This document shows positions 1-55,221 of a stretch of 55,221 nucleotides of DNA, piece by piece. The notes under the pieces are model-generated. The model searched no databases. It was not told the origin of the DNA and saw only the letters and a program-made list of their open reading frames with translations. The stretch is taken from positions 1-55,221 of the forward strand of contig JAGCCQ010000060.1 of the NCBI GenBank assembly GCA_017651565.1, written 5' to 3'. Source of the stretch: Bacilli bacterium (GTDB taxonomy: Bacteria; Bacillota_I; Bacilli_A; RFN20; CAG-826). A program made the translations under genes and the position numbers. Every line of letters starts with the position of its first letter. The first letter of the stretch is position 1.

Positions 1-900
1 GCTACTAGCGACATGATTTAAACGTTCTAATAATGTGTTATCAATCATTGTGTTGAAGAATTTCATTTCTTCAGGGCATGATGCTAAAACGTAATTAATG
101 CAGAATTTAACACACGCTTCTATGATTTCCATGTTTCCGTTTAAATCACAGAAAGCCATTTCAGGTTCAATCATCCAGAATTCACTTGCGTGTCTTACTG
201 TATTTGAGTGTTCTGCTCTAAATGCAGGACCAAATGTATAAACATTTCTAAATGCTAATGCGAACGGTTCGACGTGTAATTGACCAGTAACAGTTAAGTT
301 TACTTTTCTTCCATAGAATGAGAATGGATCTTTAGTATCGTGTGTTGTAACGTCGAAAACGTTACCTGCGCCTTCGCCATCGTTAGTTGTAATTAATGGT
401 GTGTGAACATAAACGAATCCTCTTTGGTTGAAGAATTCATGAATTGCCATTGAAAGAACACTTCTAACTCTATAAACAGCTTGGAATGTGTTTGCTCTTG
501 GTCTAACGTGAGCAATTTCTCTTAAGAATTCGAAGCTGTGTCTCTTCTTTTGAAGAGGGTAATCTTCTGCAACATCACCTTCGATTTCACATTCTTCAAC
601 GTGAATTTCAAAAGGTTGTTTCATTTCTGGTGTTAATTTAACTTTACCAATTACTTTAATAGCAGCGCCTGTGCCTGCTTTTGCTATAACATCATGGCTC
701 TTGCAATTATTATCATAGACTAATTGGATATTCTTAAAATATGTACCGTCATTGAATTCTAGGAATCCAATAGAACCGTTATCACGATTTGTCTTTACCC
801 AACCCTCTAATTCAACGACGTCTAATGCTGCTAATTCTTCTGCATCGCCAGCTGTGACTACGTCGTATAATTCGAAATCTGTAAATTTTTGTGTAGCCAT
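1..900 (-). CDS. asnS: Asparaginyl-tRNA synthetase, N-terminal 300 residues (cut by window edge)
   Basis: Class II aminoacyl-tRNA synthetase that charges tRNA-Asn in the cytoplasm. The reverse strand reads from ATG at 898-900 (MATQKFTDFELYDVV) without a stop to the window edge, giving exactly 300 codons; the C-terminal part with class II motif 3 lies outside. An N-terminal OB-type anticodon-binding domain (about residues 25-130, with VELEGWVKTNRDNGSIGF) is followed by the start of the catalytic domain, where HSFEFLREIAHVRPRANTFQ, FFNQRGFVYVHTPLITTNDG and FGPAFRAEHS are typical of AsnS. A GGAG ribosome site sits 10 bases before the ATG. AsnS is preferred to AspS from the RAEHSNT region and overall pattern. 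It follows tsaD on the same strand after 52 bases and seems to have its own -10 box. Confidence 0.93.
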   Translation of the reverse strand, partial: MATQKFTDFELYDVVTAGDAEELAALDVVELEGWVKTNRDNGSIGFLEFNDGTYFKNIQLVYDNNCKSHDVIAKAGTGAAIKVIGKVKLTPEMKQPFEIHVEECEIEGDVAEDYPLQKKRHSFEFLREIAHVRPRANTFQAVYRVRSVLSMAIHEFFNQRGFVYVHTPLITTNDGEGAGNVFDVTTHDTKDPFSFYGRKVNLTVTGQLHVEPFALAFRNVYTFGPAFRAEHSNTVRHASEFWMIEPEMAFCDLNGNMEIIEACVKFCINYVLASCPEEMKFFNTMIDNTLLERLNHVASS

Positions 901-923
901 AATTCTATCTCCTATGTTTTTCC

Positions 924-929
924 ATTATA
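924..929 (-). promoter_or_regulatory. -10 box of asnS
   Basis: On the minus strand TATAAT lies 23 bases before the asnS ATG, leaving room for a leader with a GGAG ribosome site. No convincing -35 hexamer is visible 16-18 bases upstream, where the sequence is AT-rich and lies close to the end of tsaD. Confidence 0.4.
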
Positions 930-952
930 CTCTTTTAGAAAGATAAGTCATT

Positions 953-1966
953 CTAAAATTCATTCCATTTATCAATTGCCCAGTTTGGATCGACTCCAAT
1001 GTCTAATGGGGCGAATACTTTTCTTTCATATAAATGCTCAGCAACTTTAGCAATCATTGCTGCGTTATCAGTTGTACACCAAATAGGTGGAATATTTATA
1101 TGAACACCTAACTTACTCATCTTCTCTTGAAGTTCGCTTCTTAAGTAAGAGTTAGCACTAACGCCACCTCCAACAATGACTGATTTTACGTTGTAGTCTT
1201 TAACTGCTTTACATGCTTTTTCAACTACCAATCCAACAGCAACATCTTGGAAACTTTTGCACATATCAGGAACGTTAACTTTTTCGCCTTTTTGTTCCAT
1301 ATTATGAACCATATTTATGACATTAGTTTTTAGTCCACTGTAGGATAAATCGTAAGTCTCTTCTCCTCTTAACGGAACCGTTAAATGATAAGTGTGTTTT
1401 CCTTCTTTAGAAAGCTTATCAATTGGGATTCCACCAGGATAAGGAAGGCCTAAAACACGAGCAACTTTATCGTAACATTCGCCGATAGCATCATCTCTAG
1501 TTTTACCTATAACTTCAAACTCCATATGGTCTTTCATAATTACAAGTTCACTGTTACCACCAGAAACAACAATTGCTAATAATGGGAACTGTAACTCTTC
1601 TATAAATTCATTAGCGTAAATATGACCACATAAATGGTGAACTGGTATTAAAGGTTTATTATAAAGAAAAGCGAGTGTTTTAGCGCATTGTAAGCCTACA
1701 TGGAGAGCACCAATTAAACCTGGTCCTCTAGTAACTGCAAATGCGTCAATTTCTTCTAATGTTACTCCTGCTTTTTCAAGAGATTCTTTTAAAACTACAC
1801 CTATGTTTTCTGCGTGTAATCTTGAAGCAATCTCAGGCATAACTCCACCATACTTTTGGTGAACTTCAATTTGAGTTGAAATAATGTTACTTAAAAGTTT
1901 GCCATCACGAATAATAGCAGCAGCTGTTTCATCACAACTAGATTCAATCGCTAAAATTGTAGCCAT
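953..1966 (-). CDS. tsaD: tRNA N6-adenosine threonylcarbamoyltransferase TsaD
   Basis: Catalytic subunit of t6A37 synthesis: it transfers the threonylcarbamoyl group from TC-AMP to A37 of ANN-decoding tRNAs, working with TsaB and TsaE. The 337 residues match the usual bacterial length. The Kae1/Gcp metal site is visible in VHHLCGHIYANE (about 109-120), with the ASKHA nucleotide signatures IESSCDETAAA at the N-terminus, VSGGNSELV near 135 and VGGGVSANSYLR near 265. GGAGGTG stands 7 bases before the ATG and overlaps the end of rimI, so the two are probably translated in series. The order tsaE-tsaB-rimI-tsaD is the one found in Bacillus. Confidence 0.97.
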   Translation of the reverse strand: MATILAIESSCDETAAAIIRDGKLLSNIISTQIEVHQKYGGVMPEIASRLHAENIGVVLKESLEKAGVTLEEIDAFAVTRGPGLIGALHVGLQCAKTLAFLYNKPLIPVHHLCGHIYANEFIEELQFPLLAIVVSGGNSELVIMKDHMEFEVIGKTRDDAIGECYDKVARVLGLPYPGGIPIDKLSKEGKHTYHLTVPLRGEETYDLSYSGLKTNVINMVHNMEQKGEKVNVPDMCKSFQDVAVGLVVEKACKAVKDYNVKSVIVGGGVSANSYLRSELQEKMSKLGVHINIPPIWCTTDNAAMIAKVAEHLYERKVFAPLDIGVDPNWAIDKWNEF

Positions 1967-1967
1967 A

Positions 1968-2441
1968 TTATTTCACCTCCAAAACGTAATAAAGTGCATC
2001 TTCGCCATCACTATAATAGTGAGGTTTTTCTACAACAAATTTGAACTCTTGCTTTTCATAGAAATGAATTGCATGAGTATTGCTTTTTCTTACTTCTAAA
2101 GTAAGAGTTTTGACTTTCTTTGCATAGCAATCATTATAAATCTCATCCATCAATGCCCTACCAAGTTGTCTACCATGTAAGTAAGGATGAATAGCGATTT
2201 TATTAATTGTTGCAGAATCAAATGTATGCCAGTAATCAGAGAATCCAACTACTTGAGGAACATCATCTTCTTTAAGAGATAAACAGATCACCCATAAATT
2301 ACTTACTGGATTTTCATTCATTTCATAGAGAACGTTTTCTTTTGTCCAACATTCGCTATGAAAGCATAATCTATCTACTTCAAGAATAGCTGGAATATCT
2401 TTTTCTTCTGCTTTTCTAATATCGATAAATAAGTTCGTCAT
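1968..2441 (-). CDS. rimI: Ribosomal-protein-alanine N-acetyltransferase RimI
   Basis: GNAT-family acetyltransferase; RimI acetylates the N-terminal alanine of ribosomal protein S18 in E. coli, while the Bacilli orthologue is usually assigned by its place beside tsaD/tsaB. Of 157 residues, the acetyl-CoA motif A is IAIHPYLHGRQLGRALMDEI (about 81-100), preceded by the strand WHTFDSATINKI and followed by LTLEVRKSNTHAIHFYEKQEF, the usual RimI C-terminal motif B. One base separates it from both tsaB and tsaD. The exact substrate cannot be read from sequence. Confidence 0.9.
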   Translation of the reverse strand: MTNLFIDIRKAEEKDIPAILEVDRLCFHSECWTKENVLYEMNENPVSNLWVICLSLKEDDVPQVVGFSDYWHTFDSATINKIAIHPYLHGRQLGRALMDEIYNDCYAKKVKTLTLEVRKSNTHAIHFYEKQEFKFVVEKPHYYSDGEDALYYVLEVK

Positions 2442-2442
2442 A

Positions 2443-3036
2443 CTAGCCTTTCATATATACTGGCTTTAAAGATAGAGCGTTATCAATCTTAGCAAAGCTA
2501 TTTCTTAATCTATACATGTTTTCTATAACGTTAACGTTATTAGAAACAATATCTAATCCTAATTGTTTTATATTGCCACAGACTGCGTAATCAGGATGTG
2601 CAGCAATATATTCTTTAACTTGATCACTAGTTCTAATTTGGTCACTTTCAATGACAAAGTCATTGTCATAAACAGCAAAGTAACTTCTTCCACTTCTTGC
2701 GTCCATTAAGCAAATAGATTTTTCATTCTCTTTTTGTAAGATTTGAAGAGAACTAATTGGATAAACTTCTGCATTTAACGCAACCGCAATTGTTTTAGCA
2801 ATTGTAAGTGCAATACGTACACCTGTATAACTTCCTGGACCAATCGCTACAAAAATTCTTTTTATATCTTTTTTATCAACTTCGCCTTCAATACATAACT
2901 TCTCTAATTCAGGAAGCATATATTCACTTTGTGCTTGCCAACATTTATATGTTGTAGATAAAAGTTTTGAGTTTTCATCTTTACAAACTCCTACTGCTAA
3001 GAAGTCACTAGATGAATCTAAAAATATATCTGCCAT
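2443..3036 (-). CDS. tsaB: t6A synthesis scaffold protein TsaB
   Basis: Inactive paralogue of TsaD that dimerises with it and is needed for t6A modification of tRNA. The 197 residues begin with the degenerate ASKHA motif ILDSSSD-type MADIFLDSSSDFLAVGVC and carry the diagnostic stretch IFVAIGPGSYTGVRIALTIA (about 61-80), then LMDARSGRSYFAVYD near 110. It lacks the TsaD HxxxH metal site, as expected. Its ATG lies one base from the tsaE stop, with no clear ribosome site, so translational coupling is likely. Confidence 0.94.
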   Translation of the reverse strand: MADIFLDSSSDFLAVGVCKDENSKLLSTTYKCWQAQSEYMLPELEKLCIEGEVDKKDIKRIFVAIGPGSYTGVRIALTIAKTIAVALNAEVYPISSLQILQKENEKSICLMDARSGRSYFAVYDNDFVIESDQIRTSDQVKEYIAAHPDYAVCGNIKQLGLDIVSNNVNVIENMYRLRNSFAKIDNALSLKPVYMKG

Positions 3037-3037
3037 A

Positions 3038-3484
3038 TTACTTAATCACACTCGAAAGATCTACGTCTTTACTATCAATAACAATTTTTCTTTTATCATC
3101 GCCCATATGTTGGATATTAATTTCAATTGCATTAGATGGAATCAATTCTTTAATGAATTGAGGCCATTCAATAACAGTAATTCCATTTTCATATCCAATA
3201 TATTCGTCTAATCCAATATCAGGATTAATATCAGCGAGACGATATGCATCAATATGTATTAAAGGTCTATCTCCTTTAAAATATACTTTCATAATGTTGA
3301 AAGTAGGAGATTGAACTACATCACTAATATTAAGCCCTTTTGCTAATCCTCTAACAAAAGTTGTCTTTCCTGCGCCTAAATCACCATCAAAACAGATGGT
3401 GCTACCATCTGGTAAAATATTGGCGATTTTCTCGCCCAATTCCATAGTAAAAGAAGAACTATTAGAAAATATTTCGTAAGTCAT
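3038..3484 (-). CDS. tsaE: t6A synthesis ATPase TsaE
   Basis: P-loop ATPase that energises the TsaB-TsaD complex between rounds of t6A synthesis. The 148 residues include Walker A GDLGAGKTTFVRGLAKG (about 34-50), the switch-like SPTFNIMKVYF near 59-69, HIDAYRL near 77-83, and EYIGYENGITVIEWPQ near 93-108, all hallmarks of the YjeE/TsaE family. It heads the tsaE-tsaB-rimI-tsaD block and starts two bases after the DUF402 gene ends. Confidence 0.96.
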   Translation of the reverse strand: MTYEIFSNSSSFTMELGEKIANILPDGSTICFDGDLGAGKTTFVRGLAKGLNISDVVQSPTFNIMKVYFKGDRPLIHIDAYRLADINPDIGLDEYIGYENGITVIEWPQFIKELIPSNAIEINIQHMGDDKRKIVIDSKDVDLSSVIK

Positions 3485-3486
3485 TT

Positions 3487-4023
3487 TTATACCTTCTTCG
3501 TTATCTTTTCTAAGAAAAGATTAAAATAGTCTTGCACTTTAGAGTCTACAAATGGGAACTCTCCAGCTTTCATTTTTGAGACAATTTCATTAGTTTGATA
3601 TCTAAGAATCTTATTTAATTCGTCGTTATAACCATATTGTTTTCTATGACGTTTATATTCCTTTTCATCAAGAACCTTGATGACTTTGTCAGGGAATAAT
3701 TTAGCATCTAAATCATAGTCAATATATTTAATCGTTTCTCCATCAATAATGGATGGTGAAGCGATATTACAATAGTAACAAATTCCCTCTTTTTTAATCA
3801 TGCAAATGGTGTTCCACCATTCTTTTTTAGAAAAGATAGTAACTGCAGGTTCTTTTGTAAACCAACATCTACCATTGTTTTCAACAACTTTTGCACGCTT
3901 TGTGGCCACTATTAAATAATCATCGTTATTTTCTAAGACCAAACCTCTGTCCCAGAAACGATGGATAGTTCCATTATGCTTATAGCATCTTATGTCTAAC
4001 CAACGTCCTTCAACTGTGTTCAT
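3487..4023 (-). CDS. DUF402 family protein, probable nucleoside di/triphosphatase
   Basis: The 178 residues resemble the DUF402 family, whose characterised Staphylococcus member hydrolyses nucleoside tri- and diphosphates with a divalent metal. Visible family marks are the WWNTICMI and YYCNIASP segments (about 70-92), followed by YIDYDLDAKLFPDKVIKVLDE, which supplies the acidic metal ligands, and a helical C-terminus with repeated basic residues. Cytoplasmic, with no signal or membrane segment. It lies between a membrane-protein gene and tsaE with gaps of 1 and 2 bases, so it is in the same transcript. Substrate is inferred from the family only. Confidence 0.75.
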   Translation of the reverse strand: MNTVEGRWLDIRCYKHNGTIHRFWDRGLVLENNDDYLIVATKRAKVVENNGRCWFTKEPAVTIFSKKEWWNTICMIKKEGICYYCNIASPSIIDGETIKYIDYDLDAKLFPDKVIKVLDEKEYKRHRKQYGYNDELNKILRYQTNEIVSKMKAGEFPFVDSKVQDYFNLFLEKITKKV

Positions 4024-4024
4024 A

Positions 4025-5002
4025 TTACTTTCCTAACAATTTAATGACATCGAAAACCCTATTAAGATCATCCACGAAACTCTTGAAAGCTGATGGATTA
4101 AATGGTTTATCAAAAGGTAATGCGATGACATCGTCATCGTAACTCATAAATACGAATGTATGACCTTCCCAAATTGAGAGAGCTAAGTTTAATAAATGCT
4201 TTTCAGCTTTAATTTTCTTAATACTGCCTAAGAACTTTTCGCCAATAACTGCTCTAAAATCACAGCCTTCATCACCATAAATAGTAAGGCCATCATCTGT
4301 ATAGAGCTTAGCTCTATTATCTAATGCGTTTGGAACATCAACTGGTTCTTCTCTTGCAATATTGATTACAATATTTCCACCGAATTTAATGTTATTTTCA
4401 GCTTCAAAATATTTACCTACGAAACAAGCAGATGTTGGTTGCTTTTTACCTTCGTCTCTTTTAAAGAGAGCTGCTTCAGCAAACTTGAAAGAAACATCAT
4501 CATATTTACCTTTAATAATGTTTCTAGAAGCTACTCTAACAATGTTAGTGTAAACACCATTACCAGCAACACCATCAATTTCAATTTTGCCTTCAGTTAC
4601 TTCAATATCACCGAAATTAGCGCTAGAGAATGTTTCTTTGGTAACTATTTCATTAACAAAACTAATATATTCTTTTGTCTTACCATCAAATCTTCTCTTA
4701 CTTAAGAAATAGAATGCAAGCATACCTGCTACGCCTGCACCTAAAAGACACCAACCAAGAATTGGCATCCAAGCTTGTGAACCAGTGATAAGATACATTC
4801 CACCAATTGAAACCGCCAAAATAACAAAAGTTAGAATATTGCTTATTTTTCTACTTGTTTGAAACGTCTTATATAAAGGCGCTCTTTTTTCTTCAATTAA
4901 AACATCAAATGATTTTTCACCATCTGAAACTACCTCTATAGGAGCTTCTTCAACAGCTTCTTCATTTGATGTTTCTAAAACTTCTTCTTCATTTAATAAC
5001 AT
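4025..5002 (-). CDS. Two-TM membrane protein with DUF3137-like soluble domain
   Basis: Function unknown. The 325 residues start with an acidic, disordered 30-residue segment rich in Glu, then a basic stretch (KRAPLYKTFQTSRK) and two hydrophobic segments near 55-75 (ILTFVILAVSIGGMYLI) and 80-99. The remaining ~220 residues form a soluble domain of alternating short strands that resembles DUF3137 proteins; that match is tentative. A small hairpin touches the ATG and includes part of its GAGG ribosome site. Neighbours are thiT upstream and the DUF402/tsaE genes downstream on the same strand. Confidence 0.5.
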   Translation of the reverse strand: MLLNEEEVLETSNEEAVEEAPIEVVSDGEKSFDVLIEEKRAPLYKTFQTSRKISNILTFVILAVSIGGMYLITGSQAWMPILGWCLLGAGVAGMLAFYFLSKRRFDGKTKEYISFVNEIVTKETFSSANFGDIEVTEGKIEIDGVAGNGVYTNIVRVASRNIIKGKYDDVSFKFAEAALFKRDEGKKQPTSACFVGKYFEAENNIKFGGNIVINIAREEPVDVPNALDNRAKLYTDDGLTIYGDEGCDFRAVIGEKFLGSIKKIKAEKHLLNLALSIWEGHTFVFMSYDDDVIALPFDKPFNPSAFKSFVDDLNRVFDVIKLLGK

Positions 5003-5017
5003 ACCGAAAACCTCGGT
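5003..5017 (-). promoter_or_regulatory. Hairpin at the start codon of the DUF3137-like gene
   Basis: On the minus strand ACCGA and TCGGT pair around a GGTTTT loop and end directly at the ATG. The ribosome site GAGG lies across the stem-loop junction. Another inverted repeat (AACATAAA/TTTATGTT, 5026-5047) lies just upstream, over the thiT stop codon. Whether either is functional is unknown. Confidence 0.3.
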
Positions 5018-5045
5018 AGTATTCTAACATAAAACTAAGTTTATG

Positions 5046-5732
5046 TTATAGAGATTTAGTATTATGTGCTCTAAATGCTTTTAAAATATTGATTAATAAA
5101 CCAAGGAATAATGCGCAAACTGCAATGAAACTTGGAAATATATATCCTGCGTTGTAGACAACAGAACCAATAAAATCGTAGCCATATATAATCATGCTAT
5201 CTAGAGTTCCGCAGAAAAATCTTATAATATATGCTGCCAACATACCTACTGTACTAAATGCATAACTATGCCAAGTTACATTGTAATTATCATCTGTAAT
5301 TAATGGTTTTAAAAGGCCAAGAACTGCTACCGAACCAAAACCAAGAAAATATTCTAAAGGATATGTTTGGAAACCATATCCATCAATAAGACATGTGATA
5401 AATCCGAAAGCAAAACCACCAGCCAAAAAGCCTTTAAACCAGCCGTGTCTTAAAGCAATGATGAACAAAGGAAGCATCGCGATATTAAGCGATCCGCCTG
5501 TGGCGCCAATCTGAATCTTTACAAATACATCAAAAACAATTGCAATACCAACAAAGATTGCGATTTCGCAAATGTCTTGAACAGAGAAAAAGAAAACATC
5601 TTTTTTAATTAATTTCTTACCATAGGAAAGTTCTTTTTCTTTTTCGTTTTCGTCTTCGTACTCGTTGCCGTCTAATTCGTCTTCATCGACTACTTCGACT
5701 TCTTCAACGTTTAATTTTTTAGTCTCATCCAT
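5046..5732 (-). CDS. thiT: Thiamine ECF transporter substrate-binding subunit ThiT
   Basis: Integral membrane S component that binds thiamine with high affinity and works with a shared ECF ATPase/EcfT module, absent from this window. The start at 5732 (MDETKKLN) is chosen because the longer frame would run through the riboswitch terminator; it gives 228 residues. An acidic 35-residue tail precedes about six hydrophobic segments. The block GGSLNIAMLPLFIIALRHGW and the later YGFQTYPLEYFLGFGSV match the ThiT pattern (GGxxxxxMLP, YPLxxxLxxxP-like). The TPP riboswitch and terminator directly upstream support thiamine as the ligand. The acidic tail is unusual for ThiT. Confidence 0.9.
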   Translation of the reverse strand: MDETKKLNVEEVEVVDEDELDGNEYEDENEKEKELSYGKKLIKKDVFFFSVQDICEIAIFVGIAIVFDVFVKIQIGATGGSLNIAMLPLFIIALRHGWFKGFLAGGFAFGFITCLIDGYGFQTYPLEYFLGFGSVAVLGLLKPLITDDNYNVTWHSYAFSTVGMLAAYIIRFFCGTLDSMIIYGYDFIGSVVYNAGYIFPSFIAVCALFLGLLINILKAFRAHNTKSL

Positions 5733-5763
5733 AAAAACAAACCTCGCTTTCCCGGCGAGGTTT
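5733..5763 (-). terminator. TPP riboswitch expression platform (terminator that also covers the thiT ribosome site)
   Basis: Minus-strand stem AAACCTCGC/GCGAGGTTT (9 bp) with loop CGGGAAA-type centre, followed by GTTTTT running into the ATG at 5732. The only candidate ribosome site of thiT, GAGG, is inside the 3' arm 9 bases before the ATG, so the same hairpin could stop transcription and hide the ribosome site. Confidence 0.85.
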
Positions 5764-5775
5764 TGCAATATAAAA

Positions 5776-5866
5776 AAGCAATCCTACGCCAGCATTATCT
5801 GGATCAGGTTCGGTCGGTTCCAAGAAGAACCCTCTCAGCCCACTTACAGGTGAGCTCCCGTCAATA
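5776..5866 (-). promoter_or_regulatory. TPP (THI-box) riboswitch
   Basis: The minus strand holds the conserved thi-box elements in order: GGGCTGAGAGG near 5830-5842, a variable stem (GGTTCTTCTTGGAACC), GAACCTGATCCAGATAATG and GCTGGCGTAGGA near 5783-5794. These form the P2/P3 pyrimidine-sensing and P4/P5 pyrophosphate-sensing arms of TPP aptamers. It leads into the thiT terminator. Confidence 0.95.
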
Positions 5867-5895
5867 TAATAGAACGTTAATCTTGTTTTGTCCAA
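5866..5895 (-). promoter_or_regulatory. Promoter of the thiT riboswitch transcript
   Basis: TTGGAC (minus strand, 5890-5895), 18-base spacer, TATTAT (5866-5871). It lies over the last codons of ung, so thiT can be transcribed separately from ung. The start point would fall just before the aptamer. Confidence 0.6.
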
Positions 5896-6554
5896 TTAAT
5901 TTCTTGAAGATAATTTTTTCTTAAATATTCGTTTGCTAATTTGAAATGATTATTACCAAACCAACCACCATGGTTAGCAGATAAAGGAGATGGGTGAGCG
6001 CACTCTAAAATTAAGTGGTCTGGATTGTGCAAGAACTTTTTTAATTTACGTGCGTATCCGCCCCAAAGAAGAAAAACCATTGGGCGGAATTGTTTATCAA
6101 GAGTCTCTAAAACTTCATGGAAGAATTCTTCATATTCTTCAATATTATGGCTGAGTGCTTGTTGCGCTCTAACAGATAGAATTGAGTTTAAAAGCAACAC
6201 TCCTTGCTTTGCTAAGTAGGTTAAATCACCATTACGAAAATCCATAGGAGTTTTGTACTCATCTTGAATCTCTTTAAAAATGTTAACAAGTGAAGGTGGA
6301 ACTCTGACTCCTTTTGGCACAGAAAAAGACAGTCCCATAGCCTGGCCTTCTTCGTGATAAGGGTCTTGTCCAATAATGACAACTCTAACCTTATCTAATG
6401 GAGTAAGTTCGAATGCTTTGAACATAGATTTTCTTGGAGGGTAGCAAGTATGCTTTTCATATTCTCCATCTAAAAACTTATGGAGTCTTAAAGAATAGTC
6501 TTTGTTTTGTTGTTCTACGAAAAATTCTTTCCAAGTTGTAGCAATTTTTTTCAT
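5877..6554 (-). CDS. ung: Uracil-DNA glycosylase
   Basis: Removes uracil from DNA as the first step of base excision repair. The 225 residues are the usual family-1 length. The water-activating loop is VVIIGQDPYHEEGQAMGLSF (about 58-77) with catalytic Asp; the uracil-recognition Phe, Asn (LLLNSILSVRA) and the minor-groove loop AHPSPLSANHGGWFGNNHF (about 186-204) with its catalytic His are all present. There is no Shine-Dalgarno sequence; a -10-like TATCAT ends 6 bases before the ATG, so the mRNA may be leaderless. It is divergent from the glycosyltransferase genes. Confidence 0.97.
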   Translation of the reverse strand: MKKIATTWKEFFVEQQNKDYSLRLHKFLDGEYEKHTCYPPRKSMFKAFELTPLDKVRVVIIGQDPYHEEGQAMGLSFSVPKGVRVPPSLVNIFKEIQDEYKTPMDFRNGDLTYLAKQGVLLLNSILSVRAQQALSHNIEEYEEFFHEVLETLDKQFRPMVFLLWGGYARKLKKFLHNPDHLILECAHPSPLSANHGGWFGNNHFKLANEYLRKNYLQEINWTKQD

Positions 6555-6560
6555 GCAAAA

Positions 6561-6604
6561 ATGATAACATTTTTCTATTCAATTCTAAAAGTGCCAATTA
6601 TAAT
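6561..6604. promoter_or_regulatory. Divergent promoters for ung and the first glycosyltransferase
   Basis: Minus strand: TATCAT at 6561-6566, 6 bases before the ung ATG. Plus strand: TATAAT at 6599-6604, 9 bases before the ATG at 6614. Neither gene has a ribosome site, and transcription starting about 7 bases after each -10 box would begin at or within a few bases of the start codon. The -35 regions are poor. Confidence 0.5.
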
Positions 6605-6613
6605 AAAAGACAT

Positions 6614-7699
6614 ATGAAGGTTTTAATAGTATTTAACCATCCTGCACCTTATAAGGTGAAATTATTTAATGAATTATCAAAAAAATTAGATTTATTTGTT
6701 ATTTTTGAAAGAAAATATGCTAAAGATAGACCAGCGAATTTTTATAGCGAAAAAAATTACGAATTCGACAACACAGTTTATGAAAAAGGCTATCTTTGTA
6801 GAGAAAATTCTTTCACATTTAAGCTCAAAAAATACATTAAACAGAATCATCAAAATTACGATTTAATTGTTATGAATGGTTATGCCACTATTTCAGAACA
6901 AATCGCAATTAATTACATGATTAAACATAAAATTCCATACATCCTTTATATCAACGGCGGAGTCATTAGAGAGAAAGAAAATAAGTTCATCAAAAAACTT
7001 AAGAAGCGTTATATCTCTAACGCAATCGGGTATCTTTCTCCTAACGAGAAATCTAGTTTATACCTAACTTATTACGGCGCTAGAAAATCCATTGTGCACT
7101 ATCCATACTGTACTTATTTTGAAAACGAAATCAAAAAAGGAAGAATGAGTGAAAAAGAAAGAGATGCTCTTAGAGAAAAATATGGCCTCCCAAAAGGCAA
7201 ACTATTCATTTCTGCATCTAACTTTATTAAACGTAAAAACAACTTTGAACTTTTCGATGCTTTCAAAGATAAAGATTGCTCATTAGTTCTTTATGGTGAT
7301 GGTCCATTAAAGAAAAAATATATCGACTATCTAGAAAAGAACAATATCAAGAATGTCTATTTAAAAGACTTTGTGTTCAGCAATGAATTAATGGACATTA
7401 TGTCATGCTGTGATGGTTTTATCACATTGTCTAGAGAAGATATCTATGGACACACAACTTTAGAAGCTTTTGCATCTGGCATCCCAGTAATCTCTTCTAA
7501 TAAAGTTGTTAGTTCCATTTCTGTAATTAAAGATTTTGAAAACGGCTTTGTCGTTAATAACAAGAAAGAAATTGATTACGCTATTGAACACATTGACTAC
7601 TCAGTAATGTCTAAAAACTGTATTGAAACAGCAAAGCAGTTCTCGATTGAAAAAGAAGCTGAAGTTATCGCTGAAGGTTTGAAAGGATTTCTTAAATGA
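6614..7699 (+). CDS. Family 4-type (GT-B) glycosyltransferase
   Basis: Transfers a sugar from an activated donor, probably in surface-polysaccharide or glycolipid synthesis. The 361 residues show a GT-B fold: an N-terminal domain starting MKVLIVFNHPAPYKVKLFNE and a C-terminal donor domain with ISASNFIKRKN, LVLYGDGPLKKKY, VYLKDFVFSNELMDIMSCCD and the E-x7-E-like ITLSREDIYGHTTLEAFASG (about 275-294), typical of family 4/group 1 enzymes. Cytoplasmic, possibly membrane-attached. The ATG overlaps the next gene's start by four bases (ATGA), and there is no ribosome site. Donor and acceptor cannot be deduced. Confidence 0.88.
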   Translation: MKVLIVFNHPAPYKVKLFNELSKKLDLFVIFERKYAKDRPANFYSEKNYEFDNTVYEKGYLCRENSFTFKLKKYIKQNHQNYDLIVMNGYATISEQIAINYMIKHKIPYILYINGGVIREKENKFIKKLKKRYISNAIGYLSPNEKSSLYLTYYGARKSIVHYPYCTYFENEIKKGRMSEKERDALREKYGLPKGKLFISASNFIKRKNNFELFDAFKDKDCSLVLYGDGPLKKKYIDYLEKNNIKNVYLKDFVFSNELMDIMSCCDGFITLSREDIYGHTTLEAFASGIPVISSNKVVSSISVIKDFENGFVVNNKKEIDYAIEHIDYSVMSKNCIETAKQFSIEKEAEVIAEGLKGFLK

Positions 7700-8790
7700 G
7701 AATCGCATATTTTACAACCGCTCAAGATAAAAAAGAATATTTAAACTCCCCAATAGAATTAAATCCATCTAACCAAGTATTTCATTCTAACTTTATTGAA
7801 TGTCTTTCTTTAACCAATGATGTTAATGTTTTCGTCTTAAGATCTAACGCTTATGGAAACAAAGAATCTTTTGTTAATAAAGAAGGCAATGTCACTTGGA
7901 ATTATCTTCAAACTAAGTCAGGAAAGTTTGCAAATATCACTTCACAAATTTCAAATAGTAAGAAGATTAAAGATAAATCTGATGTCGCTTTTGTAGACAC
8001 AATGAACACTCGTTGTTTACTTGCTGCAAAAAACTATTCAAAGAAGAACAGCGTTCCTTTGATTGGTCTAGTAACTGACAATCCATATAACATAACAAAA
8101 ACATCTTCATTAAGTTGCGACCTCATTTTAAGAACAGCTAAAAAATGTGACGGATTTGTTTGCTTAACCAAAGCTCTAAACGCTCTTTTTAATAAGAAAA
8201 ATAAGCCTTATATATTAATAAAAGGATTAAGCAAAAATTCTAAAGTCAACAAATCATCTCCATTAGATTATCCATACTTTTTCTATGCAGGCACACTTCT
8301 TAAAAAATATGGAATTTGTGATTTAGTTGAAGCGTTCAAAAGCCTTAAGGACAAAAAGACAAAACTCGTTATCGCCGGTCATCATAACAACGACGATTTT
8401 AAGGAAGCAATCAAGGATGATGAAAGAATTGTCTTCTTAGGCAACATTGATAATCAAATCGTATGTGATTACGAAAATCATTCAATCGCGAATATAAATC
8501 CAAGACCATACATCGAACGAATTGATAAATATTCTGTTCCTTCAAAAGTAATCGAATACTCTTCTAAAAATTCATTAATCATTTCTGGCTATTCTTCTGA
8601 ATTAAAGAATGTTTTTGAAGATTCAATTCTTTGGATTGATGAGAAGAATTCTTTAAGTCAAAGAATGGAAGAATCTTTAACACTTAAAAGAGAAATGATT
8701 AATGACGTTAAAGCAATAAGTGAAAAAGAGTTTTCTTTAGACGCAAATAATAAAAAACTACAAGGGTTCATATCTAACATCTTGAAGTAA
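7696..8790 (+). CDS. Second GT-B glycosyltransferase
   Basis: The 364 residues follow the GT-B plan but are more diverged: MRIAYFTTAQDKKEY at the N-terminus, and a C-terminal Rossmann half with YPYFFYAGTLLKKYGICDLVEAFK, LVIAGHHNNDDF, IVFLGNIDNQIVCDYENHSI and INPRPYIERIDKYSVPSKVIEYSS (about 260-290), which is the donor-binding region. The start codon overlaps the TGA stop of the first glycosyltransferase, so the two are translationally coupled and probably add successive residues to one glycan. The sugar is unknown. Confidence 0.8.
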   Translation: MRIAYFTTAQDKKEYLNSPIELNPSNQVFHSNFIECLSLTNDVNVFVLRSNAYGNKESFVNKEGNVTWNYLQTKSGKFANITSQISNSKKIKDKSDVAFVDTMNTRCLLAAKNYSKKNSVPLIGLVTDNPYNITKTSSLSCDLILRTAKKCDGFVCLTKALNALFNKKNKPYILIKGLSKNSKVNKSSPLDYPYFFYAGTLLKKYGICDLVEAFKSLKDKKTKLVIAGHHNNDDFKEAIKDDERIVFLGNIDNQIVCDYENHSIANINPRPYIERIDKYSVPSKVIEYSSKNSLIISGYSSELKNVFEDSILWIDEKNSLSQRMEESLTLKREMINDVKAISEKEFSLDANNKKLQGFISNILK

Positions 8791-8812
8791 TAATTCTTTT
8801 TATAGTTATAAT
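8784..8812 (+). promoter_or_regulatory. Possible promoter before the TupA-like gene
   Basis: TATAAT at 8807-8812 with TTGAAG-like sequence 18-19 bases upstream, inside the end of the previous gene. The following leader contains AGGTGAT before the ATG at 8830. The long spacer makes it uncertain. Confidence 0.35.
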
Positions 8813-8829
8813 AAATTTAGGTGATACAT

Positions 8830-9717
8830 ATGAATAAATTTGTAAGAACAATTACCAATCCTTTAAGAGCAGTTTTAAGAGTGGTCTCTCCAAAGGCTTA
8901 CGTTAAGCTTCAATATAAGACAATTACAGGGAATAAATTAAACTTAGAAAACCCTGTTAAGTACACTGAAAAATTACAATATTTAAGACTATATACTTAT
9001 CCAAAAGATAAACTTGTTTGCAAGTGTGCAGGAAGAATTGGCGCTAGAGAATATTTAAAAAATATAGGATACGAAAGACTCCTTATCAAAGAATATGGAA
9101 TCTTTGATTCTTTTGACGAAATTGATTTTGATGCACTTCCAACTCAATGCGTTATTAAAACAACTCATTCCTCACAAATGAACTACATTGTTTGGGATAA
9201 ATTTAAAGAGAATTGGAAGAAATTAAAAAGACTATTCAATAGATACTTAAGGACTAACTATGGTAGAAAAACTTGCGAGCCTCACTATTCCAAAATTAGG
9301 CCTCAAATCATAGTTGAAAAGCTTCTTTTAGAAAACGATACAACACCTATTGAATATAAGATTCATTGCTTTAATGGAAAAGCTAGATCTATGTATATCG
9401 TTACAGGTAGAGGTAAAGACATTAGATACACTAACTACTATATTGATTGGAAAAGATTTGATGCTTCTCAGTTTAATGGTTGGAAGTCCGCTGATAAAGA
9501 CATAGAAAAACCTGCTAACTGGGATGAGATGGTTAAGATAGCAGAAGATCTTGCTAAGCCATTCCCATTTGTTAGAGTAGATTTATACAACATCAATGAA
9601 AGAATATATTTCTCAGAATTAACATTCACACCTGCTAAAGGCACATTAAAATTTGATGATGAAAAAGCAGATTATGAAATGGGTGAATGGTTACAAATTA
9701 ATACCAAGAAGAATTAA
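8830..9717 (+). CDS. TupA-like ATP-grasp protein
   Basis: ATP-grasp ligase family named after TupA of alkaliphilic Bacillus, linked to teichuronopeptide and other capsule-like polymers, where it probably joins an amino acid or peptide to a glycan. The ATG at 8830 is preferred over GTG at 8821 because AGGTGAT then serves as ribosome site; 295 residues result. The family pattern is clear: a basic N-terminal helix, NPVKYTEKLQYLRLY, CVIKTTHSSQMNYIVWDK, IVEKLLLENDTTPIEYKIHC (ATP-grasp core) and PFPFVRVDLYNINERIYFSE with the acidic metal ligands, ending GTLKFDDEKADYEMGEWL. Its 3' end overlaps the convergent lipoprotein gene by 20 bases. Confidence 0.85.
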   Translation: MNKFVRTITNPLRAVLRVVSPKAYVKLQYKTITGNKLNLENPVKYTEKLQYLRLYTYPKDKLVCKCAGRIGAREYLKNIGYERLLIKEYGIFDSFDEIDFDALPTQCVIKTTHSSQMNYIVWDKFKENWKKLKRLFNRYLRTNYGRKTCEPHYSKIRPQIIVEKLLLENDTTPIEYKIHCFNGKARSMYIVTGRGKDIRYTNYYIDWKRFDASQFNGWKSADKDIEKPANWDEMVKIAEDLAKPFPFVRVDLYNINERIYFSELTFTPAKGTLKFDDEKADYEMGEWLQINTKKN

Positions 9718-10504
9718 CAAATAAGGTTTCATAAAGATACAAACATTGATCTAAGTTTGCGTCTTCAGTTGTTTCAAGAAGGTCATAGGAAACCCCTATG
9801 CCTTTTAAATTTTTAGCCATATCCATTTTTAGATTAAATCCAAATAGATAATATTTATCTCTAATAACAGTATCCATTGTATAAGAGCAAACGTTTTCAA
9901 TGTATTTGCCATCTTCTTCGACATATAACTTAATGCTCAATTTAATCTTATATGTTGCTGATTTGGTGTAAATGCTATTTGTGTAATCACTACCCGCTTT
10001 AAAAGACATTGCAAAGTAATCTGCATAAATGCATTTCTTTTCGTATTCATGAACAAATCCAGATTCATTAATTTGAACTCTTACACCTTGATAAGTAAGT
10101 CCATCACAGAATAATAATCCATCACTTAATTTAGAAAGAATGCCGTGGTTAAATGAATCATCAATTTTGCCTAAACAATTTTCAGTTCCATAAGTTGTAT
10201 TGTTGTTAGAGTGGATAATCGAATCATATCCAACTTCGTTATTCGCGACTTTGCTATCAAAATCTGCTCCTAATTGTTTAAGTTCAACATATGTTTCAAA
10301 AACCGAATCTTTGTTTTTATCTAATTCAATATTGTTAGTCTTTTTAATGTTACTAACGATTGATTCTTCTTTAAGTGTGTAATAGTTATTCTTAAAAATA
10401 GGATCATTATAATCACTACGTAAATAAGTGTTGTCCTTAGAAACAGCACAAGATGAAACAAAAAGCATTGTTAAGATAGAGAAAATAATTAATCTTTTTT
10501 TCAT
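9698..10504 (-). CDS. Lipoprotein of unknown function
   Basis: A type II signal peptide is visible (MKKRLIIFSILTMLFVSSCA; Cys at residue 19), so the 268-residue protein should be lipid-anchored outside the membrane. The mature part is polar, rich in Asn, Asp, Tyr and Lys, with predicted strands and no repeated motif I recognise. Its ATG overlaps the stop of the Wzy-like gene (ATGA), so it is cotranslated with that gene, which suggests a role in assembly or surface attachment of the polysaccharide. No family assignment is possible by eye. Confidence 0.7.
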   Translation of the reverse strand: MKKRLIIFSILTMLFVSSCAVSKDNTYLRSDYNDPIFKNNYYTLKEESIVSNIKKTNNIELDKNKDSVFETYVELKQLGADFDSKVANNEVGYDSIIHSNNNTTYGTENCLGKIDDSFNHGILSKLSDGLLFCDGLTYQGVRVQINESGFVHEYEKKCIYADYFAMSFKAGSDYTNSIYTKSATYKIKLSIKLYVEEDGKYIENVCSYTMDTVIRDKYYLFGFNLKMDMAKNLKGIGVSYDLLETTEDANLDQCLYLYETLFVNSSWY

Positions 10505-11814
10505 ACTTCAATTTCCTCCTCATTCTTTCCCATATATCCAAAGAAGAACACAATTAATATAAATGGAGCCAAGAAGAATAATGGTAAGTATTCACCTGTC
10601 TCATAAAATGGCATGGAATCATAACAAGCCCCTGAAAATAAGAGCAATGACAAAATCATTCCAATTAATAATATCTTAGAAGTTTTATCGTCATCACTAG
10701 ACTTATAGTAGCTAACGTATCTAACAATAATAACTACTACAAAAACTACAAATGCAATCCAACCAAATATGCTTGCAATCGCAATCATATCAAACATCCA
10801 GCTACGAGTATATTTGAGTTTATCTAAGCCTAATGTGTAACCTGTAAAACCTTTATATGCTTTTGTGCTAACAATTGTATCAATAAAGTTATAGTACTTT
10901 CTTGTTAGTTTATTAACTAAGAAAGCACCTTCAGTGAACTTAAATACACCATTAAAAACAGCTAATAAGAAATATAGACTTGTTAATCCAACAATAGAGA
11001 AAATAACAATCTTACTTACTTTATTAAACGGAATTATTTTCTTTCCAAATAACACTACCAAAGTAAACATAACAGCAAGAGCAAAATATCCAATAACAAA
11101 CTTTATATTCAAAGTTAAAAGTACACAAAGAGCACCAATAACGCCAGTTACTAAATAGATAATAAAACTTGTTTTATCTTCTTTGTACGAAATAAAAAAC
11201 AATCCTAATAACGCACTAGATAAAACGCACGCGATAAATGTAAATAATTCTACAGAAACTTTAGTAGCATCAAATCCCAATAACATGTATGCAGTCATAT
11301 TTATTGGTAATCGAGCAACATGACCATAATCAAAGAAGTATCTGTCTTTATAGATAAATGTATAAAATGGTCCAAACTGAATTAATGTAATAAGGAAATT
11401 AATTAGCATCCATAATGCCAGCATTATATAGATTGTTTTAATTGCTTTCTTAATATCGAATTTCTTATCCACTCTTGATTGAAATCCTAAGAAAGGAATT
11501 GAAACAAACGAAATAATTAAAAAGACATATCTAACAACGCTAATATTAACATCCACATCATAGTTAAAGTGGCTAGTTAAAGTAAATAAACCAAGACTAA
11601 CTAGAGGAATAACGCAAAGTAATAATGTTAATAGGAATTCACCATTAAATTTTCTCTTTGAAAATATAAGCAACAATGCATTTGCTACAAGTGATAAACA
11701 ACCAAACACGATAATATTATTTGCAAAATTAAAAGCCACTATTCCTAAGAAAAAATAAACAACCCAAGATATAGAAAAATTGCTTTTAATTTTGTCGATT
11801 ATATTAGCGGACAT
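10501..11814 (-). CDS. Polytopic membrane protein, Wzy/O-antigen-ligase-like
   Basis: The 437 residues hold about 11-12 hydrophobic segments, a large extracytoplasmic-type loop near 290-345 (TRKYYNFIDTIVSTKAYKGF, YTLGLDKLKYTRSWMFDMIA) and a charged cytoplasmic end. This is the layout of glycan polymerases and ligases (Wzy/WaaL), and the segment with Arg-Ser-Trp before a hydrophobic helix recalls their active loop. No sequence motif is strong enough to confirm it. Glycosyltransferases and a TupA-like protein are the neighbours. TATAAT ends 6 bases before the ATG and there is no ribosome site. Confidence 0.6.
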   Translation of the reverse strand: MSANIIDKIKSNFSISWVVYFFLGIVAFNFANNIIVFGCLSLVANALLLIFSKRKFNGEFLLTLLLCVIPLVSLGLFTLTSHFNYDVDVNISVVRYVFLIISFVSIPFLGFQSRVDKKFDIKKAIKTIYIMLALWMLINFLITLIQFGPFYTFIYKDRYFFDYGHVARLPINMTAYMLLGFDATKVSVELFTFIACVLSSALLGLFFISYKEDKTSFIIYLVTGVIGALCVLLTLNIKFVIGYFALAVMFTLVVLFGKKIIPFNKVSKIVIFSIVGLTSLYFLLAVFNGVFKFTEGAFLVNKLTRKYYNFIDTIVSTKAYKGFTGYTLGLDKLKYTRSWMFDMIAIASIFGWIAFVVFVVVIIVRYVSYYKSSDDDKTSKILLIGMILSLLLFSGACYDSMPFYETGEYLPLFFLAPFILIVFFFGYMGKNEEEIEV

Positions 11815-11820
11815 ACGCTA

Positions 11821-11849
11821 ATTATAAATGTTAGTCATTTAAATATAAA
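11821..11849 (-). promoter_or_regulatory. Promoter of the Wzy-like gene, probably giving a leaderless mRNA
   Basis: Minus strand TTTATA (11844-11849), 17-base spacer, TATAAT (11821-11826), then only TAGCGT before the ATG. Transcription would start at or one base from the start codon. Confidence 0.6.
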
Positions 11850-11863
11850 GTTTTCCTAATTTG

Positions 11864-11938
11864 ACCAGCGCAAAGCGTTGGTATATGATAATTTCTTGCA
11901 ACTCGAAGATAAAGTAAATATACTTTATGCGATGTTGC
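11864..11938 (+). promoter_or_regulatory. Two tandem hairpins in the leader of the PTS IIC gene
   Basis: ACCAGCG/CGTTGGT (11864-11882, one G-U pair) is followed by a long imperfect hairpin, GCAAC-TCG-ATAAAGTA paired with TACTTTAT-GCGA-GTTGC (about 11898-11938), then AGGAGG and the ATG at 11959. No run of T follows either hairpin. They may be sites for an RNA-binding regulator, or operators; no known class is recognised. Confidence 0.4.
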
Positions 11939-11958
11939 TTAACTAGGAGGAACAGGAA

Positions 11959-13101
11959 ATGGAAGAAACTAAAAAAGAAAACAAAGTTTTGGACTTCTTT
12001 ATAAAGACTCTTAATGGTATGGCTTATGGCTTATTCGCCACACTCATTATCGGTACAATCTTTGGCACTATCGGCTCATTATTTGCAAAAGGCGATAATG
12101 GTTTCTGTAAGTTTATGGCTCAAATCTTTAGCAGCACTGAAGGTTTAGCATATGTCTTGCAAATGTTAACAGGTGCAGGCATCGGTGTTGGTATCGCATT
12201 AGCTCTTAAGTTTGATCCACTCAAAACTGTTGTATTAGCTGCAGTTGGTGAAACAGCATCATATTGTTCATTAAGTACAAAGGCTATTACTGGTGGCACT
12301 ATTTTCTCTTCATTCTCAGTTGGTAAATTCCAAATCGGTGATCCTCTTACAGTTTATTTAGTATGCATCGGTGTTGCTTTATTAATGAAATTAGTATTAG
12401 TAAAGAAAACTCCAGTAGATATATTAATCGTTCCTCTTTTTGGAGGAATTGTTGGTTTAACACTTTCTTTATTAATTAGATATCCTGCAATCTATGTTAC
12501 ATACGGTATGCAATGGATTGTTAACGAAGGCACTAACTTTGTTCCATTTTTAATGGGTATTGTTGTTGCAGTATTCATGGGTATGGCTCTTACTGCACCT
12601 ATTTCAAGCGCTGCTATTGCAGCAATGATCTTCACAGTTGGTGAAGGAGTTAGCTTAACTGATCCAAGTGTTTCTGGTTTAGTTATTGCAAGTGGCGCTG
12701 CTATTGTTGGCTGTTCTGCACAAATGGTTGGTTTTGCGATTCAATCAAGAAAAGACAACAACATCGGTATGGTTATTTCAGTAGGCATTGGAACTAGTAT
12801 GCTTCAATTTAAGAACATTCTTAAAAAGCCAATTATATGGTTACCTACTATCATCGCATCAGCAATCTTAGGCCCTATTTCAACTTGTTTATTAAAACTT
12901 TCCTGTATGGGAAGTTCTGCAGGTATGGGTACCGCAGGATTAGTTGGTCAAATTGGTACATTTGCTACAATGGGTAATACTTGGCAAACATGGGTTGGTA
13001 TATTTGTTTTAGAAATTATTGCTCCTGCTGCTTTAGTATTCGGATTAGATTTATTATTTAGAAAATTAGGTTGGATTAAAGAAGGCGACCTTAAAATATA
13101 A
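11959..13101 (+). CDS. PTS_EIIC_2-type membrane permease (orphan IIC)
   Basis: The 380 residues, with about ten hydrophobic segments, match the PTS_EIIC_2 family: LNGMAYGLFATLIIGTIFGT near the N-terminus, LTGAGIGVGIALALKFDPLK, SVGKFQIGDPLTVYLVCIG, TAPISSAAIAAMIF and a Gly-rich SSAGMGTAGLVGQIGTF near 316-332. Members are annotated as sugar-specific IIC components, but this family is usually found without IIA/IIB genes, as here, so transport by phosphorylation is uncertain. AGGAGG lies 9 bases before the ATG. It has its own transcript with a hairpin-rich leader. Confidence 0.8.
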   Translation: MEETKKENKVLDFFIKTLNGMAYGLFATLIIGTIFGTIGSLFAKGDNGFCKFMAQIFSSTEGLAYVLQMLTGAGIGVGIALALKFDPLKTVVLAAVGETASYCSLSTKAITGGTIFSSFSVGKFQIGDPLTVYLVCIGVALLMKLVLVKKTPVDILIVPLFGGIVGLTLSLLIRYPAIYVTYGMQWIVNEGTNFVPFLMGIVVAVFMGMALTAPISSAAIAAMIFTVGEGVSLTDPSVSGLVIASGAAIVGCSAQMVGFAIQSRKDNNIGMVISVGIGTSMLQFKNILKKPIIWLPTIIASAILGPISTCLLKLSCMGSSAGMGTAGLVGQIGTFATMGNTWQTWVGIFVLEIIAPAALVFGLDLLFRKLGWIKEGDLKI

Positions 13102-13180
13102 AAATTTCTTCAATTATCACAAAGTTTTACTTTGATTAAGAATATAAACTAACTTCTTTTTGAGTGTATACACAATTTTG

Positions 13181-13210
13181 TTGACACTTCTTTATCATGG
13201 TGTATATTAT
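13181..13210 (+). promoter_or_regulatory. Promoter of the 13245-13847 gene
   Basis: TTGACA at 13181-13186 and TATATT at 13203-13208 (16-base spacer) or TATTAT at 13205-13210 (18). A perfect 10-bp palindrome GTGTATACAC lies just upstream, a possible regulator site. Confidence 0.7.
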
Positions 13211-13244
13211 TAGTGTGCTTCCAAAAATGAAGGGGGGAGCTATT

Positions 13245-13847
13245 ATGAGATTTATTAAGAATACATTACTTGTTCTCATGTCATTCGCTGCAGCAATAAT
13301 TGGTGCGACATTGCTTATTGGTATGAAGACCGATACACTTTCGCAACATAAAATGCAAACTCTTTTGTATGCATATTTAATTGCTTTCGTAGTTATGTGG
13401 GTTTACGCCTTTTTTACAGGCTTAATATCATTAGGATTATCAATAGGAAGCAAACGAAAAGTTCATTATATCAGTTCTTTAATAACCAAGATTCTCATGA
13501 TTCCATTCTTTGTTGTTAACTTACTCATGTGGATCCAAATCCTTGGCTTCTTTGGCTTAGTTTCATTAGTTACTATTGTATTCGGTGGAATACTCCTATT
13601 TGGAATTCCTACTGTAATTCTCGGATGTCTTGCTGTTACAGGAACATATGTGATTATGATTTCCACATCAGTAAACCTAATTGTTCCGTTTATCAAAAAG
13701 ATATTCAAAAAAGAAGCAAGCCCAGTAGGCGTTATTGGGACAATATTCTTATTCATTTTCTGCTTAGATGCTGTTGGTGCTGGAATCTTAGGATTATGCA
13801 CTAGAAATAACAACAACAATTCTCAACAATTAGGGTATCAAGCATAA
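13245..13847 (+). CDS. Five-to-six-TM membrane protein, unknown
   Basis: The start is set at 13245 (MRFIKNTLLVLMSF), 6 bases after the strong ribosome site AGGGGGGAG, rather than 16 codons upstream; 200 residues result. Hydrophobic segments lie near 5-25, 37-62, 75-97, 98-120, 123-148 and 162-185, with short basic loops (GSKRKVHY, KKIFKKEAS) that would be cytoplasmic. The C-terminus is an Asn-rich tail (TRNNNNNSQQLG). I recognise no family. It forms a single-gene transcript with its own promoter and a strong terminator. Confidence 0.7.
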   Translation: MRFIKNTLLVLMSFAAAIIGATLLIGMKTDTLSQHKMQTLLYAYLIAFVVMWVYAFFTGLISLGLSIGSKRKVHYISSLITKILMIPFFVVNLLMWIQILGFFGLVSLVTIVFGGILLFGIPTVILGCLAVTGTYVIMISTSVNLIVPFIKKIFKKEASPVGVIGTIFLFIFCLDAVGAGILGLCTRNNNNNSQQLGYQA

Positions 13848-13858
13848 ACTAAAAACAA

Positions 13859-13900
13859 TTAAAAAAGAGAGTTCGTCACGACCTCTCTTTTACTTTTTTT
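13859..13900. terminator. Strong terminator shared by convergent genes
   Basis: Stem GAGAG-TCGT/ACGA-CTCTC around a single C, flanked by A-runs before and T-runs after, so it can work in both directions: for the membrane-protein gene (plus) and for the small acidic protein gene (minus). Confidence 0.85.
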
Positions 13901-14039
13901 AATCTTCAGTGTCAAATACAATTTCAGGATTATCAAGACCTTCTAAATAGTTAAGTTCGTCTTGATAAGCCTCCATTAATTGAAGCTCTTCCTCAGGAGT
14001 TAATTCTGTATTATTTGTTCTTGGTCCAAATTCATCCAT
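13899..14039 (-). CDS. 46-residue acidic protein
   Basis: A small gene read from ATG at 14037-14039: MDEFGPRTNNTELTPEEELQ, then a predicted helix LMEAYQDELNYLEGLDN and an acidic end EIVFDTED. AAGGGGGAC lies 8 bases before the ATG, a G-rich ribosome site like those of neighbouring genes, and the stop runs into a good terminator. About a third of residues are Asp or Glu; no Cys, signal or membrane segment. I do not recognise it. The coding signs are the ribosome site and terminator, and a homology search would be needed to confirm it. Confidence 0.6.
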   Translation of the reverse strand: MDEFGPRTNNTELTPEEELQLMEAYQDELNYLEGLDNPEIVFDTED

Positions 14040-14163
14040 TATCGTGTCCCCCTTGGTTCACCATTGCCACTACTTTACCATATAAAATCAGTAAATCAAG
14101 TTATAGTGACAAAATTTGCGACACTGTATAATAAAATGGAAAATCGACCGATTATTTTGATTT

Positions 14164-14184
14164 TAATATAACTGAGTTATATTA
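14164..14184. repeat. 21-bp perfect palindrome
   Basis: TAATATAACT-G-AGTTATATTA, in the 236-base gap between the ABC exporter and the small acidic protein gene. It may be an operator or, on the minus strand, a weak terminator for the ABC exporter genes; no T-run follows. A short direct repeat (TTTTTTACTAAATTT twice, 14225-14260) lies next to it. Nothing else is seen in this gap. Confidence 0.5.
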
Positions 14185-14275
14185 TTTAGAAACTGAATTG
14201 TATTTCTAGATATCTCAAATTAAGGTTTTTTACTAAATTTTTAGAATTTTTTACTAAATTTGTCTCATATCATCT

Positions 14276-15214
14276 TTATTTTCTTTTTGATGATTTTTTA
14301 TAAAGAACAATATTGAGAATTAGTCCTACAATTATTGATCCTAAAGTATACATAAACGAGAAGAATTCTGTTGTCTCATAGTTAAACATTGTGAGTGATA
14401 AAGAGAATTCACTTTTAATAGACTCTAAGAACTCTGGTCCACCATTTGAGCCCATTGCATTTGCGACGTGTTCAGTAACTCCACCCATCAATAACTCTCT
14501 ATAGATACTTGCGACTTGTGATCCAGGGAAGAATGCTAATGTAGTTTGTACTCCAGTAGAGAAACTTCCTAATGGAACGTAAGCTCCAATAATAAATCCA
14601 ATTGCAGCACTTACGATTCCACCAAATGCACCTAATGCTCCTGTTTTCTTAAAGAATGAAGCAATAATCATCATCAATAATGTTGCGGAAGCACATCCTA
14701 AGATAGTATTCAAATAAAGAAGAATGACTTTAGTTACTGTTAAATATAAAGAACCAATAATAGATAAACTAATTAATCCAACAGTTAATACTCCGCAAGT
14801 AATAAGCAATGTATTAACTAATGCACCAGTGAAGTAAGATAGAACAACGATATGTCCGTTACTAGGAGAAGAATTGTAGTCATAATCTACTTTTCTATCT
14901 TTATCATCTACCATAACAGATAATGAGTTTAATGAAACAGTAATACAAGATGATGCTAAGATACCTGATAAAAGCCATCCATTTGCGATGTTTTCTACGT
15001 CATTCATATCTATAAGATGACTTACAGAAGCTAGGTCTCCTTTAATTGATGACATATAAGCTTCCTTTAGGAAAAGAATATAAAGTAAGAACACAATTAA
15101 AGGAGCTAAGATTGAGAAAAATACAGTCATCTTATCTTTAAAGAATACTTTAATATTTCTACATGTCATTCCTTTATAAGCATTGAATTTTTGCGATAAA
15201 GTTAAACCGTCCAT
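14276..15214 (-). CDS. ABC-2 type transporter permease
   Basis: Membrane half of an exporter that pairs with the ATPase just upstream. With the start at 15214 (MDGLTLSQKF) it has 312 residues; GTG at 15223, closer to the AAGGAG site inside the end of the ATPase gene, is an alternative. Six hydrophobic segments follow the ABC-2 plan: one after a basic cytoplasmic N-terminus (MTVFFSILAPLIVFLLYIL), a large outer loop, then five close together, with GALGAFGGIVSAAIGFIIGA near 215-234. Family members export lipids, drugs or antimicrobial peptides; the substrate here is unknown. Confidence 0.87.
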   Translation of the reverse strand: MDGLTLSQKFNAYKGMTCRNIKVFFKDKMTVFFSILAPLIVFLLYILFLKEAYMSSIKGDLASVSHLIDMNDVENIANGWLLSGILASSCITVSLNSLSVMVDDKDRKVDYDYNSSPSNGHIVVLSYFTGALVNTLLITCGVLTVGLISLSIIGSLYLTVTKVILLYLNTILGCASATLLMMIIASFFKKTGALGAFGGIVSAAIGFIIGAYVPLGSFSTGVQTTLAFFPGSQVASIYRELLMGGVTEHVANAMGSNGGPEFLESIKSEFSLSLTMFNYETTEFFSFMYTLGSIIVGLILNIVLYKKSSKRK

Positions 15215-15215
15215 A

Positions 15216-16130
15216 CTATTCACATAACTCCTTTCCAGTGACGTTAATAAATACGTCATCCATATTTCCCTTTATAAGTTCATAATCCACTAATAAATTT
15301 CTTTCATTACTTAAAAAATCAATGATCTCATTATTCGTCTTATAAGCGATTTTATATGTGTCCACGACATATTCATGTTTAAGATGATATTTGTTAAGCA
15401 GCGCGTCGTTTTCCTTACTTTTTGGGGTATGCCATAGCATCTTGTTGGTTGAGTGTTTGCTTTTTAAGTTGTTAGGGGTGTCGTGTGCCACTATTTTGCC
15501 ATGATCTATAATAACTACTTCATCTGCGTCTTCTGTTTCTTCCATGTAATGGGTTGTTAAGAAAACAGTAAGACCAATTCTCTTTCTTAGGTCATTAATG
15601 ATGTTCCACACTAACTTTCTAGTTTTTGGGTCTAGTCCAGTAGTTGGTTCATCTAAGAAAAGAACTTTAGGAGAGTTGATAAGCGCTCTAGCGATATCCA
15701 CTCTTCTTCTTTGCCCTCCAGAAAGTTGGTTATACTTTCTATCCATAATTTCGTTTAGATTTAATAACTCGCTTAATTCTTTAATTCTTTCAAGAGACTT
15801 TTTCTTATTTAAGCCGTAGTAAGCACATCTAGAAATAAGGTTTTCTTTAACAGATAAAACACCATCTAATACTGAATTTTGAAACACAATACCAATAGAG
15901 TTTCTAATGTTGCCTGGGTTCTTATCTAAGTCATATCCATCAATAACAATAGACCCACCATTCTTTTGTAATATTGTGCATAAAACATTAATCGTGGTTG
16001 ACTTACCTGCACCATTTTCTCCTAAGAATGCAAATAAACTACCTTCCTTAACAGAGAAGGAAATGTCATCAACCGCTAATACGTCTTTATAGCTCTTAAT
16101 TAAGTGACTAACTTGAATAATATCTTTCAT
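15216..16130 (-). CDS. ABC transporter ATP-binding protein, DrrA/CcmA-like
   Basis: ATPase of the exporter. In 304 residues: Walker A GENGAGKST (about 37-45), Q-loop GIVFQNSVLDG, signature LSGGQRRRVDIARAL (about 137-151), Walker B VLFLDEPTTGLDP (about 156-168), H-loop TTHYMEETED, and the C-terminal regulatory extension common in DrrA-type subunits. It ends at the start of its permease, with overlap of the ribosome site and stop, so the two subunits are made together. Upstream is a terminator, so this begins the transcript. Confidence 0.95.
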   Translation of the reverse strand: MKDIIQVSHLIKSYKDVLAVDDISFSVKEGSLFAFLGENGAGKSTTINVLCTILQKNGGSIVIDGYDLDKNPGNIRNSIGIVFQNSVLDGVLSVKENLISRCAYYGLNKKKSLERIKELSELLNLNEIMDRKYNQLSGGQRRRVDIARALINSPKVLFLDEPTTGLDPKTRKLVWNIINDLRKRIGLTVFLTTHYMEETEDADEVVIIDHGKIVAHDTPNNLKSKHSTNKMLWHTPKSKENDALLNKYHLKHEYVVDTYKIAYKTNNEIIDFLSNERNLLVDYELIKGNMDDVFINVTGKELCE

Positions 16131-16175
16131 ACCTTCACCTCGACGCTAAAAGTATAAAAAATTTATAAAAATAAA

Positions 16176-16227
16176 AAACGCAACTACGTGTAGCATGCAT
16201 TTTTTGCTAAGTAAGTTGCGTTTTTAG
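16176..16227. terminator. Terminator of the zinc-ribbon cluster
   Basis: Long inverted repeat AAAAACGCAACT / AGTTGCGTTTTT around a 26-base loop. On the minus strand it follows the stop of the last zinc-ribbon gene and ends in a T-run; it separates that cluster from the ABC exporter genes. Confidence 0.85.
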
Positions 16228-16241
16228 ATATGTATTATTCC

Positions 16242-16838
16242 TTAATATTTATTGTCGTCAATATAAATACCAATTGGTCTACTCCTATCTTGAAAGTTGG
16301 CGAATATCTTCGTTCCATTAGGCAAAACACCATATAAATTTTGTTGACGTGTGTGACTGCGTCTAGAATTAAATAGAGCTTGACTATTAACTATTTCATC
16401 TTCTACAACTAAAGCGTTTTGGCTTCTTTTTCTAAATAGAACAACGGTGTAACCCTCGATTTCTTTAACAATAAGTTTTCTTCTCAAAACTATAATCACA
16501 GTATAAATAGCAAAGCTAACATACATGATTATCGGAAACCAAAATAAATGATCAGAACTATCTAAATAAGAATTACCAATTGCGATAATAGGAAGAAGAA
16601 TAAATGGCAAAGCCAATAAGAGTATAATTAAAAGGTCAGCTACCTTGCTTAATATTGCTTTTTTTCTCCATTTTCCTACCCACGACGAATCTCTTGGAGT
16701 TGGAGTTAATTCCTCTTTTTCTTCCTCGAACATTTTGTTGATATCATTAATTCCTTCAGTAGGAGAACCACAATTTGGGCAAAACTTCTCGTCTGCATTT
16801 ATTTGCTGCCCACAATATGGGCACTTGATTTTTTCCAT
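16242..16838 (-). CDS. Zinc-ribbon/two-TM paralogue 1
   Basis: Member of a six-gene tandem family of unknown function. The 198 residues have an N-terminal zinc ribbon (CPYCG at 6-10, CPNCG at 20-24), a linker with acidic run EEEKEELTP, the family motif SSWVGKWRKK just before the membrane, two hydrophobic segments (about 68-92 and 98-118), and the conserved C-terminal domain (GYTVVLFRKRSQNALVVEDE, VLPNGTKIF, IGIYIDD). With two membrane passes both ends should be cytoplasmic. It lies 28 bases after paralogue 2 without its own promoter element and ends the cluster at a strong terminator. Confidence 0.8.
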   Translation of the reverse strand: MEKIKCPYCGQQINADEKFCPNCGSPTEGINDINKMFEEEKEELTPTPRDSSWVGKWRKKAILSKVADLLIILLLALPFILLPIIAIGNSYLDSSDHLFWFPIIMYVSFAIYTVIIVLRRKLIVKEIEGYTVVLFRKRSQNALVVEDEIVNSQALFNSRRSHTRQQNLYGVLPNGTKIFANFQDRSRPIGIYIDDNKY

Positions 16839-16866
16839 ATGATATAAACCCTAGTTGTTAAATACT

Positions 16867-17499
16867 TTACATTTCTTTTTTCTTAAGAACTCTATCTTTT
16901 CCTACATGAATCTTAATTCCTGGGCGGAATTCAACCCAGATGTTTTTACCATTAGGAAGAGTTCCTTTTAAAGTTCTAAGATCAGAATAAAATCTATTAC
17001 TAACATATTTTTGTTCATCTAAAACTACATCATCACATACTAAAAAGTTAAAATTCCCGTATTGTGCGACAAGAATATTAAAACCATCAACTTTTGCTTG
17101 GTAAAATTTCTTTCTAGTAATTTCAAAAATAAGCACTAAGCCAATAACAGCAAAAACTATTGAAAAAATGATGCATAAACTTATTTGTGCTTTTACAAAG
17201 TCTCTCCCAAGATAGTTCCCGTCTCCATGTATGGAAGCAATAGTTGTAACTATCATAACGATTATAATTACTGAAAAAATTATGCCAGTGCCAATAGCAA
17301 GTTCAGTGTTGTGTGGAATTTGTTTATTTTTCCATTTTAAAATCCACTCATCACTTTTATTTCCTCGAATTGTAGGATCAAAATAATCCCCTGATTTAGG
17401 CTGTTCATTTTTTTCTTTTAAAACACGCCCACAGTAAGGACATTCCTCATGCTCATCTACGAGAAGAGCACCACAGTAAGGACATACAAAATCTTCCAT
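16867..17499 (-). CDS. Zinc-ribbon/two-TM paralogue 2
   Basis: The start is set at 17499 (MEDFVCPYCG), 8 bases after GGGGG, in line with the other members; 210 residues. Zinc ribbon CPYCG/CPYCG, linker with DYFDPTIRGN, motif DEWILKWKNKQI, two hydrophobic segments (about 69-92, 106-129) and the C-terminal domain VDGFNILVAQYGNFNFLVCD, DEQKYVSN, LKGTLPNGKNIWVEF. A promoter with the shared upstream element precedes it, and paralogue 1 follows in the same transcript. The basic C-terminus (VLKKKEM) differs from the others. Confidence 0.8.
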   Translation of the reverse strand: MEDFVCPYCGALLVDEHEECPYCGRVLKEKNEQPKSGDYFDPTIRGNKSDEWILKWKNKQIPHNTELAIGTGIIFSVIIIVMIVTTIASIHGDGNYLGRDFVKAQISLCIIFSIVFAVIGLVLIFEITRKKFYQAKVDGFNILVAQYGNFNFLVCDDVVLDEQKYVSNRFYSDLRTLKGTLPNGKNIWVEFRPGIKIHVGKDRVLKKKEM

Positions 17500-17541
17500 A
17501 ATAAACACCCCCTATATTCATGATTATATTAAATGATTTTT

Positions 17542-17588
17542 ATTATATAAAAATATGCTCCTGATGCGGAATCGTGGCAACAACTTTT
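17542..17588 (-). repeat. Shared promoter element, copy A
   Basis: Conserved block at 17556-17588, written on the plus strand as CCTGATGCGGAATCGTGGCA followed by ACAACTTTT. On the minus strand it lies just upstream of a TATAAT box (17542-17547) that would drive paralogues 2 and 1. Within it TGATGCGGAA and a TGATGGCAAC-like half are 10 bp apart. Confidence 0.75.
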
Positions 17589-17603
17589 ATATAGTTTAAT
17601 TTT

Positions 17604-18194
17604 TTAATGATTCTTGTCTTTTAATTCTAATATCCTAATTTCTGGATAAAACTCAGCTAAAACTTTTTCTCCATTTGGAAGAGAACCTTGCAAAGCATAA
17701 CTACGGTTACGACCTCTAATAGTTAAATACTTTTGTTCATCCAATACTTTATTATTACAAACTAAAAAGTGGTGACGTCCATATTTTGCAGCCAAAATTG
17801 TGAAACCATCTATTATTTTCACTGCAAATTTCTTTTTTGTTTCTTCTCTCCAAACAATAGCGATACCACCAACGGTAAAGAGACCTATAAGAATAACACC
17901 AATTATTTCTAATGCACTATCAACGCCATCAAAAAGAATGCTTAAAGAAACACCAGCAAAAAAAGCTACAAAATATATAATGTAGATAGCTGAAATTAAA
18001 TAATTTTCTCTAAGTTGCTTTGATTTCCATTGCTCAACCCAATCGTCACATGGCATTTCGTCAATGTTAGATTTAAAAGCTTCTTGTGACACTAACTGTT
18101 TATTGTCTTCTTTTAAAGACTCACCACAATATGGACAAACAGTATAATCGTAGAAGAATTCAGCGCCACAATATGGACATTTATTCTTTTCCAT
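17604..18194 (-). CDS. Zinc-ribbon/two-TM paralogue 3
   Basis: Of 196 residues, the first ~65 are almost identical to paralogue 4 (MEKNKCPYCGAEFFYDYTVC, then PYCGESLKEDNKQLVSQ), including the motif CDDWVEQWKSKQL. The two membrane segments (about 67-90, 94-113) differ completely from paralogue 4, and the C-terminal domain (IDGFTILAAKYGRHHFLVCN, LDEQKYLT, LQGSLPNGEKVLAEFYPEI) is again close. GGGGG lies 8 bases before the ATG. The pattern suggests recent duplication with later conversion of the ends. Confidence 0.8.
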   Translation of the reverse strand: MEKNKCPYCGAEFFYDYTVCPYCGESLKEDNKQLVSQEAFKSNIDEMPCDDWVEQWKSKQLRENYLISAIYIIYFVAFFAGVSLSILFDGVDSALEIIGVILIGLFTVGGIAIVWREETKKKFAVKIIDGFTILAAKYGRHHFLVCNNKVLDEQKYLTIRGRNRSYALQGSLPNGEKVLAEFYPEIRILELKDKNH

Positions 18195-18236
18195 AACTAA
18201 TACCCCCTATTTCCAACATTATATTAATAATTTTTT

Positions 18237-18280
18237 ATTATACAATAATGACCCTGATGCGGAATGATGGCAACAACTTT
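18237..18280 (-). repeat. Shared promoter element, copy B
   Basis: Block at 18249-18280 (plus strand TGACCCTGATGCGGAATGAT then GGCAACAACTTT), identical to copy C over its core. A TATAAT box on the minus strand (18237-18242) follows 6 bases later and would drive paralogue 3. No good -35 hexamer is present, as expected for an activator-dependent promoter. Confidence 0.75.
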
Positions 18281-18302
18281 CATATGATTTATTTTCAAAA
18301 TC

Positions 18303-18884
18303 TTAGCCTTTTATTTCAAGTATTCTAATTTCTGGATAAAACTCAGCTAAAAGTAATTGACCATTTGGAAGACGGCCTTGCAAAGAATGCATATCGCTAC
18401 CGCCTCTATGTGTAAAATACTTTTGATCATCTAATACTTTATTATCACAAACTAAAAAGTTATGATGACCATATTTGGCGGCTAAAACTGTGAAACCATC
18501 TATTTTTCTTACCGCAAATCTCTTTTTTGTGAGTTCTCGTACAACAAAGAAGCTACAAGCCAAACAAGTAATACCTATTATAAGGTCGCTTACTATTTCA
18601 AGTGTATAACCACCATCAATAGAATGGATGGAAAATACCCCAACGGCAAAAATAGATGTCAAAAGCGCAACCAATATAAACGAGAAGAAATAATTCTCTC
18701 CAAGCTGTTTTGATTTCCATTGCTCAACCCAACCGTCACATGGCATTTCGTCAATGTTAGATTTAAAAGTTTCTTGTGACACTAACTGTTTATTGTCTTC
18801 TTTTAAAGACTCACCACAATATGGACAAACAGTATAATCGTAGAAGAATTCAGCGCCACAATATGGACATTTAATTTTCTCCAT
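18303..18884 (-). CDS. Zinc-ribbon/two-TM paralogue 4
   Basis: The 193 residues carry a zinc ribbon (CPYCG at 6-10 and 20-24), motif CDGWVEQWKSKQL, two hydrophobic segments (about 66-89, 95-115) and the C-terminal domain IDGFTVLAAKYGHHNFLVCD, LDDQKYFTHRG, LQGRLPNGQLLLAEFYPEI. Its first ~65 codons match paralogue 3 nearly base for base. GGGGGG lies 8 bases before the ATG and the shared element with TATAAA lies upstream. Function unknown; likely membrane-bound and cytoplasm-facing. Confidence 0.8.
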   Translation of the reverse strand: MEKIKCPYCGAEFFYDYTVCPYCGESLKEDNKQLVSQETFKSNIDEMPCDGWVEQWKSKQLGENYFFSFILVALLTSIFAVGVFSIHSIDGGYTLEIVSDLIIGITCLACSFFVVRELTKKRFAVRKIDGFTVLAAKYGHHNFLVCDNKVLDDQKYFTHRGGSDMHSLQGRLPNGQLLLAEFYPEIRILEIKG

Positions 18885-18929
18885 AACTAATACCCCCCTA
18901 TTTCCAAGATTATGTTAATAATTTTTTAT

Positions 18930-18973
18930 TTTATAAAAAATGACCCTGATGCGGAATGATGGCAACAACTTTT
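18930..18973 (-). repeat. Shared promoter element, copy C
   Basis: Block at 18941-18973 with the same core as copy B. A TATAAA box on the minus strand (18930-18935) is 5-6 bases downstream and would drive paralogue 4. The distance from the element to the -10 box is nearly constant in the three copies. Confidence 0.75.
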
Positions 18974-18994
18974 TTATAAACATTATTTAAGTAA

Positions 18995-19576
18995 CTATTT
19001 TGTATTGTTTTCTTCTTCTACAATGCGAATAGATATTGAATCAAATTCAACTCTAATCTTAGTTCTATCTGGTAGTTCACCAATAAGAGGCTCATCTTTC
19101 ACGCCATCATCTGAATAGACTCTATCTTTTTCTAGGGCGAGCAATTTATCGTCACAGACTAAAAAGACATTTCCTCCAGATATATAAACCAAAACTGTAT
19201 ACCCATGAATTTCTTTAACTAAACTTCTTTTTTTCAAATATCTTATTACGATTTTTGGTATTGCTGCAGAAAGAAGAAAAAGATATAAAGTCATAAATAA
19301 TAACTCGAAAAATATCAACCCTTCATAAGTATTTCTAGCGAATGTATCTATAATTCCCCAAACGCAAAAAGCAATCGATCCTAGATAAACTAAAATAGCT
19401 AAAGAGACTACCACGTAACTACTCCATAATCTTTTATGTTTCCATTTTTCTACCCAGTCACTACTGATTGGTTTGCTATTGTAACTATCTTTTTCAACAT
19501 TAATTTTTGCGCCACAAAAAGAACAAGTATCTTCTATAGATTCATTAATTTCATTGCCGCATCTTGGACATTTCAT
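18995..19576 (-). CDS. Zinc-ribbon/two-TM paralogue 5
   Basis: The 193 residues are a diverged member: zinc ribbon MKCPRCGNEINES...CSFCG, a shorter linker, motif SSDWVEKWKHKRL, two hydrophobic segments (about 53-77, 84-106) and C-terminal domain IHGYTVLVYISGGNVFLVCD, LIGELPDRTKIRVEF. It follows paralogue 6 by 19 bases, so the two share a transcript. The ribosome site AGGTGAAG is some 10 bases from the ATG. No copy of the shared promoter element is found in front of it. Confidence 0.8.
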   Translation of the reverse strand: MKCPRCGNEINESIEDTCSFCGAKINVEKDSYNSKPISSDWVEKWKHKRLWSSYVVVSLAILVYLGSIAFCVWGIIDTFARNTYEGLIFFELLFMTLYLFLLSAAIPKIVIRYLKKRSLVKEIHGYTVLVYISGGNVFLVCDDKLLALEKDRVYSDDGVKDEPLIGELPDRTKIRVEFDSISIRIVEEENNTK

Positions 19577-19595
19577 ATTTTTAAGGCTTCACCTA

Positions 19596-20225
19596 TTAGT
19601 CATTAGAAACTTGGTTCATTAAAACAAACTTTTTACCATCATAATGAGCTAATACTTTTTTATTATTTGGTAGTCTACCTAATAAGTCTTTACTATCTTT
19701 TAAACTTTTTGCAGACACCTCATCAATTTCAGGAGTGTCTAAATTAAGAAATAAACACACTGTTGAAGGATCTAGTATAGTATCTTTATTAACTACAGGA
19801 AGTAAACCCATAAACTTTTTAGCAACTACTTTATCTTCAATAACCAAATAACCGAATAGTCCTTGATACACTAAAACGTTATATTCATCATAAACCCTAA
19901 TACTAACTTGATATCTAAGTACAGACATTATGAAAATATATAAAGCAATTAATGATAAGAAGAACAAAACTCCAGTAAGCGATTTAATTGTGGAAGTAAA
20001 ATAAGTTTTAACTAAAACAACAGATAAAACATTTAAACCAACAAAAATCACAATAGAAAGAATTCTTACTAATAGTAATTTCGTTTTCCATGAATCCGTC
20101 CAATTTGGATTAACACTAGTATTTATTACATTAGAATTCTTAACTGATTGAGACCCACAATATGGACAAGTTGTTAAATCATCCCTAATATCAATATTAC
20201 AATTTGGACATTTAATTCTAGCCAT
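19596..20225 (-). CDS. Zinc-ribbon/two-TM paralogue 6
   Basis: First gene of the cluster in transcription order. The 209 residues have the zinc ribbon CPNCN/CPYCG, motif PNWTDSWKTKLL, two hydrophobic segments (about 51-74, 78-98) and the C-terminal domain YDEYNVLVYQGLFGYLVIED with an insertion of about 20 residues before LLGRLPNNKKVLAHYDG. GGGGG is 6 bases before the ATG. The gap to the DUF3021 gene holds that gene's terminator and a weak promoter, but no clear copy of the shared element. Confidence 0.8.
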   Translation of the reverse strand: MARIKCPNCNIDIRDDLTTCPYCGSQSVKNSNVINTSVNPNWTDSWKTKLLLVRILSIVIFVGLNVLSVVLVKTYFTSTIKSLTGVLFFLSLIALYIFIMSVLRYQVSIRVYDEYNVLVYQGLFGYLVIEDKVVAKKFMGLLPVVNKDTILDPSTVCLFLNLDTPEIDEVSAKSLKDSKDLLGRLPNNKKVLAHYDGKKFVLMNQVSND

Positions 20226-20295
20226 GTGGTTCCCCCTAATTTTTATTAATTATATTAAAGGAATACGCAAAAAATTAAAAGTTTTACCTTTTTAT

Positions 20296-20325
20296 AAATA
20301 AAAAGCTTGGGTTTACCAAGCCTTT
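20296..20325 (-). terminator. Terminator of the LytTR-DUF3021 operon
   Basis: Minus-strand stem AAGGCTTGG/CCCAAGCTT with TAAA loop, followed by TTTTTATTT. It separates the regulator pair from the zinc-ribbon cluster. Confidence 0.85.
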
Positions 20326-20335
20326 AAACTTTTAA

Positions 20336-20806
20336 TTATTCTTTTGCGTCTTCCTTAGTTTTAACGTTATGTAACGCTTTATTAATACTATCTGAATGTT
20401 TCTTATCAATCATTGTAGTGATAATCCATACACCTACATAGATAATAATAAATATAATCGCTACAGTAATCATTCCAGAAGGTTCTCTCCACCACTTAAA
20501 TAAAAATCCTTCTCCAAAAACAATAACTAGTAATAATACTAAGTGAATAACACATCTAACGATAAACTCATTCTTAGTTAATTCATGTTTAGACATAAAC
20601 ACTAATGTACATAATGATGTAGGTATAGATATTCCAAATACTTGGAAAGGGAATGCCCAATCAAACGACTGCGCTATATCTCCATTAGCTAGATATGATA
20701 TAAAACCTAACATACCTAATAAAAACAAAAGGAGAACAGTAATTAATTGAAACTGAGTAATAACATCTTTAAATGCTTCTTTTATAAATTCTTTATTTTT
20801 ATTCAT
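20336..20806 (-). CDS. DUF3021 family four-TM protein
   Basis: The 156 residues have four hydrophobic segments (about 20-38, 49-68, 82-102, 110-133) and the short charged ends typical of DUF3021. Such proteins are nearly always encoded next to a LytTR regulator and are thought to restrain or tune it from the membrane. It follows the LytTR gene by 23 bases with AAGGAG before its ATG and ends in a terminator. The pairing with LytTR supports the assignment more than any single motif. Confidence 0.8.
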   Translation of the reverse strand: MNKNKEFIKEAFKDVITQFQLITVLLLFLLGMLGFISYLANGDIAQSFDWAFPFQVFGISIPTSLCTLVFMSKHELTKNEFIVRCVIHLVLLLVIVFGEGFLFKWWREPSGMITVAIIFIIIYVGVWIITTMIDKKHSDSINKALHNVKTKEDAKE

Positions 20807-20829
20807 AACTCTTTACAGTATCTCCTTTC

Positions 20830-21282
20830 TTATATACCTAATATCTTCTTTAAATTAGGAACATACTGACGCGAAATGATGATTCGCTCATCATTTATTA
20901 GCCTTGCTTCAAAACGCCCGTTAAACGCTGGAGAAACGTAATTAATCTTAGAGGCATGGAGTATCATTGACTTGCTACATCTAAAGAAAGAAGTACCTGC
21001 GAGTATTTCTTCTATTTCATAGAGTTTTAATTTGGATTCGAAGAAATCATCTGCACAATAAATAAAAGTCTTATTCTCTGTAGCTTCGATATAGAGAATA
21101 TCTTTTAGCTTAATTGTGTAGATTTGTTCATCTTTAGTGCCTACTAATGAAGTTGGTTTAGCTTCACTAGCTTGAAGTTTCTTCATAAGTTCTAAAACTT
21201 CAGGAGTAATTTCGTGACACTTGATGACTACCTCTTCAGTGTCATCTTTATCTATAGTTTCCACTCTTACCTTAATCATTCT
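20830..21282 (-). CDS. LytTR-domain DNA-binding regulator
   Basis: The start at 21282 (MIKVRVETIDKDD) is chosen because GGAG lies 6 bases before it; 150 residues. After a short N-terminal region comes a complete LytTR domain: IYTIKLKDILYIEATENKTF (about 57-76), KLKLYEIEEILAGTSFFRCS, KSMILHASKINYVSPAFNGRF and LINDERIIISRQYVPNLKKI. There is no receiver domain, as in other LytTR-DUF3021 pairs. These regulators act on nearby genes by binding direct repeats, which makes the zinc-ribbon promoters likely targets. Confidence 0.9.
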   Translation of the reverse strand, partial: RMIKVRVETIDKDDTEEVVIKCHEITPEVLELMKKLQASEAKPTSLVGTKDEQIYTIKLKDILYIEATENKTFIYCADDFFESKLKLYEIEEILAGTSFFRCSKSMILHASKINYVSPAFNGRFEARLINDERIIISRQYVPNLKKILGI

Positions 21283-21382
21283 TTTCTCCATGACCACTAT
21301 AAAACATTTAAAGTTTTATTCAAAATCAAAATTAGTAAGTTGCAAAAATGAGTATGTAAGATACAGATTTTTGCTTGTTTTA

Positions 21383-21994
21383 CTATTTGATATGGTCCAA
21401 ATAGAACAATTTTTCCTCAATAATTGGCGAAGCAAAAATTAATCCACAAGCAGCCAATGTTAAAAGTCCACACCAAACAGAGCCTCTTGCTCTAACTTCC
21501 CAAAACTCATCATAATATACGTAACCAAACAAATCTTTTACTGTATCCATCATTAGTTGTTTAGAAAGTATAGGTGTTAAAAATAATAAAATTGAACAAA
21601 TTAACAATAACGAAGCAAAAACAATTAAAATCTTTTTCTTTTTAAGTGGATCCATAAGTTGCGCTGTAACAAGAATTGAACCAATACCGATTAATAACGA
21701 AATAACGACAGTAATAATTGTTATAGGCACACAACCAACCTTCATATAGACTAATTCTTTCACACAAGTTTCACTAGCTTTGCTAAGAACAGGCTTCATC
21801 AATGGACTTCTTACTTCATACGCTAGTTCAGAATTACCGAAAATAAGATGATTAAAGGTAAACTCATAGAATTTACCACCACCGACATCATATTTAATGC
21901 TTCCTGACATGTTGATAGCAATAATAATTATAATTATTAAAAGAGCAAATGCGCCTATGCAAGGAATTGTGTCACGTCTAATTTTTTTAAACAT
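21383..21994 (-). CDS. Four-TM membrane protein, unknown
   Basis: Of 203 residues, an N-terminal basic stretch (MFKKIRRDTIP) leads into a first membrane helix (about 12-30), an outer loop of ~65 residues with two Cys and many polar residues (FTFNHLIFGNSELAYEVRSP), then three more helices (about 90-113, 122-142, 172-190). The C-terminus EEKLFYLDHIK is charged. No family is recognised. AAAGGAG lies 6 bases before the ATG. It is on the strand of the LytTR gene, 100 bases upstream, without a visible terminator between, so cotranscription is possible. Confidence 0.6.
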   Translation of the reverse strand: MFKKIRRDTIPCIGAFALLIIIIIIAINMSGSIKYDVGGGKFYEFTFNHLIFGNSELAYEVRSPLMKPVLSKASETCVKELVYMKVGCVPITIITVVISLLIGIGSILVTAQLMDPLKKKKILIVFASLLLICSILLFLTPILSKQLMMDTVKDLFGYVYYDEFWEVRARGSVWCGLLTLAACGLIFASPIIEEKLFYLDHIK

Positions 21995-22107
21995 AATTAT
22001 CTCCTTTGATTAATTAATTTTCTTAATAAAATGCACTCTGAATAATCTTATATCCATAGAATTAATTTCCGTTTTAATTTCCAATATTTTTTATGATCTA
22101 ATAGTAG

Positions 22108-22923
22108 CTATAACAAAAAGTTTTTTTCTTTAAGTTTTCTATCAGCTTTTTCTATTGTTTTCTTTTCAAGCAAGAAAATAGCTACGACGAATAATAGAAG
22201 TAGTTCTAAAGAAATATCTGTTTTAAATAAATTTAATCTTGCAACACAACCTTTAAAATTGTGATTAACTAGATTCCAATCTAGATAAGCACTCATCTCT
22301 TCTAATTTAGGGTTGTTATTGGTTTTACTTATATAATCCTTATTAAATATAGCAATACCATCTTCATGTTTAAGAAGAAACATATTAGTCTTGTTATCTT
22401 CTAAATAGATATCCAATTCATCATCCATATATACAGTGCATACTGGATTCTCTTCTTTATCATAAATAATCACTCTTATATCATCTTCATCATCCACGTG
22501 TTTAATGTAGTAAGAATAATCGTGATCATTCATTCTATAAATATCATCTTCATGAATAATTTCTAATACATCATCATCTAGAAAATTTGCTAAACAAATA
22601 GCATTATCTAAGTCATCTGTTAAATCGTTAGTGATTGTTACAACAGGTTCATTTTCATTTGGACATAATTCTTTTCTTTTATGTTCTAGCGAAGAATAGA
22701 AATCAAAATGTCTCTTAAGTTTTCTAGAAATAGCATTACGCATATATGTTATGTATTTTAAATCCATTAAGATCTTTTGAACTTCTTTTAATGAATCGCT
22801 ATACCTAATAGCACGTATGCATGATTTTTTAAAATCATCTAAATCAAAATAAGAATCATTAACAGAGTAAGAAACGTTATCGAATATTTTACTGATGTCG
22901 GTTAGAAATTTCTTGTGAAACAT
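22108..22923 (-). CDS. Acidic protein with a C-terminal membrane helix, unknown
   Basis: The 271 residues split into a basic helical N-terminal third (to about residue 85), a very acidic middle rich in DDD and EDD clusters (NDLTDDLDNAICLANFLDDD, HVDDEDDIRVIIYDKEEN) and a single hydrophobic segment near 240-252 (ISLELLLLFVVAIFLL) followed by a basic tail. It looks tail-anchored with the bulk in the cytoplasm. Unrecognised. It starts 20 bases after the stop of the large lipoprotein gene upstream, so the two are probably one transcript. Confidence 0.6.
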   Translation of the reverse strand: MFHKKFLTDISKIFDNVSYSVNDSYFDLDDFKKSCIRAIRYSDSLKEVQKILMDLKYITYMRNAISRKLKRHFDFYSSLEHKRKELCPNENEPVVTITNDLTDDLDNAICLANFLDDDVLEIIHEDDIYRMNDHDYSYYIKHVDDEDDIRVIIYDKEENPVCTVYMDDELDIYLEDNKTNMFLLKHEDGIAIFNKDYISKTNNNPKLEEMSAYLDWNLVNHNFKGCVARLNLFKTDISLELLLLFVVAIFLLEKKTIEKADRKLKEKNFLL

Positions 22924-22943
22924 AGTTAAATTTTTCCAATTAA

Positions 22944-24605
22944 TTATTTCTCAGTTTTTTCAAGAAAGAAATAACTATAAGAGCCATCTTCTCCAATTCT
23001 AAATAAAGCCCAATTGCCTAAAGTAAAAATAAGAGACACTTTTTCTACAGTAGATGATTTAAATGTACACACTACATTTCCGTTAGAAAAATAGACGCCC
23101 TTTGAATTTACAATCAAACCATAATTATTGACCAAGCTCAAATTTGATGAGTCTACTTCAAGATTTGTACCTTTTCCTACTACTTTTAAAGCCTTAGTTT
23201 GTGGATCTTCTTTTACTTTAATATGTTCCCCAAAATAACTATTTGTAGAAATCATTTTGTATGCATCTGTTGGATTTTCAATATAATCAACAAAATTAGA
23301 TCTTTCGCAAATATAATAATTTCCGTTTGAATCAATGAAAATTATTTCATTTTTTAAAATATTTTTAACAGATAGATCATTCATAATCTTTCTTTCATCT
23401 TTAGTGCAGAGGTAGTAATCCCCAGAGAAGTTGCATAAAACAGCATCCTTATCTATTTTATAAACTGATCCTCTAAAGCCATCATAAACGAACGAATTAT
23501 TAAATGAGAGATTTTCTTTCGCAATAGAGCATAATGTTACACCATCTTTTTCTCTCTTATCGTTAAGTTCATTATAAATAATATATGTATATTGGTATTT
23601 ATCTCCATACTCAACGACTTTTGCACTATTAATAAAATATTTAAAGTCGTCATCGTACGAAACCTTTCCATTTTCTAAGTTTATTTCTAAACACTTGCAT
23701 TTATAACTCTCTTTGCTACTTTTTTCATTTTGGTTTTCATAATATACTTCTGATTCAAAGAAACAAAGTTTCTTTTCAAATCTAAAAGAATCTGGATACT
23801 TAAAGCCAAAAGAATCAATATATACAGAGTTAAGATATTTCTTATCTTTATCATAAACATTAACAATATCTGAATTTTGAATAACATATGAGAAGATTTC
23901 CCCATCCTTGTCGTAAACAGGGACTAAATCTTTTAATGAATTACTTAGATTTGAACGTGCATTATCAAATTCGGTTTTCTCCACATTTGAAACACTGTAT
24001 GATTTATTTTTTAAAGAATACTTAAAATACGAATAAAAGCTTAAATCTTGTCGAATACTTACATATGTAGTTTCTCCACGAGTAAAAGTCTCATCATAAT
24101 TAATATCTTTCAAAGTGTCTACGTTTACCTTTTTTAGAATGTTACCAAAACAATCTATATAAATTACTTGATCATATCCACTATTTGAATTTTGTCCAAA
24201 AATAATAATTGGATAGCCCTGTGAATAAAGAACTGGAATTGCTGATATACTTGAAATGGTAGAACCAGCAGAAACTACGCCAGTACCAACCTTATACGAA
24301 ACATCTTTTTCGTGATTTACTCTTCTAAGATAATAATCTCCTGAAGTATTGTCATAGCAAACATACATTTCACTTCCAGCACAATTAACTGACACAAAGT
24401 CACTTGAAGCTGAATCTGGAATATAGCTTTTTAAAGTATAATTTTTTTCTGCTTCTGAATCATCATAGGCAATATCTTTTAATTGATCGAAACTAACTGT
24501 TGTGTCTCTATCATATGTATCACCAAAATGGTTCTTTTCTCTACCACAAGCACTTATTGTCATTAACATGCACATAAGAGCTGTTATTGTTTTGATTCTT
24601 TTCAT
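22944..24605 (-). CDS. Large lipoprotein, possibly beta-propeller-like
   Basis: A signal peptide II with lipobox ISAC (MKRIKTITALMCMLMTISAC; Cys 20) starts this 553-residue protein. The mature part alternates short hydrophobic strands with polar turns throughout, with phrases such as SGDYYLRRVN, FSGDYYLCTKDERK, DSNGNYYICERSNF and EDGSYSYFFLEKTEK that recur roughly every 50-60 residues. This is the look of a propeller or WD-like repeat protein, but the repeats are too weak to count. GGGGG lies 7 bases before the ATG. It precedes the acidic tail-anchored protein gene. Confidence 0.6.
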   Translation of the reverse strand: MKRIKTITALMCMLMTISACGREKNHFGDTYDRDTTVSFDQLKDIAYDDSEAEKNYTLKSYIPDSASSDFVSVNCAGSEMYVCYDNTSGDYYLRRVNHEKDVSYKVGTGVVSAGSTISSISAIPVLYSQGYPIIIFGQNSNSGYDQVIYIDCFGNILKKVNVDTLKDINYDETFTRGETTYVSIRQDLSFYSYFKYSLKNKSYSVSNVEKTEFDNARSNLSNSLKDLVPVYDKDGEIFSYVIQNSDIVNVYDKDKKYLNSVYIDSFGFKYPDSFRFEKKLCFFESEVYYENQNEKSSKESYKCKCLEINLENGKVSYDDDFKYFINSAKVVEYGDKYQYTYIIYNELNDKREKDGVTLCSIAKENLSFNNSFVYDGFRGSVYKIDKDAVLCNFSGDYYLCTKDERKIMNDLSVKNILKNEIIFIDSNGNYYICERSNFVDYIENPTDAYKMISTNSYFGEHIKVKEDPQTKALKVVGKGTNLEVDSSNLSLVNNYGLIVNSKGVYFSNGNVVCTFKSSTVEKVSLIFTLGNWALFRIGEDGSYSYFFLEKTEK

Positions 24606-24680
24606 ATTAGACCCCCGTCACAAACATTATAATTATTACAACATTTAAAATATTAAGCAAAGCATAATACTTTAAAATAA

Positions 24681-24712
24681 AGAAAAAGCTCGCTTATGAG
24701 AAGCGAGCCTAA
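24681..24712 (-). terminator. Terminator after the 24726-25505 lipoprotein gene
   Basis: Stem GCTCGCTT/AAGCGAGC with a 4-base loop, with A-run and T-run flanks. Confidence 0.8.
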
Positions 24713-24725
24713 TCAATTCTTTTAT

Positions 24726-25505
24726 TTAATCGTAATTTTCTAAGATGATATCAAATAATTTGCACATATTTTGGCTATCGGCTTGAGCAACTTCATATTC
24801 ACTAGTAACTGTGATATTGCTATTTGCTACATCTAATACCATCTCATTAATAGAGTGAACTTTTGAATCATTGCCTATATATGTGAATGCAAAATAAACT
24901 GCATCACCACTATCTGCTTTATAGCAACGTTGTGAATTGACTTTAGAATCATCAAACTTAGGGAACTTGCTAGATTTTAATTCGTGGAATTTATTGTTAA
25001 CTTGTGGTTCGCCATAAATATTCATGACTTCATTAGTAACTGAATAAGTTGATGCATTCTTAACATCTAGATTAACCATCTTACTAATAAAATCATCTGC
25101 GTTAGCGAAGGCATAAGTCATAGTGACTCTAACAAGATAATTAGTATTGTCTTGCTTATCACCAATAGCACAGAATGTAACCTTATCACTTGTATATTCT
25201 AAAGAAACAAGGCCGCTAATGTATTCAGTACCAGCAGTTAAACTCTTAGAAGCGATTAATTGTTCGTTTGCTAATGAACATAATTTTGTAAATGCTTTGC
25301 CAGATTCAGTCTCAAATATAGGATTGATCTGTGGAGTATTATCGACTGGTTGTTGTTCTTGTTCGTCATTATCTTTTTTGTGTGGACCGACGTAACCAGA
25401 GTTTTCACCCTCTTCTTCCTCTTCAATAGGAGCATCGTTGCCGCCACAAGCACCAAGAGCAAATAATAAACACATCATTGTGGCTAATCTATTAATTTTT
25501 TTCAT
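24726..25505 (-). CDS. Paralogous lipoprotein 1
   Basis: One of three tandem genes with the same ~190-residue domain. The 259 residues begin with a lipobox (LFALGACGG; Cys 20), an acidic linker (EEEEEGENSG and a Gln/Glu-rich part), then the shared domain: FTKLCSLANEQLIASKSLTA, YISGLVSLEYTSDKVTFCAI, NYLVRVTMTYAFANADDFIS and a strand-rich end. The order of shared landmarks equals that of the two upstream paralogues, but identity is only moderate. Function unknown; extracellular lipid-anchored. It has its own gap and terminator, so it may be a single-gene transcript. Confidence 0.75.
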   Translation of the reverse strand: MKKINRLATMMCLLFALGACGGNDAPIEEEEEGENSGYVGPHKKDNDEQEQQPVDNTPQINPIFETESGKAFTKLCSLANEQLIASKSLTAGTEYISGLVSLEYTSDKVTFCAIGDKQDNTNYLVRVTMTYAFANADDFISKMVNLDVKNASTYSVTNEVMNIYGEPQVNNKFHELKSSKFPKFDDSKVNSQRCYKADSGDAVYFAFTYIGNDSKVHSINEMVLDVANSNITVTSEYEVAQADSQNMCKLFDIILENYD

Positions 25506-25577
25506 AAAAATACCCTCTAGGATAATATAATTATCGCAAGAAAAATTCCATTTCGCAAAACATTAGTTACTTAAAAG

Positions 25578-25612
25578 TAAAAAAAGTTTGCTTTTACGGC
25601 AAACTTTTTAAA
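25578..25612 (-). terminator. Terminator after the 25626-26375 lipoprotein gene
   Basis: Stem AAAGTTTGC/GCAAACTTT with T-runs on both sides; same design as those of the neighbouring paralogues. Confidence 0.8.
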
Positions 25613-25625
25613 TTTAAAGTTATTT

Positions 25626-26375
25626 TTATTCTAAAATTAAGCCTATTAAATCATACATCTTCTTGCCAGTAGAAGGACTGATGTCGTAAATACCTTCAAC
25701 AATAAAATCCATTAATGTGTCGTCATACATCATTCCGTTAATAGAATGGAGTTGTGAATCATCACCAGAATAAGTAACTGATAAGTAAACTACAGAGCTA
25801 CCTTCTGCTCTATATGCAGTATGAGTGAAGACTCTTGATGCATCGTAGTGAGGAAGAATAGTTGATGCTAAATCGTCGAATTTGTCGTTAATTGCCTCGC
25901 TAGTATAGATAGCAAATACTTCAGAAATAACTGCAAATTTTGTTACAGCTTCATTTAGTTTTAAGTTGGTCATTTGGTAAATAAATGCATCAGTAGAATC
26001 AAACCTATGATTCATCGTAACTTTGACTATGTAGTTATATTCGTCTTGTTTATTACCTAAAGCACAATAAGTGACTTTGTATGAAGAATATTCAATAGAA
26101 GAAAGGCCGCTAATATAATTTAAACTTGTATTTAAATTCTTGCTATCAATCAGTTGTTTATTAGCTAATGAACATAGGCTGTTATAAGCAAGTTGAGAAT
26201 TGCCTTCAATATTAGAAGAATCAACTGTAGATCCTTCTTTTACTTCCTCTTCGTCATCCTTATGACTTACATACTCATCATTGTTAAAATTAATTACAAT
26301 TTTCTTATTGGTCTCGCAAGAACATGCTGTAAATAAAATACACATTAATGTGCCTATTGTTTTAATCTTTTTCAT
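25626..26375 (-). CDS. Paralogous lipoprotein 2
   Basis: Starting at 26375 (MKKIKTIGTLMCILFTACSC), 5 bases after a run of eight G, it has 249 residues. The signal peptide ends in TACSC, so lipidation is likely, though the exact Cys is ambiguous. After an acidic linker comes the shared domain (YNSLCSLANKQLIDSKNLNT, GLSSIEYSSYKVTYCALGNK, FIYQMTNLKL, DASRVFTHTAYRAEGSSVVY). The segment around DASRVFTHTAYRAEGSS is nearly identical in DNA to the next paralogue, which points to recent duplication or conversion. Confidence 0.75.
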   Translation of the reverse strand: MKKIKTIGTLMCILFTACSCETNKKIVINFNNDEYVSHKDDEEEVKEGSTVDSSNIEGNSQLAYNSLCSLANKQLIDSKNLNTSLNYISGLSSIEYSSYKVTYCALGNKQDEYNYIVKVTMNHRFDSTDAFIYQMTNLKLNEAVTKFAVISEVFAIYTSEAINDKFDDLASTILPHYDASRVFTHTAYRAEGSSVVYLSVTYSGDDSQLHSINGMMYDDTLMDFIVEGIYDISPSTGKKMYDLIGLILE

Positions 26376-26457
26376 ACTAAGCCCCCCCCAAGTAATCATC
26401 ATAGTTATTGTAAATATAATCTAAATTATAACAAATATTTTTTGGTCGGATTCTATA

Positions 26458-26495
26458 CAAAAAAGGTTCGCTTTTAACGGCGAACCTTATTTAAA
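26458..26495 (-). terminator. Terminator after the 26508-27338 gene
   Basis: Stem AAGGTTCGC/GCGAACCTT around a TTTTAACG-type loop, followed by T-rich sequence on the minus strand. Confidence 0.8.
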
Positions 26496-26507
26496 TTTTT
26501 TAATCAA

Positions 26508-27338
26508 TTATTCTAATTCTAAGATGATACCTAATAAGTCATACATCTTCTCACTAGTAGAAGGACTGATATCATAAAGACTTGCAACAGTGAAGTCCGA
26601 TGATGTCTCATTATACATCATTTCGTTAGTAGAATGGAGTTGTGAATCATCACCAGCATAAGTGACTGAGAAGTAAGATACAGAGCTACCTTCTGCTCTA
26701 TATGCAGTATGAGTGAAGACTCTTGATGCATCGTAGTGAGGAAGAATGCTTGGAGCCAAATCGTCGAATTTGTTGTTAATAGATTCATCACTATAGATAT
26801 TTAAAACATCTGCAGAAACACCATAAGTTGATACAGCGCTACTTAATTTTAAGTTGGTCATTTGGTAAATAAATGCTTCAATACTACCAAAGTTATGAAT
26901 CATCGTAACTTTGACCATGTAGTTAAATTCATCTTGTTTATTACCTAAAGCACAATAAGTGACTTTGCTTGCAGTATATTCAATAGATGAAAGACCTTCG
27001 ACATATTCAAGAGAAGTATTTAAGTTCTTGTGTTCAATTAATTGCTTATTAGCCAATGCGCACAAATTCTTGTAAGCATCTGCTGCACTAGCTTCTTTTT
27101 CTTCAGCGTTATCTTCTTCTTCTCTTTTACCCAGACCACTTCTATATTCAGGAGTAAAAGCTTCTCTATTAACCAAGATAACAATACCAGTGATAGCTGC
27201 AATTAAAGCCATGATAATACCAGTATCTCTGAATGTCTTCTTGATACTTACCTTATCATTGTCCTCTTCTTGATTTGGACCTTTTTTATTATCCTTAATT
27301 TCTAATTCGTCTTTTTCTTTTTTATTCTTTTTACCCAT
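26508..27338 (-). CDS. Paralogous protein 3, membrane-anchored instead of lipidated
   Basis: This 276-residue paralogue has no lipobox. A charged cytoplasmic N-terminus of ~38 residues (MGKKNKKEKDELEIKDNKKG) is followed by a single helix TGIIMALIAAITGIVILVNR (about 38-57), an acidic linker and the shared domain (YKNLCALANKQLIEHKNLNT, GLSSIEYTASKVTYCALGNK, DASRVFTHTAYRAEGSSVSY). The domain should still face outside (type II topology). The swap from lipoprotein to transmembrane anchor within a tandem family suggests that surface display is what matters. AAGGA lies before the ATG. Confidence 0.75.
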   Translation of the reverse strand: MGKKNKKEKDELEIKDNKKGPNQEEDNDKVSIKKTFRDTGIIMALIAAITGIVILVNREAFTPEYRSGLGKREEEDNAEEKEASAADAYKNLCALANKQLIEHKNLNTSLEYVEGLSSIEYTASKVTYCALGNKQDEFNYMVKVTMIHNFGSIEAFIYQMTNLKLSSAVSTYGVSADVLNIYSDESINNKFDDLAPSILPHYDASRVFTHTAYRAEGSSVSYFSVTYAGDDSQLHSTNEMMYNETSSDFTVASLYDISPSTSEKMYDLLGIILELE

Positions 27339-27424
27339 AGATTTAAGAATCCTTAACTTTATTATATAAAAATAGAAAAAATATTCCTATTTTTTTAATA
27401 AATATTGTCAAAAAAGTTTATTTG

Positions 27425-27847
27425 TCAGTTACAAAGTGGTCTTTGAAGTAATTTTAATATTAAATCTGGTTCCTTATCAATAAGACGAATCATATTATCA
27501 AAAATTCTATCTTGAATTGCACCATTTTCATATCTTGCTATAGTTTTTTTTCCACAGCCAATTCTTTCAGCTAATTGAGTTTGAGTAAGATGATTTCTTT
27601 TCCTTATCGCAATTATTTCTTCCGTTGTTAATAAACCGACTTTTCTTTTGTATGAATCCAATCTTCTAATATCATTTTTTCTTCCAACTCGGACTGGATA
27701 AACAGGCCCGCCACAGTTCTTGCAGCGACAGCATATAAAGGAATACTTAACATCAACACCACGAATTTTACTCGACACTTCTACTTCGAAAGTATCATAA
27801 TCAACATCTTTATAACATTGTTCACAAAAAGGTAATAATTTCTTCAT
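27425..27847 (-). CDS. MqsA-type antitoxin with zinc finger and HTH
   Basis: Starting at 27847 (MKKLLPFCEQCYK), 8 bases after GGAGG, it has 140 residues. The N-terminal half has two CxxC pairs (CEQC, CKNC, plus CCRC) that bind zinc, and the second half is an XRE-like HTH: LTTEEIIAIRKRNHLTQTQL, AERIGCGKKTIARYENGA. This is the MqsA/YgiT plan: the zinc domain neutralises the toxin and the HTH represses the operon. It follows the toxin gene with overlapping or near-overlapping ends, the usual toxin-first order of this family. Confidence 0.88.
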   Translation of the reverse strand: MKKLLPFCEQCYKDVDYDTFEVEVSSKIRGVDVKYSFICCRCKNCGGPVYPVRVGRKNDIRRLDSYKRKVGLLTTEEIIAIRKRNHLTQTQLAERIGCGKKTIARYENGAIQDRIFDNMIRLIDKEPDLILKLLQRPLCN

Positions 27848-27861
27848 TTTACATTCCTCCA

Positions 27862-28199
27862 TTAGTGTATCTTATATATCAACAGCCTGGTTTTATGATT
27901 AAGAACTTTTAATTTAATGTATACTTTTACTTTCAAACCTTTCACATATTTTAAAAAATCCAGCAAAGATGCTTAAATCTTTCGTTATTATAATCATCAA
28001 CAGGTCCTTTGATTAAATCTTTTTCGGTTAGCGTTTTGACTATATCTTTCACATCTCGCTCGTATAGTCCATATTTATCCATAAATTCCAAACTTTCTAT
28101 TGCATAAAACGGATATTTATAGATTTCCATTTTCTCATAACTTATTTTTCCTATTATTTTTATTACTTCTTTTATTGTTAAATTTTCTTTTTCCTCCAT
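27862..28199 (-). pseudogene. MqsR-type toxin, frameshifted
   Basis: The open frame from ATG at 28199 gives 82 residues (MEEKENLTIKEVIKIIGKIS, then LYERDVKDIVKTLTEKDLIK and GPVDDYNNERFKHLCWIF) that match the first two thirds of Firmicutes MqsR-family mRNA interferases. It stops at a run of six T. In the next frame the sequence continues LKYVKGLKVKVYIKLKVLNH and ends KTRLLIYKIH at a TAA (27862-27864) that overlaps the antitoxin region. One missing T (or a -1 slip) restores a 112-residue protein of family length, with the typical YIKLK strand. So the toxin is probably inactive, slip-expressed or affected by a sequencing error. Confidence 0.82.
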
Positions 28200-28306
28200 G
28201 TAGGTTCCTTTCCTACAAAAGTATCATATGGTACTTTTATATAATTGTCAACATTGCTTGAGTTTCTTATAAATCTAATTTTTTGCTTATATCTTTTTTT
28301 CAACAC
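28178..28306 (-). CDS. Possible 42-residue basic leader ORF before the toxin
   Basis: AAGGAGG is followed 2 bases later by GTG-TTG and an open frame (LKKRYKQKIRFIRNSSNVDN) that crosses the toxin promoter and ends inside the toxin gene. The ribosome site is strong but the frame covers a regulatory region and has no recognised homologue; it may be a gene remnant. Confidence 0.2.
   Translation of the reverse strand: MLKKRYKQKIRFIRNSSNVDNYIKVPYDTFVGKEPTWRKKKI
28217..28251 (-). promoter_or_regulatory. Toxin-antitoxin promoter and operator
   Basis: Minus strand: TTGACA (28246-28251), 17-base spacer, TATGAT (28223-28228). A 22-bp near-perfect palindrome, AAAAGTA-CATATG-TACTTTT with one mismatched pair (28217-28238), covers the -10 box, where the HTH of the antitoxin would bind to repress the operon. 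AGGAAAGG before the toxin ATG is the ribosome site. Confidence 0.85.
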
Positions 28307-28368
28307 TTCCTCCTTACTTATATAGAGGGGCTTTTTTGAAAAAGTTGATAAAATTTCTTACCAAAAAT

Positions 28369-28396
28369 AAAAAGACTGTCACAAGACAGTCAAATT
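28369..28396 (-). terminator. Terminator of gpsA
   Basis: Stem GACTGTC/GACAGTC with TTGT loop, followed by TTTTTATTTTT on the minus strand. Nothing else is seen between it and the toxin leader apart from the possible small ORF. Confidence 0.88.
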
Positions 28397-28413
28397 TGTA
28401 GTTTTTTAAAATG

Positions 28414-29403
28414 TTATTCGCTTGTTAATCTTCTATTTAATAATTTAACAACAGCTTCTTTAGGATCCATATTACCGTAAATTACGGAGTATACGCCTTC
28501 AACGATAGGCATATCGACATTATATCTATCTCTAAGTTCTTTTGCTGCCATAAGAGCGTTTAAGCCCTCAACAACCATGCCAATCTCTTTAAGAGTTTCA
28601 TTAAGAGATTTGCCTTGACCTAATAATACACCAGCGTTATGGTTACGGGAGAATTGACTTGTTGCAGTAACAACAATATCTCCAATACCAGTTAAGCCAT
28701 AGAATGTATCCTTTTTGCATCCCATTGCTTCACCTAATCTAATCATTTCAGTAAGGCCTCTAGTGATTAAAGCTGCTTTAGCGTTATCGCCATATCCCAT
28801 ACCTTCAGACATACCACATGCTAAAGCCATAATGTTTTTTAAAGCACCTGCTACTTCAGCACCTTTAATATCATCATTAGAGTAAACTCTAAGTACTTCG
28901 TTATTTATTTCATCTCTAACTTGATTAGCAACATTAATATCTTCACATGCAGCAACAATTAAAGTAGGCAATCCTTTAGCCACTTCTTCTGCGTGAGTTG
29001 GTCCAGATAAACAAACAACTTTATAGTCATTGCCCACTACATCATGAATAACTTCAGACATAGTTAACATAGTATCTTTTTCAATACCTTTTGCGACTGT
29101 AATAATGATTTGATTCTTAGTAAGTAAATCTTTCACTCTTTCAGCTGTACTTCTTACATAAATTGAAGGAGTAGCCACTATAATATAGTCTTTATTCTTG
29201 ATGACAAAAGCTTCATCAGTAGAGAATTCAATTTTATCGTTAATAATTGATCCAGGAAGATGCTTATGAACTCTCTCAGTAGTAAGCTTTTCAACTTCTT
29301 CCTTTACAGGTGACCATACAGCAACATGGTGTCCCATATTTTCTAGCATATTAGCTAATGCTGTTCCCCAGGTACCTGCTCCTAAAATACCAAATGTTTT
29401 CAT
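28414..29403 (-). CDS. gpsA: Glycerol-3-phosphate dehydrogenase (NAD(P)+)
   Basis: Reduces dihydroxyacetone phosphate to sn-glycerol 3-phosphate, the backbone for membrane phospholipids. The 329 residues start with the dinucleotide motif GILGAGTWGTALANMLENMG, then the substrate-domain signatures VAKGIEKDTM, CLSGPTHAEEVAKG, GAEVAGALKNIMALACGMSE with its catalytic Lys, LTGIGDIVVTATSQFSRNHN and VVEGLNALMAAKEL. Length and order are standard. There is no ribosome site; TAATAT ends 9 bases before the ATG after a good TTGACC box, so the message is probably leaderless. Confidence 0.97.
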   Translation of the reverse strand: MKTFGILGAGTWGTALANMLENMGHHVAVWSPVKEEVEKLTTERVHKHLPGSIINDKIEFSTDEAFVIKNKDYIIVATPSIYVRSTAERVKDLLTKNQIIITVAKGIEKDTMLTMSEVIHDVVGNDYKVVCLSGPTHAEEVAKGLPTLIVAACEDINVANQVRDEINNEVLRVYSNDDIKGAEVAGALKNIMALACGMSEGMGYGDNAKAALITRGLTEMIRLGEAMGCKKDTFYGLTGIGDIVVTATSQFSRNHNAGVLLGQGKSLNETLKEIGMVVEGLNALMAAKELRDRYNVDMPIVEGVYSVIYGNMDPKEAVVKLLNRRLTSE

Positions 29404-29412
29404 ACTTTAGAT

Positions 29413-29441
29413 ATATTAAGGGTTATTAAAAATAAGGTCAA
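29413..29441 (-). promoter_or_regulatory. Promoter of gpsA (leaderless)
   Basis: TTGACC (29436-29441), 17-base spacer, TAATAT (29413-29418) on the minus strand, with 9 bases (ATCTAAAGT) to the ATG. Transcription should start about 2-3 bases before the start codon. Confidence 0.7.
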
Positions 29442-29477
29442 CACGAAAAAAAACTTTAACAATATGGCCTAGTTTTT

Positions 29478-29507
29478 TTCATACTTTTTTATTAAAAATG
29501 ATATGAT
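29478..29507 (+). promoter_or_regulatory. Promoter of the DUF6273 lipoprotein gene
   Basis: TATGAT at 29502-29507 with TTCATA 18 bases upstream (29478-29483). The leader has AAGGGGC 9 bases before the ATG at 29533. It is divergent from the gpsA promoter. Confidence 0.5.
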
Positions 29508-29532
29508 ATTTAATAATTAAGGGGCACTAATT

Positions 29533-30636
29533 ATGAAATTAAGTAAAAGAATTATTTTTGCATTAACAAGTGTTGCTACTATAGCTTCTTTAATGGGGTG
29601 CGGAGAAAAAAAGCAAGACGATCAAAAAAATGAAGAAAATAATACTTCTATAAATAAAGAAGATAATTCATCAAATGAAAATCAAAATAATAATTCATCT
29701 CCAGAAAATAATAATCAAACACCTGAGAATAACAATGAAACTAAGAATTATAAAAGAGAAGGGAAAAAGATATATTTTGGAACATATCCTCAAAACCATG
29801 TTACTGATGAAAATAAAATCTCTTTATTGAATTCAAAAGCAGGTTCTATTCCAACATCATCTTCTAGTGGTGATTGGAATTCATTTAAATACTATAATGA
29901 AGGAAATGTAGAAAGTTATACATTCTATAAAGATGTAGATATAGATAATGATGGATCTTTAGATTATAGAGGAATCTATTTTACTAAATATAGACCAAAT
30001 TTCTACACTAACTCTTCTCCATTAGAAGCAAATGCTTCACAAAATGACTTTGGATATAAAGCAAATACAGTTCACTGGTTTAGTTTTGACTCTATTGAAT
30101 GGAATATATTAAAAGATGAAAATGGAAAAGCATTTTTAGTTTCTAATGTCGTACTAGATAATCAAGCCTATTATCCAACTGAAGAAAAAAATAAATTTGA
30201 TCATAACCAAGGAAATGGTTTCGCTAATAATTATCAGCTATCTAATTTAAGAATATTCTTAAATGATACTTTCTATGCAACTGCATTTGCATCAGAAGAA
30301 AAAGAAATTATAGAATCCACTAATGTTGATAACACTAATAAATCAGATGTAGAAAACCCATATGTATGTTCTAATACAGAAGACAAAATATTTTTGTTAT
30401 CAGAATCTGAAACTATTAATTACTTAAAAAATAAAGAAGATAGAGAAGTTAAAGGAAGTGACTATTCGAAATCTCAAGGACTTATAGGTACTGATTCTTC
30501 TTGCTACTGGTGGTTACGTACACCAATGTTTAATAACGCTAGTCGTTTTACACTTGTTGATATTGATGGAAATGTAGATAAAGGGGGCGTAGGTTCTAAC
30601 TATGGAGTTCGCCCAGCTTGTTATATTTCTTTATAG
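29533..30636 (+). CDS. Lipoprotein with C-terminal DUF6273 domain
   Basis: Signal peptide II with lipobox SLMGCG (Cys 23), then a spacer of Asn/Glu/Ser repeats (about 27-73) that would hold the domain away from the membrane. The rest is DUF6273-like: GKKIYFGTYPQNHV, WFSFDSIEWNILKDENGKAF, LVSNVVLDNQAY, LRIFLNDTFYATAFASEEKE, KIFLLSESETINYL and YWWLRTPMFNNASRF followed by GVRPACYISL. That domain is common in gut Firmicutes surface proteins and its role is unknown. The 367-residue protein is a single-gene transcript. Confidence 0.85.
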   Translation: MKLSKRIIFALTSVATIASLMGCGEKKQDDQKNEENNTSINKEDNSSNENQNNNSSPENNNQTPENNNETKNYKREGKKIYFGTYPQNHVTDENKISLLNSKAGSIPTSSSSGDWNSFKYYNEGNVESYTFYKDVDIDNDGSLDYRGIYFTKYRPNFYTNSSPLEANASQNDFGYKANTVHWFSFDSIEWNILKDENGKAFLVSNVVLDNQAYYPTEEKNKFDHNQGNGFANNYQLSNLRIFLNDTFYATAFASEEKEIIESTNVDNTNKSDVENPYVCSNTEDKIFLLSESETINYLKNKEDREVKGSDYSKSQGLIGTDSSCYWWLRTPMFNNASRFTLVDIDGNVDKGGVGSNYGVRPACYISL

Positions 30637-30673
30637 TCTCAAATAAGTTTCATCATTAATAAACTATGAATAT

Positions 30674-30708
30674 AAAAACCAAAATCCAAGTCATGAATTT
30701 TGGTTTTT
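30674..30708. terminator. Bidirectional terminator between convergent genes
   Basis: Inverted repeat AAAAACCAAAAT / ATTTTGGTTTTT, with T-run on the plus strand and A-run before it, serving the DUF6273 gene and the large surface-protein gene. Confidence 0.85.
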
Positions 30709-30734
30709 CTTTTTATTATTTAACTTTTTAGAGA

Positions 30735-33700
30735 TTATGCTCTCTTTTTCTTTTTCATTAAGTAGAATGCACTTAATGCACCACCACCTAATGTGCAAAC
30801 TAAGAATAAGATAATTAATGAACTATCATCGTCAGCAGAGAGAACATCACCACTTACGCCTGTTTTTCTTAATGATGCGAATGGTTCGTCATTACCATAA
30901 GTGAATACTTGACCATTTGCAGTAGCCCAGTTATTTAATCTAGCACGTGCAGGTGCAAAATCATCTGCATATTGGAATACATTCTTTTCAGCATCACTTA
31001 ATTCTGAGTATGCAATCTTTAAGAACGCATAGTTTTCTGAACATTCTGGAGTTTCATTATCACCAGCATAATAGTCATCATTCATCTTGAGCCAATCATT
31101 TGTGAATGAAACAACATTATCTTTAACAGCGGAGCCATCCATCTTGAATAATGCAATATGCGAAATATTTGCTGAATAACCACCATAAGTAGCAAACCTA
31201 GGATCGTTACCACTATTGTAGTTATAAGCTAATACTCTATCTGTTCCACTTAAAGTAGCAGACATAACATTAGATGAGAAACTAAAGCTCCACCAAGAAG
31301 CATCGCCAAATGATGCAGAGTCATTAAGATGGTTATCACCATTATTTGTATATCCAGTTAAATATTTAGAATTGCCTAAGTCATAGAAAGCGTATTGACC
31401 TTCAGCATTCTTTAATAAAGTAAATCTAGATGCACCAACCAATGTAGGAGCTGTATCAGCAACTCTAGTTGCGTCAGTGCTCATAACGCTAGAAGCTTCG
31501 ACTGCGTTACGATAAGTTTTTGCACCACTAGTATCAGCAGTTTCGCCCATTAATCTATATGTAGGATTTGTTGTATCAACACCAACAACATAAGTTGCAC
31601 CAACTTCTAAATCATCAGCACTAGTTACTTTTGTAAATCCTGAGAATACATTAACAGAAATTGGATAGCTTCCTGTTGCAATGCTATTATCCTCGTTAAC
31701 ATAGCTAACTGTAACTTCAGTATTTTCACTAGTAAGAGTAGCACCGTTTTCAGGTGAGAATGTACATTGAGAAACTTCAATATCGTATTCATTGTTACCG
31801 CTATCATATGCTTTAACAATGACACCGCTAACATCCAAATTATCACCTACAAAGTATGATGTCTTAACACCATTAGTTGTTGTATCAATTGATAAAGAAA
31901 CCATAGTAGGTGCATAAATGTTCATGCCAGTAATTTCAACATCATCATAATTTTGATATGAAACAATTAAGACAGCTTCTGAAGTAACAATACTTGTTTC
32001 AAGAGTCCAAGTAACACCAGTAGTAATTGGATCATGAGTTCCATCTGTATAATCAATTTGTGCTACAAAGCCTGCATCTGCTGCTGCTTGAGCATCAAAA
32101 GTAGTACCTTTTAAAACATTTTTAATTGCGTTAGTTGTATCAACTGAGAAACCTGAAATTTCTTTTGCGGTTTCAACTTGAATCATTGCTGTTCTGTTAC
32201 CAGCATCAGCACTTCCATAAGTTCTCCAGTCAGAGCCATTGTAACTACAAAGATATCTATTGTTATCATCACTATCTTTACCAACAAAATTGTAAGAACC
32301 ATATAATTCAAGCGGCTCATTATTAACTGTCTTTGTGACTTTAGTATCATCAACTTTCCATTGATAATCTTTTCCGTTAGCACCCCAAGAAACAGTATTT
32401 CCTGATCCAGGATGATACAAACCTTTAGTTCCTTCTAAATTAGTGATTGTATAAGTATCATCACCAACAAGAGTAAATAAGAAAATTGAAGCACTGCCCT
32501 TTGCACTTACAGCAGCTGGTTTTGCACTTGCACCAGCATTATCAATATTCATGTAAAGGGGATCGGATTCAGCAGAAGTTTGCTCAAAAATATATTTTCT
32601 ACCACTTAAATGATAAGTATCTTTAATTCCAGCATCTTCAACACTAACTTCAAAAGTTAAATACTCCGTTTCTCCTTTGAATGTTGCATAAACTTCTAAA
32701 GTTTTTGTTCCTTCAGTCACGCCCATATCAGCTGGAGTGTTATAGTTGTAACTCCAAGTAGACTTACTTGTAACATCTTCTAAAGATTCATCCATATAAA
32801 TAGCAGTGACTGTAATTCCAGAAGGATTCCATGCTTCATTGGTTAAGTACGAAGTTTTTGTAAGAGAACCAGAAACCATAATACAATCAAGTTCTTTTGC
32901 ACTTGGATCAACTAAGTTAACAAGTTGATTTCCTTGAATAAACTCATAAACATCGCCATATTTAGTTAAATTACCATGAAGAATTACAATATCCCCTACT
33001 TTAATCGAGTCTTCAGAATTAATAGGGAAGCCTTCAGTGCCTACAGTTCTATAACCACGTAATTGTTGGCTTGTTGTTGTTCCATCATCGCTAATATCGA
33101 AAGTAATATTTTGATAACCAGAATCATAAGCGGTAACAATTTTAGAAACAATGCCTTTAGCATATACATCGTTAACCCCATCGTTTGTATCGATTGCCAA
33201 TTTTGCATCAGCAACTGTATATGGATCTCCTGAAGTACCTGAATGAGTTAAAACACCGAAGTTTACAGTTCCCGCAGAAGAATCTGTATAGTTTGTTCCG
33301 TCTCCAATAGCAGTGACTGAAACATTATGCGTAATTCCTGCTTCAAGAGTTCCGAGAGCATAAGGCGAAGTAGCATTGTGCACAACACTTCCTCCATCAA
33401 GAACTAAGTCATAGCTCTCTGCGTGTTCAACATCAGCCCAAGTAATTTGATTATTTGTTTTATCATATACAGGTGAAGGTGTTGCAAGTTTAGTAGAATC
33501 ACCAGTTGATACAGGAAGTAGCCAAACATTCTTTTGTCCGCTTGCATAAGACCCAAAGTTTAAACTATTACCGCTATTCTTTTGTAAAACATAATTATTA
33601 ACTTTTAGTTGAATCAAACCGCTAACATTTGAAGCAGTCCATGTATCTTCTTCTGCTTGAATATTAACCTTTCCATTGTTTTTGGAAGAAGCTAAAGTCA

Positions 33701-34037
33701 TATAATTTCCATTTGATAATTGTAATTTCCAGGAAGCTCCAGAACCAATGAATGTGAAAATTGTTGCATCATCCATATCGGTTGTTGAAGTTCCAGCAAC
33801 TCCTGTTTTTACATCTAGAGAAGCAAGTTGTAATAAATAATCAGTGCTAGAAACTGTTGCACCAATATAATAATTCGTTCCACTCTCTATTTTTGTATAA
33901 TCAGTAACTTTAGTTCCGGTAATAGCAGTAGCTCTAGCCATTTGGCTTGATGATTTACTGCTGCAACTAAAAGAAAAGCCAAAGCATAAAGCTAGGCCTA
34001 ATGTAATTCCAGAAACTCTTTTAAATAATTTACTCAT
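30735..34037 (-). CDS. Large anchored surface protein with OB and Ig-like domains
   Basis: The start at 34037 (MSKLFKRVSGITLGLALCFG) follows AAGGAGG by 8 bases and gives 1101 residues (1100 by usual count). After a signal peptide come a ricin/lectin-like strand repeat region (about 35-170), a fibronectin III-like part (ATPSPVYDKTNNQITWADVE), an OB-type domain (VYAKGIVSKIVTAYDSGYQN to VGDIVILHGNLTKYGDVYEF), bacterial Ig-like domains near LTNEAWNPSGITVTAIYMDE and YFVGDNLDVSGVIVKAYD, and repeated cofactor-free strand modules. It ends with a membrane helix LIILFLVCTLGGGALSAFYL and KKKKRA, without LPxTG. Probably an adhesin or surface hydrolase scaffold. A structured leader RNA precedes it. Confidence 0.75.
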   Translation of the reverse strand: MSKLFKRVSGITLGLALCFGFSFSCSSKSSSQMARATAITGTKVTDYTKIESGTNYYIGATVSSTDYLLQLASLDVKTGVAGTSTTDMDDATIFTFIGSGASWKLQLSNGNYMTLASSKNNGKVNIQAEEDTWTASNVSGLIQLKVNNYVLQKNSGNSLNFGSYASGQKNVWLLPVSTGDSTKLATPSPVYDKTNNQITWADVEHAESYDLVLDGGSVVHNATSPYALGTLEAGITHNVSVTAIGDGTNYTDSSAGTVNFGVLTHSGTSGDPYTVADAKLAIDTNDGVNDVYAKGIVSKIVTAYDSGYQNITFDISDDGTTTSQQLRGYRTVGTEGFPINSEDSIKVGDIVILHGNLTKYGDVYEFIQGNQLVNLVDPSAKELDCIMVSGSLTKTSYLTNEAWNPSGITVTAIYMDESLEDVTSKSTWSYNYNTPADMGVTEGTKTLEVYATFKGETEYLTFEVSVEDAGIKDTYHLSGRKYIFEQTSAESDPLYMNIDNAGASAKPAAVSAKGSASIFLFTLVGDDTYTITNLEGTKGLYHPGSGNTVSWGANGKDYQWKVDDTKVTKTVNNEPLELYGSYNFVGKDSDDNNRYLCSYNGSDWRTYGSADAGNRTAMIQVETAKEISGFSVDTTNAIKNVLKGTTFDAQAAADAGFVAQIDYTDGTHDPITTGVTWTLETSIVTSEAVLIVSYQNYDDVEITGMNIYAPTMVSLSIDTTTNGVKTSYFVGDNLDVSGVIVKAYDSGNNEYDIEVSQCTFSPENGATLTSENTEVTVSYVNEDNSIATGSYPISVNVFSGFTKVTSADDLEVGATYVVGVDTTNPTYRLMGETADTSGAKTYRNAVEASSVMSTDATRVADTAPTLVGASRFTLLKNAEGQYAFYDLGNSKYLTGYTNNGDNHLNDSASFGDASWWSFSFSSNVMSATLSGTDRVLAYNYNSGNDPRFATYGGYSANISHIALFKMDGSAVKDNVVSFTNDWLKMNDDYYAGDNETPECSENYAFLKIAYSELSDAEKNVFQYADDFAPARARLNNWATANGQVFTYGNDEPFASLRKTGVSGDVLSADDDSSLIILFLVCTLGGGALSAFYLMKKKKRA

Positions 34038-34080
34038 GTTAATTGCCTCCTTGATAAGCAAATGCACGTATAATTACTTT

Positions 34081-34116
34081 TTAAAATAAAACACAGAAGA
34101 CTCAATGCCTCTGTGT
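34081..34116 (-). terminator. Attenuator terminator of the leader RNA
   Basis: Stem ACACAGA (34116-34110) / TCTGTGT (34097-34091), then TTTATTTTAA. Its 5' arm shares bases 34110-34112 with the closing helix and 34114-34116 with the neighbouring stem, so those structures exclude the terminator. Confidence 0.7.
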
Positions 34117-34243
34117 CTTAGTTCAGATAGCTTTCACTATCTTTTCTAAGACATAGCGTGGTGATACGTCCACCACCCAGAGAGACCTCTAACGTAATTA
34201 TGATACTCAATAAGTATCTAATTAAATAGAGGCATGTATGCCT
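34091..34243 (-). ncRNA. Structured leader RNA, riboswitch-like, class unidentified
   Basis: Minus-strand RNA in the 371-base gap before the surface-protein gene. An 8-bp closing helix (ATGCCTCT at 34235-34228 with AGAGGCAT at 34112-34105) encloses three hairpins: GATACT/AGTATC (34202-34218), GTGGTG/CACCAC with loop GACGTAT (34158-34176) and a two-part stem TGTCTTAG/CTAAGACA plus AGATAG/CTATCT (34114-34153). The 3' strand of the closing helix overlaps the 5' arm of a terminator. It matches none of the riboswitch consensuses I know. Confidence 0.6.
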
Positions 34244-34378
34244 TGAAAATGATATTACATTATCAACTAGACAAATTAAAGAAATTCTTAAGAAAAAATA
34301 AAGTTTCTCCTTAGTAATAACAAAAATGTCACATTAATTTATAAAATTAAAACAAAAATTACACAAAAAATTACATAG

Positions 34379-34406
34379 CAAAAAGAAGGAAAAATTCCTT
34401 CTCTTT
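34379..34406 (-). terminator. Terminator of the 5'-nucleotidase-like gene
   Basis: Stem AGAAGGAA/TTCCTTCT with a short A/T loop, followed by TTTTT on the minus strand. Between it and the leader RNA (34244-34378) the sequence is AT-rich; I see only a possible weak promoter for the RNA (TAATAT near 34250-34260). Confidence 0.8.
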
Positions 34407-34408
34407 TA

Positions 34409-37033
34409 CTAATAATTTGGAAGTGTAGGCTTCTTAAATTCACTACTAGAAGATTGATAATCGCTACTATTTAAAGTTCCGCTATATCCTCTTAAGTAAT
34501 CAGCTAGAACATCTCTATATAGATAGTCTTTTCCATCTTTCTTAAGCGTGCCTAATATCTCCAACCAACTTGACCCGTGACTGAAGTAATTATAAGAACG
34601 GGATGCATTGGTGTGGAATAATAAGTAATCAATAACCGCAACTGTATACCATGTCGTGTAATCTACACTAGTTAAACTTGATTCATGATATCTCCAATTG
34701 TAGTTACAGATTTCTTTAACATTTCTATCCCCTCTAATTCTTACAATATAAATAACATTATCAAATGGGAATGATTCATAAATTGTAGAATATGTCCAAT
34801 AGTTTTTAGAAATGTTATATCTAGCTTCGTTGCAGAAAGCAAAATCTACGTTGTAGTATTGGTTTCTAGCTACAGTGAACATAGCTTTACATAATAAGTT
34901 TGGTAACTCTTGTTTTGCCCCGAATGAGCCATTAACTGATGGTGCTATAACTTCATTACCTACGTCTTTATAAGCAGGAGAATACTTTGCAATAATTGAT
35001 TTAATATTTGGATCAACAGAAGAAACTTCAGCTACTATATGGTCATAATCCATAGAAGTAACATCGTAATTTGTAACGTTACCATTGGTGACTGTGATTT
35101 CAGCTTTATAGATGCATTGACCATATGCTTCAGCTTGAGTGAAAGGTACACCATTTTCAGTGAAATATTCATTACGATGTGAGTGTCCACAAGCAACATA
35201 ATCGAAGTATTTTTTATTTGAAACCGGAGACACATCAGCTAAACCGTTATTAATAGAATCTTCAGCACCATTATGCATACTTGCGATAACAACATCACAA
35301 CCTTTTTCAGTTCTTAATTCATCAGATAAATCCTTAAGGATTTGATTGTGTTCTTTAAAGCAAATATCTTGTACTAAAGGAGTACAAATTGATGTTATTT
35401 GATCTTTACCAATAACACCAACAACACCTACATTAAGACCATTCTTCATGGTCTTAATGTAGTACTTATCGCCAAGTCTAGTTTGTTGAGTCTCACCTTC
35501 GTTAAAGTAATCAAAATAATAATCGTAAATATTAGCCCCTAAGTTAGTCATAGACCAACCATCATCAGCTTTTCTATCCTTATTATCTTCGATTTTTTGT
35601 TCTCCCCAGTCAAAGTCATGGTTACCTAGTGTATGTACGTCAACATGAGCATAATTAAATACATCCGTGATCATTTCTCCACTATTCCAGTTAGATTCAA
35701 TACTTCCTTGGAAAGTATCGCCACTATCAACAATTAAAACATTGTCTTGTTTACTTGCATTCTTAAGGAATGTTCCAAACTTTTCTAATCCAACATGTGC
35801 GTCATATTGATATTCATTAACAGCACCGTGGAAATCATTGAATGTATATAAAGTAAATGTGCCACTCGGATAGTTATTAATCTTATCTATCTTTCTTTCT
35901 TCTTTATATGAACATACAGAACAAATTCTAGCTTCTAAACCTTCACTTGTGGTTGTTGCTGGAGTAACTGTATTCCAACCATCAAATGTATGAGCAGCTT
36001 CATTACCTTTAACATTATGTCCACATGTAGCAGGATGCCAGTGAGTAAATTCATCTTTAGACCAAATAGACGTATCAAATGTATGAGTATGAACAGGAAC
36101 TACTTCTTCTTGTTTATATTTACACCCTTCACAAATTCTATATTTATGACCTGCTTGTGTAGTTGTAGGTTCTACATCTACTGTCCAGGCATTAAAATTA
36201 TGATTTTCTAAATTAGATTTTTCATCTGTATGTTCGCATGTAGCTGCATGCCAGTGCTCTGAATCATTGTATGACCAAGCAGAAGAATATGTATGTGTGT
36301 GTTGTTGAACTGGTTTAGGGTTAGTAACGCCCACAATTTTAGGCGAAATAGAGCCACCAGTTGGTGATTCATTATAATTAAGATATTTCATCTCTAAAAG
36401 AGGGCTAACGCCGTCAGAAGCTATTCTTTTTCTAATATAACCATAAACTTCAACAGTAGCACCCTCTAGTCTAATAGCTTCATATTGTTGTGAAACACGT
36501 TCACTATCAATAACTCCATCAATAAAAACAAATGAAGCGTTTGTGCCTGTTTCTTCTCCTTCAAAGTATAATGTATACCCATTTGAAGACTTACTTGCAG
36601 AAGATACTTTTCCTTTAACATAATATTGTTCTTCGGTAACTGTAAAATCATTTAAAGAAGTAGAAAAAACAGATATAGCATCTTGAACTTTATAAGGATT
36701 TGTAAAAACTAAACCTAAATTAGATTTCTTTTCAATATTATATGATTCTTTGTAACCACAATTTTGGCATGTTCTAGATCTTACTCCTTTTTCAGATATA
36801 GTTGGTTCTTTTTCGATTACAAAGTCTGCGAAATTATGTTTTTCTTTTTGCTTTTTAGCTTCTAGATGTCCACACGTAGAAGGAAACCAGTGATACTCTG
36901 AATCATAGTTATATACATTTGAATATGTATGTTCGTGAATAGGAGTAATAATTGGTTTATCTTTATCAGTGTTTCCGCAAGCTACTAAAGCTAATAAGAA
37001 ACATATAGGAACAAGTATTTTGGTTTTTTTCAT
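34409..37033 (-). CDS. 5'-nucleotidase/UshA-like lipoprotein with His/Cys repeats
   Basis: Lipid-anchored (lipobox LLALVACG, Cys 19), 874 residues. Three ~65-residue modules of the form H-x-H ... HW-x-x-(A/S)TC-x-H ... C-x-x-C-x-YK lie at about 37-105, 245-315 and 315-385, with an OB-type domain (QYYVKGKVSSASKSSNGYTL) between the first and second. The catalytic part has the full metallophosphoesterase set: FNDFHG, VDSGDTFQGS, GNHDFDWG, ASMHNGAEDS, ACGHSHRNEY, followed by a 5'-nucleotidase C-terminal domain with the NEARYNISKNYW region. It should release phosphate from nucleotides outside the cell. GGGGG precedes its ATG. Confidence 0.87.
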   Translation of the reverse strand: MKKTKILVPICFLLALVACGNTDKDKPIITPIHEHTYSNVYNYDSEYHWFPSTCGHLEAKKQKEKHNFADFVIEKEPTISEKGVRSRTCQNCGYKESYNIEKKSNLGLVFTNPYKVQDAISVFSTSLNDFTVTEEQYYVKGKVSSASKSSNGYTLYFEGEETGTNASFVFIDGVIDSERVSQQYEAIRLEGATVEVYGYIRKRIASDGVSPLLEMKYLNYNESPTGGSISPKIVGVTNPKPVQQHTHTYSSAWSYNDSEHWHAATCEHTDEKSNLENHNFNAWTVDVEPTTTQAGHKYRICEGCKYKQEEVVPVHTHTFDTSIWSKDEFTHWHPATCGHNVKGNEAAHTFDGWNTVTPATTTSEGLEARICSVCSYKEERKIDKINNYPSGTFTLYTFNDFHGAVNEYQYDAHVGLEKFGTFLKNASKQDNVLIVDSGDTFQGSIESNWNSGEMITDVFNYAHVDVHTLGNHDFDWGEQKIEDNKDRKADDGWSMTNLGANIYDYYFDYFNEGETQQTRLGDKYYIKTMKNGLNVGVVGVIGKDQITSICTPLVQDICFKEHNQILKDLSDELRTEKGCDVVIASMHNGAEDSINNGLADVSPVSNKKYFDYVACGHSHRNEYFTENGVPFTQAEAYGQCIYKAEITVTNGNVTNYDVTSMDYDHIVAEVSSVDPNIKSIIAKYSPAYKDVGNEVIAPSVNGSFGAKQELPNLLCKAMFTVARNQYYNVDFAFCNEARYNISKNYWTYSTIYESFPFDNVIYIVRIRGDRNVKEICNYNWRYHESSLTSVDYTTWYTVAVIDYLLFHTNASRSYNYFSHGSSWLEILGTLKKDGKDYLYRDVLADYLRGYSGTLNSSDYQSSSSEFKKPTLPNY

Positions 37034-37092
37034 TTAATAAAATATCCCCCAATAAAAAGGACTAAGTTAATCCTCTTTATAAGAGAATATAA

Positions 37093-37118
37093 GGAGGGCA
37101 AGAATAGCCTTACCCTCC
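37093..37118 (-). terminator. Probable terminator after the Ig-like/OB lipoprotein gene
   Basis: Minus-strand stem GGAGGG-AAG/CTT-CCCTCC with a short loop, followed by TTATATTCTCTT. The T-run is broken, so read-through into the nucleotidase gene is possible. Confidence 0.6.
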
Positions 37119-37148
37119 ATTATTTTTTGCATAAAATCTTTAAGATTA

Positions 37149-39965
37149 TTAAGCAGCAAAGTTAAATGCGATTTTTGTAATAACGATTCCTCTATTACTT
37201 CCTGATTGTGTAGAAGTAATTGTAAAATCAAGTCTATACCAACCGCCATTCCAAGTTACGCCTTCAGGTTTATTAAATGTTGTAGTACCTTGATCAACAA
37301 AAGTTCCATTTACTGTAGAAACAGGATTTGTTCCTGCGGCAGCATCAGCAGCACTGCTAAATACTTTTAATGTAACACCTGTACAATCAGCAGCAGCATC
37401 TTTTGAACCATAAGTAACTACTACGCTTTCAACACTAGCATCAAGCTTATCAACGTTATAAATTGATCTAACAGTTGCTTCAGTTAATTTACCACCAATT
37501 TTAAGACCATAGCTTTGACCTTGGTTACCAGGAACTTTCCATTTAATATTATCAATAGTTGTGTCGAAAAGGCTCTTATAGTCAGTACTATTGCTGTTTG
37601 TATAGCCTTCACTACCAAACACCATTTCGTATTTATTTGCAGCTTCAGCACTTACTTTTACAGGAATAACAACATCGGTAAATCCAGCTAATGAACAAGT
37701 AATTGTTGTATCGCCAGCAGCGACAGCAGTGACAACGCCTTTTGCGTCAACAGTAGCAATATTTGTATTACCAGAAACAAATGTTAAACCAGTTGTATCA
37801 GCACCTTTTGGAGCGATATTTAATTGCTTGTTAACATCAGCAGTCTTTCCAACACTAAGTTCGACTTTTGCATTTTCGACTGCAGCAAATGTACTTACAG
37901 TTGGGAGTTCATACTTTGTATCGTTGAGTTGTAAAAGTTTTGCCTTTTCCATTTCGTGAGTATCAGTGTTCTTATTATTATCGTGATAATTGAAGTTTTT
38001 ACCTTCAACAACAATGAAGTCACCAGCTACAGGTTTAGTTTCTAATGCATCATATCTTGTAAGACCTGTTATATCGTACAAACCATAAACATAAACTTTT
38101 AAACCATCAGTAGTATTGAGATAGAGATTGCCATAAGATGTGTTAGCAACTGATTCAATATATCCTGCTAAAACACAATTTTCTACAGTTTTTGCTTTTC
38201 CAGTAGCTTCATCAAAATAATCAGCTTTTGGAGTTAATGTTTTGCCTGTAATGTTTTCGAATGTAGGAGCATCTTCAACTGTAACATCAATTTCTTTTGA
38301 GTAATCACCAGCTGTAGCAGTTACTTTACAAGTACCTGCTTTAACAGCAGTAATTGTACCTTCAACAACTGTTGCAATTGTAGGATCATTAGAAGCCCAT
38401 GTAACGATATCTGTAGAATCTGCTGGAGAAACAGTTGCTGTAACTCTTTCAGTTTTGCCAACATTTAAAGTAACAGAATCTTTGCTAACTTCGATAGCTG
38501 TAGCTGCAATTCTTGTATCTTCACTATAGTTCAAGACGATTTTTTCAATCCATACTTGAGTACTTACTAAGCCTTCTTCATAGCTGTTAGAGATAGTAAA
38601 TGATTTAGCATCAATTTTATAAACGCCTTCTTCACCAACAACTTCTTGACCATTAACTGTAACTTTTAAGTAATCAGCATTTTGTGTACATTTAATGATA
38701 ATTGAAGCAAATGTAATACCAATGCCTGAGAATGTAAGTGTATTATTTTTGCCTTTCTTTTCATCGACAGGATTTTCATCGTTATAGTTATAAAGTCTAA
38801 TTTCACTTTGTAAACCAACGTTGCTCTTTGCCGATCCTTGTTCAGCAGTAACAACAAAGTGGCCATCTAAGCCTAATGCAGCGTTGTTATTAACACCACC
38901 ATCAACTAAATTTGTGCTGTTCTTAGGGCTAACAACTTCTTTTGTTAAGATTGTTACGCCTTCTGCAGCTGTAGTAACAATAATTGTAGTAGGACCAGTG
39001 ACTTTTGCTTTATATGTATTATCTTTTCCTTCTACCTTAGTAGCATTTTCACCATTGTAAGTGACTGTAGCAACTGAATAACCTTGATCAGCAACTACTT
39101 TAAATTCAAATTCACTACCATGTTTAACAGGAGCAGTTGGTAAATCAGTAACTGTAGCATTTTCATGGCTACCTAATGTGACTGAGCTGCTTCCTACAAC
39201 GATAGAATCAATAATTGGAGAAACAGTACCATTGTTCTTTGGCTTAGTCATTTCAAGAATCCAGTTTTGTGCTGGAGCATCATCATTACTAGCATATTGT
39301 GTGATTAAACCTTTAACTGTTACTTTATCGCCTGGATAAACAGCAGTGATTCCTTTGTTTGGATTATAATCGCAAGTATAAACTTGTAATTTTTTGCTTG
39401 CGTCTGTTTCACCTTTTTGATCTGCGATATAAAGGTTAGACATATATGCGCCATTTGTACCAGTTTTCTCAGTTAAACTAATTGCATAACCAGTAACATA
39501 AGCAATATCGCTTGAAACAGCATTTGCTGAAGTTAATTTTTCTTTAGCAGTTTCTAATGCTTTTGCGACTGTAAGAGGTTCCTCTTCAGTACCCCAAATA
39601 GGTTTTGTAACTGTAACTTCACATTGTGCAGTTTTACCACCATCAACTGTTTTTACTGTAATAATAGCAACGCCTTCTGCTTTTGCAGTTAATTTGCCTC
39701 TACTACTAACTTCAACAATCTCAGGATGATCTGATGACCAAGTGACAGATGTGTCAGATGCATTAACTGGAGCAACTGTAGCAGTTAAAGCTTTTTCAGC
39801 TCCTAAATCCAAGTGAAGTTCTGTTTCGTCTAATGATACACTTTCCGGATGAACAGTTTCATTAGTGTCAGTACCAGGACCTGGTTGGTTTGATTCGGTG
39901 TCTTTACAACCGCCTAAAACCATAGCTAATGCTGGAATAAGAAGTAATAATTTCTTATTTTTCAT
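37149..39965 (-). CDS. Lipoprotein with Big_2 Ig-like and OB-type domains
   Basis: Lipobox MVLGGCKD (Cys 20) and 938 residues. Domains in order: Big_2 Ig-like (VSLDETELHLDLGAEKALTA to GGKTAQCEVTV, about 41-120), OB-type (VTGYAISLTEKTGTNGAYMS to YPGDKVTVKGLITQYAS, about 145-233), a strand-rich domain with TVTYNGENATKVEGKDN, a second Big_2 (IEVSKDSVTLNVGKTERVTA), a second OB-type domain (CVLAGYIESVANTSYGNLYL), a third Big_2-like part (GDTTITCSLAGF) and a C-terminal strand domain. It has the look of a surface binding protein. AAGGAG precedes the ATG. It starts after a terminator, so it has its own promoter. Confidence 0.8.
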   Translation of the reverse strand: MKNKKLLLLIPALAMVLGGCKDTESNQPGPGTDTNETVHPESVSLDETELHLDLGAEKALTATVAPVNASDTSVTWSSDHPEIVEVSSRGKLTAKAEGVAIITVKTVDGGKTAQCEVTVTKPIWGTEEEPLTVAKALETAKEKLTSANAVSSDIAYVTGYAISLTEKTGTNGAYMSNLYIADQKGETDASKKLQVYTCDYNPNKGITAVYPGDKVTVKGLITQYASNDDAPAQNWILEMTKPKNNGTVSPIIDSIVVGSSSVTLGSHENATVTDLPTAPVKHGSEFEFKVVADQGYSVATVTYNGENATKVEGKDNTYKAKVTGPTTIIVTTAAEGVTILTKEVVSPKNSTNLVDGGVNNNAALGLDGHFVVTAEQGSAKSNVGLQSEIRLYNYNDENPVDEKKGKNNTLTFSGIGITFASIIIKCTQNADYLKVTVNGQEVVGEEGVYKIDAKSFTISNSYEEGLVSTQVWIEKIVLNYSEDTRIAATAIEVSKDSVTLNVGKTERVTATVSPADSTDIVTWASNDPTIATVVEGTITAVKAGTCKVTATAGDYSKEIDVTVEDAPTFENITGKTLTPKADYFDEATGKAKTVENCVLAGYIESVANTSYGNLYLNTTDGLKVYVYGLYDITGLTRYDALETKPVAGDFIVVEGKNFNYHDNNKNTDTHEMEKAKLLQLNDTKYELPTVSTFAAVENAKVELSVGKTADVNKQLNIAPKGADTTGLTFVSGNTNIATVDAKGVVTAVAAGDTTITCSLAGFTDVVIPVKVSAEAANKYEMVFGSEGYTNSNSTDYKSLFDTTIDNIKWKVPGNQGQSYGLKIGGKLTEATVRSIYNVDKLDASVESVVVTYGSKDAAADCTGVTLKVFSSAADAAAGTNPVSTVNGTFVDQGTTTFNKPEGVTWNGGWYRLDFTITSTQSGSNRGIVITKIAFNFAA

Positions 39966-40056
39966 TTTCTATAATCTCCTTAAAATTATATTTATATAAT
40001 TAATATACCAATATTACTCTATAGTTGGAATATTATTATATTCTTTTTTTAAACAT

Positions 40057-40081
40057 AAAAGGGGCATAAAAAGCCCCTTTT
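40057..40081 (-). terminator. Terminator of the ABC importer/nuclease operon
   Basis: Perfect 9-bp stem AAAAGGGGC/GCCCCTTTT with a TTTTTAT-type loop; T-run continues on the minus strand. It ends the transcript that starts at the ABC ATPase. Confidence 0.88.
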
Positions 40082-40086
40082 ATTTA

Positions 40087-41220
40087 CTATTGATTCACGA
40101 TAATAGAATCTTTACCAAAGATTGGGTTTAAGTTAACATCGTTGTAAGCACTTAAAACACCATAGAATTTAAATTTAGTTTCGTTTGCTTTGAAATTTTT
40201 GGTTGCTTCGATTAATTCGTTGTATGCAGCTTTACCAATGTGATAGTTAATAGAAACGCTAACTTCTACTTCACCTTTTTTACATTTTAATGTAGCTGCT
40301 TGACCAGCTTTCATTTTATCAATGCCTTCAACATAAACTAAATCAGTCATTTCTACTAATGCAGAAATTTTCTTACGAGTATCAGCGTTATCTTTATCCC
40401 ATGTATAGTTATCAAGATTTATCTTAACTGGTGCTGCAACAGCTGCTGCTTTTTCATCGTTTTCTTTAGGGAAATCAAAGAAGCCAGTCTTCTTTTGACC
40501 CTCTAATGAATAAACATACATTTCCATTAAGCCATTATAATCAGCAACGTTACCACCAACGATAACTGTATCACCGATTTGTGGTTCAAGAGCAAACCAT
40601 GCTGATTCGTAAACTTGGTAGCAGTATAAACCACTTTCACCATCTTGAATCCAGAAACCTGAATAAATATGTTCCGAAGATTGTTCGACAGTAGCAGTGA
40701 TTTTGCCATATGTATAGATCTTCTTACCAACTACGTCTGTTTTGTTATTTACAAATTTGTCATTCATTTCTGAAATTGGCATGTATGTGTAGTCGGTTAA
40801 ATCTTCTCTCTTATGGACTGCAGCATTAAATTTCCACTCGCCAGAATAACTATCATCGCCTTTTTTGATAGTTGCTTTTAAAGAACATTCGAATTTTTCA
40901 TCTGCGTAGATTGGAGTATATTTTGTATAAGCTTCGTAAGTTCCTGTTTGTTGAACAGCTTTCCATTTACCTGCTGGAAGTGCTTCCCAAGTAATTTCAT
41001 AATCTTCGTTTTTGTACTTTAATGAATTTAAAGCAAGGTAAGCTTGGAAGTCTGGTGATTCTCTAACAGTTGAAACAGCTTCCATATCTTTACCATTAGC
41101 TGAGTTTAAAAGTAATAAAGCGTGATCCCATGCTTCTTGACATGGATTAACTTTTTCATCACATCCAGCTAAGAGTGGGATTGTGACTGCAAATAAGTAA
41201 ACAAATTTCATTTTTTTCAT
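40087..41220 (-). CDS. OB-domain lipoprotein
   Basis: Starting at 41220 (MKKMKFVYLFAVTIPLLAGC), 7 bases after GGAGG, with lipobox LLAGC (Cys 20), 377 residues. An N-terminal strand domain (EVDYEITWEALPAGKWKAVQ-type region) is followed by an OB-type domain YTYGKITATVEQSSEHIYSG to IGDTVIVGGNVADYNGLMEM (about 165-245), of the sort found beside thermonuclease and phosphoesterase domains in YhcR-like proteins, and a helical C-terminal part. It is the last gene before the operon terminator, 16 bases after the thermonuclease lipoprotein. Function unknown; possibly nucleic-acid binding. Confidence 0.75.
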   Translation of the reverse strand: MKKMKFVYLFAVTIPLLAGCDEKVNPCQEAWDHALLLLNSANGKDMEAVSTVRESPDFQAYLALNSLKYKNEDYEITWEALPAGKWKAVQQTGTYEAYTKYTPIYADEKFECSLKATIKKGDDSYSGEWKFNAAVHKREDLTDYTYMPISEMNDKFVNNKTDVVGKKIYTYGKITATVEQSSEHIYSGFWIQDGESGLYCYQVYESAWFALEPQIGDTVIVGGNVADYNGLMEMYVYSLEGQKKTGFFDFPKENDEKAAAVAAPVKINLDNYTWDKDNADTRKKISALVEMTDLVYVEGIDKMKAGQAATLKCKKGEVEVSVSINYHIGKAAYNELIEATKNFKANETKFKFYGVLSAYNDVNLNPIFGKDSIIVNQ

Positions 41221-41236
41221 AAACAATCCTCCGCAA

Positions 41237-42883
41237 TTAATTTGATTGTGCTAAATGAATGTAGTTATAACTTGGATAATTGTTAGGTAATAACAATTGA
41301 TAGTTATCGTAGTATTTTGCTAAGTATCCAGTAACAAAGAATGTTTTACCAACTGGAGAACCTTCTCCGGAAACATTATATGCATCTCCTGTACCAAAGA
41401 ATGCGTGTTCAATGAAAGGAGAGATACTAGTATCTACTCTTAAGTTGACGACTATATCACCAACTTTTGCATATACAGTGTAAGAATTATCGTTAGCGTT
41501 TCCTTTATACCAATATGGGTTTGTTGTGCTGATAACATTGCCTTCTTCATCACGATCAGCAGGAGAAACACTACGAATAACAGCGTTTGTAGAAATGAAT
41601 TGATATTGATGAGCATCTAAAACTTCTTTAGTAACGTTTGCTGGATCAATAAATTTAGCAGTTGCATCTTTATTTAAATCAGCATAAGTAACTGCTCTAG
41701 ATTGTGCGATGTTACTCCATGAGAATTCATTAGCAAATTTAGAGAAGTTAGATTCTGTAATCATTTCAATTTTCTTTTTGCCAGTAGTAGATGACTTAAC
41801 GTCAGAAAGTTGAATGTTTCCGTTATAGTATGTAGCACGGCAGTAGAATCTAATAATGACTCCAACACCTTTACCATCCATACCTTGTAACTCACTACCG
41901 TTTTGTAAGATAGAACATAATGATGAGTTATAGCCAGCGTATGCGTATAAACCAGCATATTCATTGTCATTTTGAGTTACTTGTTCATCATCAAGTAAAA
42001 CGTCTCTTAAGAAAACGTTATCGCCTTGAATGCCAACAACTAATGCAGTAACAACTAATTGAACGCCAGAACTACCTGCATCAGTAATACCGATATCAGC
42101 GTAGTGATTGATAACTGACCATAAAGAATATTCATATGATTTTTCTTCATAATCATAATCAGGATCATCTGCACCATATACTCTTAATTTGAGCTTTGTG
42201 TTAATTTCTTCACATCTTTCAAATGCAGGGCAATATGGACATACTTCGTCATCTTTAAATAATTGGTTAGTAGAATAACCTTGTTCAACTAATTCAAGGT
42301 TTAATAATCTCCACTTTTCAGTTGAAGATTTTCTATACCAAATGAATGCTAACCAACGTCCACCAGAAGAATCTTTTTCTTCGAAAGTCTTTGGTGAGTT
42401 GATTAAAGCAATATTGTAAATCTTTTTACCAGCTGCAGCAGATTCTTCATCTGCTTTTGCTTGTGCAGCTTCTAAAACGCTCTTTGTAAACAAAGAAGCT
42501 TTCTTACCCCAAGGTTGAACCTTAGCGGTTGATTCAGGTGTATTAACACCTAAGAATCTGGTTTTGATTGTGACAGCTGCGCCAAATTCATCAACATACC
42601 CATCTTGAACAAAGTTAGCAGTGTCACCATCAGTGCATGATCTTAAAGAAACATAACCAACATGGTCATATGAGCTTCCCTCAAAACCAGCAAATTTTTT
42701 GCCTTCTAATTCGTCTTTTTGAGCAAAATCTAGTTTGTCTGTTTCAGTTGAGACGATTAAATCGTCAGGATTAGTAGGAGCGACTTTTTCAGGTTCCTTA
42801 ACATTTGGACCACCATTGTCGCCTGAACAGCCAACTAACATGGTTAAAGATAGAAGAGCTAATAATAACTTACTTTTCTTCAT
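41237..42883 (-). CDS. Thermonuclease (SNase-family) lipoprotein
   Basis: Lipobox MLVGCS (Cys 19), 548 residues. The nuclease domain (about 65-215) contains DGDT, RFLGVNTPEST, WGKKASLFTK and GGRWLAFIWY, matching the Ca-dependent staphylococcal nuclease pattern with the catalytic Arg, Glu and Arg; the Asp that corresponds to Asp40 of the S. aureus enzyme is Asn here. Two OB-type domains follow (around VTALVVGIQGDNVFLRDVLL and FFVTGYLAKYYDNYQLLLPN). It should degrade DNA and RNA outside the cell. It is in the same operon as two solute-binding proteins and an ABC importer, as in mycoplasmas. Confidence 0.85.
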   Translation of the reverse strand: MKKSKLLLALLSLTMLVGCSGDNGGPNVKEPEKVAPTNPDDLIVSTETDKLDFAQKDELEGKKFAGFEGSSYDHVGYVSLRSCTDGDTANFVQDGYVDEFGAAVTIKTRFLGVNTPESTAKVQPWGKKASLFTKSVLEAAQAKADEESAAAGKKIYNIALINSPKTFEEKDSSGGRWLAFIWYRKSSTEKWRLLNLELVEQGYSTNQLFKDDEVCPYCPAFERCEEINTKLKLRVYGADDPDYDYEEKSYEYSLWSVINHYADIGITDAGSSGVQLVVTALVVGIQGDNVFLRDVLLDDEQVTQNDNEYAGLYAYAGYNSSLCSILQNGSELQGMDGKGVGVIIRFYCRATYYNGNIQLSDVKSSTTGKKKIEMITESNFSKFANEFSWSNIAQSRAVTYADLNKDATAKFIDPANVTKEVLDAHQYQFISTNAVIRSVSPADRDEEGNVISTTNPYWYKGNANDNSYTVYAKVGDIVVNLRVDTSISPFIEHAFFGTGDAYNVSGEGSPVGKTFFVTGYLAKYYDNYQLLLPNNYPSYNYIHLAQSN

Positions 42884-42884
42884 C

Positions 42885-44531
42885 TTAGTTCCTCCAGTAG
42901 TCTCTTAATGTTTCTGAAACGTTTTTAATTGCATCATCAACACCATATTGTTTTGTGAAAATGAATTGTGGGATTGCAGCGACTGCATCACGGATATCAG
43001 ATGAACCAGCAAATGCAGGATCAACGAACTTAACCCATTTATCACTTAATCCTTTATTAATATAGTAGTTGATGTTTACATCAGCAGTTTGAGCTTTGAT
43101 TCTATCACTTGTGGAAATTGCTGTAGAAGCTTCGCTTCTCCAAGTAGCATAGTCGAAGTATTTATCATCGTCATAGCCTTTCCACATACCTTTACCTGCA
43201 GTTTCTGCAAGTTCAGCGTATTCACATGATGGATAATAACCAGTTTGTGAACAGAAATAACCATTAGCGTACTTACTTAAGAATTTAATCAATTGCCATG
43301 AAGCAACTCTTTCTTCTCTACTACCTCTATCTAATAATGCAAGGTTAGTACCTTGAGAAATAACAAATTTCTTATCAGCACTTCTATAAAGAACTGGAGC
43401 GGCTGCAATTTTGAATTTATTTCCTGCAGGAGCACTATTTGCAACACCAGCAGAAGAACCAACAGTCATAACTGTCTTCCATGCTTTAAATGGGTTACTA
43501 CCATATTTAGCTTCACCCCAGTCAGCAGGAATACCGAAGATATTCTTGTTGTATAAGTCTAATAAAGAAGACATGCCATCTCTTGCTTGTTGGTTATCAA
43601 AAGCAACATAGCCTTTTTTAGTTTCTTTATCAAATTCTGTGTATTTACCACCCATTTGTCTAACTGTTGTAATGAATAAGTTAGATTGTGAGTCATATGA
43701 GAATGGTTTAAACCATTCTTTTGATGTACCAGTAGAGCCGCCTGCTTTATAGATGCCGGATAAGTCTAAGACTGGAGATTTAGTATCATCAGCAGTATTA
43801 GCAGCGCCTACACTGCCATCACTGAATAAACAGTTATTATAGATGCCTTTAGCATCAATAAAATCTAAGATTGCTTGTCCAACAGTTTCAAGCTCTGCAT
43901 AAGTTTCTGGGATTTTAATCTCAACATTATTTGTTGCAGCTTTAACTGTGTCTACATTAGCAGCGCACCAATCAAAGAAAGTTTGGTTATAAATCAAAAC
44001 TTCAGTTGATTTATTGAATGGTACACCTAAAGTGTAACCTTTGCCATTTTCATCATATTCAATGGTTTCATTTTCAACCATGTAGTCTCCGTAGAAATCA
44101 CTCTTTTTGAAATCTACACCATCTGGTTCAAATGTTGAATTGTGAACATCGTTTTCAAAGTAATAATCTAATCTAACGATAATATCACTCTTAACATATG
44201 CAGCGAAGTGATCAGGATAACCGAATACAACATTACAATATTTTCCTGATGTAGCACTCTTAGTAACTGCGTCTCTTAATGTGTCGTAACCAGTCTTATC
44301 TTCGACTTCGACATTAACGCCAGTAAGACGAGTAAATTCACCACATAAGTCTTCTAAAATTTCTGAGATGTCAGAACCAAAAGGATTCCATAAAGAAATC
44401 TTTTGTCCTTTAACATCTACATTAAAATCTAAATCGTAAGCAAAATTATTCTTCTTATTTCCACCACATGCAGTCAATCCTGCAGCGATAGCAAATAAGC
44501 AAGGTAATAATGCTTTTTTAGCGCCTTTCAT
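42885..44531 (-). CDS. ABC importer solute-binding lipoprotein B
   Basis: Starting at 44531 (MKGAKKALLPCLFAIAAGLT) after AGGGGA, with lipobox LTACGG (Cys 22), 548 residues. It belongs to the extracellular solute-binding family 1: KISLWNPFGSDISEILEDLC, GYPDHFAAYVKSDIIVRLD, FNKSTEVLIYNQTFFDWC, and a late ISQGTNLALLDRG with RVASWQLIKFLSKY. It is a tandem paralogue of the next gene upstream (roughly a third of residues the same in these blocks). It would hand a ligand to the MalFG-like permeases. The family is usually sugar-binding, but the operon suggests a nucleic-acid breakdown product. Confidence 0.87.
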   Translation of the reverse strand: MKGAKKALLPCLFAIAAGLTACGGNKKNNFAYDLDFNVDVKGQKISLWNPFGSDISEILEDLCGEFTRLTGVNVEVEDKTGYDTLRDAVTKSATSGKYCNVVFGYPDHFAAYVKSDIIVRLDYYFENDVHNSTFEPDGVDFKKSDFYGDYMVENETIEYDENGKGYTLGVPFNKSTEVLIYNQTFFDWCAANVDTVKAATNNVEIKIPETYAELETVGQAILDFIDAKGIYNNCLFSDGSVGAANTADDTKSPVLDLSGIYKAGGSTGTSKEWFKPFSYDSQSNLFITTVRQMGGKYTEFDKETKKGYVAFDNQQARDGMSSLLDLYNKNIFGIPADWGEAKYGSNPFKAWKTVMTVGSSAGVANSAPAGNKFKIAAAPVLYRSADKKFVISQGTNLALLDRGSREERVASWQLIKFLSKYANGYFCSQTGYYPSCEYAELAETAGKGMWKGYDDDKYFDYATWRSEASTAISTSDRIKAQTADVNINYYINKGLSDKWVKFVDPAFAGSSDIRDAVAAIPQFIFTKQYGVDDAIKNVSETLRDYWRN

Positions 44532-44541
44532 TCTAGGTCCC

Positions 44542-46152
44542 CTATTTCTTAACATAGTCAATAACAGTCTTTTCAACTTCGCTTAATGTTTCTTCGACTG
44601 ATTGATATGTGTTAGTCATTAAGTATCCAGGAATTAATTCTGCAGCAGCACGAATATCAGCAGAACCTCTGAAACCAGGATCAACGAATTTATTCCATTT
44701 ATTTCCAACGTATTCATCAGAGTTAACTTTTGATGAAGCTTGTCTTAAGACATCAACACTGCTCTTTAATGAAGAGTCTTGATAGTTGAAGTATTCATCA
44801 GAATTGAAAGCATAACTACAAGTTGGGAAATAACCAGTTGCAGCAGCAAATTTACCATTTGCTTGTTGTGATAAGTAAACCATTAATTTCCAAGAAGCAA
44901 CTCTCTCAGCGTCTCCACCTTTATCGAATAAGCCTAATGAAGTACCTTGTGAAATAACGTACTTGTGATCAGCATCTTTGTAAGGAATGTGTGTGCATTT
45001 TACTTTGAAGCTGTTGTTATCAACGTTCTTTAAACCAGCTGTTGAAGAAATGTTCATGAATGATTTATATGCTTTGAATGGAGTTGAGCAATATAATTCA
45101 TTCCATTTTGCTGGGATACCTAAAACGTTGCTATCGAATAAGTCTTGAACCATCTTCATAGCTTCGATTGCTTGAGGATTGTTAAAGACTGCGTAGCCTT
45201 TACCTGTTTGTTGTTTATCAACTTCGGTAAATTGACCACCGTATTGTCTTACTAAAGTAATGAACATATTTGCTTGAGCATCATATGTGAATGGTCTGAA
45301 ATCTTCTTCAGTAACAGCGGACATGTTGAGAATAACTTCAGCTTCAGCTTGAGTACATGCATCAGTTGAATCATAAGCATTACCATCGCTACCTAAAATC
45401 TTTCCATCAGCGTCTGGTGTTTTGAAAAGTGGTTTACAAAGATTGATGATTGCTGTACCAACAGTTTTAACTTCAGCCCATGTTTCAGGAACTTTAATTT
45501 CAACACCACCAGTTAAACCTTTAACGATATTTTGGTTTTTGACTGCCCAATCAAAGAATGTTGAGTTATAAACCATGACTTCAGTTGATTTATTGAATGG
45601 AACACCATCAATATAACCAGTGCCGTCATCTTTGAATTCGAGTGTTTCGTTTTCTACAGTGTAGTCAGTGTAGAAATCTTTGTAATTCATAAGCATGATA
45701 CCGTCTTTATCATACTTAATATTGTTCTTTGTAAAGTTATAACGGTTTGCATCGTTTTTCATTAAACCGTCAAGTCTTAATAAAATATTTGATTTAATGT
45801 ATGAAGCAAAATGATCTGGATAACCATTTGCGATGTTTGGGTATGATCCTTGAGTTGCGGATAAGTTGATAGCTTTTAATAAGTTATCATAACCACCCTT
45901 ACTTTCGTGTTCGACTGTGATACCGGTTAATTTAGTGAAATCTTCAAGAACTTCATTTAATTGTTCTGTCATATCACTACCGAAACCAGTCCACATGGTA
46001 ATCTTTACCCCGCGTGTGTCGACTGTAACATCGACTCCATCTGTGTCAGCAATACCTGTTTGGCCGGTACCCTTACCACATGCAGCAAGACTTGCAGTAA
46101 GAATAAGTAATGCAGCAAGTTTGCCTAATTTTGTTTTTTTGGTTGTATTCAT
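44542..46152 (-). CDS. ABC importer solute-binding lipoprotein A
   Basis: Starting at 46152 (MNTTKKTKLGKLAALLILTA), 6 bases after GGAG, with lipobox SLAACG (Cys 25), 536 residues. Same layout as paralogue B: KITMWTGFGSDMTEQLNEVL, GYPDHFASYIKSNILLRLDG, FNKSTEVMVYNSTFFDWA, VISQGTSLGLFDKGGDAERV. Ten bases separate it from B. Two tandem binding proteins for one permease pair imply either two ligands or cooperative capture. No aromatic sugar-binding signature can be read by eye. Confidence 0.87.
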   Translation of the reverse strand: MNTTKKTKLGKLAALLILTASLAACGKGTGQTGIADTDGVDVTVDTRGVKITMWTGFGSDMTEQLNEVLEDFTKLTGITVEHESKGGYDNLLKAINLSATQGSYPNIANGYPDHFASYIKSNILLRLDGLMKNDANRYNFTKNNIKYDKDGIMLMNYKDFYTDYTVENETLEFKDDGTGYIDGVPFNKSTEVMVYNSTFFDWAVKNQNIVKGLTGGVEIKVPETWAEVKTVGTAIINLCKPLFKTPDADGKILGSDGNAYDSTDACTQAEAEVILNMSAVTEEDFRPFTYDAQANMFITLVRQYGGQFTEVDKQQTGKGYAVFNNPQAIEAMKMVQDLFDSNVLGIPAKWNELYCSTPFKAYKSFMNISSTAGLKNVDNNSFKVKCTHIPYKDADHKYVISQGTSLGLFDKGGDAERVASWKLMVYLSQQANGKFAAATGYFPTCSYAFNSDEYFNYQDSSLKSSVDVLRQASSKVNSDEYVGNKWNKFVDPGFRGSADIRAAAELIPGYLMTNTYQSVEETLSEVEKTVIDYVKK

Positions 46153-46174
46153 AAAAATCTCCACCTTTTATTAA

Positions 46175-47107
46175 TTAACCTTTAATTCCACTTCTAGAGA
46201 CACCCTTCATAATGCTCTTTCTAAAGATAAGGAAGAATATAAATAAAGGAATAGTAGCAAATAAACTACCTGTGACCCTAGCAGGAGTATCATTAGAGAA
46301 TTCGCTAGTAAATTTAGACATAAGTCCGTTACTAACGAGATGCATACTGTGATCAATGCCCATATTAGCAAGAACAGTATTGTTACCAGATGCAATTAAA
46401 GTTGGCCAAATATAAGCGTTCCATGCACCCATAAGAGAAAGAATAGCAATTGTAATAATTGTTGGGGATGCAATTGGAATCATACATTTCCATAAGTATT
46501 GGAAGTGCCCATATCCATCAACTTTTGCAGCTAAGAATAATTCGTTTGGAATTTGTTGGAATGTTTGTCTTAAGTAGAAAATGTAGAAAACACTAACACC
46601 ATGGACAAAGATTAAAGCAGCGAATGTGTTTTGCCAGTTCAACATAACTGTTGTTTGGTAGTTAGTCATCATCATCATTTCGCCAGGAATCATCATTGTT
46701 GCTAATAAGACCATAAATAATGCGTCTTTTCCTTTGAAGTTAACTCTAGCGAATGCGAAAGCTGCTAAAACTGTAGTAGTTAATGTGAAAGCAGTAGAAA
46801 TAACTGCAACATAAATAGTATTTAAATAGAAAATACCAAACGAAGTAGAACCAGACATAACTTTTCCAAATTGTTCAACAGAGAAGTTATTACCAGTTAA
46901 AAATAAAACTAATTTACCTGAGATTTCTTCTTGTTCAAAAGCAGCTGTGCTCTTGAAGGAAGTGATAATCATGTAATAGAAAGGTAAAACAATAAATAAT
47001 CCGAGTATAGTTAAGAAACCATACGTAACTACATGAGATAAGACTTTTTTAATTTTGTATTTCTTAGCTTCAGATTCGCTAGCGAAATATACATCACGTT
47101 CTGCCAT
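46175..47107 (-). CDS. ABC importer permease, MalG/UgpE-like
   Basis: The 310 residues have six membrane segments (about 27-50, 93-116, 128-148, 160-183, 205-225, 270-290) and the ATPase-contact loop LAAKVDGYGHFQYLWKCMIP (about 193-212), the EAA motif with its conserved Gly. A basic N-terminus (AKKYKIKKVL) is cytoplasmic. Upstream is its partner permease and downstream the binding proteins, so the set is ATPase-permease-permease-binding A-binding B. The ribosome site AGGTAAG is close before its ATG. Confidence 0.92.
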   Translation of the reverse strand: MAERDVYFASESEAKKYKIKKVLSHVVTYGFLTILGLFIVLPFYYMIITSFKSTAAFEQEEISGKLVLFLTGNNFSVEQFGKVMSGSTSFGIFYLNTIYVAVISTAFTLTTTVLAAFAFARVNFKGKDALFMVLLATMMIPGEMMMMTNYQTTVMLNWQNTFAALIFVHGVSVFYIFYLRQTFQQIPNELFLAAKVDGYGHFQYLWKCMIPIASPTIITIAILSLMGAWNAYIWPTLIASGNNTVLANMGIDHSMHLVSNGLMSKFTSEFSNDTPARVTGSLFATIPLFIFFLIFRKSIMKGVSRSGIKG

Positions 47108-47118
47108 ATCTTACCTCC

Positions 47119-48195
47119 TTAATAATGGACTCTCTTCTTGGAAATCAAGAATTGAACCGCAGTAATAATAAGAACAATGATAAGCAAGATAACACATCCT
47201 GCAGCACCACGTCCTTGAGATGAATCACCAGTAGAGTCAATTAACTTAACGATATAACCAACGACTGTGATCCATGTATTTCCATCCGCACCACCAAAGT
47301 TCTTTGAACCTTTGGAGAAGAGGGAAATGATTTGTGAATATGATTTACAAGCACCAATAAATGAAGTGATTGTAATATACAAAATTTGTGGTGAGAGAAG
47401 AGGAACTGTAATTCTTCTGAAAATAGTTCCCTTTGTAGCACCATCGATTCTAGCTGCGTCATAGTATTGTCTATCAATACTTGATAAGCCAGACATAAAG
47501 ACTAAAATCTTAAACGCAATACCGTTCCAAATAGAGTAAACAACAATAACGAAGAACATACTCCATTTATTAGCAGTAATTCCCAACCAATCTTGAGGAG
47601 ACATTCCGAAAATACCAGTTAAAGTATTAATGAAGCTACCTGCAGATGAGGAGAACATTGCGTTAAATACCATACCTAAAGCAATTGCGTTAGTAACATA
47701 TGGTAAGAAGAATACTGTTTGGAAGAAACCTTGCAATGGTTTAATCGAATGTAATGCAACAGCGATTAACAAACCAACAATGATAGTTAATGGAACTGAA
47801 ATTACAACAATCAAAGCAGTGTTTCCAAGAGCAGCTTTGAAAACAGGATCTTGTAAAACTCTTATATAGTTATCAAAACCCCATGATAATGTAACACCAC
47901 TTCTAGTGTTTTGTTGAGCAGCAAAATAGTTAGTTAAAACGAACGAACTATTTGAGTTACCAACCCAATAGAAGTTGTTACAGAATGACATAACAAATGT
48001 ATTGATAATTGGATAAAGCATGAAGACTACTAAGAAAATTAAGGCAGGAATTAATGCAATCCAACCTTTAGCAGCTTCAGGCAAAATAAAACCAGAAGTC
48101 TTAACTTTAAAAGATTTCTTGGCAGAAATCCCAAGTTCGGACAATCTATTATCAAACGAATTGTTATCTTTTAATGCGATATCGTTTGATTCCAT
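47119..48195 (-). CDS. ABC importer permease, MalF/UgpA-like
   Basis: The 358 residues include six membrane segments after a cytoplasmic N-terminus of ~45 residues, an outer loop with CNNFYWVGNSNSSFVLTNYF and FDNYIRVLQDPVFKAALGNT typical of UgpA-like permeases, and the EAA loop QYYDAARIDGATKGTIFRRI with VPLLSPQ (about 240-267). An insertion with Gly/Asp/Ser residues (KGSKNFGGADGNTWITVVGY, STGDSSQGRGAAG) lies near the C-terminus. It starts three bases after the ATPase stop. The pair would form the channel with the MalG-like protein. Confidence 0.92.
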   Translation of the reverse strand: MESNDIALKDNNSFDNRLSELGISAKKSFKVKTSGFILPEAAKGWIALIPALIFLVVFMLYPIINTFVMSFCNNFYWVGNSNSSFVLTNYFAAQQNTRSGVTLSWGFDNYIRVLQDPVFKAALGNTALIVVISVPLTIIVGLLIAVALHSIKPLQGFFQTVFFLPYVTNAIALGMVFNAMFSSSAGSFINTLTGIFGMSPQDWLGITANKWSMFFVIVVYSIWNGIAFKILVFMSGLSSIDRQYYDAARIDGATKGTIFRRITVPLLSPQILYITITSFIGACKSYSQIISLFSKGSKNFGGADGNTWITVVGYIVKLIDSTGDSSQGRGAAGCVILLIIVLIITAVQFLISKKRVHY

Positions 48196-48198
48196 AGA

Positions 48199-49683
48199 TT
48201 AGAGGATCCTTTCTCCTGATTCTTCAAAGACATAGAATCTCTTTGCAGCAAAGAATACTTTGTCTTTGTCAGCTAATGCAGCATAGTTTTCACTTGGAAT
48301 AATAATCTTTAAGTTTGATTCTGGTTGACCTTCAATCTTACCAACAACAGAAACATCTCTACCAATTCTAATGATTGATGAAATTTCTACTGGAACTTTA
48401 CCACTATCATTGTATGCAAATGATTCTGGTCTAATACCAATAACGACTTTTCTGTTTCTGCCTTTCTTATATGCAGGATTTGTATCGAATTCGTGACCAG
48501 AGATGTATAAAGTACCATCTTTGATTTCACCTTCGAATGTATTAATTGCAGGGTTTCCTAAGAACTTTGCAACGAATAAGTTAATTGGTTCATCATAAAC
48601 TTTTTGTGGTTCATCGATTTGTTGAACAACGCCAAAGTTCATAACGACAATAACATCAGAAATGGACATTGCTTCTTCTTGGTCGTGTGTGACGAAGATA
48701 GTAGTAATACCTGTTTCTTGTTGAATTCTACGAATTTCTTCTCTAGTTTGGAGTCTTAAACGAGCATCTAAGTTTGATAAAGGTTCGTCTAATAATAAGA
48801 CTCTTGGAGTTTTAGCTAAAGCACGAGCGATAGCAACACGTTGTTGTTGACCACCAGATAACTCTTTTGGCTTTCTCTCTAAGTAAGGTAAGATATCGAC
48901 TAATTTTGCCATTTTTTCAGCAATAGCGTCTTTTTCTGCCTTAGACATTTTTTTCTTCATTAATTCAGCGTACTTTTCAGGATCTTTCTCCTTCATTTCG
49001 TTCATTAATTCGACTGTCTTCGCTAAATCTTCTTCTGCTTTTGCAACTTCTTGCTTTGCAGGAACAACTAATGATTCATCATGAGTCTTCTTTGCTTCTG
49101 CTAAAGCGATTTTTGCAGTTTCTAACTCTTCTTTTTTAGGAGCAAGATATTCTTCTTGGTTAATTTGAGCATATTTTTCAGGATTGCTTGTTTTTAATTC
49201 TTTTAATGTAAGTTTTGCACATTCTAAAGCGTCACGAGCTTCATCATATCTTGCTTTTGCTGGTCCATAAACTTTCATATCTGGACCATTGATTGCTTTA
49301 TTTAAGTTACGTTGAGCTTCTCTTAATGCTGCTTTCTTATCATCGATAGGTGTAGAAAATCTAACATTATCTAATGGGAACTCAATATTTTGTCTAACAC
49401 TGAAATGTGGATATAAGGCATAGTTTTGGAAAACTAAACCAATACCTCTATTTTCTGGTGGGATGTTTGTGACATCTTCGTCACCGAAAAAGATTTGACC
49501 ACCAGTTGGCTTATGTAAACCAGCGATCATGTACAAGGTTGTAGATTTACCACAACCAGAAGGACCTAAAAGGCCAACTAACTTGCCATCAGGAATGACA
49601 AAAGACATGTCATTAACGGCAACAGTTCTCGCATTCTTTTTACCAATGAATTCTTTGGTAAGGTGTTCGAGTCTTACTTCCAT
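48199..49683 (-). CDS. ABC importer ATPase, UgpC/MsmK-like, with long coiled-coil insertion
   Basis: Starting at 49683 (MEVRLEHLTKEF), 6 bases after GGAG, it has 494 residues against about 370 for the family. Walker A GPSGCGKST (40-48), Q-loop FQNYALYPHF (85-94), signature LSGGQQQRVAIARAL (275-289), Walker B VLLLDEPLSNLD (295-306), H-loop THDQEEAM, and the C-terminal TOBE domain with GIRPESF are all intact. Between Q-loop and signature about 190 residues occur instead of about 50: a highly charged, Ala-rich coiled-coil (about 110-255) with two related units (SNPEKYAQINQEEY and KDPEKYAELMKKKM). Mycoplasma homologues are also enlarged, as I recall. Confidence 0.93.
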   Translation of the reverse strand: MEVRLEHLTKEFIGKKNARTVAVNDMSFVIPDGKLVGLLGPSGCGKSTTLYMIAGLHKPTGGQIFFGDEDVTNIPPENRGIGLVFQNYALYPHFSVRQNIEFPLDNVRFSTPIDDKKAALREAQRNLNKAINGPDMKVYGPAKARYDEARDALECAKLTLKELKTSNPEKYAQINQEEYLAPKKEELETAKIALAEAKKTHDESLVVPAKQEVAKAEEDLAKTVELMNEMKEKDPEKYAELMKKKMSKAEKDAIAEKMAKLVDILPYLERKPKELSGGQQQRVAIARALAKTPRVLLLDEPLSNLDARLRLQTREEIRRIQQETGITTIFVTHDQEEAMSISDVIVVMNFGVVQQIDEPQKVYDEPINLFVAKFLGNPAINTFEGEIKDGTLYISGHEFDTNPAYKKGRNRKVVIGIRPESFAYNDSGKVPVEISSIIRIGRDVSVVGKIEGQPESNLKIIIPSENYAALADKDKVFFAAKRFYVFEESGERIL

Positions 49684-49715
49684 ATAATTCTCCAATCATT
49701 TATGTACAAATGTAG

Positions 49716-49741
49716 CATGCATATATTAACACATATGCGTG
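49716..49741. promoter_or_regulatory. Inverted repeat in the ABC operon promoter region
   Basis: CATGCATAT and ATATGCGTG (8 of 9 positions complementary) with 8 bases between, lying 30-60 bases before the ATPase start. It overlaps a possible -10 (TAATAT on the minus strand) and looks like an operator for a repressor; no regulator gene is nearby. Confidence 0.4.
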
Positions 49742-49756
49742 AAGTTAAAAAACAAA

Positions 49757-49785
49757 AATTATTATTAAAATAATACTAACCCTAC
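49757..49785 (-). terminator. Weak terminator after the RDD genes
   Basis: Minus-strand stem TATTATT/AATAATA with a 2-base loop, followed by ATTTTTGTTTTTT. The stem has only A-T pairs. Confidence 0.45.
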
Positions 49786-49790
49786 TACAT

Positions 49791-50864
49791 TTAACCTACT
49801 ATTTCCTCTTTTTTCTTTAATTCCAATGCTTCCTCTTCAGGATTTTTAAACCATAAAGATTCTAAGTCAGACACTACACAAGTATTTGCAACAACATCAT
49901 GAACACTTTCGTGATTTGTTCTAAAAATAGCCATACAGTAGCTTCCTAATATAGCAAATGTACCTACACCAAGAGTGATCGCATTAATTCCTAAGAACAA
50001 AATAACAATCACAAATAGCAATACTTGTGGTAAGTAACGTAAAACAATTTGAGACTTTTTAACAGAGTAATAATTTTTAGAGACAATAGATAATTTAAAG
50101 AATTGTTTTCCTAATGTTTTTCCATCCTTCAAACATAAAGGAATAGTAAGGAAGAAAATTAAATATCCAACAGTTACTGCTAATAAAATTGGCACTGTAG
50201 AATCCCATAAAGCGTAATCGTTATAAAGTTCGTTCAGTTCAGGGATTTTTGAAATTTCTAATACACAAAAATATGATGCAGAAGAGTTGTCATCTTTTCC
50301 GTTATAAAAGTAGGACATAACCTTAACTCTTTCATCATCAGATAAGTCGCTATATTGTTTTTGGCCTTGATTATAAGCTTTAGGAATTCCTATTAAATCA
50401 TACTTAGTTTCACCCTCTACTACTCTATATTCAAAGATGTCTTTTCCTGTAGTTATAGCACCACTTCTTTTTGAGAGAGTTTCTTCAGTATAAGTGTTAT
50501 TCACGTCATCTAAGCCTAATACAAAAACATTAAACCAATAATTGCTAATAGGTTTTTTATCTCTGTTATATTTAGGTAAAAACTCATTATAGAAAGTGTA
50601 ATAACTATCTATATATTCTTCATAAGAATTAAATTCTTTAACAAGAGATTTATTATCTTCGACCTTCATTACATTACTTTCAGTAATAATATCGTTGAAT
50701 TTAACCTTCATTTCTTTTACAGAACTAATATTAGAAAAAATAGTAGAAAAACCGACGAATAAACCTAGTCCAACAAACAAAGTTAAAACAGCGTCTATGA
50801 AGAACGCCATAAATCTTTTGCCTACACTAGCGTGTTCAATTTTGGTTATTTTGTTTATCTGCAT
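49791..50864 (-). CDS. RDD-family membrane protein B
   Basis: The 357 residues show the RDD plan: an N-terminal segment with Arg (VGKRFMAFFIDAVLTLFVGL, about 14-33) containing the family's R and D positions, a large outer loop of ~160 residues, and two late helices separated by the KTLGKQFFKLSIVSKN motif, then LRYLPQVLLF and the closing HDVVANTCVV. The role is unknown, though RDD proteins have been linked to ion exchange. It overlaps the preceding paralogue by 29 bases and has no clear ribosome site, so translation is probably coupled. Confidence 0.8.
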   Translation of the reverse strand: MQINKITKIEHASVGKRFMAFFIDAVLTLFVGLGLFVGFSTIFSNISSVKEMKVKFNDIITESNVMKVEDNKSLVKEFNSYEEYIDSYYTFYNEFLPKYNRDKKPISNYWFNVFVLGLDDVNNTYTEETLSKRSGAITTGKDIFEYRVVEGETKYDLIGIPKAYNQGQKQYSDLSDDERVKVMSYFYNGKDDNSSASYFCVLEISKIPELNELYNDYALWDSTVPILLAVTVGYLIFFLTIPLCLKDGKTLGKQFFKLSIVSKNYYSVKKSQIVLRYLPQVLLFVIVILFLGINAITLGVGTFAILGSYCMAIFRTNHESVHDVVANTCVVSDLESLWFKNPEEEALELKKKEEIVG

Positions 50865-51825
50865 TTTCTTTTTCTTTTTCTAATTCTATATATTTATCTA
50901 AAGTTATTACACGTGTACCCGCAACAAAATCATGCACTGCATAATTCTTTTTCGTGAATATCATTATACCTGAAGAAATCATAACTGCTCCAACAGGAAT
51001 TCCAATTTGCCATGAAGCAATATTAACAACACCCATTAAAACTGTTACTAAAATAGCAGGAACTGCTCTTAAAAGAATAATCCAATTACTTACAGGTTTA
51101 TCGTTTCTAATAATAAGGATTTTAAATATTCTCTTACCTATAGTTTGTTTATATTGCATAAACATAGGAACGATAACATAGAACACTACTAACGGAATAA
51201 ACGCAGAAAGGAACATTACTAAGCCATTAAATATTTCCATCGTAGTACCAGCACTTTTCATAAATGGTAAGGCATAGAAATCTTTAACTGCGTCTTCATA
51301 TTTCTTTCCAACAAATTCATGAACCTCATTTTGCGAATGTGAAGTGAGATATGAATCATTGAATACACCTATTTCAGTTGAAATACTATCGCTAGCGTCG
51401 CTTTTGCACTTAAACATGTCTTTAGTTCCAATTTCTAAAATAGTCTCGTTAAACCACTTAATATCGTGATTAATGATTTCTTCTGAACCTTTGCTTCCTT
51501 CTTTGATATTTGTATTAGAAAGATAATTTAAATAGTAATAACTAAGGACATTACAAAAAACTAAGTTCTCATTTTCAGTTTTAACTAATTCACTAGTCTC
51601 ATATTGTAGGTATCCATTCTTTTCATCAATCTTGCAAAGATTAGAATATTCAATATTTGTTGTGGTTGTATTATATGCATCGATGTAACTTGAATTAACT
51701 TTAGTAATTAAAAAAGAAGTTAATAAATTAATAAGGAAAAATAATACAGCTAGGCAAGCCGCATCAAATATAGAAGCTTTAAGTCTTTGATTTATTTGAT
51801 AATTTGGATTAGCTGTTTTGTCCAT
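50836..51825 (-). CDS. RDD-family membrane protein A
   Basis: The 329 residues follow the same plan as protein B: NYQINQRLKASIFDAACLAV (Arg and Asp of the first helix, about 8-27), a large outer loop rich in Tyr, Asn and Glu, then QTIGKRIFKILIIRND and a C-terminal HDFVAGTRVI. The two genes are tandem duplicates with very different outer loops. A -10 box ends 6 bases before the ATG and no ribosome site exists, suggesting a leaderless message. The long outer loops are unusual for RDD proteins. Confidence 0.82.
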   Translation of the reverse strand: MDKTANPNYQINQRLKASIFDAACLAVLFFLINLLTSFLITKVNSSYIDAYNTTTTNIEYSNLCKIDEKNGYLQYETSELVKTENENLVFCNVLSYYYLNYLSNTNIKEGSKGSEEIINHDIKWFNETILEIGTKDMFKCKSDASDSISTEIGVFNDSYLTSHSQNEVHEFVGKKYEDAVKDFYALPFMKSAGTTMEIFNGLVMFLSAFIPLVVFYVIVPMFMQYKQTIGKRIFKILIIRNDKPVSNWIILLRAVPAILVTVLMGVVNIASWQIGIPVGAVMISSGIMIFTKKNYAVHDFVAGTRVITLDKYIELEKEKENADKQNNQN

Positions 51826-51831
51826 GAATGT

Positions 51832-51860
51832 ATAATAACACTATTTAATAATTCTTTTAA
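51832..51860 (-). promoter_or_regulatory. Promoter of the RDD pair (leaderless)
   Basis: TTAAAA (51855-51860), 17-base spacer, TATTAT (51832-51837), then ACATTC to the ATG at 51825. Transcription would start at the A of the ATG. Confidence 0.6.
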
Positions 51861-51865
51861 TAAAA

Positions 51866-51896
51866 TTAAAAAAGCGAACCTCATTGAGATTCGCTT
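51866..51896 (-). terminator. Terminator of tuf
   Basis: Stem AAGCGAA/TTCGCTT around TCTCAATGAGG, followed by TTTTTTAATTTT on the minus strand. Confidence 0.88.
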
Positions 51897-51918
51897 AATT
51901 AATTTCGTTAAGTTTAAA

Positions 51919-53103
51919 TTACTTAATGATTTCAGCAACTGTACCAGCGCCGACTGTTCTACCACCTTCACGGATGGAGAATTTAGTACCGTTTTCCATA
52001 GCGATTGGGTGAATTAATTCAACTGTTAATTCAACGTTATCGCCTGGCATAACCATTTCAACACCTGCAGGAAGTGTGATGACACCAGTAACGTCAGTTG
52101 TTCTGAAGTAGAATTGTGGACGGTAGTTACTTAAGAAAGCTGTATGACGGCCACCTTCTTCTTTAGAAAGGACGTAAACTTGACCTTTGAATTTTGAGTG
52201 TGGAGTAACTGAACCTGGTTTTGCTAAGACTTGACCACGTTGTACTTGATCACGGTTGATACCTCTTAAAAGGACACCAACGTTATCACCAGCTTGGACA
52301 TAGTCACAAGTTTTACGGAATGATTCAAGACCTGTAATAACAGAGTTTTGTGTTTCTCTAACACCAACGATTTCAACAGCGTCACCTAATTTTGCTGTAC
52401 CTCTTTCGACACGGCCTGTAACAACAGTACCACGACCAGAAATAGTCATAACGTCTTCGATAGCAAGTAAGAAAGGTTTATCTGTATCACGTGCTGGAGC
52501 TGGGATGTAAGAATCGACAGCTGCCATTAATTCTTCGATTTGTTTTTGTGCTTCTGCATCACCATCGAGAGCTTTTCTTGCGGAACCACGGATGACTGGA
52601 ACTTCGTCGCCTGGGAAGCCGTAGCTATTTAATAATTCACGGACATCCATTTCAACTAAGTCTAATAATTCTGGATCGTCAACTAAGTCTGTCTTGTTGA
52701 TGAAGACAACGATGTATGGAACACCAACTTGACGAGCAAGTAAGATGTGTTCACGAGTTTGTGGCATAACGCCATCAGTACCAGCAACAACGAGGATAGC
52801 ACCATCCATTTGTGCAGCACCAGTGATCATGTTTTTAACATAGTCAGCGTGCCCTGGGCAGTCAACGTGTGCGTAGTGTCTTTTTTCTGTTTGGTATTCG
52901 ATGTGAGCTGTGTTAATAGTAATACCACGAGCTTTTTCTTCTGGTGCAGCGTCGATTTCATCATATCTCTTGACTTCAGCACCACCATGTTTTGCTAAGA
53001 CAGTTGTAATAGCAGCAGTTAATGTTGTTTTACCATGGTCAACGTGGCCGATAGTACCAATATTAACGTGTTCTTTAGATCTGTCAAATGCTTGTTTTGC
53101 CAT
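51919..53103 (-). CDS. tuf: Elongation factor Tu
   Basis: GTPase that carries aminoacyl-tRNA to the ribosome. The 394 residues are full length: G1 [10 protein letters not shown] (about 19-28), switch [15 protein letters not shown]3 [20 protein letters not shown] (about 80-99), G4 NKTDLVD, G5 SARKAL, and the domain 2/3 signatures [13 protein letters not shown] and [12 protein letters not shown]. It is transcribed from its own promoter just after fusA and ends in a terminator. AAAGGA lies before the ATG. No unusual residue is seen. Confidence 0.98.
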
Positions 53104-53151
53104 AATTAAATTTTTCCTTTCAGTTTAAAAATCACGTTTTACAACAATCAC

Positions 53152-53180
53152 ATAATAAAGCATTTATGAAAGTTGTGCAA
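53152..53180 (-). promoter_or_regulatory. Promoter of tuf
   Basis: TTGCAC (53175-53180), 17-base spacer, TATTAT (53152-53157) on the minus strand. An inverted repeat AATAG-CTTT/AAAG-CTATT (53182-53203) lies between fusA and this promoter without a following T-run. Confidence 0.7.
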
Positions 53181-53205
53181 TAGACTTTAAAAAGCCTATT
53201 ATTTT

Positions 53206-55221
53206 TTAGCGGTTTGACATTCCGCTCTTTTTAATAATTTCGTCTGCAACGAATCTTGGGCATTCACCGTAGTGATCGAATTGCATGACATAGTTACCTC
53301 TACCTTGAGTCATACTACGTAAGTCTGTAACGTAACCGAACATTTCAGATAATGGAACTTCAGCTTCGATGATCTTAGCATTAGCTCTTTGTGATTCACC
53401 TGTCATGTTACCTCTTCTTCTAGAGATATCACCTAAGACGTCACCATAGTATTGTTCAGGGACTGTAACTTCAATTTTCATGATTGGTTCAAGAATAACT
53501 GGAGAACACTTCTTAGCAGCTTCTTTTAATGCCATAGATGCAGCAATTTTGTAAGCAGCTTCAGAGGAGTCGACATCGTGGTAAGAACCATCAAATAATG
53601 TAGCTTTGATGTCCATTACTTCGAAACCAGCAACTAAACCTCTCTTTAAGGAATCTCTTAATCCATCATCAGTTGGTTTGATGTATTCTCTTGGAACACT
53701 ACCACCGACAACTGCGTCGACGAATTCATATCCTTTACCTGGGTTTGGTTCAAACTTGATCCAAACGTGACCGTATTGACCACGACCACCAGATTGCTTA
53801 ATGTATTTACCTTCACAATCTGCAGTTGATTTAATAGTTTCTTTATATTCGACTTGAGGAGCACCAACGTTAACTTGAACGCCGAATTCTCTCTTCATAC
53901 GGTCGACGATGATGTCTAAGTGTAATTCACCGACACCAGCGATTAATGTTTGACCTGTATCAGCATTTGTTCTGACACGGAAAGTTGGATCTTCTTCAGC
54001 TAATTTTGCTAAAGCGATTGTCATCTTTTCTTGGTCAGCTTTTGTCTTAGGTTCAACAGCTTCTTCGATAACTGGATCTGGGAATTCCATTCTCTCTAAG
54101 ACGATTTCATTCTTTTCATCACAAAGTGTATCACCAGTAATAGTAGATTTTAATCCGACAACAGCACCGATATCACCAGCGTGGAGTTCTTCAACTTCTT
54201 GTCTGTGATTAGAGTGCATTAAGACTAAACGTCCAATTCTTTCTTTGACACCCTTTGTAGAGTTCATAACATAGCTACCTGCTTTTAAGACACCACTGTA
54301 GACACGAACATAAGCTAATCTACCAATGAATGGGTCTGTAGCAATCTTGAATGCTAAGGAAGCGAGAGGAGCGTCATCGCTTGGTTTACAGTGAATTTCG
54401 TTACCGTTTTCATCTGTACCTTTAGCAGGTGCGATATCCAATGGGCTTGGAAGGTAGTCAATAACACCATCAAGTAACATTTGGATGTTTTTGTTCTTGT
54501 AAGCAGAACCACAGAAGACTGGGTGGAATTCACCAGTTAAAACTGCTTTACGAATTGCAGCTTTAGTTTGTTCAACAGTTGGTTCTTGACCTTCGAGAAC
54601 GAGCATTAAGATATCTTCATCGAAGTTTGATAATGCTTCAAATAATTTTGTTCTGTATTCTTGAGTTTTTGCTTTTAAATCCTCAGGAATTTCTTTTTTG
54701 ACTGGTTCTTCATGAACGTCACTTGTGTATTCATAAGCGACTTGTTCGATGATGTCGACACAACCTCTTAATGTTGATTCAATACCGATTGGGAATTGAA
54801 CAGCAGCAGCGTTTGCGCCTAATCTTTCATGAAGTGAACGGACTGACATATCGAAGTCAGCACCGATTGCGTCTAATTTGTTAACAAAGACGATTCTTGG
54901 GACACCGTATTTACTACCTTGTCTCCAAACTGTTTCTGTTTGTGGTTCAACACCGTTTTTACCATCAAGGACAGTAACAGAACCATCGAGAACACGAAGT
55001 GAACGTTCAACTTCAACAGTGAAGTCGACGTGCCCAGTAGTATCGATGATATTAATTCTGTTACCTTTCCACATTGCTGTAGTAGCAGCGGAAGTAATAG
55101 TAATACCTCTTTCTTGTTCTTGAACCATCCAGTCCATAGTAGCGGAACCATCGTGTGTTTCGCCGATCTTATGAATCTTACCTGTAAAATAAAGAATTCT
55201 TTCAGTTGTAGTAGTCTTACC
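53206..55221 (-). CDS. fusA: Elongation factor G, lacking only its N-terminal residues (window edge)
   Basis: Translocase GTPase of translation. The frame continues from the window edge ([20 protein letters not shown]) through 28 codons before [20 protein letters not shown], so only about the first 20-25 residues are missing. Visible marks: P-loop end [10 protein letters not shown]2 [10 protein letters not shown]3 [21 protein letters not shown]4 NKLDAIG, the domain IV loop [15 protein letters not shown], and the C-terminal [20 protein letters not shown]. It precedes tuf, as in the str operon, and the upstream rpsG/rpsL genes would lie beyond the window. Confidence 0.97.

Follow-up and report, generated by a model that had tools for sequence, protein, structure and literature searches.

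A conserved 33-bp element upstream of zinc-ribbon membrane protein genes is a probable transcription factor site distinct from the predicted LytTR boxes of the locus

Analysis of a 55,221-nucleotide stretch of DNA from a Bacilli bacterium (contig JAGCCQ010000060.1; the window) revealed a 33-bp element upstream of three genes for zinc-ribbon membrane proteins. In the reading that we favor, and consider reasonably probable, this segment of about 33 bp is a transcription factor site located just upstream of the -35 box of three individually promoted genes. Judged from sequence, the site is lineage-specific and most likely an activator site. A regulator would bind the element upstream of each -35 box and, acting probably as an activator given the position of the element, would switch the three genes together; this regulator is probably a protein other than the LytTR regulator encoded nearby. 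The locus would thus combine two control circuits: a LytTR system, whose predicted targets are its own operon and an ABC transporter, and a separate regulator of the zinc-ribbon genes.

Sequence and distribution of the element

Read on the gene (minus) strand, the core of the element is AAAGTTGTTGC-N5-TTCnGCRTCAGR-N2-CAT, in which two conserved blocks are 5 bp apart. In plus-strand coordinates, the sequence TGATGCGGAATGATGGCAAC is found exactly at 18255-18274 and 18947-18966 and with two mismatches at 17562-17581, against 0.01 chance matches expected within the window, which bears out the three copies claimed in an earlier note on this DNA. No further copy with up to three mismatches was found in the 1.58-Mb genome (74% complete), and the genome scan proposed in that note thus yielded no copy away from the zinc-ribbon promoters. 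The locus and its predicted sites are listed in Table 1.

Table 1. Genes and predicted regulatory features of the locus (positions in the window)
Feature	Positions	Strand	Remarks
ABC-2 type permease	14276..15259	-	
ABC transporter ATPase	15216..16130	-	likely LytTR target
Predicted LytTR box 2	16190..16219	-	ABC operon promoter; GCAACTTAC-12-GCATGCTAC, then 10 bp, GTTTTT-17-TATACT
Zinc-ribbon paralogue	16242..16838	-	no element; 28 bp after upstream gene
Zinc-ribbon membrane protein	16867..17499	-	with element
Proximal -10, TATAAT (predicted)	17523..17528	-	possible -35 TTTATA at 17546-17551
Element copy 1	17555..17587	-	AAAGTTGTTGCCACGATTCCGCATCAGGAGCAT; 5' of gene starting 17499
Zinc-ribbon membrane protein	17604..18194	-	with element
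Proximal -10, TATAAT (predicted)	18218..18223	-	possible -35 TTGTAT at 18240-18245
Element copy 2	18248..18280	-	AAAGTTGTTGCCATCATTCCGCATCAGGGTCAT; 5' of gene starting 18194
Zinc-ribbon membrane protein	18303..18884	-	with element; structure modelled
Proximal -10, CATAAT (predicted)	18909..18914	-	possible -35 TTTATA at 18932-18937
Element copy 3	18940..18972	-	identical in sequence to copy 2; 5' of gene starting 18884
Zinc-ribbon paralogue	18995..19576	-	no element; 19 bp after upstream gene
Zinc-ribbon paralogue	19596..20225	-	no element; own promoter region of ~100 bp
DUF3021 membrane protein	20336..20806	-	putative LytTR inhibitor; PF11457 above cut-off
LytTR regulator	20830..21297	-	PF04397 above cut-off; true start probably ATG at 21279
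Predicted LytTR box 1	21335..21364	-	lytTR promoter; GTATCTTAC-12-GCAACTTAC, then 10 bp, TTTGAA-17-TATAGT

Two further copies are present in a sister genome of the same genus, G001 (MAG RUI143 'Bacilli bacterium', JAILIF01), where both precede zinc-ribbon genes in the corresponding locus. In both species, the distance from the element to the zinc-ribbon start codon is 85-90 bp, which holds for all five copies. The pattern of the element was absent, at up to one mismatch, from the other 277 of 279 genomes of the order; at three mismatches, five extra matches were obtained at the family level, which equals the chance expectation. The earlier note described two TGATG half-sites spaced by 10 bp; this pair is a feature of the two recent duplicates and is lacking in the other three copies: the second TGATG, found only in the two youngest copies, falls in the non-conserved 5-bp spacer. 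An inverted repeat, TGTTGC-N9-GCATCA, was likewise rejected, compensating changes being absent in the most divergent copy.

We know of no operator that matches the element sequence. Other resemblances were attributed to chance: a match in an ABC gene of Ruminococcus bromii is in coding sequence and has 6-7 mismatches, and six matches in viral contigs are all in open frames, five of them being the same sequence. A coding reading of the element itself (SCCHxSASG), which shares its frame with the upstream stop in four of five copies, was discarded, as it lacks a start codon and two of these four copies carry additional in-frame stops.

Promoter geometry

The earlier note placed a -10 box 6-8 bases from the element and took the element to replace the -35 region. 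A TATAAT-like run does exist at this distance, but one of the five copies has only a poor version of it. All five share another -10, which matches at 5/6 positions or better, at A1+55 to A1+59 and 23-25 nt before the start codon. This proximal -10 is about 19 bp further downstream and better conserved, and four of the five copies have a weak -35 (TTTATA or TTGTAT) 16-17 bp upstream of it; all these core promoter boxes are predicted, and the DNA is very AT-rich. If the proximal -10 is the one used, the element does not replace the -35 region; about 2-3 bp separate its end from the predicted -35 downstream. A comparable proximal -10 is also seen in the promoter of a sixth gene (start 20225), which has no element. 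The two genes that closely trail an upstream member (starts 19576 and 16838; gaps of 19-28 bp) lack the element, as had been observed.

Activators usually bind just upstream of the -35 box. The position of the element therefore suggests that its regulator is probably an activator, while sequence cannot tell activation from repression at this site. As in Class I/II activator sites upstream of a weak -35, we find a fixed distance to the promoter, a weak -35, and a conserved asymmetric site. The activator-site reading of the earlier note is thus supported as probable as far as the type of site is concerned, given the fixed distance to the start codon, the location just upstream of the -35, the sharp upstream boundary, the conservation across species, and the restriction to these promoters; the proposal of LytTR as the binding protein is not supported.

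The LytTR system and its predicted targets

A LytTR protein together with a DUF3021 or DUF2154 membrane protein is the defining pair of the LytTR Regulatory System (LRS), in which the binding boxes are direct repeats in a 9-12-9 layout located 10 bp upstream of the -35, with weak sequence conservation between systems (PMC6193735). In the window, the LytTR and DUF3021 genes are adjacent, and predicted autoregulatory repeats are located 10 bp upstream of the -35 at the lytTR promoter. Among the upstream regions collected from 80 related lytTR loci, 42 score 17 or more for the half-site TGC(A/C)(A/T)CTTA(A/C) at period 21, compared with at most 14 at any other period of 14-29 tried, a count that is partly circular because the consensus was first read by eye from the same regions.

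A LytTR motif was then built from 26 lytTR-DUF3021 loci, which included neither the window nor G001, and the window was searched with it. The top two matches in the 55 kb are box 1 (27.8 bits) and box 2 (16.2 bits), and the next best is the opposite-strand reading of box 2 (12.5 bits). A degenerate pattern of the box matches at these two positions only in the whole genome. The same arrangement (box, 10 bp, -35, 17 bp, TATAGT/TATACT) is observed at both window promoters and at two matching G001 promoters. These predicted sites make its own operon and the flanking ABC transporter the most likely targets of LytTR.

Several details of these promoters and their relatives were noted. The box of the ABC operon overlaps a strong hairpin that has a T run behind it (16174-16225; fold z-score -6.1). 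This structure apparently terminates transcription of the zinc-ribbon genes, and so the terminator and the predicted activator site would share DNA. The predicted -10 of lytTR, TATAGT (21296-21301), overlaps the GTG at 21297, which makes the ATG, preceded by GGAG, the probable real start. The sister genome contains a chimeric ORF (L049:6685-6936). Its first part is the beginning of a second copy of the ABC ATPase gene, which has a LytTR-box-like promoter of its own, and this is joined to a piece of a glutathione-peroxidase-like gene. Elsewhere in the genome from which the window comes (contig C43; L168:2810-5253), another LytTR-DUF3021 pair is encoded together with ABC genes; a two-species alignment of its upstream region suggests ACCRCTTAG-12-ACCGAATAG as the likely box, and this predicted box is unlike the element, which led us to reject the second system as a binder.

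Against the LytTR motif, the better strand of the zinc-ribbon elements reaches -4.7 to -0.7 bits, compared with a median of -4.2 and a 95th percentile of 3.8 bits for random 56-mers. A LytTR box inside the element was thus rejected on the basis of the family motif scan. Inspection of every copy revealed no pair of 9-bp direct repeats separated by 11-13 bp, that is, no direct repeat at 21-22 bp; the pair motif at periods of 20-23 bp was at background level in the elements, and no half-sites like those of the cognate lytTR operon promoter were found. Hence the binding by the neighboring LytTR protein that the earlier note suggested finds no support in these comparisons. Since the protein has its own motif at the lytTR and ABC promoters and the elements are at background, the zinc-ribbon element appears to belong to something else.

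It is unlikely, in our judgment, that the neighboring LytTR nevertheless binds the element in a non-canonical manner and activates the zinc-ribbon genes. In its favor, no DNA-binding regulator other than LytTR was seen in the locus in either species, the repeats of published LRS are weakly conserved between systems, and the position of the element upstream of a promoter resembles that of LRS boxes, such as those of Streptococcus mutans (HdrRM, SMU_1070c/1069c) and Listeria monocytogenes (lmo0984-0987) (PMC6193735). The locus itself has an LRS, made up of LytTR, DUF3021 and a linked ABC transporter. Unlike those boxes, the element has no 9-12-9 direct repeat, no CTTA-type half-site, and no 10-bp offset, whereas the predicted box of this LytTR is found in the published layout at two other promoters.

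Conservation of the element and alternative origins

An action of the element in RNA, be it within a long leader or, where transcription reads through, as an intercistronic processing site or small-RNA target, is possible but weaker than the reading as a transcription factor site, and we regard it as rather improbable. In this genome the element starts only 16-22 nt past the upstream stop codon, a gap in which a terminator would hardly fit, and any transcript that reads through would therefore include the element. Against this reading, folding of the element gave no excess signal, a search of Rfam returned no family, and the gene that precedes the element in the sister species, at a distance of 70 nt, encodes an unrelated peroxidase.

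The repeats arose partly via tandem duplication of a gene with its promoter: two copies of the element sit inside a duplication with a 690-bp period and about 80% identity. The element could accordingly be a functionless by-product of this process, which we consider very unlikely. Copy 1 and the first G001 copy are identical at 31 of 33 positions, whereas the fourfold-degenerate sites of four genes shared by the same two species are 58% identical (P about 5e-6), which indicates that the element is under selection and is more than a duplication remnant. The element is also retained before divergent proteins: with the first of those encoded behind the elements as the reference, the others show 66, 38, 17 and 25% identity, and the genes of the two species fall into separate, divergent clades. 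Its retention in the sister species suggests that it probably binds a regulator.

Invariant columns among the five copies number 6 of 53 upstream of the element, where the copies are nearly unrelated in sequence, 22 of 33 inside it, and 27 of 54 in the downstream promoter and leader; gene conversion between copies could inflate the within-genome part of this conservation. The densities inside and downstream of the element do not differ significantly (P 0.10), and the whole region is thus conserved as one unit. As this unit starts sharply at the element, the element most plausibly marks the upstream limit of a regulated promoter.

Zinc-ribbon proteins and candidate regulators

The modelled zinc-ribbon protein has an N-terminal zinc ribbon, two membrane helices and a C-terminal beta domain (pLDDT 70.8); a Foldseek search against the PDB gave no match with E below 0.001. 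A crude pattern scan for such proteins near LytTR-DUF3021 pairs was positive at 9 of 80 loci, some of them clearly spurious, and revealed no regular link.

We give little credence to a circuit that acts via the element and lets the zinc-ribbon membrane proteins regulate their own promoters, either themselves or through a factor that they retain at the membrane; if true, it would be a second membrane-linked circuit nested in the LRS-ABC locus. Least probable is an antisense or divergent plus-strand promoter within the element, C(G/T)GAA(T/A)-17 bp-TATA(G/C)T-like, whose 17-bp spacing and TATA-like hexamers are constant in all five aligned copies: its -35 match is weak, its spacer is itself among the most conserved parts, and AT-rich flanks make TATA hexamers cheap; like the RNA-level reading, it is possible but weaker than a transcription factor site.

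Among proteins encoded in the window, an MqsA-family antitoxin-like protein combines a zinc ribbon with an HTH domain (27425-27862); it was rejected as the regulator because no relative was found in the sister genome (86% complete). A regulator separate from LytTR would mark a lineage-specific family of zinc-ribbon membrane proteins, and the five-copy alignment provides a ready probe for finding it. In the sister genome, one zinc-ribbon gene (L049:5915-6535) is split by a frameshift, reflecting either decay or an assembly error, and its element is intact.

Follow-up and report, generated by a model that had tools for sequence, protein, structure and literature searches.

Riboswitches of the SAM-I, lysine, and guanine xpt class repress their genes from terminator/antiterminator platforms whose default is antitermination, and the adenine pbuE and guanidine-I riboswitches are activating ones. 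Uncharacterised premature-terminator attenuators were treated by Naville and Gautheret (PMC2965389), who describe such sensors as diverse and rapidly evolving. The leader RNA described below, found in the window (the whole 55,221-nt stretch of DNA that was analysed), is a genuine, structured RNA conserved between two species, and most likely represents a new orphan attenuator whose type of mechanism is already known. The attenuator reading is well supported on comparative data that are thin, as they consist of two sequences.

The leader occupies 34,244–34,083 of the minus strand, from its 5′ strand to the end of a U-tract, and is backed by its folding z-score, by the block conserved in a homologue, and by the scores of a model (R1) built on the two copies. 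It precedes, on the same strand, the gene of an exported surface protein (30,735–34,037, minus strand; 1,100 aa plus stop, ATG at 34,037, RBS GGAGG), which has a signal peptide, a weak Ig-like Big_3 match just below the cut-off, and a C-terminal membrane anchor. The intrinsic terminator (34,116–34,083), read directly, comprises the hairpin ACACAGAGGC-AUUGA-G-U-CUUCUGUGU (34,116–34,091) and the U-tract UUUUAUUUU (34,090–34,083), and the end of its stem lies 53 nt from the ATG; the original prediction had the same arrangement with slightly different figures (54 nt and 1,101 residues). Its perfect 8-bp closing helix around 131 bases was also confirmed by direct reading: the 5′ arm of P1, AUGCCUCU (34,235–34,228), is fully complementary to the 3′ arm, AGAGGCAU (34,112–34,105), which lies within the 5′ arm and loop of the terminator. 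Sequence and calculated folds agree that the antiterminator and the terminator are mutually exclusive, as had been claimed. Inside the helix, the three strong hairpins reported earlier were found, including the one with the GTGGTG/CACCAC stem, together with a small fourth that had been missed. P2 (UAAUUAGAUACUU/GAGUAUC-A-UAAUUA, 34,224–34,195) and P4 (GUGGUGG-ACGUA-UCACCAC, 34,176–34,158) are present in both of the folds described below, the small P3 (AGAG-GUCU-CUCU, 34,190–34,179) belongs to the ON fold, and P5b (AGAUAG/CUAUCU, 34,142–34,125) has a variable loop on a stem kept in the homologue.

Forced-fold and partition calculations revealed that the 5′ strand of the leader, AAGGCAUACAUGCCUCUA, has two sets of partners. 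The early set consists of UAGAGGU (34,191–34,185) and UAUGUCUU (34,155–34,148), giving a three-way junction (P0′/P1′-P2/P4, the OFF fold), in which AAGGCAUA (34,244–34,237) pairs with UAUGUCUU as P0′, GCCUCUA (34,233–34,227) pairs with UAGAGGU as P1′, and CUCUCU of the P3 region serves as a junction strand. The late set consists of AGAGGCAU and GUCUU (34,101–34,097), both in the terminator: here P1, the 5′ arm of which overlaps that of P1′, is joined by P0, formed between AAGGC of AAGGCAUA and GUCUU, and is aided by P5a, in which UGUCUUAG (34,153–34,146), overlapping the 3′ arm of P0′, pairs with CUAAGACA (34,121–34,114), overlapping the base of the terminator stem. At full length, these two complete global folds differ by 0.9 kcal/mol in the window and by 2.2 kcal/mol in the homologue; the energies come from equilibrium calculations that include neither pseudoknots nor Mg2+ nor real kinetics. 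When folding at equilibrium was followed along the transcript, the early junction was complete at 99 nt (P ~1.0) and was replaced at 129–141 nt, first by P5a and then by P1, the probability of which was 1.0 at 147 nt and ~1.0 at the decision point in both species without ligand. The calculated order is thus P0′/P1′, P5a, P1, and finally the terminator.

These folds suggest the following course of events. The first ~97 nt would fold as RNA polymerase proceeds into the three-way junction of P0′ (AAGGCAUA:UAUGUCUU), P1′/P2, and P4. Unaided, P5a (UGUCUUAG:CUAAGACA) would displace P0′, upon which the 5′ strand would shift to the 5′ arm of the terminator (P1 with P0), so that no terminator could form and the surface gene would be read. 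If a signal stabilised the early junction, the 5′ strand would stay occupied and the terminator arm free, and transcription would stop before the gene. Since P1 reaches a probability of ~1.0 while the terminator is still incomplete, antitermination, with the gene ON, is probably the default in the absence of such a signal, which would act as an OFF switch. The barriers for leaving the OFF junction calculated with Findpath are low (3–5 kcal/mol), suggesting that the junction needs help to persist. Judging from this anatomy, the signal would most likely be a small molecule, with a protein as a possible alternative. On balance, we consider it somewhat probable that the leader acts in cis as a transcription attenuator, built like a riboswitch, in which a signal holding the early junction switches the surface gene OFF.

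The original prediction was of an RNA that turns its gene on. It overlooked the other full set of pairings (AAGGCAUA:UAUGUCUU and GCCUCUA:UAGAGGU), which arises earlier and leaves the terminator free; as the default computed without a signal is antitermination, an OFF switch is favoured over that polarity. An ON switch would treat the whole 131-nt region as an aptamer closed by P1, which the ligand stabilises against the terminator. The position of the 3′ arm of P1 within the 5′ arm of the terminator is the usual layout of such switches, and the full-length terminator state is slightly favoured in the window without ligand (0.92), which speaks for an ON model. However, P1 is calculated to be formed already at the decision point without ligand in both species, which leaves little for a ligand to do, and in the homologue it is the antiterminated fold that wins at full length (terminator state 0.18). 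The earlier interpretation is partly supported, and an ON switch appears rather unlikely.

Several controls showed that these features are seldom matched by chance. The fold of the leader (−60.8 kcal/mol) lies far below those of shuffled sequences (−35.7 ± 4.0 kcal/mol, z = −6.25), none of 200 of which folded equally well. Among shuffles that kept the terminator, a perfect 8-bp helix joining the 5′ arm and loop of the terminator to the first 40 nt occurred in 0.2%, such a helix from anywhere upstream in 0.8%, and occlusion of the arm at the decision point combined with weak final termination in 1.6% (window) or 0.1% (homologue).

Within the genus, a single homologue was found, in another species at the same locus (G001:C102, L010/L046), between glycerol-3-phosphate dehydrogenase/DUF6273 genes and a 5′-nucleotidase-like gene, where an additional sigma-factor gene has been inserted upstream. 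In a hand alignment of the two sequences, 134 of 148 bases of the RNA core are kept. The 14 substitutions sit in P4, P2, the loop of P5b, and the extreme 5′ strand, while P1 (8/8 pairs) and the terminator hairpin are identical to the letter, and P5a, the four-pair core of P3, and the 3′ arm of P1′ are likewise invariant; the homologue has a U-tract, too. The ON fold retains 45 of its 46 pairs (P = 0.013 for random placement of the same substitutions), the exception being a G-C pair of P2 that became A-A, leaving 12 of 13 pairs of that hairpin. In the 5′ strand, two substitutions on one side of a pair leave the pairing of the OFF fold intact and, by reading, that of the ON fold too. The covarying pairs that the original prediction had looked to homologues for were found in P4, where two G-C pairs changed to A-U by double compensatory substitutions (P = 0.009 by random placement, two sequences), which on two rows may be taken as support rather than proof; a two-row shuffle control was not significant (144/500). 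P1 and P1′ are invariant and show no covariation and, with only two sequences, the closing helix is thereby neither backed nor contradicted. By comparison, identity is 57% at fourfold-degenerate sites of the adjacent dehydrogenase gene and 31% for the controlled protein. The signal-peptide codons adjoining the leader are about as conserved at the nucleotide level as the leader itself, thus part of the similarity may reflect recent shared ancestry or recombination of a 5′ block.

The invariant 5′ arm of P1 coincides with the start of a mini-ORF (34,235–34,218, minus strand; AUG CCU CUA UUU AAU UAG, MPLFN), raising the alternative that a translating ribosome decides whether AUGCCUCU can pair. 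In the homologue, its start, length, and stop are kept despite two base changes (MPLFS, stop UAG replaced by UAA), and SD-like bases (AAGG/AGGA) precede it at a spacing of 5 nt. Nevertheless, it is just five codons long, conservation sets in right at the SD-like bases, which may leave a ribosome no room, the P0/P0′ pairing accounts for the same bases, and the compensation in P4 and the remaining structure would stay unexplained. Ribosome-controlled attenuation through this five-codon ORF is therefore a live rival, albeit a very improbable one. A longer ORF within the leader (TTG..TAA, 30 aa) was rejected as coding, as substitutions fall at all codon positions and, by reading, its frame is shifted in the homologue.

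The counterpart of the surface-protein gene in the homologue genome (L046 2,389–5,829, minus strand) encodes a protein 70% identical over the first 44 residues (signal peptide) and ~31% identical overall; the protein behind the fixed leader thus appears to be fast-evolving or swapped. A protein search of the genome contigs with the downstream gene detected no relative. A third genome of the genus (G002) has neither the RNA nor the surface gene, and an unrelated putative lipoprotein of 605 residues is encoded at the locus (L083 1,836–3,653, minus strand). RNA and gene are therefore both present or both absent across three species and, as the gene upstream differs in the homologue, the conserved unit is the RNA plus the surface gene. 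In the homologue, the gene directly upstream of the RNA is divergent (L046 6,156–7,658, plus strand) and encodes a sigma-70 region 2 domain with a long C-terminal extension; the window genome lacks a close counterpart, the best match there being 32% identical over the sigma part. Just past the 5′-nucleotidase-like gene upstream of the leader in the window there is a hairpin, AGAAGGAAAAATTCCTTCT (34,384–34,402, plus strand), with a T-run on the minus strand, which probably terminates the upstream transcript, so the leader would need its own promoter. Elsewhere in the window, four consecutive proteins of ~200 residues with N-terminal zinc ribbons, apparently tandem paralogues, are encoded at 16,242–18,884 (minus strand).

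No promoter was identified for the leader, and none that is evidently conserved was seen in the linker at 34,082–34,055, which is less conserved than the RNA. This bears on the possibility of a stand-alone small RNA that ends at its own terminator, with the surface gene read from a separate promoter between 34,083 and 34,060. In sequence, a ~160-nt RNA ending in a terminator would look no different, and a promoter is confirmed for neither arrangement; the state of the linker and the joint presence or absence of RNA and gene speak against it, and ends that disrupt their own terminator would be odd for such an RNA, hence we regard it as distinctly unlikely. S-layer genes are known to be preceded by stable 5′-UTR structures and the product here is a surface protein, which would suit a leader responding to a protein or to temperature, or a 5′-UTR merely stabilising the mRNA of a highly expressed surface protein. 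A UTR that only stabilised the mRNA would have no use for a conserved terminator with a U-tract and a conserved competing strand, and we consider this group of explanations unlikely.

Searching the window with the covariance models of Rfam 15 (4,227 families) yielded no match at the gathering score and none credible at E up to 5, in line with the claim that the RNA follows no known pattern. Model R1 scored 196 and 186 bits on its own two source copies and found nothing credible beyond them in overlapping sets of 224 genomes of the family, 279 of the order, 395 of the class, and 392 of the phylum, which together cover about 1,000 related genomes, and the junction-only model R2 found nothing credible among the family and class genomes. 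Two matches of 16 bits (G194) and 21 bits (G180) were judged to be chance, the latter being a near-palindromic terminator-like hairpin between two genes. A spaced pattern searched among 84,980 GTDB species retrieved the homologue only, the contig that carries the motif being JAILIF010000047.1 (‘Bacilli bacterium isolate RUI143’). There was no match of the leader in phage and plasmid collections or of the spaced motif in viral contigs, where three matches of a short motif were discarded as none was scored by the model. A second copy of the leader was found neither in the window genome (74% complete) nor in the homologue genome, on which ground an antigenic-variation cassette was rejected, and literature searches returned no description of such a leader. 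With a single locus in two species of the same genus, the distribution does not spread over multiple genes or lineages from which a common ligand could be read. That the element founds a new riboswitch class, with the three-way junction (34,244–34,148) as the aptamer of a candidate small-molecule sensor and a 5′-strand swap controlling a fast-evolving surface protein, is put forward as a tentative possibility.

If the attenuator is real, it is an orphan without an entry among the Rfam families, in which the switch has stayed fixed while the body of the surface protein changes fast; expression of a surface protein in uncultured Bacilli would then be under signal-dependent RNA control, exerted by a small, testable bistable RNA. 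As it is confined to one locus in one genus, its reach is limited and there is little from which to guess the ligand.

Among the systems compared, T-box leaders share the exchange of terminator and antiterminator, but the TGGNACC sequence was not found in this leader, which also has neither an Rfam match nor an amino-acid gene, and a T-box reading was rejected. The uncharacterised attenuators of Naville and Gautheret (PMC2965389) similarly pair a same-orientation terminator in the leader with an antiterminator as its alternative; the main text of that paper lacks the terms surface protein, cell wall, and lipoprotein. Like the pbuE and guanidine-I riboswitches, the leader has a closing helix some bases of which also belong to the 5′ arm of the terminator, whereas its calculated unaided state is already antiterminated at the decision point. 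Unlike the SAM-I, lysine, and xpt riboswitches, it has no sequence or covariance-model match, is confined to one genus, and precedes a surface-protein gene that gives no clue to a ligand. Nevertheless, it resembles these repressing riboswitches in having an early, aptamer-like junction at the 5′ end, the closing-helix 3′ strand of which is shared with the antiterminator, in the overlap of the antiterminator with the 5′ arm of the terminator, and in its default, which by calculation is antitermination.
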